DNA from: a virus
DNA length: 38,344 nt
IMG/VR virus record: IMGVR_UViG_3300029922_000165
Span: 1-38,344 of that record
Strand: one strand, 5' to 3'
This document shows, one piece after another, positions 1 through 38,344 of this stretch. Each line of letters opens with the position of its first letter. Within the stretch, counting starts at the first letter, position 1. The notes under the pieces were generated by a model. It was not told the origin of the DNA and did not search any database. It saw only the letters and a program-made list of their open reading frames with translations. The position numbers and the translations under genes were made by a program.

Positions 1-38
1 GCCGGGCGGTCCGCACGGGCCCCCCGGCAGGATTCGTT

Positions 39-65
39 GCGCCGTCGCGCGTCGAGCGACGGCGC
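39..65. repeat. Inverted repeat, 10-bp arms
   Basis: GCGCCGTCGC (39-48) and GCGACGGCGC (56-65) are perfect inverted copies with a 7-nt loop. No T-run follows, so a simple intrinsic terminator is unlikely. It could be an operator or simply a GC-rich hairpin. Confidence 0.5.
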
Positions 66-202
66 GCTCCTGTTGTCCTTTCGAACCGCCGCGGGGCTGC
101 CCCCCGTCCCTGCGGCGTTGCGGCCCGCGCCGCGCGCGTTCTGCGCGTCGCCTTCCCTCCCGGCGATGTTTCGCTCGTGGCGCGGGCCGGTTTTTGAGAT
201 CT

Positions 203-235
203 CGAGCGGCCCTTCCTTCCCGGGTCGGCCGCTCG
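203..235 (+). terminator. Hairpin followed by a T/G-rich tail, possible terminator
   Basis: CGAGCGGCC (203-211) and GGCCGCTCG (227-235) form a 9-bp stem with a 15-nt loop. The following 25 bases are rich in T but broken by G. That would suit a weak rightward terminator for a gene left of the window, just before the early operon. The T tail is not clean, so the call is tentative. Confidence 0.3.
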
Positions 236-270
236 CTGATTTGTTGGTTGGTTGTTTGTGAGTGAAGCCC

Positions 271-315
271 CCTCCGCCGATCCGTCATGGCCACACCCTG
301 ACGGATCGGCGGAGG
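271..315 (+). promoter_or_regulatory. 17-bp perfect hairpin covering the ribosome binding site
   Basis: Bases 271-287 and 299-315 are perfect inverted copies (17 bp, 11-nt loop). The 3' arm ends in GGAGG (311-315), the Shine-Dalgarno sequence for the GTG at 321. If transcribed, the stem would hide that site, so it may control translation of the first early gene. No T-run follows, which argues against a terminator. It could alternatively be a DNA operator. Confidence 0.6.
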
Positions 316-320
316 ACAAA

Positions 321-713
321 GTGTCCAAAAATCGGGACAAAATGACCATGAGCGTGAGTTCGATCGACGATAAGGCCGCGCGGCGGCTCGCCATGCTGGA
401 GACCTGGGCGCGGCGACGGGCCGGGACCGCCTTGGCCGCGCGCGAAGCCGTCGCCAAGGCCGTGGGTGTGAGCGCCGGCGCGCTCGAAAGAGTGCGGCGC
501 GGGCGCGTCAAAGGGGTGCGCGGCTATGTCGCCGCGCGCATCCAAAATGCATTTGTCGAGGCCATACAAAAAGAAATTAGGGGACTGGAACATGAGCTTT
601 TCCTGGCTCTGGCGCGCGGTTGCGATCCTGAAGGAGATGAGGCGGAGGCGACGTGCGTGGCGCTCCGCAAGGCCCGGGAACTGATCGGCGAGGCGAAGCG
701 CGCGGAGGGGTGA
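321..713 (+). CDS. Small HTH-like phage protein, first gene of the early operon
   Basis: A protein of about 130 residues with no function assigned. The middle part (AREAVAKAVGVSAGALERVR) reads like a helix-turn-helix: a helix, a VGVS turn and a second helix followed by basic residues. The C-terminal half is predicted helical and acidic. I chose the GTG at 321 because GGAGG lies 5 bases upstream; the longer frame from 252 has no such site, and ATGs at 342 and 348 are alternatives. Similar short proteins accompany methyltransferase and replication genes in phages of Alphaproteobacteria, from memory of the family style. It ends one base before the methyltransferase start, so the two are probably translated together. 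It may be an early regulator; this is inference. Confidence 0.6.
   Translation: MSKNRDKMTMSVSSIDDKAARRLAMLETWARRRAGTALAAREAVAKAVGVSAGALERVRRGRVKGVRGYVAARIQNAFVEAIQKEIRGLEHELFLALARGCDPEGDEAEATCVALRKARELIGEAKRAEG
322..339. promoter_or_regulatory. TGTCC/GGACA inverted repeat at the first start codon
   Basis: TGTCC (322-326) and GGACA (335-339) are inverted copies 8 bases apart, overlapping the GTG start at 321 and placed just after the large hairpin. The arrangement resembles a small repressor operator, and the HTH-like product of the gene itself is an obvious candidate to bind it. Five-base arms can arise by chance. Confidence 0.3.
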
Positions 714-714
714 C

Positions 715-3690
715 ATGCGGGCGGGGAGGGGGGAGATCATCGTTGACTCGTTTGCCGGCGGCGGCGGAGCTTCGCTCGGCATAGAGCGTGCGATCGGGCG
801 TTCGCCCGACATCGCGATCAACCATGACGAGGCGGCGATCGCGATGCACGCCGCCAATCATCCGGCGACGCGGCATCTGCAGCACAATGTCTGGAAGGTC
901 GATCCGTTGGCGGCGACGGGCGGCGCGCCGGTCGGGCTGATGTGGGCGTCGCCCGATTGTTTCCCGGCCGGGTCGCTCGTCCTGACGCCGGCCGGCTACG
1001 CGCCTATCGAGGAAATTGAAGTCGGCGACCTCGTGCTGACGCACAAAGGCCGATGGCGGCTGGTGACGGAGACGAGCAGCGCGCAGCGCCCGTTGGTCAC
1101 GCTACGCGGTCACGGACACCCTGGCTTGACGCTGAGCGTCGAGCATCCCGTTTGGGCGCGCCGTCGGCTGGACGTGTGGTCCAGCACGCCCCCGCGCGGC
1201 TATCGACGCTACCTTGATATGGCGGAATGGACGCCGGCCGCAATGCTCGACAAGGGCTGGTATTGGGCGTCGCCCGTCTCCTTCCCGCAAGCTGAGATCC
1301 CGGAAGTCGGAGGCCGAGGTTTTCCGCTCGACCTTCGCCTGCTGTGGCTCGCAGGTCGCTATCTCGGCGATGGCTGGACGCGTTTGACGGATACGCGGGC
1401 AGAAGTCGTCATCACCTGCGGCAAGCATGAAGTCGAGGGCTTGCGCTCTCGACTGTCCGTCTGGCCACGCGAGGGTGCGCGATCCGGACCGGGCGAGTTG
1501 ACGTGGCATGAGCGCGCGACCGGCACGGCCTACCAGTTCACCGCGAATCATCGCGGTCTCGTCGAGTGGTTGCGCGAGCATTTTGGCCATCGCGCGGAGA
1601 GTAAGCGCATTCCCGGATGGGCGCTTGGCCTGCCTGAACAGCAGAAAGAGGCGCTGGTCGCCGGTTATCTCTCGGCGGACGGCTGGCGAGCCGAGACGTT
1701 TTCGGAATGCCGAACGGTCTCGGCGGCCTTGGCCTTCGGCATGAAGGCGTTGCTCGGCGGCCTCGGCAAAGTCGTAATAGTCCACAAGGGCGCGAACGGC
1801 TCAAAAATCGAGGGGCGAGAAGTCGCCGCGCGGCCGATCTACATGCTGCGCTGGCGGCACGTAGGCGACGCCGCACACGAGCAGGTGTTCCGTGAAGACC
1901 TGCACCATTGGGCGCCGATCCGCGAGCAGATCGACGACGGGCTGTTCGGCCAAGTGTTCAACATCGGTGTGGACGAAGACGAGAGCTACGTCGTCGAGGG
2001 CGTCGTCGTCCACAACTGCAAACATTTCTCGAAGGCTAAGGGCGGCAAGCCGGTCGCGCGCAATATTCGCGATCTCGCCTGGGTGGTGGTGAGCTGGGCC
2101 CGCCAGGTGCGGCCGCGCGTGATCTGCCTCGAGAATGTCGAGGAGTTCCGCACCTGGGGGCCGCTCAACGTCGAAAACCGGCCGGACCCCAAGCGCCGGG
2201 GCGAAACGTTCCGGCGCTGGGTCGGCGAGCTGCACCGGCTCGGCTACCGGGTCGAGCATCGCGAATTGCGAGCCTGCGACTATGGCGCGCCGACGATCCG
2301 CAAACGGCTGTTCCTGATCGCGCGCTGTGACGGCTTGCCGATCGTCTGGCCGAAGCCTTCGCATGGCGATCCCAAGAGCGCGGACGTGAAAGCCGGCAGG
2401 CTGAAGCCGTGGCGAACCGCGGCCGAGATCATCGATTGGTCGCGGCCGTGCCCGTCGATCTTTCTGACGGCGCAAGAGGCGCGCGCGCTTGGCGTCAAGC
2501 GGCCGTTGGCGGAAGCAACCATGGCAAGGATCGCTAAGGGCGTGAAGCGCTATGTGCTCGACGCGGCCGAGCCGTTCGTGGTGACGATCAACCATAGCGG
2601 CGAGGGTTTCCGCGGGCAGGGGCTTGACGAACCGTTCCGCACGGTCGCGGCGGCTCGCGATGCGCATGGCCTTGTCGCGCCGGTGTTCGCCTACGGCCAG
2701 CAGGGCGGCGCGGTGCGCGACGCGCAATCGCCGATGAGCACGGTGACCGCGTCGGCGAAGGATACGAACGTGCTGATTGCGCCGCACCTGATGACGATGC
2801 GCAACGCGCAGAAGCCCTCCCTCGGCGCAAGCGAGCCGACGCATACGATCACCTCTGGCGGCGCGCATCTGAACCTCGTCGCGGCGCATCTGACCAAGTT
2901 CAATACGGGCAGCGTCGGCTCCGGCCTCGACGAGCCCGCGCCCACGGTGACGGCCAATTCGTTTCTGCAGCGGCCGGGCGGGGCGGCTCCGATGGGAATC
3001 GTCTCGGCGCATTGCAGCGCCTATTATGGCGACGGTGACGGGTCGACGGACCGCAGCGCGCCGGCCGACGAACCGCTGCGGACCGTGACGACGGAAAATC
3101 GTCATGCGGTCGTCGCGGCCTTCCTCGCCCAGCACAATAGCGGCGTCGTTGGGCATGAAGCGCGCGACCCGGTGTCGACCGTGACGCAGACAGGTTCGCA
3201 TCAGGCGGTCGTCTCGGCGGGGCTCATGAGCCTCAAAGGTTCGGAACGGCGCGGGGCGTCTATCGAGACGCCGCATGCGACGGTTACGGCGCAAGGCTGT
3301 CACAGCGCGGACGTGCGGGCCTTCCTGGTCAAATATTACGGCGAGGGTGGACAGGATCAGGCCGCGGGCGAGCCGCTGCACACCATTCCGACCCGCGACC
3401 GGTTCGGGCTCGTGACGATCGCCGGCGAGGTCTACGAGATCGCCGACATCGGCATGCGGATGCTGACGCCGCGCGAGCTGTTCCGCGCGCAGGGATTCCC
3501 CGATTCCTACGACATCACGACGGGGCCCGGCGGCCGGCGGCTGACGCAGGCCGAGCAGATCGGCCGTTGCGGCAATTCCGTCTGCCCGGATCTCGCCGAG
3601 GCGATCGTTGCGGCCAATTATCGCGCCGCCGACGCGAGGGATTTTCCGGAACGGGAGTTCGGGCCGCTGTTTGTCGGGGCGGCGGAATGA
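715..3690 (+). CDS. DNA (cytosine-5)-methyltransferase, intein-containing
   Basis: This enzyme transfers a methyl group from S-adenosylmethionine to cytosine C5. The 991-residue precursor has motif I (SFAGGGGAS, 12-20), the ENV motif VI (473-475), motif VIII (GAPTIRKRLFLIA, about 524-536) and the motif X region beginning GNSV (953-956). Motif IV with its catalytic cysteine is split by an intein at residues 82-434. Splicing would join SPD to CKHFSKAKGG and leave a protein of about 638 residues. Between motif VIII and the C-terminal motifs the target-recognition region is greatly enlarged by eight repeats (about 626-904). The start ATG is one base after the stop of the HTH-like gene, and the stop overlaps the DnaA-like gene (ATGA). 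The likely role is modification of phage DNA against host restriction. Target sequence cannot be predicted. Confidence 0.93.
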   Translation: MRAGRGEIIVDSFAGGGGASLGIERAIGRSPDIAINHDEAAIAMHAANHPATRHLQHNVWKVDPLAATGGAPVGLMWASPDCFPAGSLVLTPAGYAPIEEIEVGDLVLTHKGRWRLVTETSSAQRPLVTLRGHGHPGLTLSVEHPVWARRRLDVWSSTPPRGYRRYLDMAEWTPAAMLDKGWYWASPVSFPQAEIPEVGGRGFPLDLRLLWLAGRYLGDGWTRLTDTRAEVVITCGKHEVEGLRSRLSVWPREGARSGPGELTWHERATGTAYQFTANHRGLVEWLREHFGHRAESKRIPGWALGLPEQQKEALVAGYLSADGWRAETFSECRTVSAALAFGMKALLGGLGKVVIVHKGANGSKIEGREVAARPIYMLRWRHVGDAAHEQVFREDLHHWAPIREQIDDGLFGQVFNIGVDEDESYVVEGVVVHNCKHFSKAKGGKPVARNIRDLAWVVVSWARQVRPRVICLENVEEFRTWGPLNVENRPDPKRRGETFRRWVGELHRLGYRVEHRELRACDYGAPTIRKRLFLIARCDGLPIVWPKPSHGDPKSADVKAGRLKPWRTAAEIIDWSRPCPSIFLTAQEARALGVKRPLAEATMARIAKGVKRYVLDAAEPFVVTINHSGEGFRGQGLDEPFRTVAAARDAHGLVAPVFAYGQQGGAVRDAQSPMSTVTASAKDTNVLIAPHLMTMRNAQKPSLGASEPTHTITSGGAHLNLVAAHLTKFNTGSVGSGLDEPAPTVTANSFLQRPGGAAPMGIVSAHCSAYYGDGDGSTDRSAPADEPLRTVTTENRHAVVAAFLAQHNSGVVGHEARDPVSTVTQTGSHQAVVSAGLMSLKGSERRGASIETPHATVTAQGCHSADVRAFLVKYYGEGGQDQAAGEPLHTIPTRDRFGLVTIAGEVYEIADIGMRMLTPRELFRAQGFPDSYDITTGPGGRRLTQAEQIGRCGNSVCPDLAEAIVAANYRAADARDFPEREFGPLFVGAAE
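958..2016 (+). mobile_element. Intein with LAGLIDADG homing endonuclease
   Basis: This in-frame element encodes 353 residues (82-434 of the precursor). It starts with Cys followed by a typical block A (CFPAGSLVLTP, then IEEIEVGDLVLT). A block B-like SVEHPVW has the conserved His at intein position 63, with Ser where Thr is usual. Two endonuclease motifs, LAGRYLGDG (131-139) and LVAGYLSADG (233-242), mark a dodecapeptide homing endonuclease. Block F reads VFNIGVDEDESYVV, and the end is VVVHN followed by Cys+1. All splicing residues (Cys1, block B His, penultimate His, terminal Asn, Cys+1) are present, so it is probably active. Cys+1 (codon 2017-2019) is the methyltransferase's own catalytic cysteine, so the enzyme should be dead until splicing occurs. 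Whether the endonuclease still cuts is unknown. Confidence 0.93.
2590..3426 (+). repeat. Eight degenerate ~35-residue repeats in the methyltransferase
   Basis: The target-recognition region is made of about eight tandem units of 31-41 residues. Each carries an acidic-Pro turn followed by a T(V/I)T-like strand, a polar or His-containing loop and a hydrophobic (V)VxAxL-type strand, for example DEPLRTVTTENRHAVVAAFL and EPLHTIPTRDRFGLVTIAG. The units have diverged strongly, so the DNA is not an obvious tandem repeat. They may form a repeated beta structure that recognises one or several DNA targets; that is inference. Confidence 0.75.
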
Positions 3691-4250
3691 ACGCCCTCGT
3701 CCCGCTCACGCCCGTCGCGGGCCCCAACTACGCCGCGCGGCTGCGCGCGCATTATCGCGAGGTTTCGCGCCGGCTGGCGGAGGGCGGAACGGTCGAGGCC
3801 GCACAGGCCGTGAAGCCCGAGATGAGCCCGGCGCGGCGCGCTTACGCCGATTACGAGGAGATCTGGAGCGAACAGGTCGTGATGTTTGCCGCGCTCGTCT
3901 CGGCGGCCGTGTTGCTCGCCTGGCGCGAGGCCTGGCGCGGGCGCATGCGTCCTGTGCTGGGCGCGTCGACCTGGGTGCAGGTGCGGGTAGCGGCCGATTA
4001 TGGCGTGACGCGCGAGGAGCTGATCGGCCCGCAGCGCAAGCCGCGCTTCGTCGAGCCGCGGCAGGTGGCGATCTGGATCGTGTTTCGCTCGACCCGCGCC
4101 TCGCTGCCGCGCGTCGGCGCGCTGTTTGGCGGGCGCGACCATACGACCGTGCTGCATTCGGTGCGCCGGGTCGAGGCGCGGCGCGTGCGCGACGGCGAGT
4201 TCCGTCGCCGTACCGATCGTCTGATGAGACAGGCGGAGACGCTGACATGA
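3687..4250 (+). CDS. DnaA domain IV-like DNA-binding protein
   Basis: A 187-residue protein whose C-terminal half matches the DNA-binding domain IV of the bacterial replication initiator DnaA. It has VAADYGVTREELIGPQRKPR, then a region around RQVAIWIVFR, and the signature GGRDHTTVLH (148-157), which contacts the DnaA box in DnaA. The AAA+ ATPase domain III is absent; the N-terminal 90 residues are helical and not recognised. It sits directly upstream of the primase and helicase genes, so it probably binds the phage origin or modulates host DnaA. The start ATG overlaps the methyltransferase stop, and its own stop overlaps the next ATG. It may act as a stand-alone origin-binding protein or a competitor of host DnaA; the sequence does not decide. 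Confidence 0.88.
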   Translation: MNALVPLTPVAGPNYAARLRAHYREVSRRLAEGGTVEAAQAVKPEMSPARRAYADYEEIWSEQVVMFAALVSAAVLLAWREAWRGRMRPVLGASTWVQVRVAADYGVTREELIGPQRKPRFVEPRQVAIWIVFRSTRASLPRVGALFGGRDHTTVLHSVRRVEARRVRDGEFRRRTDRLMRQAETLT

Positions 4251-4600
4251 CCGTCTATGTCGACGACGTGCGACATGCTTTCGGCACGATGATCATGTGC
4301 CACCTATGGGCGGACGATCTCGAGGAGCTGCTCGTGATGGCCGACCGGCTCGGGCTGGACCGCCGCTGGCTGCAGGGGCCGCCGAAGGCGTCGTGGCTGC
4401 ATTTCGACGTTTCGTTGCGGAAGAAAGCCATCGCCATCGCGGCCGGGGCGGTGCTGACCGACAAATACGGGCCGCTCGAGCATCTGGCGCGGCTCGATAT
4501 CGCCTCGGGCGATCCGGCGCGGGTCAAGCGCGGCGAGGCGAAGTTGCGAACCCTCGCGGAGGCGCGGGCCGTGCGCGCGACCTCGGGAGCGGAGGCCTGA
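4247..4600 (+). CDS. DUF4031 family protein
   Basis: A 117-residue protein that begins MTVYVDDVRHAFGTMIMCHL and contains LWADDLEELLVMADRLGL and PPKASWLHFDVSLRKKAIAI, the pattern of the DUF4031 family found in many phages and bacteria. The biochemical role of the family is not established. The conserved acidic, His and Trp residues near the N-terminus and the WLHFD segment suggest a binding or catalytic pocket. It is tightly coupled to its neighbours: its ATG overlaps the stop of the DnaA-like gene, and its stop shares a base with the primase start (TGATG). This links it to replication or nucleotide metabolism by context only. Confidence 0.8.
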   Translation: MTVYVDDVRHAFGTMIMCHLWADDLEELLVMADRLGLDRRWLQGPPKASWLHFDVSLRKKAIAIAAGAVLTDKYGPLEHLARLDIASGDPARVKRGEAKLRTLAEARAVRATSGAEA

Positions 4601-5751
4601 TGCTCGCCCGCGCCGAAATCGACGAACTCTGCGCGCGCGTAAATTTGCGCGAGCTGGCGGGGCGCTTGGGGGCGCAGTTCCGAGGCAAGTCGCGGTATGG
4701 CTCGTGCCCGATCTGCGGCGGCGGGAAAAGCGCGGCGCGGTTCGAGATCAAGCGCGAGCCGGCGGGCGAGGCGTGGGTGTGCGCGGTCTGCGCCGACGGC
4801 GGCGATGCGATCAAGCTGGTGATGCGGGTCAAGCATCTCGGCTTTTCGGCCGCGGTCGCCGAGCTCGGCGGTGCCCCCTCCCTCTCGCCCGAGGAGGCGC
4901 GCCGGCTCGAGGACAAGCGCAACGCGGAGCGGGCGCGGCGCGAGGCCGAAGCCGAGCGCTATCGCGAGCGCGCGCGGCGCGAGCTCTATGGGCTGTGGAA
5001 GGCCTCGCCGCCGTTCTCGGGGACGCCGGTCGAGGCCTATTTGCGCGAGCGCGGGCTGACGTGGCGGCTCGGCGACCTGGTGCTGCGCTATGCTGCGGAT
5101 CTGCCCTATCTCCACGGCGAAACGATCGACGAGACGGGCCGCAAGGCGGGGCGCGTGATCCACCGCGGGCCGGCGATGCTGGCGGCGTTCGTCGGCGCGG
5201 ACGGGCGGTTTCTCGGCCTGCATCGCACCTGGATCGATGCGCAGCGGCCGGGCGCGAAGGCTCAGATATTCGACCCCGACAGCGGCGAGGCGCTGCCTTC
5301 GAAGAAAATGCGCGGCTCCAAACAGGGCGGCTTTCTGCGGCTGACGCGCGGCGGCGACCCGGCGCTGATCTATGCCGGCGAGGGCATAGAGACGACGTTG
5401 TCGGCGCGCGAGGCGATGCGCGACGACGCGCTCTATGTCGCCGCCGGCGATCTCGGCAACCTCGCCGGGCCCTCGTTGGAAAGCGTGACGCACCCGAGCC
5501 TGCGGCATGCGAGCGGGCGCGCGATGCGTGTGCCAGGCCCGGAACCTGATTTTTCCGGCGCGGCGATGCCCGTGCCTGAGGCGTGCCGCGAGCTGGTGCT
5601 GCTCAAGGATGGCGACAGCGATCCGTTTGCGACCGACCTCGCGATGACGCGGGCGGTGGCGCGGCATGCGCGGGTGGGGCGGAAGGTGCGCGTCGCCGCG
5701 GCGGCCGCCGGGGCGGATTTCAACGACATGCTGATGCTGACGGGGACGTGA
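4600..5751 (+). CDS. DNA primase, zinc-finger and Toprim domains
   Basis: A 383-residue primase that would make RNA primers for phage DNA replication. The N-terminus has a zinc-binding site with CPIC (36-39) and CAVC (61-64), as in CHC2-type primases. A charged coiled segment follows (about 98-130). The Toprim fold is shown by LIYAGEGIETTLSA (EGIET 261-265) and an acidic DGDSD (337-341) preceded by hydrophobic residues; both are metal-binding elements of this fold. DFND (373-376) lies near the end. No helicase domain is present; that function is supplied by the next gene, whose ATG overlaps this stop. The split primase/helicase pair is common in phages. Confidence 0.88.
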   Translation: MLARAEIDELCARVNLRELAGRLGAQFRGKSRYGSCPICGGGKSAARFEIKREPAGEAWVCAVCADGGDAIKLVMRVKHLGFSAAVAELGGAPSLSPEEARRLEDKRNAERARREAEAERYRERARRELYGLWKASPPFSGTPVEAYLRERGLTWRLGDLVLRYAADLPYLHGETIDETGRKAGRVIHRGPAMLAAFVGADGRFLGLHRTWIDAQRPGAKAQIFDPDSGEALPSKKMRGSKQGGFLRLTRGGDPALIYAGEGIETTLSAREAMRDDALYVAAGDLGNLAGPSLESVTHPSLRHASGRAMRVPGPEPDFSGAAMPVPEACRELVLLKDGDSDPFATDLAMTRAVARHARVGRKVRVAAAAAGADFNDMLMLTGT

Positions 5752-7454
5752 TGGACGGGCGGGACGAAGTGCGGCGCGCGATTATGGACGCGCGCGAGTT
5801 CGACGAGGAGGACGCGTTCGACGCGTCCGAGCCGGCCGCGCCGTCGGGCGGTGTCGACGCGGCTGCGGTCGAGCGCTGCGCGGCGCTCGATCTGTCAGAC
5901 ACCGACAATGGACGCCGGCTGATCGAACATTTCGGCCGCGATCTCGTCGTGGTGGCGCTCGACGAGGACGCCGGCGGCGTGTGGATGAGCTGGGACGGCA
6001 GGCGCTGGGACCGCGAGGAGGGCCTCGCCGGCGCGACCAAAACCGCGCAGGAAGTCGGGCCGCGCATCGCGCTCGAGGCGCAATATCTGCGCGCCACGCC
6101 GGAAGAAAAGCGGGTGATCGACGCAGCCGGCGCGTTCGCGCTCGACGACGACGGCGAGGCGGCGCGGGAAGCGCGCGCGGCGGCCAAAGCCGCCAGGGCT
6201 GCGCTGAGCGTGCGCAAGCGCAAGCGCTGGGCGTTTGCGACGACCTCGAAGAACTCGGCGCGCATCAACGCCATGCTGTCGATGGCCGCTCCGCATCTGC
6301 GCCGCGCGCCCGATCAGTTCAACGCCGACCCGCTGCTGGTCGTGACGAATTCGCATTCGCTGCGTTTCGTGGTCGAGGACGATCTCGAATGTCCCGACCC
6401 TGACGTGACGCGGCGCAAGGCGCGGCTTGAAGTGTTCGCTGGGTTTCGGCGCGACGATTATGCGACCGGACTGACGCCTTGCGACTATGACGCGAACGCC
6501 AAAGCGCCGAAGTGGGAGAAGTTCCTGCGCCAATGCATGCCCGACGACGATTTGCGCCGCACCTTGCAGGTCTATACGGCGACGGGATTGTTGGGGCGGC
6601 TCGAGCAGCGGCTCGCCTATCATTACGGGCTCGGCGCCAATGGCAAGAGCGTGTTCCTGGCGGTGCTGGCGGGCGTGCTCGGGCCCTCGCTATCGGTCGG
6701 TATGCCCAAAGAGACGATCATGGGGCAGGGCGAGCGTGGCGCGGGCCAGGCCTCGCCCGATCTTGTTCGCTTGTTTGGCCGGCGCACGGTGCGCATAGAC
6801 GAGCTGAAGGACGGCGAGGCGCTGCGGGAGGATCTGGTCAAGCGGCTGACCGGCGGCGACCCGATGATCGTTCGCGGGCTCTATAGCGGCTATCTCGAAT
6901 TCCCCAATGTCGCGACGCCGCATATGAGCGGCAATGGACAGCCGAAGATCGACGGCACCGACGAGGGCATCTGGCGACGCATCATCGTGCTGCACTGGTC
7001 GGTGACGATTCCCGAGGCGCAACGGCGCGATTTCAACGAAATGGTCGCCGATCTGCTGAGCGAGCGCAGCGGGATTCTCAACTGGCTGATCGACGGCGCC
7101 ATCGACTATCTCGAGAATGGCCTGACGATCGCGCCCTCGGCGCGTGAGGCGACCGAAGAATATCGCGCCGAAATGGACCCGGTGCGCGAGTTCCGCGAGC
7201 GCTGCCTGGTGAAGAGGCCGGGCGGGCGCGTGCAGGCTTCGCGATTGTTTCAGATCTATCTGAAGTGGGCGAAGGCGAACAACCGCAGCGAATTTTCGGT
7301 GACGCGCTTCGGGCGCGAGGTCAAGCGCTGGGTGCAGCGCGACGACAAGGGCTCGGCGCGGTTCTACATCGATGTCGAATTGAGCGAAGGCGCGCTGGAG
7401 TTGGAAGGCGCGGGCTCGGCGGCTCCGGTTGATGATTGGCGGGGGCGGGAATGA
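5751..7454 (+). CDS. SF3 (D5/P4-type) replicative helicase
   Basis: A 567-residue protein with a C-terminal superfamily 3 helicase core. The Walker A motif is GLGANGKS (293-300), Walker B is VRIDEL (347-352), and motif C with the sensor Asn is MSGNGQP (392-398), followed by DEGIWRR (404-410), the probable arginine finger. This is the arrangement of D5/P4-type phage and plasmid helicases, which form hexamers and unwind DNA at replication forks. The first 150 residues are acidic and then rich in Ala, Glu and Arg, probably a linker to the primase partner. The C-terminal 100 residues include a winged-helix-like segment typical of the family. Its start overlaps the primase stop and its stop overlaps the adenine methyltransferase start. 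Confidence 0.92.
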   Translation: MDGRDEVRRAIMDAREFDEEDAFDASEPAAPSGGVDAAAVERCAALDLSDTDNGRRLIEHFGRDLVVVALDEDAGGVWMSWDGRRWDREEGLAGATKTAQEVGPRIALEAQYLRATPEEKRVIDAAGAFALDDDGEAAREARAAAKAARAALSVRKRKRWAFATTSKNSARINAMLSMAAPHLRRAPDQFNADPLLVVTNSHSLRFVVEDDLECPDPDVTRRKARLEVFAGFRRDDYATGLTPCDYDANAKAPKWEKFLRQCMPDDDLRRTLQVYTATGLLGRLEQRLAYHYGLGANGKSVFLAVLAGVLGPSLSVGMPKETIMGQGERGAGQASPDLVRLFGRRTVRIDELKDGEALREDLVKRLTGGDPMIVRGLYSGYLEFPNVATPHMSGNGQPKIDGTDEGIWRRIIVLHWSVTIPEAQRRDFNEMVADLLSERSGILNWLIDGAIDYLENGLTIAPSAREATEEYRAEMDPVREFRERCLVKRPGGRVQASRLFQIYLKWAKANNRSEFSVTRFGREVKRWVQRDDKGSARFYIDVELSEGALELEGAGSAAPVDDWRGRE

Positions 7455-8074
7455 GCCAGAATCGCTCCTCCGCGGTGATGGCGCAGCGCGTCGAGCCGCA
7501 CGACAGCCTCGATTATTTCCCGACGCCACTTTGGGGGACGCGGGCGCTCTGTGAGTGGCTGAAGGCTCAGGGGCTCCCTATGGTCTCGGTTTGGGAGCCG
7601 GCCTGCGGGGAGGGCCATATGGCCCGCGCGTTGAGCGGCTATTTCGCACTCCTCTATTCGAGCGATGTCCACGATTACGGGTTTGGAGCGCAGCGCGACT
7701 TTCTGTGGCCTTTCGAGGATGGGCTCGGCTTCGACTGGATCGTGACCAATCCGCCGTTTCGGCTCGCAGCCGAATTCGCGCTGACGGCGCTGCGGTTGGC
7801 GAAGGTTGGCGTAGCGCTGCTCGTGCGGACATCGTTTCTGGAAGGCGGCGAGCGCTATGCGGCGCTGTTTCGCGATCAGGCGCCGAGCGACGTTTTGCAG
7901 TTCTGCGAGCGCGTGCCGATGTTCAAGGGTCGTCTCGATCCGAAGGGTTCGACCGCGACCAGCTATTGCTGGCTGGTGTGGCGCAAGGGAGCCGTCGGCA
8001 CGGCGCTGCATTGGATAGCGCCCTGCCGGCGCGCTCTGGAGCGCCCTGGCGACTATCCTGAGGCGCGGGAATGA
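7451..8074 (+). CDS. DNA N6-adenine methyltransferase-like protein
   Basis: A 207-residue protein with the S-adenosylmethionine-binding motif EPACGEGHMA (49-58) and the catalytic motif TNPPF (99-103), the NPPF form used by adenine-N6 methyltransferases. The segment DYFPTPLWGTRAL near the N-terminus is typical of small orphan phage methyltransferases. No restriction endonuclease gene is nearby, so a role in protecting or marking phage DNA is more likely than a restriction-modification system. The ATG at 7451 overlaps the helicase stop; a start at 7436 is possible but lies further inside the helicase gene. Together with the C5 enzyme the phage would carry two kinds of DNA methylation. Confidence 0.88.
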   Translation: MSQNRSSAVMAQRVEPHDSLDYFPTPLWGTRALCEWLKAQGLPMVSVWEPACGEGHMARALSGYFALLYSSDVHDYGFGAQRDFLWPFEDGLGFDWIVTNPPFRLAAEFALTALRLAKVGVALLVRTSFLEGGERYAALFRDQAPSDVLQFCERVPMFKGRLDPKGSTATSYCWLVWRKGAVGTALHWIAPCRRALERPGDYPEARE

Positions 8075-8361
8075 GCCGCGTGCGCATCTTCCGCTATTGC
8101 GTCTGGTCGCAGATCCTGCTTGCCGAGCGCGCGGGCTGGAAGGTGGTCGAGGTTGGCCCGAGCCATCACAGCGTTTATTCCGTGCTCGTCGAGTGGCTTT
8201 GCGATTGCGAGCCGGCGTCCTGGTCCGAGATTGAGGCGTCCTCAACGAGCCTGGCGCGCCCGGAACCCATCAAAGAGGCGCTTCGCGAGGCGAAAAACCC
8301 TCGAAAACCGATAGTCGCCGATAGTTTTCAGAGGGTTTTGGTTGATGAGTCTAAGGGGTGA
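8071..8361 (+). CDS. Small unknown protein, last gene of the early operon
   Basis: A 96-residue protein not assigned to a family. Its start overlaps the stop of the methyltransferase (ATGA), which strongly supports it as a real gene. The N-terminal part is rich in Trp, Tyr and Val (YCVWSQILLAERAGWKVVEV) and includes a double Cys (LCDCEP); no membrane segment is evident. The last 25 codons overlap the repeat cluster that starts at 8293, so this part of the gene must satisfy both coding and repeat constraints. Function unknown. Confidence 0.7.
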   Translation: MSRVRIFRYCVWSQILLAERAGWKVVEVGPSHHSVYSVLVEWLCDCEPASWSEIEASSTSLARPEPIKEALREAKNPRKPIVADSFQRVLVDESKG

Positions 8362-8585
8362 AAGGGGAATGCGGACAATGACTTAAGAGCACCAACCGAG
8401 GGTTTCGAGGGTTTTTACGCGCGTATGCATATGCGCGTGAAGGGGAACGGGGAAGAAAAAGCGATTTGCTTTGCCTATAGGGGAAAACTATCGGCAACTC
8501 TCTAAAAATCGTATAAGTATATGAAAATAATAAGAAAAAATGCGTTAGAGTTAGCAAATAAAACCCTCTTTCAACTCTCGGCAAC
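8293..8585. repeat. Repeat cluster in A+T-rich DNA, candidate replication origin
   Basis: The 9-mer GAGGGTTTT occurs inverted at 8294-8302 and 8560-8568 and directly at 8331-8339 and 8407-8415, with a one-base variant at 8398-8406 that abuts the fourth copy. GCCGATAGTTTTC (8317-8329) has a perfect inverted copy at 8483-8495, and CCGATAGT is also repeated at 8308-8315. TCGGCAAC occurs at 8491-8498 and 8578-8585, CAACTCTC at 8495-8502 and 8572-8579. Between them, about 8500-8565 is by far the most A+T-rich DNA of the window. Iteron-like repeats next to an easily melted stretch, just after the DnaA-like, primase and helicase genes, fit a phage origin. The same region may also carry the promoter for the NusG-like gene. 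No canonical DnaA box was found. Confidence 0.55.
8417..8438. promoter_or_regulatory. 22-bp near-perfect palindrome
   Basis: Bases 8417-8438 read almost the same on both strands (outer ACGCGC/GCGCGT, centre TATGCATA), with one mismatched pair per half-site. It starts directly after the tandem GAGGGTTT repeats. Its size and symmetry fit an operator for a dimeric regulator or a structural part of the putative origin. Confidence 0.45.
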
Positions 8586-8601
8586 CCTAACGAGGATTCC
8601 C

Positions 8602-9228
8602 ATGCTGTCCCCGCGAATTGGAATCGCCCTGACGCGCCGAAATGACCTGCAACGGGGCCCGAATGGCGGCACGTTCCGGGCGAGGCGCAAGGCCGAACGA
8701 ATTGACGAGACCGGAGTGCGTTGGTTGGTGGCGCGGGTTATGACCGGGCAGGAATTCGCGATCGCAGACGATCTCGCGGCGGCGGGGTTTCGCGCCTATG
8801 CGCCGCATGGGGTGAGGGTGAACTGGCAGGCGGCTAAGGGCAAGAAATGTCGGCGCGAGCGCGATTATGCGATTTTTGCGGGCTATGTGTTTGTGGGCTG
8901 TCCCGATGGGTTGTTGCTCGGCAAGCTCTCGCATGAGGGGATTATTGAAGTGCTGGGTGAGATTTTGGAGCGCGCGAACGAACCTTCGGTTTTGCGCGCG
9001 CTGAACGATCTGCACTTGTCAGGCATTTGGGACGATCGACAGGCTCCGCCATTAACCGGGCCTGTTCTGAAAACAGGGGACATGGTGCAGGTGATGGAAG
9101 GGCCGTTCGCTTCGTTTCTTGCGATTGTGCGGAAGCTGCCGAGCGCGGTGCGGGCGTCCATCGACGTGAACATTTTCGGCCGTACGACAAAACTCGATAT
9201 CGACACTAGACAGCTGCGGGCGATGTGA
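8602..9228 (+). CDS. NusG/RfaH-like transcription antitermination protein
   Basis: A 208-residue member of the NusG family, which binds RNA polymerase and controls pausing and termination. The NGN domain begins at WLVARVMTGQEFAIADDL (about 41-58) and includes GFRAYAPHG and the strand IFAGYVFVG, a core NusG pattern. The C-terminal part has the KOW-like TGDMVQVMEGPFASFLAIV and ends with a strand around VNIFGRTTKLDI. I chose ATG 8602 because CGAGGA lies just upstream; the longer frame from 8521 runs through A+T-rich, repeat-bearing DNA and lacks such a site. It is a phage paralogue, not the host nusG, which normally neighbours secE and rplK. Lying just before the late region, it is a good candidate for a late-gene antiterminator. 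Confidence 0.85.
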   Translation: MLSPRIGIALTRRNDLQRGPNGGTFRARRKAERIDETGVRWLVARVMTGQEFAIADDLAAAGFRAYAPHGVRVNWQAAKGKKCRRERDYAIFAGYVFVGCPDGLLLGKLSHEGIIEVLGEILERANEPSVLRALNDLHLSGIWDDRQAPPLTGPVLKTGDMVQVMEGPFASFLAIVRKLPSAVRASIDVNIFGRTTKLDIDTRQLRAM

Positions 9229-9247
9229 TAGCGTTCTGTGCGTCAAA

Positions 9248-9286
9248 GCAGAGCGAAAGTGTTGCATATTTGCAACTTCGCTCTGC
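9248..9286 (+). terminator. Long hairpin after the NusG-like gene
   Basis: GCAGAGCGAA (9248-9257) and TTCGCTCTGC (9277-9286) pair perfectly, and the inner AGTGTTGCA/TTGCAACT extends the stem with one bulged base. This makes a stem of about 18 bp with a tiny loop. The following bases are mixed, not a T-run, so it may be a factor-dependent terminator, an RNA element recognised by the antiterminator, or a processing site. Confidence 0.55.
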
Positions 9287-9308
9287 TGCTGCAATGGCAA
9301 AATCCTCG

Positions 9309-9351
9309 AAAAATCAGATTTTTAGTGGGACGCGCGAGCGCGCGTAGCGTG
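9309..9351 (+). promoter_or_regulatory. Late leader: short inverted repeats and an ops-like octamer
   Basis: AAAAATC (9309-9315) and GATTTTT (9317-9323) are inverted copies. ACGCGCG/CGCGCGT form a second pair at 9330-9345. GTAGCGTG at 9344-9351 is identical to eight bases of the E. coli ops element recognised by RfaH; the remaining ops bases match poorly. It lies 10 bases before the first late gene and 115 bases after a NusG/RfaH-like gene. The match may be chance. Confidence 0.3.
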
Positions 9352-9361
9352 GGATCGGCGC

Positions 9362-9907
9362 ATGCGAATCATCACGCGCTTTGAGGGCGACGCGCTTGAT
9401 AAGCTCCGCACTCGCCTGCTGTCGCTTGAGGATCAATCCGCGATGGCGGCGGCTCTCAATGCAGCCGGCTCGGAGATCCGCAAGCAAACGATCGACGCCG
9501 AAACGCGGCAGACCGGGCTGAAACACGACACGATCGAGCGCGCGCAGGTCGCGCAACCAGCGTCAGCTGGCCGTCTCGCCTTCACCATCCGCTCGAAGGG
9601 TGGGAATGTCCGGCTGAAATACTTTGGCGCGCGAGAGACTGGAAGCGGCGTTACAGCCGACCCTTGGGACGCGCCGCACTTCTATCCGCAAGCGTTCATC
9701 AACTCAGGATGGAAGGACCGACGGCCCTCGCCAAAGCTCAACGGTCAGGTCTACAAGCGCGTCGGCCGCAAGAGTATGCCGATCGTGCAAGAGAAGTCTG
9801 GTCTGTTCATTCCAACTGAGATGACCAAAGGCGCGACGGCGCAGGCGTTCGAACAGACCTCGCGCAGGGCGCTGCTTGAGATAATAACCCGGCTTCTGGC
9901 CGTCTGA
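9362..9907 (+). CDS. Prophage minor tail protein Z-like protein
   Basis: A 181-residue protein resembling the phage GpZ minor tail protein family. The pattern is AALNAAGSEIRKQTIDAETRQTGL near residues 31-55 (a helical region with ETRQTGLKHDTI), a GRLAFTIRSKGG strand, LKYFGARETGSGV and a C-terminal LFIPTEMTKG segment. In lambda-like and related phages GpZ is thought to act at the tail end that joins the head. Here it is unusual: it precedes the terminase genes, far from the head-tail connector genes. The ATG at 9362 has no strong ribosome binding site; translation may depend on the leader just upstream. Family call from pattern memory, moderately sure. Confidence 0.7.
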   Translation: MRIITRFEGDALDKLRTRLLSLEDQSAMAAALNAAGSEIRKQTIDAETRQTGLKHDTIERAQVAQPASAGRLAFTIRSKGGNVRLKYFGARETGSGVTADPWDAPHFYPQAFINSGWKDRRPSPKLNGQVYKRVGRKSMPIVQEKSGLFIPTEMTKGATAQAFEQTSRRALLEIITRLLAV

Positions 9908-10090
9908 TCGCGCCGTTTGTCGTTCCAGGACCGGGTCTGTCGTGCCCCGATCGCCCCGCCCCCCCCCATTGGGTCCTTCCTGGCCACCCCCCATGCTCCC
10001 GAGAGGCAGAGGCGCGATGAAAAACTAGTGGGGGTCTGAAAAATTAGGGTTCGGCGGGTTCGCTAAGTTCGGGGTTTGGTTCGCACAACC
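9908..10090. other. Pre-terminase gap, candidate cos region
   Basis: No gene is seen. The region has a run of nine C (9959-9967), a GGGTCCTTCCTGGCC block (9971-9985), a second C-run (9987-9992) and G-rich DNA around 10029-10035. Direct near-repeats TGAAAAACTA and TGAAAAATTA and several GGTTCG-like words lie at 10018-10083. Phages with Nu1/gpA-type terminases usually have the cos site just upstream of the small subunit gene, so this gap is the best candidate. The actual nick positions cannot be read. Confidence 0.4.
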
Positions 10091-10705
10091 ATGTTGATCA
10101 CGACGACCGAGTTCGCCAAACAGGTTGGGGTCTCGCAGCGAGCTGTGGCGAAGGCCATCAAAGTCGGCCGCGTCCCCTGCTATGACGAGACCGGCGCGCA
10201 AGCTGTGCCTGGCGTCGCTGGCCGTGTTTTCGTCAAGGCCGACGAGGCGGCCTCGGCCTTTCGGCTATCGCGGGCACGTGTCGACGACGCGGTTCTGGCC
10301 AAGATGGCCGAGGAACTCGACGACGAACTGTCAATCGAGCCCGAAGCCGCCGCGCCGTCCATTGAGGACTCCGGCAAGGCTCAGACGCTCGTCGGCGCCA
10401 AGACGACCAAGGAAGAGCTCCAGAGCGAGCTGCTGCGTCTGCGCCTGGCGCGCGAGCGTGGCGAACTGGTCTCACGGCAGGCGCAGCTCGACGCGTTCGA
10501 GAGCGCCGGCCGCGCGGTCGGGCGGCAGTTCCAGAGCCTGACGACCTGGGCGGAGGAGATCAACGGCGTCGCCCGCGTGGGCGGCGTTCCCGCGCTCACC
10601 GCCTGGCTGCGCGGCAAGGCGAATGATCTTTGCGCCCAACTCGCCGACACGCTGACGGCGACCGCCGCGACCGAGGCCAATGACACCGACGACGGCGACG
10701 ACTGA
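10091..10705 (+). CDS. Terminase small subunit, Nu1-like
   Basis: A 204-residue protein with an N-terminal winged-helix/MerR-like DNA-binding segment (TTTEFAKQVGVSQRAVAKAI, about 4-23), as in lambda Nu1, which recognises the packaging site. A helical acidic middle part follows, then a conserved-looking QSELLRLRLARERGELVSRQ (about 117-136) typical of Nu1-type small subunits. The tail is acidic (ends DDGDD) and probably contacts the large subunit. ATG 10091 was chosen; a TTG at 10076 would add five residues. The gene overlaps the large subunit by 26 bases. It presumably binds the cos region immediately upstream. Confidence 0.82.
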   Translation: MLITTTEFAKQVGVSQRAVAKAIKVGRVPCYDETGAQAVPGVAGRVFVKADEAASAFRLSRARVDDAVLAKMAEELDDELSIEPEAAAPSIEDSGKAQTLVGAKTTKEELQSELLRLRLARERGELVSRQAQLDAFESAGRAVGRQFQSLTTWAEEINGVARVGGVPALTAWLRGKANDLCAQLADTLTATAATEANDTDDGDD

Positions 10706-12677
10706 CGAGCGCGCGCTATTGCTGGGGGCGTTTGCGAAGGGCATACGCCCCGCGCCGATCGTCTCTCCGGCAGAATGGGGCCGCAACCATTTTATCGTGC
10801 CTGTGGGGCCGCAAAAGGGCCAGAAGCTCGATCTGACGCTGACGCCGCACCTCGTCGAGCCGCTCAACATGCTCAGGGTCGATTCGCCCTGGACGGTGAT
10901 TGCGGCGAAGAAATCGGGCCAGTCGGCGTTTTCGACGCTGGGGCTCATCTGGCTGATGTGCCTGATCGACACGTCGCCCGACGATATGATGATCGTGCAG
11001 CCGTCGCTGACAGCGGCCAAGGACTTCAACTCCGAGCGTCTCGACCCGCTCATCAAGTCGACTACGGTGATCGCCAACAAGGTGCGCGCGCAGAAATCGC
11101 GCGACGCCGACGGATCGAAAACGCTCGAGAAGAAATTTCCCGGCGGCCGCCTGGTGCTCACCGGCGCGAATTCGTCGACCGACCTCAGCGCCAAGACCAT
11201 CCGGTTCATGCTGCGCGACGAAGTGGATCGCTGGCCCGCCGATCTCGACGGACAGGGCGACCCGATGGAAATGTGCGATGCGCGCCAGCTCGCGTTCACG
11301 CGCTCCGGCACGCATAAAAGCCTGATCATCTCGACCCCGACCAACAAGGGGGCGAGCCGCATCGATACGGCCTATGCGGCCGGCGACCAGCGCAAGTGGT
11401 TTGTGCCTTGTCCGCATTGCGAGGCCGAGATCACCTTCGACTTCTCGCAGCTGCGTGGCGAGCTGACGCGGCCTTATAACGCGCGCTACATGGCGCAATG
11501 CTGCGGCGCCCGGATCGAGAGCTGGCAGCAGCGCGAGATGGTGCTCGCGGGAAAATGGAAGCCGACCCATACGGGTCCCGGTCGCCAGCCCAGCTACTTT
11601 TTCAATTCGCTTTCGTCGCTGCTCACGAGTTGGGACGAGATCTGGGGCAAATACCTCGACAGCCGCGACGACCCGCTCAAGGAAAAGGGCTTCGCCAATC
11701 TCTGGCTCGGCGAATCCTATGAGGACGTCGGCTCGGATATCGATCCGGCCCGAATCGCCATTCGCATCGAGGATTACGCCCGCAATGTCGTGCCGCCTTG
11801 GGTCGGCCGCCTGGTGCTCGCGGTCGATACTCAGGATGACCGCTTCGAGTGGGCTTTGTGGGGCTTCGGGCCCGCGTCGGGCGGCGCGGCGGTCGAGCAG
11901 ACCTTGATCGCGGCCGGCGAAATCGCCGGAGATCTACACGAGGACGGCCCCTGGGACGAACTCGACGCTCTGGCGAAACGGCTCTGGCCGCATGCCGGAG
12001 GAAAGGGTTTCGCCGCCGACGTGGCGCTGATCGACACCGGCGGCCATTTTACGCAGCGCGCCTATGCGTTCGTGCACAAAAAGGCCCGCTGGCGCGGCAT
12101 CAAAGGCTCCTCCGACCGTTCGGCGATGCCTCTTTCGACGCCGCGACGGTTCGAGGTCAAGAATCGCTTCAATCGGCTGCTGTTCCGCGTGCCGATCTAT
12201 TTCGTCGGCACGTTCGATCTGAAAATCTGGCTCAGCCACGCGCTGAAATGCATCGAAACCGACAAGCCGTTGATCGGCGGCCTGAGGCTAACGAAAGACA
12301 TCGCGGACGAAGTCTATCTCGAACAAATGACCGCCGAGGTGCTCGTGCCGCGCGAAAAGCGCGACGGCATGGTGGTCAAAGAGTGGAAGAAAATCCGGCC
12401 GCGCAACGAGGCGCTCGATCTCGCCGTCTACGCCCGCGCCGGCGCGTTCGGCGCGCATCCCAACGGGCTCGGGGTCGACAGGTTCCCGCCGTCGCGCTGG
12501 GCCGAGATCCTCGCCGAGCGTCACGAAATCATCGACGGAGCGCGCGACCTGTTCGCGCCGGAGGCGGCCGCGCCTCAGGCCCCGGCGCCGCCGGTCGAAG
12601 CCCCGACGCCCGCGCCGGCGCGCGCCCCGCCGGCCCCCGCCGGCTATCTCGGCGGCAGACGCAAAGGTTGGTTATGA
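10680..12677 (+). CDS. Terminase large subunit, GpA family
   Basis: A 665-residue packaging motor and cos-cutting enzyme of the lambda GpA family. The ATPase domain has a deviant Walker A (AAKKSGQS, 75-82) without the classical GK(S/T), as is known for lambda gpA, and a Walker B-like IRFMLRDEVDRW (174-185). A zinc-finger-like cluster follows, with CPHC (244-247) and CC (274-275). The nuclease part begins near LVLAVDTQDD with a probable metal-binding Asp at 383. The C-terminal 40 residues are rich in Pro and Ala, a likely flexible tail to the portal. The start overlaps the small subunit; the stop overlaps the gpW-like gene. It cuts concatemers and pumps DNA into the prohead. Confidence 0.93.
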   Translation: MTPTTATTDERALLLGAFAKGIRPAPIVSPAEWGRNHFIVPVGPQKGQKLDLTLTPHLVEPLNMLRVDSPWTVIAAKKSGQSAFSTLGLIWLMCLIDTSPDDMMIVQPSLTAAKDFNSERLDPLIKSTTVIANKVRAQKSRDADGSKTLEKKFPGGRLVLTGANSSTDLSAKTIRFMLRDEVDRWPADLDGQGDPMEMCDARQLAFTRSGTHKSLIISTPTNKGASRIDTAYAAGDQRKWFVPCPHCEAEITFDFSQLRGELTRPYNARYMAQCCGARIESWQQREMVLAGKWKPTHTGPGRQPSYFFNSLSSLLTSWDEIWGKYLDSRDDPLKEKGFANLWLGESYEDVGSDIDPARIAIRIEDYARNVVPPWVGRLVLAVDTQDDRFEWALWGFGPASGGAAVEQTLIAAGEIAGDLHEDGPWDELDALAKRLWPHAGGKGFAADVALIDTGGHFTQRAYAFVHKKARWRGIKGSSDRSAMPLSTPRRFEVKNRFNRLLFRVPIYFVGTFDLKIWLSHALKCIETDKPLIGGLRLTKDIADEVYLEQMTAEVLVPREKRDGMVVKEWKKIRPRNEALDLAVYARAGAFGAHPNGLGVDRFPPSRWAEILAERHEIIDGARDLFAPEAAAPQAPAPPVEAPTPAPARAPPAPAGYLGGRRKGWL

Positions 12678-12883
12678 GCACTTTCACCCAGACCCAGATC
12701 GATGCGCTGACCAATGCGATCGCGCAGGGGGTCACCGAGGTCGTGCACAACGGCAAGCGCGTCCGTTACGCCTCGATCGAGGTCATGCTTTCCTTGCGCG
12801 ACCGGATGATGCGGGAGCTCGAGCAGCAGACGGCCGACGTCGAGCGTCCGCTCGCCCATCGCTCCGTGTTTTTCCGCAGCTGA
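12674..12883 (+). CDS. gpW-like head-tail joining protein
   Basis: A 69-residue protein matching the small gpW family in size, position (between large terminase and portal) and pattern: QIDALTNAIAQGVTEV, then a VRYASIEVMLSLRDRM motif. In lambda, gpW plugs the portal after DNA filling and is needed before tail joining. The ATG overlaps the terminase stop, and the gene ends two bases before the portal start. Confidence 0.85.
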   Translation: MSTFTQTQIDALTNAIAQGVTEVVHNGKRVRYASIEVMLSLRDRMMRELEQQTADVERPLAHRSVFFRS

Positions 12884-12885
12884 TC

Positions 12886-14400
12886 ATGGGACTGTTCGAT
12901 CGGGTCGCGGGCCTGTTTTCCTCTCGAGCGGCGGCGGTGGCTGAGCTCGCCCGGGTGCGCGCGCTCGCCGCGCGCGATGTCCGGCGCGATCTGGAGAAAC
13001 GCTGGTACGACGGGGCGCGCACCAGCCGCGACACCTGGGGGTGGATGGCCGGTTCGACCTCGGCAGACGCTGAGGTCTATGGCGGGTTCGTCAATCTTCG
13101 CAACCGGTCGCGCGACCTGGTCCGAAACAACGGCTTCGCGTCGAAGGCGCTGCGCGTGTTGACCGACAACGCTGTCGGCACCGGCATCGTGGCCATGTCT
13201 CGCTCGGGCAACAAACGGCTCGACGCCCGCGTCAACGAACTCTGGAAGCGGTTTGTCGACGAGTGCGATTTTGGGTCGCAACTCGATTTGTACGGCCTAC
13301 AGCGGCTCGCCATTCGCAGCATGCTGGAGGGCGGCGAGACCCTGATCCGGCTGCGCACCCGGAATGACGGGGCAGGCGTTCCGCTCGAGTTGCAACTGCT
13401 CGAGGGCGATTACCTCGATCACCGCAAGAATGGCGATGTTCAGGGGCATGGGCACTCGCATCTCGGCGTAGAGGTCAACGACGACGGCAAGCGGATCGCC
13501 TATTGGCTGTTTCGCCAGCATCCCGGCGAGATGATCTATACGATCCCGCAGAGCTACGTCAGCGACCGGATCGACGCCAAGGACGTCCTGCACCTCTACG
13601 AGCCGCTCCGCATCGGACAGGTGCGCGGCGTGCCCTGGTTGACGCCGGGCTTGATCGACGCCCGCAACATCAAGACCTACCAGGAGGCGGAGCGGGTCAG
13701 GAAGCGGATCGAGGCCTGCGTGGCGGCGATCGTGATCGGCGCGGACGAGGAATCGCAAGAGGGCATCGCGCCCATGGTCACGGACTACGCGGGCAATAGA
13801 ATCGAGCAGTTCGAGCCCGGCCTGATCGCGATCGCGCGTGGATCCAAGGATATCAAGTTCACCCAACCGGCCACGGCCGGCGGTTATCACGAGGCAATGC
13901 GGGTCGACCTGCAGTCGCTCGCCGCCTCCTGGGGCATAACCTACGAACTGATGACGGGCGACCTGTCGCGCGTCAACTATTCGTCGATCAAGGCCGGGCT
14001 CAACGAATTTCGACGGCTGGTCGAAGTGCTGCAATGGCTTGTCGTCATTCCGATGGGCCTGAAGCCGGTGTGGCGGGCGTTCATCGATCGCGCCATCGTC
14101 GCGGGCAAGCTGCCGCCCCGCGAGACTTACGGGGTCGAGTTCACGACGCCGAAATTCGAGAGCGTCGATCCGGTCAAGGAAACCGATGGCGACATTTCGG
14201 CGGTCAGGGCGTTCCTGATGCCTCCGCAGGAAGCGATCCGACGGCGCGGCTTCGACCCCGACGTCGTGCTCGCCGATCACATCGCCTGGCACAAGGCGCT
14301 CGTCGCCGCCGGCGTGATGTCCGACGCCGATCCTACGCAGAGCGCCAAGGCGGGGTCGCCGACCGTAACACCGCCCCCTGGCGCGACCAGCGATCAATAG
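12886..14400 (+). CDS. Portal protein, lambda family
   Basis: A 504-residue portal protein of the lambda gpB family; twelve copies would form the channel at one capsid vertex through which DNA enters and leaves. Diagnostic segments are a basic N-terminus with WYDGARTSRDTWGW, FVNLRNRSRDLVRNNGFASK (about 67-86), LRVLTDNAVGTGI, MLEGGETLIRLR, LEGDYLDHRKNG, and later WGITYELMTGDLSRVNYSS, a segment strongly conserved in this family. The end is Pro/Thr-rich. Unlike lambda, a capsid protease is not encoded by an overlapping ClpP-type gene but by the next gene's N-terminus. Context of terminase, gpW and capsid is fully consistent. Confidence 0.95.
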   Translation: MGLFDRVAGLFSSRAAAVAELARVRALAARDVRRDLEKRWYDGARTSRDTWGWMAGSTSADAEVYGGFVNLRNRSRDLVRNNGFASKALRVLTDNAVGTGIVAMSRSGNKRLDARVNELWKRFVDECDFGSQLDLYGLQRLAIRSMLEGGETLIRLRTRNDGAGVPLELQLLEGDYLDHRKNGDVQGHGHSHLGVEVNDDGKRIAYWLFRQHPGEMIYTIPQSYVSDRIDAKDVLHLYEPLRIGQVRGVPWLTPGLIDARNIKTYQEAERVRKRIEACVAAIVIGADEESQEGIAPMVTDYAGNRIEQFEPGLIAIARGSKDIKFTQPATAGGYHEAMRVDLQSLAASWGITYELMTGDLSRVNYSSIKAGLNEFRRLVEVLQWLVVIPMGLKPVWRAFIDRAIVAGKLPPRETYGVEFTTPKFESVDPVKETDGDISAVRAFLMPPQEAIRRRGFDPDVVLADHIAWHKALVAAGVMSDADPTQSAKAGSPTVTPPPGATSDQ

Positions 14401-14422
14401 CGGCCATTTGCGAGGAAAACCG

Positions 14423-16399
14423 ATGACAGAAGAAACCGAGGCCGCGGCCGAAGCAGCCCCCCGCGCGTCCGACATCACGCTGAACACGCGACTGGCGAGC
14501 TTCGCGTCGCCGACGCCGCAGACGGTCGACGACGACGAGCGGACGGTCGACGTCGTCATGTCGACGGGCGCGCCGGTCAATCGTTCGGATTACGAGGGCG
14601 ATTACATCGAGGCGCTGTCCCTGGACCGTGGCGCGGTGCGTCTCGATCGACTCAACCGCGGCGCGCCGCTGCTCGATTCGCACCGCTATTGGGGCGGCAC
14701 GCAAGCCATGCTCGGCGCGGTCGTGCCCGGCTCGGCCCGCATCGAGGGCGGCGAGCTGCGCGGCAAGGTGAAATTCAGCCGCTCCGAGTCCGGCGACCGG
14801 GCCTATCAGGACATGAAGGACGGCGTGCTCCGGCACGTCTCGATTGGCTACATCACCCACAAATTCGCGGTCGACAACACGACCTCGCCGCCGACGCGCC
14901 GTGCGACCGATTGGGAGCCGCACGAGCTCAGCGCGGTTCCTATCCCGGCCGATCCGCAGGCGGGTTTTCGCAGCGTAACGATCAACCGGGCGCCGCCCGC
15001 AAAAGAGGACAAGCACATGACGACTGAAAGCGAGGCGGCGGCCGCCGCTGTTGAAACCCGCGCCGCTCCCGCCCTTGACCAGCGGGCCATCGACGCCGCC
15101 GTCGCCGCCGGCGTGAAAACCGAAATGGATCGCCGCGAAGCGATCCAGGACATCGCCACGCGGCTCGGCCTTGGCGTCGAATTCGCGAACACGCATATTT
15201 CGGCCGGCGCGTCGCTGGACGCCGTGCGCGCGGCCGCGATCGACGCGAAGGCGAAAGCCGAGACCGCCGCTGGCGGCCCGGCCAATTCGGTCAACGTCAG
15301 CCGCGACGAGCGTGGATCGCCGTGGATTCTTCCGGCCTCCGCGCTGAAGACGCCTGAGCCCGGGCAGCGCGCCGCGCAGATGGTGCTCGCTATCGCGGCG
15401 GCCCGGCGGCTTGGCGCCAGCCCTGTAGATATCTGCGCCCGGCGCTTCGGCGCTGACGCGGTCTCGACCCGCGCGTTGCAGGCGTCGGTCGGGGCGAGCG
15501 GCGGCTATATGATCCCGATCGAATTGTCGTCGGAACTTATCGACCTGTTGCGCCCGCGCACCGTGGTGCGGCGAGCCACGCCGGCTTCGCGGCAGATTTC
15601 GATCCCGCGCGGCAATCTGACCATCGGACGGCAGAATTCCGGCGCGACGGTCGGCTATGTCGGCGAGGGGCAGAGCACCGCCTATACGCAAGAGACATTC
15701 GGCGAGATCAACTTCTCGGCCAAGAAGGCGAAGGCGATCGTCCCGATCTCCAATGACCTGATCCGCTTCGCGCAGTCGAGCGCGGACATGATCGTGCGCG
15801 ACGACCTCGTGCAGCAGCTCGCGGTGCTCGAAGATCAGAATTTTCTGCGCAGCGCCGGCTCGGTCTACAGCCCGAAGGGCATTCGCTATCTCGCCGCCTC
15901 CGCGAATATCCTGACTGCGACCACCTCGTCCTATTCGGTGACGACCGCGATCGCCGACCTGCAGGGCATGGTGACCGCGCTCGAAAACGCCTATATCCCG
16001 ATGAAAAATCCGGCGTGGTTCTGGAGCGCCAAGACGAAAAATTGGCTGTACGACGCGCGCGATAGCGTCGGCGGCTTCCTGTTCCGCGACGAAATGGATC
16101 GCGGGAGGTTCCGCGGTATCCCCTATTACTGGACGCAGTCGATCCCGAACAACCTCGGCGGCTCGTCCAACTATTCGGAAATCTATCTCGTCGACATGGA
16201 CGAATTCATCATCGCCGACGTGCCGGGCCTCATGATCGACGCCTCGCAGGACGCGTCCTATTCGTCCGACGGCACGACCCTGACCAACTCGGCCTTTGAT
16301 CGCGATGAGACCGTGATCCGCATCATCGCCGAGCACGACTGCAACATCAAGCACACGGCCTCGGCGGCCGTGCTGACCAGCGTCCCCTACGGCAACTGA
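14423..16399 (+). CDS. Prohead protease - major capsid protein fusion
   Basis: A 658-residue polyprotein. Residues about 40-190 form an HK97-type prohead protease with probable catalytic His in LLDSH (His87) and Ser in HVSIGY (Ser140). Residues about 200-330 are Ala/Glu-rich and predicted helical, like the scaffolding delta domain. The rest is an HK97-fold major capsid protein, with GASGGYMIPIELSSELIDLL and later VPISNDLIRFA, a typical capsid pattern. In many phages protease and capsid are separate genes; here they are one frame. Cleavage would be needed to release the shell protein, probably near residues 330-360, but the site cannot be read directly. ATG 14423 has GAGGAAAA upstream; internal ATG 15017 (residue 199) could give a capsid-only product. 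Confidence 0.9.
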   Translation: MTEETEAAAEAAPRASDITLNTRLASFASPTPQTVDDDERTVDVVMSTGAPVNRSDYEGDYIEALSLDRGAVRLDRLNRGAPLLDSHRYWGGTQAMLGAVVPGSARIEGGELRGKVKFSRSESGDRAYQDMKDGVLRHVSIGYITHKFAVDNTTSPPTRRATDWEPHELSAVPIPADPQAGFRSVTINRAPPAKEDKHMTTESEAAAAAVETRAAPALDQRAIDAAVAAGVKTEMDRREAIQDIATRLGLGVEFANTHISAGASLDAVRAAAIDAKAKAETAAGGPANSVNVSRDERGSPWILPASALKTPEPGQRAAQMVLAIAAARRLGASPVDICARRFGADAVSTRALQASVGASGGYMIPIELSSELIDLLRPRTVVRRATPASRQISIPRGNLTIGRQNSGATVGYVGEGQSTAYTQETFGEINFSAKKAKAIVPISNDLIRFAQSSADMIVRDDLVQQLAVLEDQNFLRSAGSVYSPKGIRYLAASANILTATTSSYSVTTAIADLQGMVTALENAYIPMKNPAWFWSAKTKNWLYDARDSVGGFLFRDEMDRGRFRGIPYYWTQSIPNNLGGSSNYSEIYLVDMDEFIIADVPGLMIDASQDASYSSDGTTLTNSAFDRDETVIRIIAEHDCNIKHTASAAVLTSVPYGN

Positions 16400-16480
16400 G
16401 CGGCGTTTCCGCTTCCTCCATCCCCGGCGCGCGGCGGCAAGCGGCGCGCTGATCTTTCAACCCGGCGGGAGTCTCCAGCC

Positions 16481-16915
16481 ATGCTGCCTTTCTTCAACAA
16501 TATCGGCGAATATATCAAAACCGTCGTCGACGATTTCAGCAATTCCGCAACCTCGTCCGAGGTTGACGGAACCGCGACCCAGATCGTCGGCCCCGGCTAC
16601 GCCTACAAGAGCGCGCAGGTCTCGCTCTATCTCGGGGCGGCGGCCGGCAGCCCGAGCGCCGTGTCGGTCGCCTGCCAGGTGGAGCACGCGCCCGCGAGTT
16701 CGGGACCCTGGACGGCGTTCACCGATCTCCTCGGCCATGGGCTGATCACCAACATTGCGGCTTCGTCGCAGGTGTCGGCCAACGTCAATCTCGAGGGCGC
16801 GCAGCAGTTCGTCCGGCTCGCCGTCACGCCGACGCTGACCGGCGGCTCTAGCCCGTCGATTCCGATCATCGGCGTCATGGTGCTCGGCGGCACGTCCGAA
16901 CACCCCGCGGTCTGA
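16481..16915 (+). CDS. Unknown virion protein, possible capsid decoration
   Basis: A 144-residue protein not assigned to a family. After a short polar N-terminus it is a mostly beta-rich, Ser/Val/Ala-rich sequence without Cys pairs or membrane segments. Strand-like stretches such as QVSLYLGAA, SVSVACQVEHA and VRLAVTPTL suggest a beta sandwich. It lies directly after the capsid fusion, the usual place for decoration or stabilising proteins. Start chosen at ATG 16481, with GGGAG about 14 bases upstream. The 81-base gap before it has a short GCGCGC hairpin too weak to call. Confidence 0.65.
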   Translation: MLPFFNNIGEYIKTVVDDFSNSATSSEVDGTATQIVGPGYAYKSAQVSLYLGAAAGSPSAVSVACQVEHAPASSGPWTAFTDLLGHGLITNIAASSQVSANVNLEGAQQFVRLAVTPTLTGGSSPSIPIIGVMVLGGTSEHPAV

Positions 16916-16971
16916 TCCCGCGCCGGCGCAGGGCTGGCGACGTCTGCAATTCTGATCCGAGGAGATCTTTC

Positions 16972-17304
16972 GTGACCAAGCTTGTCCGCTATCTGAGATC
17001 CGACCGCACGTCGAACGGTGTGATGAACGAAGGCGACGTTGCCGGTGTTCCCGACCACGTCGCCGGCAAGCTCGTTACGCAGGGTTTCGCCGAACTGTTC
17101 GACGCCGGCAAGGGGCCTGGCGTGCCGATTCTGGGCACGCCGCACGTCCGTGAGGCCTGGGAGGGCGAGGACGACGCCACATGGCAGAGGCGCAAGGCCG
17201 AAGTCGAGGCCGCCTCCACCAAGGAAGCTTCGACGCAGCGCGATAAGGTCGCTCGCTTTCTTGTCGATTCCGAGCGCGAGCGCCGGGCGGCGCGCGCGGC
17301 GTGA
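16972..17304 (+). CDS. Small unknown protein in head-tail connector region
   Basis: A 110-residue protein with a GTG start at 16972, supported by GAGGAG just upstream. The first half reads like a small beta domain (KLVRYLRSDRTSNGVMNEGD, then GVPDHVAGKLVTQGFAEL), resembling short head-attachment proteins of other phages. The second half is charged and helical (Glu, Lys, Arg). It overlaps the next gene by four bases. Position between capsid and tail suggests a connector or capsid accessory role; no family is claimed. Confidence 0.62.
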   Translation: MTKLVRYLRSDRTSNGVMNEGDVAGVPDHVAGKLVTQGFAELFDAGKGPGVPILGTPHVREAWEGEDDATWQRRKAEVEAASTKEASTQRDKVARFLVDSERERRAARAA

Positions 17305-17648
17305 TTCTCGGCTTCCCTACGGCGCGCAAAACGCCGCAGGACGTCATCACAGTCGCATGCGACTGGACGCGGTTTTTGCCCCTCACCCAGGGGGCGACGA
17401 GCATCGTCTCGCATTCGATCGCGGTCGATCTCGATATCCCCGACGCCGCGATCGGCGGCTTCGGCGATTCCGATTTCATCACGATCGGCACGGCGGGCGT
17501 GACGGCGGTCGATGGGGGCGTGGTGGGGTTCGTGCAGAGCGTGCAGCTCTCGGGCGGTCTCAACTACGCCTATTCGATCGTCGCGCTGACCGTGACGTTT
17601 AACGAGGGGACGCAATTGAGCCGCTCGTTCAAGGTGCTGGTCAGGTGA
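17301..17648 (+). CDS. Unknown connector protein, fibre-tail adaptor-like
   Basis: A 115-residue beta-rich protein. The layout (an N-terminal DWTRFLPLTQGATSIVSHSI, a middle glycine-rich part, and a terminal YSIVALTVTFNEGTQLSRSF) resembles small proteins annotated as phage fibre-tail adaptor, which have an immunoglobulin-like fold. The resemblance is from pattern memory and is not strong. It starts with GTG overlapping the previous stop and its own stop overlaps the next start, so it belongs to a tightly translated block. Confidence 0.58.
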   Translation: MILGFPTARKTPQDVITVACDWTRFLPLTQGATSIVSHSIAVDLDIPDAAIGGFGDSDFITIGTAGVTAVDGGVVGFVQSVQLSGGLNYAYSIVALTVTFNEGTQLSRSFKVLVR

Positions 17649-18037
17649 GCCTCTTCCTCAATCTAGCGCTCGTCGCCGACGCTGCTGTCGACGCCGTCAT
17701 GGGCGAGTCCCTGCTGATCACGCCTTGGCTTCCCGGCGAGTTCGTCTCGGGCGTCGCGGATCCGGACAATGCCGCGTTCACGGCGGTCGGCGTGCTCGAC
17801 GTGCAGGGCGTCGTCGTCGATGGCGCGGGAACACGGAGCGGGGCGCGCAGCGAGGTCGAGACGGTGAAGCCGGTCGCGGAATTCGCGCTGTCGCAGTTCG
17901 GCGATGGTCGGCCGCTGCCGCAGAAAGGCACGCAGATCACCGCGACGACGCGGCCCGGGTCGCCGGTGTACGAGGTCGTCAGCGCCGAGCCCGACGGACT
18001 CGGGCGCATTGTGTTCCAGCTGGCGCAAAAGTCGTGA
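17645..18037 (+). CDS. Putative head-tail joining protein
   Basis: A 130-residue protein starting with GTG. The C-terminal pattern, a strand followed by a turn and YEVVSAEPDGLGRIVFQL, resembles small head-tail joining proteins such as lambda gpFII relatives, where Pro-Asp-Gly turns link short strands. The N-terminal part has VDAVMGESLLITPWL, which also fits that family. Placement after the capsid and before the tail is the usual one. Not certain enough for a symbol. Confidence 0.55.
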   Translation: MSLFLNLALVADAAVDAVMGESLLITPWLPGEFVSGVADPDNAAFTAVGVLDVQGVVVDGAGTRSGARSEVETVKPVAEFALSQFGDGRPLPQKGTQITATTRPGSPVYEVVSAEPDGLGRIVFQLAQKS

Positions 18038-18798
18038 GCGGCCTTTCCGCCTTCGCGCTCGGCTTCACGGCGGCGCGCGCCATCAAGGGGCGAACCTGGG
18101 CAGGCGCGAATGTGCAGTTCGAGCCATCGACGCCGGTCACGGTCACTGCGCCGCTGATCTGCGTCTATTGCGCGCGCGGCCGCGCCGAAGTCGCCGGCGG
18201 CGATATTCTCAACGGCGCGGGCGACGCTCGCTTGCGGTTCGAATGTTTTTTGCCCGCGAAAGCCGTGGCCGCCGGCGTGTCGTTCGACAGCGAGGCCGGG
18301 CAGGCGCTCCTCTTCGCGCTGCTGTGGCGGCAGATCGAGGTCGTGCTGCTCACGGATATGGATATTTCGCCCTGGGCCCAACTCTGGCGGCAGTTTCGGC
18401 TGCGCATTCACGCGATCGACGCGGCGCGTGATCTCTATGAACTCGACAAGGGGCAAAGGGTGGCGGTGCAGGTCGTCGAGCTGCACTGCGAGACGCTGGC
18501 GGAGCCGCCGATCGGCGTCGCGCCCTGCGGCGTCTGGGCGGACCTCGTGACGGCGATGCAGGCCGACAGCGCCGAGGTCGCCTCGCTGGCCAGCCTGTTC
18601 GCGGCGCAGATCCAGGGGTCGCCGTCGGCGCTGCCCGACTGGCAGGTCGACATGGGCCTGCTCGGCGCGAGCGACGACGCGATCCAGGCGATCGGCCTCG
18701 GACCGCTCGATATTTCGACGCCGGCGCTCGATATGGGCCCCGGCCAGGCGATCATCGAGAGTGAGACTTATGCGGTCAGTCCGCTGCCGGATCTCTGA
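18034..18798 (+). CDS. Unknown protein between head connector and baseplate genes
   Basis: A 254-residue protein starting with GTG at 18034 and overlapping both neighbours. No family recognised. The N-terminal half contains CVYCARGRAEVAGGD and strand-like regions, the middle has QALLFALLWRQIEVVLL and PWAQLWRQFRLRIHAID, and the last part is acidic with repeated G(P/L)LD turns. There is no signal peptide and no clear transmembrane helix. It occupies the place where tail completion or tail terminator proteins are often found, so a role in capping or joining the tail is possible. Confidence 0.6.
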   Translation: MSGLSAFALGFTAARAIKGRTWAGANVQFEPSTPVTVTAPLICVYCARGRAEVAGGDILNGAGDARLRFECFLPAKAVAAGVSFDSEAGQALLFALLWRQIEVVLLTDMDISPWAQLWRQFRLRIHAIDAARDLYELDKGQRVAVQVVELHCETLAEPPIGVAPCGVWADLVTAMQADSAEVASLASLFAAQIQGSPSALPDWQVDMGLLGASDDAIQAIGLGPLDISTPALDMGPGQAIIESETYAVSPLPDL

Positions 18799-19337
18799 TG
18801 CTCGACGCGCTTGACGAGATGGTCCGCGCCATCGACCGGCGGTTCCAGCAGACGATCGACAGGCTGGTGCATGTCGAGCAGCGCCACGCCGACCTGTCGG
18901 CGCGCATCGAGCGCATGGTGCGCAAAGGGACCGTTACGGATGTCGACGCGACGCAGGGGTTGGCGCGCGTGCAGATCGGCCTCGACGACGACGGCGGACC
19001 GATCAAATCGCCGTGGTTGCCCTATTCGCAGGTGGCGGGCGCGCGCAAGGAACATTCGCCGCCCAGCGTCGGGCAGCAGATGGCGGTCATCAACCCCGAC
19101 GGATCGCAGGACTTCTCGCAGGGGTTCATCGTGCCTCACGGCTGGTACGATCAGCAGCCCTCGCCCTCGACCGATCCGGCGTCGGACGTCGTGACGCGTG
19201 GCTCGACCAAGGATGTCACGACGGCCTCGTCGCGCACGATTTCGGTCGGCGGGGCGAGCTTCACGATCAGCGACGGAAATCTGACGATCACCGCCGCCAA
19301 CATCAAGTTGAACGGCAATGTCGACGTCAACAGTTGA
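18798..19337 (+). CDS. V: Baseplate assembly protein V (tail spike base)
   Basis: A 179-residue protein of the P2 gpV family, the trimeric spike under the baseplate of contractile tails. The N-terminus is helical (ALDEMVRAIDRRFQQTID). An OB-fold core follows, with GTVTDVDATQGLARVQIG, SPWLPYSQVAGA and an SVGQQMAVINPDG segment, strongly typical for this family. The C-terminal part (SVGGASFTISDGNLTITAAN) is the repetitive beta-helix strand pattern of the membrane-piercing tip. It starts on the last base of the preceding stop. The PAAR gene follows immediately, consistent with a two-part spike. Confidence 0.92.
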   Translation: MLDALDEMVRAIDRRFQQTIDRLVHVEQRHADLSARIERMVRKGTVTDVDATQGLARVQIGLDDDGGPIKSPWLPYSQVAGARKEHSPPSVGQQMAVINPDGSQDFSQGFIVPHGWYDQQPSPSTDPASDVVTRGSTKDVTTASSRTISVGGASFTISDGNLTITAANIKLNGNVDVNS

Positions 19338-19346
19338 GGCTCTCGT

Positions 19347-19625
19347 ATGAGCTGGCCCGTCGTGCGCCTCGGCGATCAATCAAATCACGGCGGGGTCATG
19401 ATCACGGCGGGCAGTCAGCACGTCGCCGGCGGCATCGAGGTCTGCGTCGTGGGCTCTTTGCACAGTTGTCCGATTCCGAACCACGGCGTGACGCCGATTG
19501 TCACAGGTTCGCCGGCGTTCAAGTCCGGCGGCCAGTTGGTCGCGCGCGGCGATGGCGCGGGCGGCAGCGTGACGGGCTGCGGCGCGATCCCGATCGGCAC
19601 CGCCCCTCAATTCGTGTGTGACTGA
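19347..19625 (+). CDS. PAAR-domain spike tip protein
   Basis: A 92-residue PAAR-type protein that would cap the gpV spike with a sharp, metal-bound tip. Signs are the N-terminal VVRLGDQSNHGGVMITAG, with His in the glycine-rich turn, SLHSCPIPNHGV, and two Cys (CGAIPIGTAP near the end), all common in phage PAAR proteins. The gene stands alone with a 9-base gap after gpV. The usual role is penetration of the host outer membrane during tail contraction. Confidence 0.88.
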   Translation: MSWPVVRLGDQSNHGGVMITAGSQHVAGGIEVCVVGSLHSCPIPNHGVTPIVTGSPAFKSGGQLVARGDGAGGSVTGCGAIPIGTAPQFVCD

Positions 19626-19627
19626 CG

Positions 19628-20008
19628 ATGCCCACCACCACCGGCGTAAATCGATTCACCGGCGCGCCGCTCAGCGATTTCGCTCATGTCCGCCAATCGC
19701 TCGACGTCATCTTCACGACGCGGCTTTCGTCGCGGGTCATGCGGCGCACCTTCGGTTCGGCGATCCCGAAACTGTTGGGCCAGCCGCTGACGCCGCCGCT
19801 GCTGATCCGCTTTTACATGGCGATCGTCGTCGCGGTCGAGCTGTGGGAGCCGCGCTTCAAGGTGTCCTCGATCCAATATCCAAGCGCGGATAATTCCGCG
19901 TCCCAGCTCGGGCAAGGGCGGTTCGGCGTGCAGATTACGGGACAATACAGGCCGCTCGCCCTGGTCGGAGACTTCACGGTCGCCGAGACCGTCACGGTGG
20001 TGCTGTGA
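19628..20008 (+). CDS. W: Baseplate wedge protein W (gp25-like)
   Basis: A 126-residue protein of the P2 gpW/T4 gp25 family. The pattern DFAHVRQSLDVIFTTRLSSR and MRRTFGSAIPKLL, with EPRF, is a close match to the baseplate wedge pattern, including the EPR segment shared with T4 gp25 and type VI secretion TssE. It helps start sheath assembly at the baseplate. Start ATG 19628 follows the PAAR stop by two bases; the stop overlaps the gpJ start. Confidence 0.92.
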   Translation: MPTTTGVNRFTGAPLSDFAHVRQSLDVIFTTRLSSRVMRRTFGSAIPKLLGQPLTPPLLIRFYMAIVVAVELWEPRFKVSSIQYPSADNSASQLGQGRFGVQITGQYRPLALVGDFTVAETVTVVL

Positions 20009-20877
20009 CGGAGCGCTTCAACGCCATCGATCTGACGCAGATCCCGGCCCCGGACGCGCTCGAGACGCTGAGTTTCGAGACGCTGCGTTCAGCGATCCTG
20101 GCGGATGGCGTCGCGCGCATGAACGCGAACGGCGTCGCCTACAATGTCAACGTGCTCGAGAGCGATCCGTTCGTGGCTCTGGTCGAAGCCTACGCCTATC
20201 GCGAGCTCAACCTGCGCGCCCGCATCAACGATGCGGTCAGGGCCGTCCTGCTGCCGTCCTCGTGGGGCTCCAATCTCGACAATATCGGCGCGCCGTTCGA
20301 TACGCCGCGCAATGCCGGCGAGAGCGACGGCGCCTATCAGCAGCGCATCCATCTCGCGCCCGATGCGTTTTCGAACGCCGGGCCGACCGGCGGCTATGAA
20401 TATTGGGCGCGCACGATCCTGCCGACCGCGGTCGACGCCTCGGCCGTCATGACGACGCCGGGAACGGTCCGGGTCGCCGTGCTCTATCCGGCCCCGAACC
20501 CGGTCCCGCCGGCGGCCGATCTGCAGACGCTCGCGCAGTTCTTCGCGACCGACGATTCCAAGCCGCTCACCGATGTCGTCGCGGTCACTGGACCGGGCAT
20601 CGTCAACGTCGCCATTACGGCGATTTCCGAACTGTTTCCGGGCCCCGATCAGGCGACGGTGCAAGCCTCGCAGACCACGGCGCTCAACACGTTCCTGACT
20701 GCCAGCCGGAAGCTCGGCTTCACGCTGGCGCGCTCGGCGATCATCGCGGCGCTACAGCAGGGCGGCGTCAAGTCGGTCAATCTGACCTCGCCGCCGGCCG
20801 ATGTCGCGATCGACGCCTCGAGCGTATTCAACGTGACGGGCATCAGCCTCAACATCGCCCCTAATCGGGTGAGCTGA
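20005..20877 (+). CDS. J: Baseplate protein J
   Basis: A 290-residue protein of the P2 gpJ family, a wedge protein at the baseplate edge that connects to the fibres. Typical segments are FNAIDLTQIPAPDALETLSF at the N-terminus, SDPFVALVEAYAYRELNLRA (about 53-72), a region around GSNLDNIGAPF, and AGESDGAYQQRIHLAPDAFS. It starts with GTG at 20005, overlapping the gpW stop by four bases. The gpI-like gene begins two bases after its stop, the canonical P2 order J-I. Confidence 0.93.
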   Translation: MTERFNAIDLTQIPAPDALETLSFETLRSAILADGVARMNANGVAYNVNVLESDPFVALVEAYAYRELNLRARINDAVRAVLLPSSWGSNLDNIGAPFDTPRNAGESDGAYQQRIHLAPDAFSNAGPTGGYEYWARTILPTAVDASAVMTTPGTVRVAVLYPAPNPVPPAADLQTLAQFFATDDSKPLTDVVAVTGPGIVNVAITAISELFPGPDQATVQASQTTALNTFLTASRKLGFTLARSAIIAALQQGGVKSVNLTSPPADVAIDASSVFNVTGISLNIAPNRVS

Positions 20878-20878
20878 G

Positions 20879-22147
20879 ATGCCGGCGACTTTGCTGCCCA
20901 ACAATTCCACGCCCTGGGAGCAGGCGGCCGAAGCGACGGGAACGGCGCGGTTTCCGGGGCTCGATCCCGGTCTCGTCAAATCGGCGATCGACCCCTACAC
21001 GATCCCCGCGCAACTGCTGCCCTGGCTCGCCTGGCACTATAGCGTCGATATCTGGAACCCCGACTGGTCGGAGGCCGAAAAGCGCTGGGTGATCGCCACC
21101 GAGATCCGCCGCAAGCGCCTGAAGGGCACGCTGGGCGGCCTCAAGGCCTATCTCGGCCTGGTCAATACGACGGTCGTGGCGGCGATCCGGCCGCCGGGCA
21201 AGACCTATCTGTCGCCGGCGATGACGGACGCGCAGCGCGCCGCCTATCTCGCCCTGTTCCCGCAACTGCGGGTGCTGCCCTATGTCGCCGGCCTGACCAA
21301 CAAATACGCGACCTTCGCCAATGTCGCCTATGGCTTCGCCCAGGCGTTCGTCGGCAAGATGTATCCGGCGGCGACGCAGGTCGAGGAGCGCTATACGCGC
21401 ACCGCGGAGATCGTCGACCGCGGCGTGACCACCAATCTGACGGTACGCACCGTCACGTCGCAGGATATCGGCTCTGTCTCGGCGACGACCTATGACGAGA
21501 TCACGCTGCCGGCGATCGGCTCGCGGCAGATTTTTCCAGGCGCGGCGTATCTCGACAAGAAATGCTTTGGTTCGCCGTTCGACCCCTCCTCGGTCATTCG
21601 CGTGCCCGTCACGACGGATTACAGCTTCACCGCGCCGCGGGTGACGATCCAGACGGCCTCGCCGGGGCTCGGGCTGATCGACGTGACCCCGACCGATGTG
21701 GCGGAGCCGCATGTGGCGCTCAAAGGTCAGAAATTCCCCGGCAAGGGCGCGTTTCTCAATGCGTCGTTCACGCCGGCCTCGGTCGCCTGGCGCTACATTT
21801 ATCAGCTCTGGTATCTGTTCGACCCGACCCGCGTGCCGCAATCGCGCAAGGCGTCGACGTTTCTCAACTGGACCCGGCTCGGCATGCCGCCCTACACGGC
21901 GGAACTGCAGGTCGATATCGCCGGGGTCGCCGGGCCGCGCGAGGTCTGGCGCTATGTGCACGGCTGCCTGCGCTCGCCGCAGCAGACCGCGCAACAGATT
22001 TCCGACGCTTTGGCGGCGATCCGCGTCTCGATGAGCGCGCGCGACCAGATCCTCGTCAAGACCAAGACGTTGCGGCCGATCCAGCCCTCCGACCTGAAGA
22101 CCGTCGGTTCGGTCTCCGTCGGCGGCTGGACGCGGGCCGAGCCCTGA
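20879..22147 (+). CDS. I: Tail protein I, enlarged
   Basis: The N-terminal 120 residues match P2 gpI: LLPNNSTPWEQAAEAT, then LLPWLAWHYSVDIWNPDW and a KRWVIATEIRRKRLKGTLGG pattern. P2 gpI is about 176 residues; this protein has 422. The extra 300 residues form further beta-rich parts with repeated Tyr, Thr and Val segments (for example ERYTRTAEIVDRGVTTNLTV) that may form a fibre-linking extension, as seen in some phages where gpI is enlarged. It follows gpJ directly and precedes the fibre genes. It probably links the baseplate with the fibres. Confidence 0.88.
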   Translation: MPATLLPNNSTPWEQAAEATGTARFPGLDPGLVKSAIDPYTIPAQLLPWLAWHYSVDIWNPDWSEAEKRWVIATEIRRKRLKGTLGGLKAYLGLVNTTVVAAIRPPGKTYLSPAMTDAQRAAYLALFPQLRVLPYVAGLTNKYATFANVAYGFAQAFVGKMYPAATQVEERYTRTAEIVDRGVTTNLTVRTVTSQDIGSVSATTYDEITLPAIGSRQIFPGAAYLDKKCFGSPFDPSSVIRVPVTTDYSFTAPRVTIQTASPGLGLIDVTPTDVAEPHVALKGQKFPGKGAFLNASFTPASVAWRYIYQLWYLFDPTRVPQSRKASTFLNWTRLGMPPYTAELQVDIAGVAGPREVWRYVHGCLRSPQQTAQQISDALAAIRVSMSARDQILVKTKTLRPIQPSDLKTVGSVSVGGWTRAEP

Positions 22148-22176
22148 AATTCCCCTCTTAAGACAGGATCCGCGCC

Positions 22177-24534
22177 ATGCAGAATATGGTGATTTTCCGC
22201 GACAATCAGGAGCTCGACAGCGCCGATCTGAACAACATTCAGACTTACGCGCGCGCGACGTTCGACGGGCTGGTGGGCGACATGGTCGCTGATGGCTCGT
22301 ATTATGCCGGGTTCGGGCTCAGCCAGGCCGCGGCGACGCAGGTGACGATCGCGCCGGGCAACCTCTATGTCGCCGGCGCTTCCTACAATTCGCCGAGCCC
22401 GGTCACCATCGATCTGTTCTCGCAGCTGCCGGTGGTGACGCAGAAATGGGTGGCGCTGGTCGCCAACGGCAATGACGTGCAGACCAATGTGCAGCCGCGA
22501 GATTTTCTAACCGACGCGACCACCGGCGCGACGCAGCCGCAGAGCGTCGCGATGGAAGATTCGCGCGTCGTCGTGCTCAACACCATCGCCGGCGCCGAAG
22601 CGCCGCAGCCTTCCTATCCGACCACGACCTCGACGGTGGTCGTCATCGGCTATGTGCTGCTGACCACGACCGGCATTTCGCAGATCGTGCAATTTACCGA
22701 CACGCAAATGCCGAACCTGGCGGAAACCGACGCGGCGGTCGCCGCGCTCGACGCCTGGCAGGTGCAGGTCAACGGCACGGTCGGCGGCCTGACCACCGGC
22801 CTGGCCGGACTTCGGGCGGCGCTCGCCGGCTATGCGACCAGCCTTGCGGTGCTCAACCTGACGACGATGCTCAACAATCTCGCCAATCAGGTGGCGGGCA
22901 TCGCCGCGCAGGTCGCGGGCCTCGCCATCAAGGTCTCGCAGCCGGCGGCCTATATTTTCTACGGCCGCAATTATTTCCTCGACTCGGGCGGCAGCGACGT
23001 CACCAACGGCGCGTTCACGGCGGTCATCAACGAGGGTGTGCGCTTTCCGGCCGGCGGCGCGACCTCGACCGCGGCGCTTGCGTTGCTCAATCCGCTCGAC
23101 CCGAACGCGGCGGTCAATTCGGGCTATATGATCCCGGCCTATACGTCGAAGCTGCGCGTCGCCTGCCAGGGTTACGCCAACGAGTTGCAGATCTCGACGC
23201 TGTCCTACCAGTCGGCGCGCGGCTGCACTTTGTTGACCCGCCGCCGTCGCCGCCATCGTTGCGGCGGCCCGTTTCTGCCCGGCGGCTCGAGCGATTGGTG
23301 GAATATCGGCAATTTCGACCCGGTCGCCTCGACGCTGGCTTTCGCCGCTGAGAGTTTCGGCGCTCTGTCGGTCGCCAATTACATCGAGACCGTCAATCCG
23401 AGCGATCCGCAATCGGTGTCCGGTCTCTATGACGGCGCGCGCCGCAATCTGTTCTGGGAGGATTATTACTCGCAGCCCTATTGGAATCGCGTCACCTCGA
23501 CCGTCAACGTCTCGGGCCAGCAGTTCGCGCAGACCTTTCTCAACGCGCAGGACGGCTGGCTGACGCAGATCGGGCTGTTTTTCACCCGCATCGCCAACAC
23601 CGGCGACGTCGACGTCAAGATCTGCCAGGTCGACGCCAGCAACCGCCCGGATCTAACCAACGTCGTTTCGTCGTTCAGCATTCCCGCCGGCAACCTCAAG
23701 GCCGGCTCGCTGTCGAGCGGCCTGGGCCTGCCGACTCTGGTCGAAACCGTCGTGCCGATCCCGCCAACCTTCCTCTCCGGCGGCGTGCGCTATGCGATCG
23801 TCGCGACCACTGCCGGCCAGCATTACATGGCGATGTCGACATCAGACTTCGGCGTGTTGCAGGGCAACTATTTCTATTGCGACTCGACGCAGACCTTCAT
23901 TCTCGACACGACCCGCGTCCTGCGGATGAAGCTGTATTACGCCTCGTTCGCCGCGACGCAGGTCGCGATCCAGCTGGCGTCGCTCAGCCTGTCGGGCGGC
24001 ATATCGGCGATTGATATTTTGAGCGAGGCCGAAGTGCCCTCCGCCTGTTCGCTGACCTTCCAGGTGCAGCTTGGCGGGGTCTGGTATCCGCTCAACGTCT
24101 CGGGCGTCGGGCCCAATCTGTCGAGCGCGCCGACGCTCTTGCCCTTGCAGGCGGTGTTCACCGGCACAACCGATCTGATGCCGGGTCTCGGCCTCACCAA
24201 GAGCGCCGCCACCGTGTCGCCGCCGGCGGCGACGTCCTGCGAATATCTGTCGCTGACCGAGACGCTCGGCAGCGCCAGCCAAAATCTGAAAATCTCCGTC
24301 GTGCTCGAAAACTGGAATCCGTCGGATCACACCTGCACGATCAAGCTCAATTCCGGCGGTTCGCATTCGGCCACCAGCGTCGTCGATGTGACCCAGCCCG
24401 ACGGCTCGGTCCTGCGCTCGGCGACCTTCACTTTGGGCTCGACGATCTCGTCCTATGTCGTCGAGATCGACATGGCGACCAGCGTCGCCGGCAACACGTT
24501 CTACATCGCCGAGCTCGACCAGTACGCGGTCTGA
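22177..24534 (+). CDS. Large tail fibre or fibre-anchoring protein
   Basis: A 785-residue protein. The N-terminal segment FRDNQELDSADLNNIQTYA followed by a strand-rich domain (to about 190) resembles fibre-baseplate connectors of the DUF4815 type. A coiled-coil-like part follows (about 200-255; repeats of LAxxVAGIAAQ). The rest is beta-rich and may bind receptor. Residues 355-361 contain a run RRRRRHR that is odd for an exposed fibre. Start ATG 22177 has AGGA upstream. The order gpI, then this gene, then the repeat-rich fibre matches a P2-like H/G position. Exact function not known. Confidence 0.7.
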   Translation: MQNMVIFRDNQELDSADLNNIQTYARATFDGLVGDMVADGSYYAGFGLSQAAATQVTIAPGNLYVAGASYNSPSPVTIDLFSQLPVVTQKWVALVANGNDVQTNVQPRDFLTDATTGATQPQSVAMEDSRVVVLNTIAGAEAPQPSYPTTTSTVVVIGYVLLTTTGISQIVQFTDTQMPNLAETDAAVAALDAWQVQVNGTVGGLTTGLAGLRAALAGYATSLAVLNLTTMLNNLANQVAGIAAQVAGLAIKVSQPAAYIFYGRNYFLDSGGSDVTNGAFTAVINEGVRFPAGGATSTAALALLNPLDPNAAVNSGYMIPAYTSKLRVACQGYANELQISTLSYQSARGCTLLTRRRRRHRCGGPFLPGGSSDWWNIGNFDPVASTLAFAAESFGALSVANYIETVNPSDPQSVSGLYDGARRNLFWEDYYSQPYWNRVTSTVNVSGQQFAQTFLNAQDGWLTQIGLFFTRIANTGDVDVKICQVDASNRPDLTNVVSSFSIPAGNLKAGSLSSGLGLPTLVETVVPIPPTFLSGGVRYAIVATTAGQHYMAMSTSDFGVLQGNYFYCDSTQTFILDTTRVLRMKLYYASFAATQVAIQLASLSLSGGISAIDILSEAEVPSACSLTFQVQLGGVWYPLNVSGVGPNLSSAPTLLPLQAVFTGTTDLMPGLGLTKSAATVSPPAATSCEYLSLTETLGSASQNLKISVVLENWNPSDHTCTIKLNSGGSHSATSVVDVTQPDGSVLRSATFTLGSTISSYVVEIDMATSVAGNTFYIAELDQYAV
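23239..23259 (+). other. Arg-run in the large fibre protein
   Basis: Seven codons give RRRRRHR, inside a GC-rich, weakly symmetrical DNA patch. The +2 frame would read PPPSPPSL over the same bases, a composition more usual for a linker. Could be a real basic patch, a pair of compensating frameshifts, or a sequencing error. Confidence 0.35.
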
Positions 24535-24549
24535 CAGGGCCTTTCCGAC

Positions 24550-27249
24550 ATGACCCTTAATTATGCGGACGTTGCGGTCTCCGACGACGAGCAGATGAAC
24601 GCCGATTTCTTCAATCGGCGGTATCAGCTTTTCGTCAACGAGATCGCCGCCGCCGAGCAGATGGCGTCGCTTTACGGCACGACGTCGACCCAGTTGCTGC
24701 AGCTCGGCCTGACGCAGGTCAATGGCGTGCTGGGGCCGCTGCTGACGCAGCTCAACAATGCGGCGACGGAAGGGTTTCTCACCGCGCCCTCGGTGACCAG
24801 CGTGATCCTGGTCGTCGGCGACGCGGCGACGCTGACGCTGGCTTCAATCAACGCGCCGTTGTTCGAGCCGACGCCGTTCCTGACGATTCAGGACGCCAGC
24901 GACGATACGAAATGGGCGAGCGTGCAGTTCGTCTCCTACGACAAGGCGTCAGGCGACCTAACGGTCAACGTCCTCTATCTCTCAGCGGGCTCGTCGCTGA
25001 GCGGGGCGAATTGGGTGGTTTCCGCTTCCGGGGCCATCTTGCCGACGCTGGTCGCGCTTGCCGCGACCGCCGCGAGCGACGCGACGTCGGCGACGGGATC
25101 GGCGACGGCGGCAGCCGGCAGTGCGAGCACGGCTTTGGCGGCCGAGACGGCGGCCGCTGGCAGCGCGACTGCCGCTGCGGGCAGCGCGAGCACGGCTCTG
25201 GCGGCTGAAACAGCCGCTGCCGGCAGCGCGACGGCCGCCGCGGCCTCGGCGGCCTCGATCGCCGGCGGCCCTGTGACGTCGGTCGATGGAATGACGGGCG
25301 TCGTCACCGGGCTCGAACAGACCGCCAACAAAGGGGCCGCCAACGGCTACGCCGGCCTCGATTCCGGCGGCAAGGTGCCGACGGGCCAACTGCCGGCGGC
25401 GATCGTTGGCGCGCTGCAATATCAGGGCGTCTGGAACGCATCGACCAACAGCCCGGCGCTGGCGAGCAGCTCCGGGACTAAGGGCTATTTTTACGTCGTC
25501 GGTACATCGGGAACGACGACGCTCGACGGTCTCGCTTCGTGGAGCGTCGGCGACTGGGCGATCTATGACGGGACCGAATGGCGCAAGCTCGACGGGGTCG
25601 CCTCGGAAGTGCTCAGCGTTGCTGGCCTCACCGGGGGTATTACGGCGTCTTCGCTGAAGACGGCGCTGGCGATTACAACATCAGATGTTTCCGGCCTGGG
25701 ATCGTCGGCGACCCGGAGCTTCGGAACCTCGGTCAACGATCCCGGCACGGGCAAGCTCGAAACCCTGCTGCCCGTTCAGACCTTGACCGGCGCGAGCCAT
25801 CTCTTCGTGGCCGCCGATCTCTATCAGGAGACGCGCCGCTCGAATTCGGGCTCGGCGATGACGGATACATTCCCGGGTTCGTTGACGACCGGGCTCGCCA
25901 ACGGGACGATGATCCAACTCAACAATGTCGACGCCAGCGCGACGCTGACGCTGAGCGCTGGTTCCGGAACGACCGTCAACGGCGTCTCCAGCGTGACGAT
26001 CGGGCCGGGGCGTTCGACGAAATGGGTTTACGACCTGGGCGCCACGAACTGGCGGCCGACGATGAATTCGCTGACCTCGTTGCTCAGCGCCAATAATCTC
26101 TCGGACGTCGCGAACGCCGCGACGGCGCGCGCCAACCTCGGCCTTGGCGCGGTGGCGCTGACGACCAACAATCTCTCCGATTTGGCCAGCGCGGCGACGA
26201 GCCGGCAAAACCTCGGTAATGTCGACAGTCTCGATGCGGTGCTGTTCGGCGACGGGTCGGACGGCAATGTGACGATCTCGTCGGGCGTCACCACGCTGAC
26301 GCGCGACATGTATTACAACAACCTAACGCTGAGCGGAACGGGCCAGCTGGTCGCTGCTGGCTACACCGTCTTTGTCGCCGGCATCCTCGACATCTCGAAT
26401 GCGCCAGCCAACGCCATCGTGCCTGTCGCGCCCGCGGCGCTTGTCGGCAACGCGGCGAGCGGCGCGACGGGCGGCGCGAACGCCACCGGCTATTCTGCGA
26501 CGAACCTGTTTAGCGCGGGCAACGGCCTCGGCGGCCGCACCGCCACTTCGTCGGCTGGTGGCGGCACGCAAGCGCCAGGTAGCACTAGTGGCCTTGGCGG
26601 GCAGGCCGGGCAGGGTGGCGCTGGCGGCGCGGGGACCAACGCCGGCGGCGCGCAGAGCGCCGTAAACACACTGACCCAGATTCCGGCCTTTCGCAACTTA
26701 CTCACGACCTTCCTCTACCGCTCGAGCTCGAGTGTGCTCGCCGTGCTGCAGGGCGGCATGTCGGGCTGCAACGGCGGCGCGGGCGGCGGCGACGGGACCA
26801 ATGCGGGCGGTGGCTCCGGCGGCTCCGGCGTTGGCGGCGCGGCGCTGGCCATCTTCGCGCGCACAATCAACCGTGGAGCTTCGACAGCGGCGAGCGCTAT
26901 CAACGCCGACGGCGGCGCTGCCGGCGCGAGCGGCGCGTCGACGGCGGGCAACACCGGCGGCGGCGGCGGCTCGGTGGGCGGCGGCGGCGGCTTCCTCTAT
27001 CTCGTCTACCGATTCCTGACCGGCGCGAGCGCGACCAACGCTGTCTCGGCTAATGCCGGGGCGAGCGCGGCAGGCGGCGCGGGCCATGGCGCCGGCGTGT
27101 CCGGCAACGGCGGCAACGGCTCCAACGGCGGCGTATTGCGGCTATTCAATATCGCCACCGGCGTCGCCACGACGGTGATCGGCTCCGCCGGCGGCACGAC
27201 TAGCACGTCGACTGCCGGGACCAAGGGCCTCGCTCAATCGTCTCTATGA
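24550..27249 (+). CDS. Tail fibre protein with Ala repeats and glycine-rich tip
   Basis: An 899-residue fibre. Its N-terminal 170 residues probably attach to the baseplate. Next is an Ala/Ser/Thr-rich repeat tract (about 175-240) typical of fibre shafts. SVDGMTGVV (about 242) and NLSDVANAATARANLGLG (about 515-532), repeated as NLSDLASAATSRQNLG, are patterns seen in many tail fibres. The C-terminal 260 residues are very rich in Gly, Ala, Ser and Asn (GGAGGAG and GGGGGSVGGGGG), similar to glycine-rich receptor-binding tips. It follows the fibre-anchoring gene with 15 bases between. It presumably decides host range. Analogue of P2 gpH by position, not by sequence. Confidence 0.82.
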   Translation: MTLNYADVAVSDDEQMNADFFNRRYQLFVNEIAAAEQMASLYGTTSTQLLQLGLTQVNGVLGPLLTQLNNAATEGFLTAPSVTSVILVVGDAATLTLASINAPLFEPTPFLTIQDASDDTKWASVQFVSYDKASGDLTVNVLYLSAGSSLSGANWVVSASGAILPTLVALAATAASDATSATGSATAAAGSASTALAAETAAAGSATAAAGSASTALAAETAAAGSATAAAASAASIAGGPVTSVDGMTGVVTGLEQTANKGAANGYAGLDSGGKVPTGQLPAAIVGALQYQGVWNASTNSPALASSSGTKGYFYVVGTSGTTTLDGLASWSVGDWAIYDGTEWRKLDGVASEVLSVAGLTGGITASSLKTALAITTSDVSGLGSSATRSFGTSVNDPGTGKLETLLPVQTLTGASHLFVAADLYQETRRSNSGSAMTDTFPGSLTTGLANGTMIQLNNVDASATLTLSAGSGTTVNGVSSVTIGPGRSTKWVYDLGATNWRPTMNSLTSLLSANNLSDVANAATARANLGLGAVALTTNNLSDLASAATSRQNLGNVDSLDAVLFGDGSDGNVTISSGVTTLTRDMYYNNLTLSGTGQLVAAGYTVFVAGILDISNAPANAIVPVAPAALVGNAASGATGGANATGYSATNLFSAGNGLGGRTATSSAGGGTQAPGSTSGLGGQAGQGGAGGAGTNAGGAQSAVNTLTQIPAFRNLLTTFLYRSSSSVLAVLQGGMSGCNGGAGGGDGTNAGGGSGGSGVGGAALAIFARTINRGASTAASAINADGGAAGASGASTAGNTGGGGGSVGGGGGFLYLVYRFLTGASATNAVSANAGASAAGGAGHGAGVSGNGGNGSNGGVLRLFNIATGVATTVIGSAGGTTSTSTAGTKGLAQSSL
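25117..25242 (+). repeat. Tandem 63-bp repeat in the fibre gene
   Basis: Two neighbouring 63-bp units (25117-25179 and 25180-25242) encode 21-residue copies beginning GSASTALAAETAAAGSAT. Further, shorter GSAT units flank them. Expansion or loss of units would change fibre length. Confidence 0.75.
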
Positions 27250-27259
27250 GGTATCGCAC

Positions 27260-27670
27260 ATGATGGACTTCGTCGACGTCTACGGTCGGACGATCGCAGT
27301 CGCCGTCGATCAGGACGGCGAGGACGTCTACACGCTGAGCGGCATCACGGTCGGTTTTCCGACCGGCACGCCGCAGGCGCAGGCTGTCGCCACAATCGAG
27401 GGCATGGCCCCGGCAGGCTACGTCGCGCCTCAGGTCAACTGGACCTTCTTGCAATTCTGGGCGCTGTTCACGTCCGCCGAGCAGGTCGCCATTTTCACGG
27501 CGCGCAAGACGGACGTGCAGACCGACATGTTCATCACCATGGCGGCAGGCGCGGGCCAGTTGCAGCTTACAAATCCCGAAGTCGTGGCCGGCGTCGGCTA
27601 TCTCGTTTCGACCAACGTCCTGACGTCCGCGCGCGCGACCGCGGTCCTCGTCGGCCAAGCTCCCACTTGA
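27260..27670 (+). CDS. Small protein after tail fibre, possible fibre chaperone or tip cap
   Basis: A 136-residue protein with GAGG upstream of ATG 27260; ATG 27263 is an alternative. The N-terminus DFVDVYGRTIAVAVDQDGED contains beta strands; the middle has WTFLQFWALFTSAEQVAIFTA, a segment rich in aromatic residues found in many small proteins next to fibre genes. In P2 the fibre gene is followed by a fibre assembly chaperone (gpG), and this gene holds that position. No sequence family is claimed. Confidence 0.55.
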   Translation: MMDFVDVYGRTIAVAVDQDGEDVYTLSGITVGFPTGTPQAQAVATIEGMAPAGYVAPQVNWTFLQFWALFTSAEQVAIFTARKTDVQTDMFITMAAGAGQLQLTNPEVVAGVGYLVSTNVLTSARATAVLVGQAPT

Positions 27671-27677
27671 GGGCCCC

Positions 27678-27908
27678 ATGACCCAATCGTGCTTCACGCT
27701 GCTCGCCCAAACCCTGCAGATCACTCAGGTCGACAGCGTCGTCGTGACGCCCGTCGTCGACGACGGGACCAACACCGGCACCTGGGTCAGGGCGATCCGC
27801 ATTTTCGGCGAGCCGAACGGCGTCAATGGGCCGCCGGTGTTCGAGTTGCATATCAAATCGACGACGCAGGCCAATCTCGAAATCGCAACCCCGACGCTCA
27901 ATTTCTGA
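27678..27908 (+). CDS. Small unknown beta-rich protein
   Basis: A 76-residue protein between the fibre module and the sheath gene. It consists mainly of alternating hydrophobic strands (LQITQVDSVVVTPVVDDG, then TWVRAIRIFGEP). The weak start context (GGGCCCC before ATG) and short length leave some doubt, but both gaps are short and the reading frame follows the coding composition of the region. Function unknown. Confidence 0.5.
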   Translation: MTQSCFTLLAQTLQITQVDSVVVTPVVDDGTNTGTWVRAIRIFGEPNGVNGPPVFELHIKSTTQANLEIATPTLNF

Positions 27909-27939
27909 TCCCGCGTCCCGAAACTCAGGAGACCCCGAC

Positions 27940-29790
27940 ATGACCAACCCGGCCTATGGTTTTATCATCAACGATCTCTATTCCGGGCCGCTGCCGGTGG
28001 TGGCGGGCGATTTCTCGGTGATCGGCCTGTTGCTGCCCGCCGACGACGCGGACCCGACGACGTTCCCGCTGAATACGCCGGTCGCCTTCAACTCGAGCGA
28101 CCCGACCGTGCTCGCCAAGGTTGGCACCGGCGATTTCTCGAACGCGCTCGCCTCGATCAACAACCAGCTCGCCGCCTGGCAATCGGCGGCGACGGTCGTC
28201 GCGGTGCTCGTGCAGCGCGGCGGCTCGATGTCCCAGACGATCGCCAACCTCGTCGGCTCCGAGGATGCCGGCACGGGCCTCTATGCGTTCAAGCAGGCCG
28301 GGGCGCTGACGACGTTCATCCCGCGGCTGATCGGCTCGCCCGGCTATACCGGCGTGACGACCAGCAGCGGCGGCTCGACCGGCGTGGCCAGCGCCAAGCA
28401 CGGCGGCTTTGTCGGCGGCGGCGCGCTCACCCTGGGCTCGCCGGCCTATCTCAGCGGGGTTGCGGCGGGCGTCTACAAGGTCGTGTGCATCGGCGGGACC
28501 TTCACGGCCACCGCGGCGGCCAAGAGCGGCAACACCGGCAACGGCGTCATCACCATGGGTTCGCCCTCGACCGCCGTCGGCGCGGTCGCTGGCCTCTATC
28601 GGGCGACCTGCATCGCGACGGCGACCAACGGCGGCACGTTCGCCGTGCAGGATCCGACCGGCGAGATCATCGGCGTCGCCAGCGTGGGCGCGGCGTTCTC
28701 CGGGCCGGTGAAATTCACCATCGCCGACGGCGCGACCGACTTCGCGCTCGGCGATACGTTTCTCATCACGTCAGCGGCCTCGGTGCCCGCCGGCGGCGGC
28801 GTGTTCTCGGTCACCACGCCGGCGGGCGCGGCGCTCGCCAATGCGACGGTCGGCTCAGCCTATGCGACGCAGGTCGCGTTCACCATCGCGGCCAGCGGGA
28901 CGGATTTCGCGATCGGCGACGAATTCGACCTGACGGTGACGATCGCCGGCGGTCAGACGATCGCCAACCCGCTGTGTGCAGCGCTGCCGGCCGTCTGCGC
29001 CTCGCTGCTGGCGGTCGCCTTCGTCGGATCGGCGGGCGACGGCAACATCACCAACACGCTGCTCTGGCGCCAGACGCTCAACAGCGACCGGCTCTATCTC
29101 AGCGACGCCTGGGTCATTCCGGGCTCGGGCGTCGGCTATGCCGACGGCGTCGCGGAGGCGCTGGGCGCGCAGGTCGCGGTCGACGCGCAGCATGCCGGCA
29201 TTCCCGGCTGGTCGATCTCCGGCCAGCAGATCCAGGGCATCGGCGGCCTGAAGAACGTCTATACGTTCAGCCTGACGGATGGCGCGACGCAGGGACAGGA
29301 GCTGCTGACCAATCAGGTCAGCGTGATCGAGCCCGGCGCGATCGGCTCCGACACCGCGATCGCCTCGGCGGGCTATACCTGGGCGGGCGTCTGGAATTCC
29401 AGCACCAACCCGCTGATGTGGTTCCTCAACAAACGGCGCATGCGCGATTACGTGAACCTCGCGCTGGTCAAGACGCTGCGGCTGCGGCTCGGCGTCGACA
29501 ATGTGACGCCGCATGATGTGCAGGCGGTGCTGAACGACATGACGGTGCTCGGCTCCTATCTGCTCTCGAAGCAGATCAGCATCGGCTTTGCGGTGCAGTT
29601 CCTGCCGAGCCTGAACTCGCCGAGCCAGCTGCAGCAGGGCCAGTTCGTCGTCAATTTCAGCGACGAGACGCCCGCGCCGATCACGCAGATCACCATCAAT
29701 TCGGACGACGATCCGGACGCGCTGACGGTGGAGCTGCAGACCATCGTGGCGCAGGCCAACACGCTCGCGCCGCAATATCTGACGGCGTAA
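27940..29790 (+). CDS. FI: Tail sheath protein with nested inserted domains
   Basis: A 616-residue contractile-tail sheath protein (P2 gpFI type). The N-terminal part (YGFIINDLYSGPLPV, later TIANLVGSEDAGTGLYAFKQ) and the C-terminal part (LLWRQTLNSDRLYLSDAW, MWFLNKRRMRDYVNLALV, then QFLPSLNSPSQLQQGQF) fit the sheath family. Residues about 139-336 are extra: two homologous beta units, one apparently inserted in the other (see finding). CAGGAG stands 9 bases before ATG 27940. It is followed by the tail tube gene, as in P2. The added part would sit on the outer surface of the sheath and could act as a decoration or adhesion domain. Confidence 0.9.
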   Translation: MTNPAYGFIINDLYSGPLPVVAGDFSVIGLLLPADDADPTTFPLNTPVAFNSSDPTVLAKVGTGDFSNALASINNQLAAWQSAATVVAVLVQRGGSMSQTIANLVGSEDAGTGLYAFKQAGALTTFIPRLIGSPGYTGVTTSSGGSTGVASAKHGGFVGGGALTLGSPAYLSGVAAGVYKVVCIGGTFTATAAAKSGNTGNGVITMGSPSTAVGAVAGLYRATCIATATNGGTFAVQDPTGEIIGVASVGAAFSGPVKFTIADGATDFALGDTFLITSAASVPAGGGVFSVTTPAGAALANATVGSAYATQVAFTIAASGTDFAIGDEFDLTVTIAGGQTIANPLCAALPAVCASLLAVAFVGSAGDGNITNTLLWRQTLNSDRLYLSDAWVIPGSGVGYADGVAEALGAQVAVDAQHAGIPGWSISGQQIQGIGGLKNVYTFSLTDGATQGQELLTNQVSVIEPGAIGSDTAIASAGYTWAGVWNSSTNPLMWFLNKRRMRDYVNLALVKTLRLRLGVDNVTPHDVQAVLNDMTVLGSYLLSKQISIGFAVQFLPSLNSPSQLQQGQFVVNFSDETPAPITQITINSDDDPDALTVELQTIVAQANTLAPQYLTA

Positions 29791-29829
29791 TCCAGCCTCG
29801 TTCTCTCCAACTTCTGAGGATTTGCAACC

Positions 29830-30366
29830 ATGGCGACGATTTTCGTGCCCGAGGCCCTCAACCTGTTCGTGACGGACACCGGGCCGGACAATTCCAAGCA
29901 CCTGGTGATCACCGAGACGACGCTGCCGAAGCTCGAGGAAAAGACCTTCGAGCATCACCCCGGCGGCGGCATCGGCGCGGTCGAGATCGGCGGGCTCGGC
30001 ATCAATGCGCTGAGCATGGGGTTCAAGCTGATGGGCGTCGACCCCCAGACGCTCGCGCAGTTCGGCCTCGGCGGCACGGGGCAATTGCCGTTCACCGTCT
30101 ATGGCGCGATCCGCGACAAACAGAGCGGCACAGCGATCGAGCTCAAGGCGATCGTCAACGGCCGCCTGACGGAAGTCGATCACGGCGCCTGGAAGCGCGG
30201 CGACGCCGCCGAGCAGACGCACATGATCAAGGAAATCACGATGTATCAGCTCTACTGGAACAAGAAAGAGCTCTACTTCTACGATTTCTATAACTCGACC
30301 TGGCGCGTCAACGGCGCGAACCAGCAGAGCGACGTGCAGTCGATCCTGCGCATCGCGGGGGCGTGA
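29830..30366 (+). CDS. FII: Major tail tube protein
   Basis: A 178-residue protein of the P2 gpFII tube family. Rings of it form the rigid inner tube driven through the cell envelope when the sheath contracts. The N-terminus EALNLFVTDTGPDNSKHLVI, then TLPKLEEKTFEHHPGGGIGA (about 35-54), GLGINALSMGFKLMG, and the long strand KEITMYQLYWNKKELYFYDF, are typical. GAGGA precedes ATG 29830. Size is normal for the family. Confidence 0.92.
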   Translation: MATIFVPEALNLFVTDTGPDNSKHLVITETTLPKLEEKTFEHHPGGGIGAVEIGGLGINALSMGFKLMGVDPQTLAQFGLGGTGQLPFTVYGAIRDKQSGTAIELKAIVNGRLTEVDHGAWKRGDAAEQTHMIKEITMYQLYWNKKELYFYDFYNSTWRVNGANQQSDVQSILRIAGA

Positions 30367-30374
30367 GCGGCGGC

Positions 30375-30746
30375 TCAGTTTCGAGACGGCGTCGAGGCGG
30401 GGAGCGAGGCGGCTTTGGCGAGCGCCTTGCTCAACTGGCCCGCCGCCATTTTCGAGATATGGAACTCGATAGTGGGAATGTGCGGCGTTTTCATCGCCAG
30501 CGCCAACAACTCCCCATCGACCACGCCAACCGCGCATGTCGGATCCTTTATCGTCAGACCCGGTTTTTGCAGGTGCAGCGGAGCTTCCGTGTCCGGAGGC
30601 AGATCTTCCAGGGCCTTCAGCAGCAGCGCCACAACGCCAAACGTTTCTCGTCGGCTTAGGGGAATCGCCGCGCTGGCCCCGTTGGCGTCCGCTATGCGAA
30701 ATTCGACCGCTGCGCCCGATGTGCGGACCGTCACTTGCGATTTCAT
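30375..30746 (-). CDS. Unknown third gene of the leftward brnTA operon
   Basis: A 123-residue protein encoded leftward; its start overlaps the end of the brnA-like gene by four bases. ATG 30746 was preferred to a longer frame, since the longer one would run deep through brnA. The N-terminal half is beta-rich (SQVTVRTSGAAVEFRIAD), the middle helical (ETFGVVALLLKALEDLP), followed by a strand part containing DPTCAVGVVDGELLALA. There is no membrane segment or known family. Co-transcription with brnTA suggests a helper, regulator or second effector of the module; that is inference only. Confidence 0.55.
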   Translation of the reverse strand: MKSQVTVRTSGAAVEFRIADANGASAAIPLSRRETFGVVALLLKALEDLPPDTEAPLHLQKPGLTIKDPTCAVGVVDGELLALAMKTPHIPTIEFHISKMAAGQLSKALAKAASLPASTPSRN

Positions 30747-31195
30747 GGGGCGATTTTCCTGGTGAGTTTGGGGCGGCCGCGGGTGGCGGGCGCGGATTTG
30801 AAGCGCTTGATCCCTTCCGGCGTTGAAAGGCCTGGCGCGTCGTCTACAGGCGACGGCGCGACGCTTTCCAGCGCCTCGCTCATCCGCGCTCGCCAACGCT
30901 CGCCGCCGCTGGCTTTGAACCGAGCAATGGCTTCCGGCGACAGGCGGAGGGTGACGGGCTGCCTGGGGGCGTCGAGCTTCGGACGCCCGCGCGTGCGTTT
31001 GATGTTCGCGTACAAGTCCGGGAAGACCTCACGGAAAGGCTTGGCCGTCGCCATTTCCTCCTCGGTCAGCTCGGGATTGTCGGGATCCTGGGCGATGCCG
31101 GCCTGAATGCGGGCCTCGTCCTCGTCCGTGAGCGGCGGCTGCGCCTTGATGGCCTGGCGAAGCGCGCGATGTTCGGGGCTGATCTTGCGGGTCAT
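30743..31195 (-). CDS. brnA: BrnA-like antitoxin
   Basis: A 150-residue protein of the BrnA antitoxin family. The N-terminal part has DPDNPELTEEEMATAKPF, common in this family. The ribbon-helix-helix DNA-binding part is QPVTLRLSPEAIARFKASGG with ERWRARMSEAL (about 78-109). BrnA binds BrnT and represses the shared operon. The motif TRGRPKL appears twice (about 68-74 and 137-143), the second near the C-terminus, an unusual duplication. Gene order toxin first, antitoxin second is the canonical brnTA order, with a four-base overlap. The protein is longer than the usual BrnA of about 100 residues; the extra C-terminal part is basic. Confidence 0.82.
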   Translation of the reverse strand: MTRKISPEHRALRQAIKAQPPLTDEDEARIQAGIAQDPDNPELTEEEMATAKPFREVFPDLYANIKRTRGRPKLDAPRQPVTLRLSPEAIARFKASGGERWRARMSEALESVAPSPVDDAPGLSTPEGIKRFKSAPATRGRPKLTRKIAP

Positions 31196-31440
31196 AGGAG
31201 CTTCCTTTCCTTCCGACTGGCCGGCCGCATGGAGATGACCGAAATGGCTTCCGCGCCCAACGGCTGAAAGACGACGGCGGCGATCGTGACGCCCTTGAGC
31301 ATCGCGACAGCGACGAGACGACCCTGGCGGGAGCGAACAAAAACGGCGTTGGCGAAGAAATCGAGATCAAGATCGGCGAAGTCCATGCCGTGCTTGGCAA
31401 GGTTCGCCAGCCGCTTGTTTTCGTCCCAAACGATCATCAT
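31192..31440 (-). CDS. brnT: BrnT-like toxin
   Basis: An 82-residue toxin of the BrnT (RelE/ParE-fold) ribonuclease family. Conserved parts are VWDENKRLANLAKHGMDF (residues 4-21) and ISVISMRPASRKE (66-78), which hold the basic and acidic residues typical of the active site. BrnT halts growth by degrading RNA and is neutralised by BrnA. ATG 31440 was chosen over the upstream ATG 31479, since a good -35/-10 pair lies between them and the family starts here. The gene opens a leftward operon within the rightward tail cluster, so it is an inserted accessory module. It may stabilise the prophage or act in superinfection or abortive defence. Confidence 0.83.
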   Translation of the reverse strand: MMIVWDENKRLANLAKHGMDFADLDLDFFANAVFVRSRQGRLVAVAMLKGVTIAAVVFQPLGAEAISVISMRPASRKERKLL

Positions 31441-31490
31441 TGGAATAGTCGTACACGGTAAATGAGTAGCCGTCAACATTTGCGTGTACG
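31441..31490 (-). promoter_or_regulatory. brnTA promoter with flanking inverted repeat
   Basis: On the minus strand, TTGACG (31476-31471) and TACGAC (31453-31448) stand 17 bases apart, a good -35/-10 pair. Transcription would begin at about 31441, next to the ATG at 31440, giving a leaderless mRNA. CGTACACG (31450-31457) and CGTGTACG (31483-31490) are perfect inverted copies that flank the -35 element, one of them overlapping the -10. That is a likely BrnA operator. Confidence 0.6.
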
Positions 31491-31560
31491 AAAAGTAGAC
31501 CCTCTGGGTTGATGTCGCCCTTGGCTCCGGTTGAGAGCTGTGACTTTGGAGATTTTCCTG

Positions 31561-31929
31561 ATGACTGATGAACCGAAAACTGCGGCGCGTTTCGTGGGCG
31601 ATCAGGCGCGCTCGCGCTCGGTGAAGCTCGGGTGGCCGATCGAATTCGGCGGCCGGATCTATGAAGAGATTTACCTGAAGCGTCTGAGGGCGGCCGAGGT
31701 CGCGGCGTTCCAGGACTCGCTGAAGGGCAAAGATCCCGCCTCGCGGGTGATCTGGCCGATTTTCTTTGACGCCGCCGAGGGGGCCGCGATTCCCTTTGAA
31801 GTGATGGAAGCGCTCGACGACGACGACCGCTACGAGCTCGACAAGGCGGCGCTCGATTTTTTGCCCCGAAGGTTCCTGGCCGACCCCAGCGATTCGCCCC
31901 GCGAGAGTGGCGAAACTACCGGATCATAG
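31561..31929 (+). CDS. E: Tail assembly chaperone gpE
   Basis: A 122-residue protein of the P2 gpE type tail assembly chaperone class. The segment LGWPIEFGGRIYEEIYLKRL (about 24-43), followed by RAAEVAAFQD, is the characteristic pattern, though the protein is longer than P2 gpE. The ATG at 31561 follows GGAG; the longer frame from 31531 is unlikely. The gene contains the slippery heptamer T_TTT_TTG at 31857-31863. A part of the ribosomes should shift -1 there and make the longer E+E' protein. Chaperones of this pair bind the tape measure protein until the tube is built around it. Confidence 0.85.
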   Translation: MTDEPKTAARFVGDQARSRSVKLGWPIEFGGRIYEEIYLKRLRAAEVAAFQDSLKGKDPASRVIWPIFFDAAEGAAIPFEVMEALDDDDRYELDKAALDFLPRRFLADPSDSPRESGETTGS

Positions 31930-32033
31930 TCGGCCGCGTCGCGGGCTGGGGCCTCGCCGAGGTGATGGCGATGTTCTGGGATGATTTCGTGGCCGAATGC
32001 GCGGAGTGCCGGCGCATCGAGGGGTGGGACTGA
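31561..32033 (+). CDS. gpE+E' frameshift product
   Basis: Reading begins as gpE, shifts -1 on T_TTT_TTG (31857-31863) and continues to the TGA at 32031-32033. The fusion is about 157 residues; the last 56 come from the -1 frame and include WRNYRIIVGRVAGWGLAEVM and FWDDFVAECAECRRIEGWD. The second frame has no good start of its own in that position. Its stop overlaps the tape measure start (TGATG), the same arrangement as P2 E, E' and T. Confidence 0.75.
31857..31863 (+). other. Programmed -1 frameshift site T_TTT_TTG
   Basis: The heptamer is in the zero frame of gpE as GAT-TTT-TTG, so both tRNAs can slip back by one base. The same heptamer is used by P2 for E/E'. The next 30 bases are GC-rich and could form structure, but no clear pseudoknot was found by eye. 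Confidence 0.8.
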
Positions 32034-34798
32034 TGGCGAGCCTGACGGAAGCTCTGACGATTGCGTTGATCGACAACGTCTCCAAGCCTGCGCGCACCGT
32101 CGCGCAGGCGCTGGCCGACGTCGAGCGGCGCACGAAGGGCCTCGAGAAGGCGCTGGCGGGATCGGGCGCTCCCGATCGCCTGGTAAAGGATCTCTCGAAG
32201 CTCAAACTCACCGTCGGCGACATCAACGCGGTCAGCGACGCCTTCAAGAAATTCGCGGCGGCGAACGGGCTCGCCGCCGATTCCACGAAATGGACCAAAG
32301 AACAGACGGCGGCGTTCAAGACTTGGAAGTCGCAGACGATCGGCGCGCTTCGCGAGGTCGAGCGGGAGCAGCGCGCCTATAGCGAGGCGATGAAGAAAGC
32401 GGTGGCGACTCCCCCGCCGATGCAGGCTCGAACTATGGCGCGCGCCGGCGGCCTCGTCGAGCGCGGCGGCCCCAGCCTGGCGGCGGGCATCCTCGGCGCT
32501 TATGTGGCGCATAGCACGGCGCATTACGCCAAGGATTCGATCGAGCTCTACCGCGAATTCGACAAGGAGCGGCGCTTCGGCAAGGCGGTGATGAAGCTCA
32601 CCGACGCCGAGCAGGCCCCGCTGGTCGAGCAGGCGATCCGCCTCGGCGGCACGACGAAATACAACGACATCCAGGTGCTGGAGTCGCAGCGCGAACTGGC
32701 GGCGCGCGGCCTGCAGCGCGACCAGGTGATGGGGTTGATGAAGAGTGCGACCGACCTCGGCCAAGCGCTCTCGCTCGACCTGCCCGATGCGGTCCGCCAG
32801 ATGGAAGGCGCGATCTTCGGCTTCAAGAAGCCGATGGACACGCTCGATCACGCGATGGCTTCGGCCAAACAGACGGCCGACGTGCAGGTGACGGCGGCCA
32901 AGCTCTCCGGCATGACGCCGGAGGATTTGACCCAGCTTTACAAGTATGGCGCGACGCCGGCGCGGCTCGCCGGGGTTTCCGAGGCGACGCTGCTCGGCTT
33001 CGGCGCGATCTCGAAAAAGTCCAATATGGGCGGCGACGAGGCCGGCGTCGCGTTCCGCGCGTTGATGGCGGCCGCGACCTCGCCGACGCGCGGCGCGAAG
33101 ACGGCGCTGCGCGCCGCGGGGCTCAATTACGCCGACTATCAGAAGGCTCCTGACCATCTCGAGCTCGCGCCCTTCGTCGGCGACGTCGCCGAGCGTTACG
33201 GCGTCAAGCTGGACGCGTCCGCGCAAAAGGCGCTCGGGAAAGTCTTCACTGACAAAGCGCTGATCTCCGACCCGGCGAAGTTCATGCCGGCGGTGATGGC
33301 GACGCTTGGCGACGTGCTCGGCGGCTCGGACGCCAAATCCAAAAAGTCGATCGCCGGCGCGGCCATGGCTTATCTCAAGGCCTCGATGCAGGGCGTCGAC
33401 GTCAATGCCCTGATCGTCGACTTGATGAAGAAGCTGCCGGGCAACCTGGCGCTCGCCAATGCGATTTTCGGAGCGAAACAGGGCGGTCGCATTTCGTCCG
33501 CGCTCGGCGACCCCGAGACGTTCAAGCGGTTGATCGACGAGATCCAGAACGATTCCCCCGATCGCGCAAGCAATGTCGCCAATGAGCGCATGTCCGGATT
33601 CGATGGCGCGATGTCCCGCCTCGAGGGCTCGCTCAAGAATTTGGAGACCGCGTTCGGCCGCTCGATCGACGGCGGAGGAGACGGCGGCGCGCTGACCATG
33701 CTGGCCGACACGGCGGGCAAGGTGACTCAGGCCTTCGCGGAACTGCCGGGCCCGGTGATCCGCAGCGTGGCGGAAATTGCCGCGCTGGGCGCAGCCTTTG
33801 CGGGCTTGAAGGGCGTCGAGGCGCTGATGGGCGGCTTTGGCCTTAAGAGCTCTGCGGTCGCGCTGACAGGCGCTGCGGAGGCTCTGACTCTATCAGCAGG
33901 GCGCATCGCCGAGGGCGGGGCAGTTGGCGCGCTGGCGGGCGGCGGCGCGGCGCTCGCCGAGGGCGCGGCGATAGGTCTCGGCGGTCGTTTGTTGATGCTG
34001 GTTTCGCGCCTGACGGCCGTGGGCGTGGCGGCTTCCGTGGCTGATGCGGCGCTCGAATTGTTCGCGCCGCAACTGGCGGCGTCGATCCACGACGCCGTGG
34101 GCGCTGCGCTCGCATCGGCCGCCAAGGCGGTCAAGGATTACGTCTCGCCGCCGGGGCCGGCCGCACGCCGGCCGGCGGATGCTGAGGACCGCAAGGCTGA
34201 CGCCGATGAGGTGGAATACCGCCGAAGGCAGGAGAATATTCGCAACGGCAAAGAGGGCACTGTCTACGAAATAAATGCCAAAATCGCGGAGGTCGAGAAG
34301 CGGCTGAAGGCGTGGAGTGTCGAGCCGGTGAGGTCGCCAAAACTCGACGATGTCGTGCTCAACCAAGCCTACGCCCATCAGCGCGAGGCCACGAGCTCGA
34401 CCGTTGGCTCGGTCTACACGTTCGACCCTGAGCGCATGCGCGGCAACGCTATGAGCCGTCCGCTGACCGAGCCGCCCGCGCCGCTCTGGGCCCAGCCCGG
34501 ATATGATTTCGCCGACGGTCATCCCGCGCCCGACGCTTCGCATCTCAAACCCTCCGTCGACGCGGGCGCGCTTGATGACGTGACCAGCAAAGCGGCCGAG
34601 GCGCTGGCCGCGATCGGCGGCCTGACGCGGCCTGTGACGGTGCAGGTCGATACGTCGGCGATCGATGCGGCGATTGCGAAAGTGCAGTCGCTGCTCTCCA
34701 AATTGTCGGGCCTCGGCGGCGGCGCGTCGGCGATGTCGTCCTCATATGGCGGGGCGCAGCGCGGCGGGTTCACGTCGCAAGGCATGCCGGGGCAATAA
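32033..34798 (+). CDS. T: Tape measure protein
   Basis: A 921-residue tail tape measure protein of P2 gpT type; its length sets the tail length. It begins MASLTEALTIALIDNVSKPA with a long helical charged region, then GPSLAAGILGAYVAHSTAH (hydrophobic), and a conserved middle (about 290-490) with LTQLYKYGATPARLAGVSEA and FGAISKKSNMGGDEAGVAFR, typical of phage tape measures. A further hydrophobic Ala/Gly-rich part (about 610-690) may insert into the host membrane during DNA delivery. The start overlaps the E' stop. It is encoded just before gpU. Confidence 0.93.
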   Translation: MASLTEALTIALIDNVSKPARTVAQALADVERRTKGLEKALAGSGAPDRLVKDLSKLKLTVGDINAVSDAFKKFAAANGLAADSTKWTKEQTAAFKTWKSQTIGALREVEREQRAYSEAMKKAVATPPPMQARTMARAGGLVERGGPSLAAGILGAYVAHSTAHYAKDSIELYREFDKERRFGKAVMKLTDAEQAPLVEQAIRLGGTTKYNDIQVLESQRELAARGLQRDQVMGLMKSATDLGQALSLDLPDAVRQMEGAIFGFKKPMDTLDHAMASAKQTADVQVTAAKLSGMTPEDLTQLYKYGATPARLAGVSEATLLGFGAISKKSNMGGDEAGVAFRALMAAATSPTRGAKTALRAAGLNYADYQKAPDHLELAPFVGDVAERYGVKLDASAQKALGKVFTDKALISDPAKFMPAVMATLGDVLGGSDAKSKKSIAGAAMAYLKASMQGVDVNALIVDLMKKLPGNLALANAIFGAKQGGRISSALGDPETFKRLIDEIQNDSPDRASNVANERMSGFDGAMSRLEGSLKNLETAFGRSIDGGGDGGALTMLADTAGKVTQAFAELPGPVIRSVAEIAALGAAFAGLKGVEALMGGFGLKSSAVALTGAAEALTLSAGRIAEGGAVGALAGGGAALAEGAAIGLGGRLLMLVSRLTAVGVAASVADAALELFAPQLAASIHDAVGAALASAAKAVKDYVSPPGPAARRPADAEDRKADADEVEYRRRQENIRNGKEGTVYEINAKIAEVEKRLKAWSVEPVRSPKLDDVVLNQAYAHQREATSSTVGSVYTFDPERMRGNAMSRPLTEPPAPLWAQPGYDFADGHPAPDASHLKPSVDAGALDDVTSKAAEALAAIGGLTRPVTVQVDTSAIDAAIAKVQSLLSKLSGLGGGASAMSSSYGGAQRGGFTSQGMPGQ

Positions 34799-34799
34799 C

Positions 34800-35219
34800 A
34801 TGCTGTACATGCTCGGCGGCGTGACCTTCGAGGTTGCGCCGACCAACCTTGACCAGGCGCAGCGGACGCGCGGCTTCGATTGGGCGGCCAAGCCGATCGT
34901 CGGCGCGGCCAAGCCACGCGAGGCGATGGGCGCGGCCGACGCAACCGTCGCCCTGCGCGGAAAACTGTTTCCGCAGATGTGGGGCGTGGGCGGCCTCGAG
35001 GCGCTCGCCGCCATGGCCGAGGCGGGCGCGCCGCAGATGCTGATCCGCGGCGACGGCCAGGTGCTCGGCTGGCAGTGCATCGAGCATATCCACGAGACGC
35101 ACAGCTACCTCGACCCGCAGGGGCAGGGGCGGGTGATCGAATTCGACATGGCGATGGTCGCCTCGCCGGATGGGCCCGGCGCGGCGGCGATGATTTCCCT
35201 GCTCGAGGGGCTGTTCTGA
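34800..35219 (+). CDS. U: Tail protein gpU
   Basis: A 139-residue protein of the P2 gpU family. Signs are MLYMLGGVTFEVAPTNLD, AKPIVGAAKPREAMG, and the FPQMWGVGGLEALAAMAEAG segment, all classical for gpU. In P2-like phages it takes part in tail completion. It begins one base after the tape measure stop, and its stop overlaps the gpX start by one base. Confidence 0.92.
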   Translation: MLYMLGGVTFEVAPTNLDQAQRTRGFDWAAKPIVGAAKPREAMGAADATVALRGKLFPQMWGVGGLEALAAMAEAGAPQMLIRGDGQVLGWQCIEHIHETHSYLDPQGQGRVIEFDMAMVASPDGPGAAAMISLLEGLF

Positions 35220-35446
35220 TGGCGACGATCGCGACGCTGAAGTTTCCGAACCGGGACATGCCGCTCGACCTGCTGCTTTATGTCGCGATCGGGCGCGAGG
35301 TTCCTGGCCTTGTCGAGGATACGCTCGGCCGCAATCCCGGCCTTGCCGATCTCGGGCTGTTTCCGCCGGCGGGGACGCAGGTGCTGGTCGCCGTGCCGCC
35401 GCCGCCGGGCGTGACGCCGCCGCCGGCCGTGGTCTCGCTGTTCTGA
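35219..35446 (+). CDS. X: Tail protein gpX
   Basis: A 75-residue gpX protein with the LysM-like pattern LDLLLYVAIGREVPGLVEDT, then LGRNPGLADLGLFPPAGT and a terminal PPP-rich segment, as in P2 gpX. It belongs to the baseplate or tail end; in P2-like phages it lies before the lysis or D genes. Here the P2 order X-D is broken by the leftward RHH gene and the antirepressor region, which have evidently been inserted. Confidence 0.9.
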   Translation: MATIATLKFPNRDMPLDLLLYVAIGREVPGLVEDTLGRNPGLADLGLFPPAGTQVLVAVPPPPGVTPPPAVVSLF

Positions 35447-35465
35447 TGCGCGCGGGAGAAGCCGT

Positions 35466-35669
35466 TCAAGCCTTCTGCGCCGCGTCGAGGGCGGAACTTA
35501 ACAGGCGGCGGATGGCTTCGGGGCGGGAGGGCTTAGGGCTAGGTTGGCTGTCGATCCATGCGTCCAGTCGGGCGATCGTTGGCCGCTGAACGCGGACAGT
35601 AAGGGCCTCGGAGTCAACCGGAGGCCGTCCCATCTTTTTAGCACTTTTTAGTGTTGACAACTTCGCCAT
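35466..35669 (-). CDS. Ribbon-helix-helix (CopG-like) regulator
   Basis: A 67-residue leftward protein. The core SEALTVRVQRPTIARLDAWI is a ribbon-helix-helix strand and helix, followed by PSRPEAIRRLLSSALD, the second helix with the usual R-P-E-A-I-R pattern. GRPPV before it resembles an AT-hook-like or basic arm. Such small proteins are transcriptional repressors or antitoxins; no toxin partner is recognised next to it. It ends 20 bases after gpX (convergent). Its promoter overlaps the opposite rightward promoter, so it may regulate itself and the antirepressor genes. Confidence 0.75.
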   Translation of the reverse strand: MAKLSTLKSAKKMGRPPVDSEALTVRVQRPTIARLDAWIDSQPSPKPSRPEAIRRLLSSALDAAQKA

Positions 35670-35704
35670 GAGTTTATAATGTCAAAAAGTAACGGGCCGG
35701 TCAA
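35654..35704. promoter_or_regulatory. Overlapping face-to-face promoters
   Basis: Rightward: TTGACA (35654-35659) and TATAAT (35675-35680), both perfect consensus but 15 bases apart, drive toward 35758. Leftward: TTGACC (35704-35699) and CATTAT (35681-35676), 17 bases apart; the start would fall around 35669, the ATG of the RHH gene, giving a leaderless mRNA. The two -10 boxes share almost the same bases, so only one promoter can be used at a time. Confidence 0.6.
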
Positions 35705-35720
35705 GAGGTGCAACTCTTGA
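35701..35720. promoter_or_regulatory. 20-bp near-perfect palindrome
   Basis: TCAAGAG (35701-35707) and CTCTTGA (35714-35720) are perfect inverted arms around a nearly symmetric centre. It overlaps the leftward -35 box and lies in the 5' leader of the rightward transcript, so it may be an operator of the RHH protein or an RNA hairpin. Confidence 0.5.
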
Positions 35721-35757
35721 TCCGACCCTAACCACCGCAACCCGGAAGGGGGTCGCC

Positions 35758-36018
35758 ATGGCTGTCGCTCGCGATAGCATAGCGAGCGCGCGCGGTCATC
35801 TCGACGATGACCGGCATTTGATCGCGCTCATTCGGCTGTTTTGGGACGTGACGGCGTTCGCCGCCGGCGCTCCCGCCCACAAGGCCAAACTGGCCAAAGA
35901 ATACGCGACTCGGTTGCGTGTCGACATTGGCGCTCGCCCTGCGCGAGGCCGCGAGGCGCGGCGCATGAAGGCAAACCTGCCGACGACGCTCGGAGCGCCA
36001 CGGCAAGCCGCAATCTGA
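35758..36018 (+). CDS. Small unknown protein before the antirepressor
   Basis: An 86-residue protein with a strong ribosome binding site (GGAAGGGGG about 6 bases before ATG 35758). The middle part, DDDRHLIALIRLFWDVTAFA, is helical; the C-terminus is strongly basic (ARPARGREARRMKAN), which could bind DNA or RNA. No family recognised. It follows the rightward promoter and precedes the Rha/KilAC gene with a 135-base gap that holds nothing convincing. Possibly a regulator in the same switch. Confidence 0.6.
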   Translation: MAVARDSIASARGHLDDDRHLIALIRLFWDVTAFAAGAPAHKAKLAKEYATRLRVDIGARPARGREARRMKANLPTTLGAPRQAAI

Positions 36019-36153
36019 TCTGTTTTCACGAATGCCGCTCTTGGTCGGGCGGATAAGGCGCGGAAATTCGAGGCTTCATTGGCCCCGGTTCCGCGAACAG
36101 CGGACCCGTGCGCTTCGGGCCGACCAAGGCCGGGCGCCAATGGAGACTATGTC

Positions 36154-36927
36154 ATGAATGATGAGGTCACTGTCGATGCCGCGCGGCTGCCAGTCGTCGC
36201 GATCAAGAACGGCGAGGTGCTTGCGGACAGCCGCGATGTCGCTGAATTCTTCGGCAAGAACAACAAGGATGTAATGCGGGCGATCCGTGAATTGATCGCC
36301 AGAGAGCCGGATTTAGGCCAGCGCAATTTTGCGCCGTTCAAAATCAATGACTTAACCGGAGAGACCACCTCTCACTACGAAATGGACCGCCGAGGCTTCA
36401 CGGTTCTCGCCATGGGTTTCACCGGCGAGAAGGCCCTGAAGTGGAAGTTGCGCTATATCGACGCTTTCGAACACATGGAGGCAGAGCTCCGCAATCGGCC
36501 GGCCGTCGATCCGATCCGGGTCCTCAACGACCCCGCCGCCATGCGTGGGTTACTGCTGACCTATTCGGAAAAGGTGTTGGCCCTCGAGAAGGCCAACGCC
36601 GACATGCAACCCAAGGTCGACGCCTTTGCCCGGCTGGCGGAAGCCGAGGGCTCGCTCTGCATCACGGACGCCGCCAAGACGCTTCAAGTTCGCCCGTCGG
36701 ACCTGTTCAAGTTCCTGCGCAGCCATTCCTGGATCTATCGCCGCCCGGCGACGGACCATGACGTGGCCTACCAGTCGAAACTGACCACCGGGCTGATGGA
36801 GCACAAGACGACGACCGTGCATCGGTCGGACGGCTCGGAGAAGATCACCACGCAGGTCCGCGTTACCCCAAAAGGTTTGGCGAGACTTGCGCAAGAATTT
36901 CCTCCTCATCTCCGGTTTGTGGCCTGA
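36154..36927 (+). CDS. Rha/KilAC antirepressor-like regulatory protein
   Basis: A 257-residue protein with two known phage regulatory domains. The N-terminal Rha part (about 15-115) has VVAIKNGEVLADSRDVAEFF, VMRAIRELI and MDRRGFTVLAMGFTGEKALK, which are diagnostic. The C-terminal KilAC/antirepressor part (about 155-257) has AEAEGSLCITDAAKTLQV, LFKFLRSHSWIYRR and QVRVTPKGLARLAQEF. Rha disturbs infection in strains lacking IHF, and KilAC proteins act as antirepressors in phages such as P1 and P22 relatives. Start chosen at ATG 36154 with GGAG upstream. It is placed just before gpD, six bases apart, breaking the X-D order of P2-like tails. Confidence 0.88.
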   Translation: MNDEVTVDAARLPVVAIKNGEVLADSRDVAEFFGKNNKDVMRAIRELIAREPDLGQRNFAPFKINDLTGETTSHYEMDRRGFTVLAMGFTGEKALKWKLRYIDAFEHMEAELRNRPAVDPIRVLNDPAAMRGLLLTYSEKVLALEKANADMQPKVDAFARLAEAEGSLCITDAAKTLQVRPSDLFKFLRSHSWIYRRPATDHDVAYQSKLTTGLMEHKTTTVHRSDGSEKITTQVRVTPKGLARLAQEFPPHLRFVA

Positions 36928-36933
36928 ACTCTG

Positions 36934-37989
36934 ATGCGCGCGGCCTATCAGATCACCGTCGGCGGCAACGTCGTGACCAGCGCGTTCGCGCCGCGGCTGA
37001 TGTCGCTCATTTTCACCGACGCCGACGGCGGCGTCGCCGACACGCTGGAAATCGAGCTCGACGACACGGGCGGCGCGATCTTCCTGCCCTCGACGGGCGA
37101 TCCGATCCAGGCGCAGCTGTGGTGGGACATCCCACCGCCGGGCGCATCGGCGGGCTCGTTGCAGTTTACCGGCACGGTCGACGAGGTGCGCTCGCGCGGC
37201 GCGCGCGGCGCGGGGCGCACGCTGGCGATCATGGGCCGCTCGGCCGACATGAAGACCAAGGGCAAGCACAAGACGTCGAAGCATCTGGACAATGCGACGT
37301 TTGGTTCGGCTGCGCAGACCTTCGGGGGTATCGGCGGCTATCAGGTCAGCGTCGATTCCTCGCTCGCGTCTGTCCAGCGCGATTACTGGTTGCTCGCCAA
37401 CGAGTCGTTTCTGAGTTGGGGGCGGCGGATAGCCGAGGAGATCGGCGCGACGTTCAAGGTCGCCTATCCGAAGGCGACGTTCATTCCCCGCAATTCCGGC
37501 GATTCCGCCGCCGGCGCGGCGCTTGGCGGCGTGACGGCGATCGCGGGTCAAAATCTGATCTCGTGGGACGTCTCGCCGACCCTGTCGTCGGGCGTGTGGA
37601 ACAACGTCAAGGCGCTCTATTACGACCACACGAAGGCGCAGTGGGGCGAGGACAGCCAGGCGGTCGGATCGGCCGGCGCGGTCGCCGATCACCGCGAGAC
37701 CTTCAAACATGCCGACAAGGGACGCGCGCATGCGCGCACGACCAGCAACCTGAACAGCGCGCGCCGGCTCGCCGCCGGCTGCTCGGTCGAGATCGACGGC
37801 GACCCCGCCGCCTTGAGCCAGGCGAACCTGACGATCTCCGGCGCGCGCCCCGGCATCGATGGCGACTATCGCATCAAGACGGCTCGCCATGTGCTCGACC
37901 GTCATCGCGGCTGGACGACGACCTGCGATTGCGAGCAGCCGCAGGGCGCGGCGGGAACGGACTCGCGGGCGAAGCCGGCGGCGACTTAA
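36934..37989 (+). CDS. D: Tail protein gpD (late control)
   Basis: A 351-residue protein of the P2 gpD family, which forms the hub of the baseplate between tube and spike; it was named after its late-control role in older genetics. Signs are RAAYQITVGGNVVTSAFAPR, SLIFTDADGGVADTLEIELD (about 24-43), the GRSADMKTKGKHKTSKH region, and WGRRIAEEIGATFKVAYP. The C-terminal part has ARTTSNLNSARRLAAGCSV. It follows the antirepressor by six bases and is the last tail gene of the window. Confidence 0.92.
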   Translation: MRAAYQITVGGNVVTSAFAPRLMSLIFTDADGGVADTLEIELDDTGGAIFLPSTGDPIQAQLWWDIPPPGASAGSLQFTGTVDEVRSRGARGAGRTLAIMGRSADMKTKGKHKTSKHLDNATFGSAAQTFGGIGGYQVSVDSSLASVQRDYWLLANESFLSWGRRIAEEIGATFKVAYPKATFIPRNSGDSAAGAALGGVTAIAGQNLISWDVSPTLSSGVWNNVKALYYDHTKAQWGEDSQAVGSAGAVADHRETFKHADKGRAHARTTSNLNSARRLAAGCSVEIDGDPAALSQANLTISGARPGIDGDYRIKTARHVLDRHRGWTTTCDCEQPQGAAGTDSRAKPAAT

Positions 37990-38013
37990 GCGGTTTTTCT
38001 GAGGAACGACCCG

Positions 38014-38202
38014 ATGACCTGGCGCGCTTTTACCGCGGCCGTGATCGCCGCCGCATGGCTGTTGGCTGTCGGCATGCGCGTGTTTGGTTGCTCCGCGATG
38101 AGGTTCGTCGACCTCCTGCTCGCCGCGATTGTGGCGGCGCTCGCCTATGCGGTGTGGCTGGCGGTTTCGCGCCACAAGCCGTCGCCGATGGATCCTGACT
38201 GA
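38014..38202 (+). CDS. Small membrane protein, holin candidate
   Basis: A 62-residue protein with two probable membrane helices: WRAFTAAVIAAAWLLAVGMR (3-22) and FVDLLLAAIVAALAYAVWLA (31-50), separated by a short polar turn with a Cys, and ending in a charged tail. GAGGAA stands before ATG 38014. The size and two-helix layout fit a class II holin, and the amidase gene follows directly. This is inference from topology and context; a spanin-like or other accessory role cannot be excluded. Confidence 0.65.
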   Translation: MTWRAFTAAVIAAAWLLAVGMRVFGCSAMRFVDLLLAAIVAALAYAVWLAVSRHKPSPMDPD

Positions 38203-38212
38203 GAGGCTTGAA

Positions 38213-38344
38213 ATGACATCTCCCGTTCCGCTGGCGTGGCGCGCATCGCCGAACTTCAGCAGCCGCGGCGGCCAACGCGTTCGCCTGATCGTCGTGCACG
38301 ATTGCGAGGGCTCCTATGCGGGATCCGTTTCGTGGTTCGCCATG
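38213..38344 (+). CDS. N-acetylmuramoyl-L-alanine amidase (endolysin), 5' end only
   Basis: The window ends inside this gene; 44 residues are visible. It begins MTSPVPLAWRASPNFSSRGG and has RLIVVHDCEGSYAGSVSWFA, the typical start of an Amidase_2 (PGRP-like) domain, where the His of VVH is a zinc ligand. These enzymes cut the bond between muramic acid and the peptide. The ATG at 38213 is preceded by GAGAGGC. Together with the preceding membrane protein it forms a lysis pair. The rest of the gene lies outside. Confidence 0.78.
   Translation, partial: MTSPVPLAWRASPNFSSRGGQRVRLIVVHDCEGSYAGSVSWFAM

Follow-up and report, generated by a model that had tools for sequence, protein, structure and literature searches.

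In cells, specialised NusG paralogues serve operons for lipopolysaccharide, capsules and antibiotics. What might such a protein do immediately ahead of the virion genes of a phage? The question is raised by a virus record 38,344 bases long, analysed over its whole length and referred to here as the window, in which the initial annotation had read a NusG-family gene, a hairpin and an octamer resembling the RfaH ops element as a unit for antitermination at the late-gene border. We think it moderately probable that the paralogue and its leader form a late-gene switch working in an RfaH- or LoaP-like mode. The gene itself is preceded by primase and methyltransferase genes and by a non-coding stretch.

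8362..8601, no strand assigned: intergenic region upstream of nusG that contains repeats AAAACCCTC/GAGGGTTTT and AACTATCGGCAAC, a possible nusG regulatory region
8602..9228, + strand: phage NusG paralogue of 208 aa (profile, model and Foldseek evidence)

The reading frame has a second in-frame ATG upstream, at 8521 (ORF 8521/8602-9228), but ATG 8602, with GAGGA ahead of it, is the likelier start. Within 8250-8640 the repeats lie in or before an AT-rich stretch 5′ of nusG, and a terminator-like hairpin occupies 8294-8339. Further upstream, the DNA cytosine methylase ORF at 715-3690 also matches a Hint domain, and its residues 82-440 match a ribonucleotide reductase family, far from methylase function; this ORF probably contains an intein, judging by these matches.

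The NusG-family assignment made initially is borne out. The protein matches PHROG 6386, "transcription antiterminator" (E 8.7e-23), and the Pfam NusG family at 23.3 bits, just over the cut-off of 22.2, with no Pfam KOW match for the window protein itself. A profile built from eight phage proteins, that of the window included, found E. coli NusG (2.7e-21) and RfaH (4.6e-17) among solved structures. In an AlphaFold2 model (mean pLDDT 77.7, pTM 0.56), an NGN domain spans approximately residues 39-120 and a KOW β-barrel approximately residues 161-207. Foldseek searches with this model returned NusG at the top and RfaH-ops complexes close behind, the KOW region matching the NusG C-terminal domain (2jvv). 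With an NGN domain (Pfam match and model) and a C-terminal KOW domain (model and Foldseek match), the protein is a member of the NusG/Spt5 superfamily. Its scores against the NCBIfam models for NusG, UpxY, RfaH and LoaP are weak and all far under the cut-offs: 25.1 bits against 144.5 for the RfaH equivalog TIGR01955, 22.4 bits against 125 for the LoaP family NF033641, and 27 against 100 for UpxY. It may work like RfaH or LoaP, yet these tests place it in neither family.

The comparison with these systems is instructive on both sides. Like RfaH of E. coli, the window protein combines NGN and KOW domains, and it would likewise serve few long operons and be recruited at a leader element. The two differ in that the C-terminal domain of idle RfaH is α-helical, whereas that of the window model is β only, a prediction that leaves fold switching possible, and in that the window gene adjoins its presumed target. 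LoaP of the Bacillus dfn and mln operons is also a specialised NusG paralogue with a leader hairpin, one that is bound as RNA and has a pause and a terminator behind it (according to passages of PMC12691694); however, that hairpin is of the UNCG type, the hosts are Gram-positive, the operons make antibiotics, and the window hairpin is unrelated to it in sequence. UpxY of Bacteroides is broadly the same kind of protein, a specialised NusG paralogue, and parts of PMC7819879 describe upxY as adjoining its target operon, but UpxY serves cellular operons.

The gene stands at a position that recurs in other phages. Behind its leader, as initially proposed, the late genes begin, with a neck gene followed by those for the two terminase subunits, portal and capsid.

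9362..9907, + strand: first late gene, neck/tail-completion protein (phrog_27, E 2e-13)
10076..10705, + strand: terminase small subunit (phrog_57)
10680..12677, + strand: terminase large subunit, GpA type (profile matches)

A sigma-70 consensus scan found no strong promoter 3′ of the window hairpin, which is weak evidence. NusG paralogues recur ahead of terminase or neck genes in distantly related phages, among them phages of Alphaproteobacteria and phages recorded from cyanobacteria. The slot is so occupied in Sinorhizobium phage phi3LM21, Nostoc phage Nsp-JY10 and Mesorhizobium phage vB_MseS-P1, as well as in the loci L001, L005, L008, L011, L012, L370 and L371; in Microcystis phage yong2 the arrangement spans the ends of the record. 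A scan with the terminase gave five relatives with upstream sequence (L007, L008, L011, L012 and L014), to which a wider scan added L015. Three of these (L008, L011 and L012) have a NusG paralogue in the slot, and in L007, L014 and L015 it is replaced by phrog_9306, a family whose function is not known (frames 3670-4542, 4197-5111 and 3670-4410, respectively), a point against our reading. Among the 27 loci from a scan with the neck gene, several of which begin too near the gene to tell, NusG was found in four (two being the L008 and L011 contigs and the other two the additions L370 and L371) and phrog_9306 in six, adding L355, L361, L366, L367 and L375. Since either NusG or phrog_9306 is found there, the slot looks like a place for an exchangeable late regulator, and phrog_9306 would be a candidate Q-like one. 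In three loci (L007/L364, L355 and L361), inspection by eye revealed, behind phrog_9306, a TTGAC-type promoter-like sequence followed by a terminator-like hairpin, a pair that resembles lambda pR′-tR′.

Two further observations concern the same region. In L353, L354, L357 and L358 a third family (RGRKRKPG... KLKREETEREAM) occupies the slot before the neck gene. The motif GGGTCCTT(T/C)C lies just 5′ of the terminase small subunit genes of several phages (window 9971-9980, where it occurs with a C-rich stretch; L011 5255, L012 5271, L014 5279, L015 5254 and L002 6735), and is possibly the cos site.

Four features were mapped in the leader between nusG and the neck gene.

9247..9287, + strand: leader hairpin of 11 + 6 pairs, having a bulge of 3 nt, a loop of 4 nt and no T-run downstream (folding; same architecture in L008)
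9261..9276, + strand: hairpin apex GTTGCATATTTGCAAC, common to L008 (sequence comparison)
9294..9347, + strand: 17-codon frame MAKSSKNQIFSGTRERA, its first codons matching the start of the L008 neck protein
9344..9351, + strand: ops-like octamer GTAGCGTG, unsupported as a functional site (sequence comparison, shuffles)

The hairpin is real in the sense that its stability is far beyond chance (ΔG -26.5, z -5.70; none of 200 shuffles is as stable), even though it has 17 pairs rather than the 18 first counted; the leader as a whole folds with z -3.84. The apex, GTTGCA-N4-TGCAAC, is common only to the window and its nearest relative, L008, and is the single such site in the window even when two mismatches are allowed. 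The L008 hairpin (z -4.23) has the same architecture, with an identical apical stem and a different outer stem. When the apex was held fixed and the flanks were shuffled, the window energy was reached in none of 1000 trials and that of L008 in 46 of 1000. A search for further copies of the shared leader found only L008's own contig, so that conservation in this lineage is a matter of two sequences, and we take it as modest support for a conserved structured leader.

What the hairpin does is less easily read from its structure. It was considered as an intrinsic terminator and rejected: it has no T-run and is therefore none, and neither of two scans called a terminator there. The role of barrier that had been assigned to it is not supported either, as the equivalent L008 hairpin abuts the start codon of the neck gene. 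That position invites another explanation, in which the hairpin influences translation or the stability of the mRNA, either by masking or taking the place of a ribosome-binding site for the first late gene or by protecting the end of the nusG message. The window hairpin lies 6 nt ahead of ATG 9294, which is homologous to the L008 neck start, and inspection by eye showed no clear Shine-Dalgarno sequence. The window neck frame, however, begins only at 9362, behind the 17-codon frame, and we consider an effect of this kind improbable, although not exclusive of the switch, being compatible with NusG-assisted coupling.

The octamer is where it had been reported, ten bases ahead of ATG 9362, but its proposed function as a loading site finds no support. 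Two copies are present in the window where 0.57 would be expected, and 8 of 100 shuffles do as well. The accompanying caution that the match might be due to chance was right; gene and hairpin exceed chance, and the same is not established for the octamer. Among 43 related leaders it is present in that of the window only. By eye, it lies in an insertion that has no counterpart in L008, and the stop codon TAG of the 17-codon frame, whose first codons match the L008 neck protein start with synonymous changes, falls inside it. The ops element comprises 12 nt of DNA and has a C3:G8 pair; the octamer has C at ops position 2 and G at position 3 and is missing C3; changing C3 lowers RfaH recruitment, according to a portion of PMC5995543. 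An ops element with this pair and a consensus pause was sought in the window leader and not found, positions 2 and 3 being different and GN6TGYG absent. We have rejected the octamer as an ops site for want of support, and that it should be the recruitment signal is hardly credible. Hairpin rather than octamer is the more likely loading signal, and it is the best candidate for the window's own recruitment signal; our prediction that it serves the paralogue in this way is tentative, its chances falling a little short of even.

Conserved leader elements occur in two groups of NusG phages. Element A began as a stretch common to the leaders of three NusG phages, spotted by eye, and was then sought in DNA alone by an exact pattern, which returned at least 120 stretches. 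Among the matches listed, 18 contain the full core, TTCACCCGC.GGG.GGCTTGTG, and 14 of these 18 have a NusG gene no more than 600 nt upstream on the same strand, compared with 0 of the 103 loose-only matches listed. The remaining four strict matches are L313, with NusG at 656 nt, L213 and L223, with no room upstream, and L226, with none. In 397 Hyphomicrobiales genomes the core occurred once, behind the prophage NusG gene of L165. Within this group the NusG proteins share 41-97% identity (median 51), and the core holds the consensus pause GG-N6/7-TGYG in 14 of 14 cases. The alignment comprised 17 of 19 stretches (L213 and L313 left out, L223 without flank) and a second one 16, with L226 also left out; the element A profile has no match in the window. 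An element-A-like stretch noticed by eye in L005 is not counted, as the profile fails to recover it.

Element B is shared by the leaders of phi3LM21, Nsp-JY10 and vB_MseS-P1, phages picked by protein similarity, and an exact-pattern search in DNA alone found it in 18 loci. NusG lies 90-149 nt upstream in 17 of the 18, the other being cut by the locus end, and the three named phages add to these. The proteins concerned are 19-89% identical (median 30). The fold of the element has 12 pairs, five with two-sided changes; 96.4% of its cells are paired compared with 88.1% after shuffling and at most 47% in slid versions, and its covariation of 0.306, against 0.139 shuffled, was reached in none of 500 shuffles. 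Both elements having been searched for as exact patterns, constancy within a pattern follows from the method; for element B, the pattern does not cover the 5′ strand of helix 1 or any of helix 2. The looser pause GN6TGYG is present in 11 of 18 element B cores, and the covariance model has no match in the window. Neither element matches an Rfam family at the gathering threshold, and Rfam found nothing at this threshold in 12 loci and nothing sensible in the window leader; A and B appear to be new conserved leader elements. Separately, the suhB/mmgR RNA family (RF00519) scores above threshold between nusG and the late genes in two leaders, L370 (3171-3241, 58.4 bits) and L258 (8131-8215, 43.2 bits), with a weak match below threshold in L276 (984-1052, 35.5 bits).

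Terminator-like sites are also frequent behind these genes, occurring within 600 nt of nusG in 27 of 43 phage loci compared with 146 of 735 random stretches. By group they number 7 of 14 for A, where some calls are weak and loops over the length limit were missed, 14 of 18 for B, mostly approximately 60 nt beyond the element, 2 of 7 for C and 4 of 4 for D. This bears on the suggestion that the protein is a silencer or competitor, which replaces host NusG, promotes or blocks Rho termination and shuts off early or host genes. NusG-family proteins can act both ways (as stated in part of PMC7593976), but the constant place before late genes, the conserved leaders and the terminators all indicate a target in cis, and we regard such a role as very improbable.

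The consensus pause is GN6TGYG, and the window leader has none; nor does the window contain element A or B or a canonical terminator after nusG. These points count against the switch and favour an alternative in which the paralogue serves the late region as a general factor for elongation or translation coupling and needs no specific leader signal, hairpin and octamer being incidental; the plain NusG-like β KOW domain of the model agrees with it. Set against it are elements A and B behind the NusG genes of other lineages, and the apex that window and L008 have in common in spite of an exchanged outer stem. We judge a general factor unlikely, although better placed than a translational hairpin. 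With elements, terminator and pause all missing from the window, the argument from the class supports the role of the protein and not the window's own signal.

In a protein tree of the "quick" kind, where L011, L012, L199, L370 and others have long branches, the carriers of element A make up a single clade (SH-aLRT 99) and those of element B need two changes; the window protein pairs with that of L008 (94), and the housekeeping NusG proteins form one clade (100). Group A was represented by 14 rows (L213, L313, L223, L226 and the incomplete L222 and L266 left out) and group B by 18 of 20 rows with NusG (L330 and L337 left out). The L191 protein groups with a Labrenzia phage protein. Leader type follows protein type, as it would if the two had evolved jointly. 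Close kinship of the phages would also yield part of this match; the element B proteins, however, are far apart.

The late-gene switch that we favour has its observed basis in the gene, the hairpin, the slot, the elements beside the NusG genes of other phages and the terminators in many of them, and we infer recruitment, antitermination and a role for the window's own hairpin. The paralogue would be made as the last product ahead of the virion genes. RNA polymerase, having transcribed nusG, would enter the leader, where the paralogue would be recruited to the elongation complex via its NGN domain; in the window lineage the leader hairpin would most likely be what recruits it, either as RNA in the manner of LoaP or as displaced DNA. 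The modified polymerase would then be processive through the long late region, resisting pauses and Rho, and in relatives would also pass the terminators behind the leader. The KOW domain may bring a ribosome to the first late gene, which begins close behind the hairpin. At the level of the class, the antitermination unit initially proposed gains support from slot, elements and terminators; its barrier and octamer loading site are not supported.

Lambda Q (pR′, tR′), GafZ of the Caulobacter GTA and P7 of Xp10 are comparable as phage or phage-like late antiterminators; neither Q nor P7 is known as a NusG-family protein. GafZ is not one either and works together with host NusG (PMC11150451). Chances seem to us evenly balanced that phages repeatedly took NusG paralogues as late antiterminators, in the place of lambda Q, each lineage with its own leader element (A, B and the window's hairpin), giving matched protein-leader pairs of independent specificity and a class so far undescribed. 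A search of the openly licensed PMC literature brought up no paper that describes phage NusG paralogues acting as late regulators together with leader elements; rfaH-like genes on prophages are mentioned in part of PMC7593976, and no account of what they do was found. If true, this would be a further type of late-antitermination protein beside Q-like proteins and GafZ, with dozens of protein/leader pairs whose recruitment specificity could be worked out from sequence and put to the test. A direct test set would be provided by elements A and B, which could also become tools for controlled read-through in Alphaproteobacteria.

Beyond phage records, 40 Hyphomicrobiales loci with NusG paralogues were searched with six terminase seeds, and a large subunit was found only in L165 and L199; three of the seeds (from L001, L005 and L012, the longest downstream frame in each) are putative terminases, so prophages may be missed among these loci. 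A scan of genome contigs gave 80 loci, most judged from titles and similar scores to be housekeeping NusG. One locus recorded as a phage, L329 (MW495066, Microcystis phage MaAM05), carries a secE-nusG-rplK-rplA cluster together with metabolic genes and looks like bacterial sequence.

Follow-up and report, generated by a model that had tools for sequence, protein, structure and literature searches.

A probable self-nested accessory domain in a contractile phage tail sheath, with related units in head decoration proteins

Repeats in proteins are usually gained in series, and the promiscuous Ig-like domains that phage structural proteins carry, which are mobile and surface-displayed, are usually appended in series too. 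The type 2 and type 3 contractile sheaths described by Evseev et al. (2022; PMC9230969) carry a beta-rich domain, often Ig-like, within a core formed by the conserved N- and C-terminal parts of the chain; in the portion of that paper used here, such additional domains are located away from the tube in the published models, are in some cases formed by two regions of the chain, and vary between phages. The insertion of a homologous domain into itself is not described in that portion, and the word 'nested' is absent from the text of the paper. The sheath encoded by IMG/VR virus record IMGVR_UViG_3300029922_000165 (38,344 nucleotides, analysed whole and referred to here as the window) is of this general type, in that its core contains an extra domain that is missing from its shortest, 430-amino acid relatives.

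The sheath gene and its insert

The window protein is a contractile tail sheath. It matches phrog_23 (tail sheath; E 1.4e-27), a family profile made from it and its relatives matches PA0622, the sheath of R2 pyocin, on either side of the insert (E 2.8e-26), and the top-ranking Foldseek hits of its predicted model are sheaths. Its neighbours are tail genes, with baseplate parts upstream and the probable tube and the tape measure downstream (Table 1); in L008 and L009 'tail tube' is the name given to the gene directly after the sheath. By profile alignment the N-terminal core corresponds to pyocin sheath residues 7–141, and the insertion point falls, on the pyocin sequence, between PRLLVAPGHSAQQ and AVATAMD. 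The window sheath has no match to HDPD, the lambda gpD profile.

Table 1. Coordinates of the sheath gene, its parts and neighbouring or related features (positions in the window, save for the last two rows, which are positions in L006 and L007)
Feature	Position	Strand	Remarks
Contractile tail sheath gene	27940..29790	+	616 aa; MTxPxYG start also in relatives
Sheath core, N-terminal part (residues 1-137)	27940..28350	+	final residues IPRLIGSPGYT
Whole insert (residues 138-342, 205 aa)	28351..28965	+	missing from 430-aa relatives
A1, outer unit, first half (residues 151-184)	28390..28491	+	half-unit HMM, half alignments
A2, inner unit, first half (residues 192-225)	28513..28614	+	half-unit HMM, half alignments
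B2, inner unit, second half (residues 230-277)	28627..28770	+	half-unit HMM, half alignments
B1, outer unit, second half (residues 286-333)	28795..28938	+	half-unit HMM, half alignments
Sheath core, C-terminal part	28966..29787	+	first residues NPLCAALPAV
Probable tail tube gene, first after the sheath (judged by position)	29830..30366	+	PHROG label is head closure
Tape measure gene	31997-34798
Sheath with GGxGYT-type insert, L006	3001-4707
Sheath with GGxGYT-type insert, L007	1911-3392

Three other features of the window were seen in passing. A C5 cytosine DNA methyltransferase with an intein-like interrupting segment lies at 958-2016 (+), inside an open reading frame at 715-3690; the segment (Hint_2 match from residue 82; CFPAGSLV...VVVHN, then C) is placed between SPD and CKHFSKAKGG, which resembles the catalytic-cysteine motif. 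A BrnT toxin (31192-31479) and BrnA antitoxin (30743-31195) together occupy 30743-31479 (-), between the tube and tape-measure genes, and a Rha/KilAC-type antirepressor gene (36079-36927, +) is located among the tail genes.

The preliminary description of this locus had read the insert, from a set of short motifs that are indeed found in the window sheath, as a domain nested inside a related one, A1-[A2-B2]-B1. Alignment of the joined outer halves (A1+B1) with the joined inner halves (A2+B2) bears this reading out: the score is 189, as compared with 40.5 +/- 7.1 for shuffles having the same composition as the tested halves (z 20.9; 0 of 2000 shuffles as high). Taken singly, A1 resembles A2 (z 11.9) and B1 resembles B2 (z 13.9), with the A halves against the B halves at background (z -0.5 to 1.2); the order of the insert is therefore A-A-B-B, an order also kept in eleven other distinct sheaths, and judged from their sequences the two outer halves jointly make up one complete unit. 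In both copies homology begins some 15 residues before the GSP motif. The inner unit proposed at about residues 199-284 does exist, with limits that are better set at about 190-282.

The insert is rich in Gly, Ala and Thr, as would be expected of a low-complexity segment without a defined fold whose internal similarity is compositional; the shuffle test contradicts this, however, as do the 49–59% identity of the insert among relatives and the confident strands of the predicted structure, and we reject the notion of such an artefact as having next to no likelihood. In the AlphaFold2 model of the window sheath the insert has pLDDT values mostly of 78–92, with comparable sets of strands along both units; the core, its C-terminal part included, is poorly predicted (pTM 0.40, shallow alignment).

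The A-A-B-B order, taken alone, would also be compatible with a domain-swapped pair in series, with A1 packed against B2 and A2 against B1. Against this, A2-B2 is contiguous, with the short A/B turn found in stand-alone units, and is up to 60% identical to one of them (the decoration unit L054); moreover, units that truly lie in series read A-B-A-B, and are found elsewhere (L080, L095, L097). We consider a swapped pair very unlikely. As the inner unit is the contiguous relative of the stand-alone units, it follows that the outer unit is the split one. Taking these observations together, the sheath very probably carries a nested A1-A2-B2-B1 domain in one of its loops, within which, we infer, A1 is packed on B1 and A2 on B2, and the nested levels stack outward at the surface of the tail.

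Sheaths with none, one or two units

Among relatives gathered by scanning viral contigs as well as prokaryote genomes, we see sheaths of all three classes whose search had been proposed at the outset: with no insert (430-amino acid sheaths L021, L022, L024, L033 and L034), with one uninterrupted A-B unit at the same site (516-amino acid sheaths L020 and L031) and with A-A-B-B (616–623 amino acids, including L004, L005, L014, L015, L016, L029, L043, L045, L051 and L052). One of the nested sheaths (L029) lies on a contig of the sequenced strain Methylosinus sp. Sm6; of 397 genomes from the order of this strain seven gave matches, the full nested cassette being matched in Sm6 only. The two-level form of the sheath is secure, being common to many contigs and to the Sm6 genome.

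In two close relatives (L006 and L007; 64–72% identical overall) the unit is replaced, at the same site, by an unrelated insert of 'GGxGYT' type, which in L007 reads A-B and in L006 A-A-B-B: pieces 1 and 2 of the L006 insert score 84–101 against the A half of L007 and pieces 3 and 4 score 98–127 against its B half, with cross scores of 20–34. The sheath insertion site thus tolerates at least two unrelated domains, and since the insert can be present, absent or replaced among close relatives, it is dispensable for core function. L017 and L018 appear to resemble L006. In sheaths of another type (L055, 1392-3209; L057, 2476-3546) a single A-B unit lies within a GYT-like insert, and two unrelated domains thus appear to be nested one in the other.

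Head decoration proteins, deeper nesting and cassette history

The suggestion that similar units occur in phage decoration proteins was well founded: the A-B unit is common in head decoration proteins of the lambda-D type, as a single unit in gpD-type proteins of many phages (for example Presto and Cy-LDV1) and in nested form in L041, L046, L047, L059, L075, L115, L117 and L119. Pseudomonas phage Ab19 (Abidjanvirus) and Stenotrophomonas phage Bhz54 each encode, next to the tape measure gene, a structural protein with a related unit close to its N-terminus (L010 and L013, both 1336-2607). When isolated phages were searched by tblastn with the nested decoration proteins, single-unit decoration proteins were returned, none of the matches covering the greater part of the query.

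Architectures were read with half-unit HMMs across all fetched loci, about 150 proteins in all. A-B was found 113 times and A-A-B-B 26 times (21 complete open reading frames; some represent the same contig cut differently), followed by AAABBB in L075 and AAAABBBB in L115, both complete, and AAAABBBB again in L113, which is cut by the contig end. There is one case of AAAABBB, the decoration protein L086 (1948-3333; four A and three B halves), and an incomplete, cut protein (L096) reads AAAAAABBB; besides the three serial A-B-A-B proteins named above, a fourth (L069) has one A missed. L115 (E 2.6e-19) and L075 (E 1.8e-21) give lambda gpD matches (HDPD, PF02924) that span the insert, and gpD therefore forms the outermost shell, as the sheath core does in the window.

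These deeper forms bear on a further alternative, in which the A and B halves were duplicated separately, giving two repeat arms in loose balance with no true nesting. The unbalanced L086, and possibly L113 (four A and at least four B halves, the last B being of middle type), speak in its favour, as does the near-identity in DNA of adjacent middle copies (96% for A2/A3 of L115 and 97% for B2/B3 of L113). Separate duplication fits poorly, however, with the lack of any AAB or true ABB protein among the approximately 150 scanned, with the balance of A and B in every complete multi-unit open reading frame other than L086, and with the separation, within the sheath family, of outer from inner units into mainly distinct clades. 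Furthermore, the subtypes of L115, assigned from best matches in L075, L086 and L113, run outer, middle, middle, inner through the A halves and inner, middle, middle, outer through the B halves, a mirror order that nesting predicts. Independent arrays are, on this evidence, unlikely. In L113 further B halves may lie beyond the contig end, and the near-identical middle copies of L115 and L113 fit a later local duplication. Nesting of three or more levels rests on contigs of three metagenomes (3300015370, 3300020171 and 3300025824), in which misassembly is possible because the repeats are near-identical; unless misassembled, L086 and perhaps L113 may be instances where strict one-to-one pairing of A and B fails.

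In the tree of whole nested cassettes, those of the L004 sheath and of the decoration proteins L041 and L047 fall together (99/94), and on two contigs both a sheath and a decoration protein carry the nested cassette (L005 and L041 on 3300035696; L044 and L046 on 3300037222); both observations would fit an exchange of cassettes between virion proteins. In L059 and L119 the inner units cluster with decoration units that occur singly (89/82), as would be expected had a ready-made unit been inserted. The window's own inner unit is placed outside the clade that the other inner units form (98/87); a swap from another source was considered and not kept, since an AU test does not reject a single clade (p 0.256).

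A model for nested growth and its known counterparts

In the mechanism we propose, an accessory beta-domain of about 85 amino acids, made up of halves A and B, would occupy the sheath loop that follows IPRLIGSPGYT, and within its A/B hairpin would lie another whole copy of this domain, the chain passing from the sheath core through A1, A2-B2 and B1 and back into the core. If the two ends of the unit are near each other and the A/B turn is permissive to insertion, as this mechanism supposes, one unit can for that reason sit on the tip of another; each extra level would lengthen a there-and-back stalk, both ends of which stay anchored in the carrier protein. The wider form of this model is a recursive, centre-embedded A^nB^n rule, whereby the domain repeatedly accepts its own copies at the hairpin tip and builds adjustable stalks from within its carrier, a capsid or sheath protein, n ranging from 1 to at least 4; a second, unrelated domain at this site in sheaths would obey the rule as well. 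We regard this generalisation as having an even chance of being correct. Proteins growing by a domain that nests within itself, level on level, with the carrier intact, would follow an unusual rule, and growth of an appendage from mid-chain is itself unusual; such a domain would offer a natural case of a loop able to take in whole domains.

By analogy with the published sheath models, and given the cassette shared with decoration proteins, the insert would be displayed on the virion surface. The close relation of the nested cassettes in sheaths and decoration proteins suggests a job at that surface and not in contraction; most likely the insert is no part of the contraction mechanism, its putative role being that of a dispensable surface accessory, which would either adhere weakly to glycans, of the host or extracellular, or stabilise the virion.

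As to fold, Foldseek lists FlgL (probability 1.00) after the sheaths for the window model; for the four-level L115, of which one of five AlphaFold2 models was fair (pLDDT 72.7, with middle levels at about 40–78), it gives FlgL at 1.00 and the Wzc periplasmic domain at 0.9 or more. For both models these alignments are short, their rmsd exceeds 6 and their TM-scores are low. L115 is also above the cut-off for PF23607, the Wzc periplasmic domain; the 42 units scanned against Pfam gave weak matches only, none above the curated cut-off, and a search of solved structures with the whole sheath, the insert and a profile of the 42 units found nothing significant for the unit. We take the FlgL and Wzc matches to the predicted models as leads on fold, and not as signs of membership.

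Several described systems may be set beside the insert. Lambda gpD-type decoration proteins (PF02924, phrog_49) share with the window sheath the insert alone. The FlgL beta-domain (PDB 5ziz, 5zj0) and the Wzc periplasmic domain (PF23607) are alike by Foldseek, with no PDB match by the sequence profile of the unit. The promiscuous Ig-like domains, to which PMC9230969 refers, are like our unit in being shared between different structural proteins; the Pfam scan gave the unit no Ig-like match above a curated cut-off. In the open-access literature, the general paper on sheath domains (PMC9230969) aside, we found no precedent for nesting, self-insertion or inserts of this kind in sheath or decoration proteins. 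The nested order in the window sheath is thus confirmed; set against that paper, its insert represents a variation on the known 'additional sheath domains' and belongs to a broader A^nB^n pattern.
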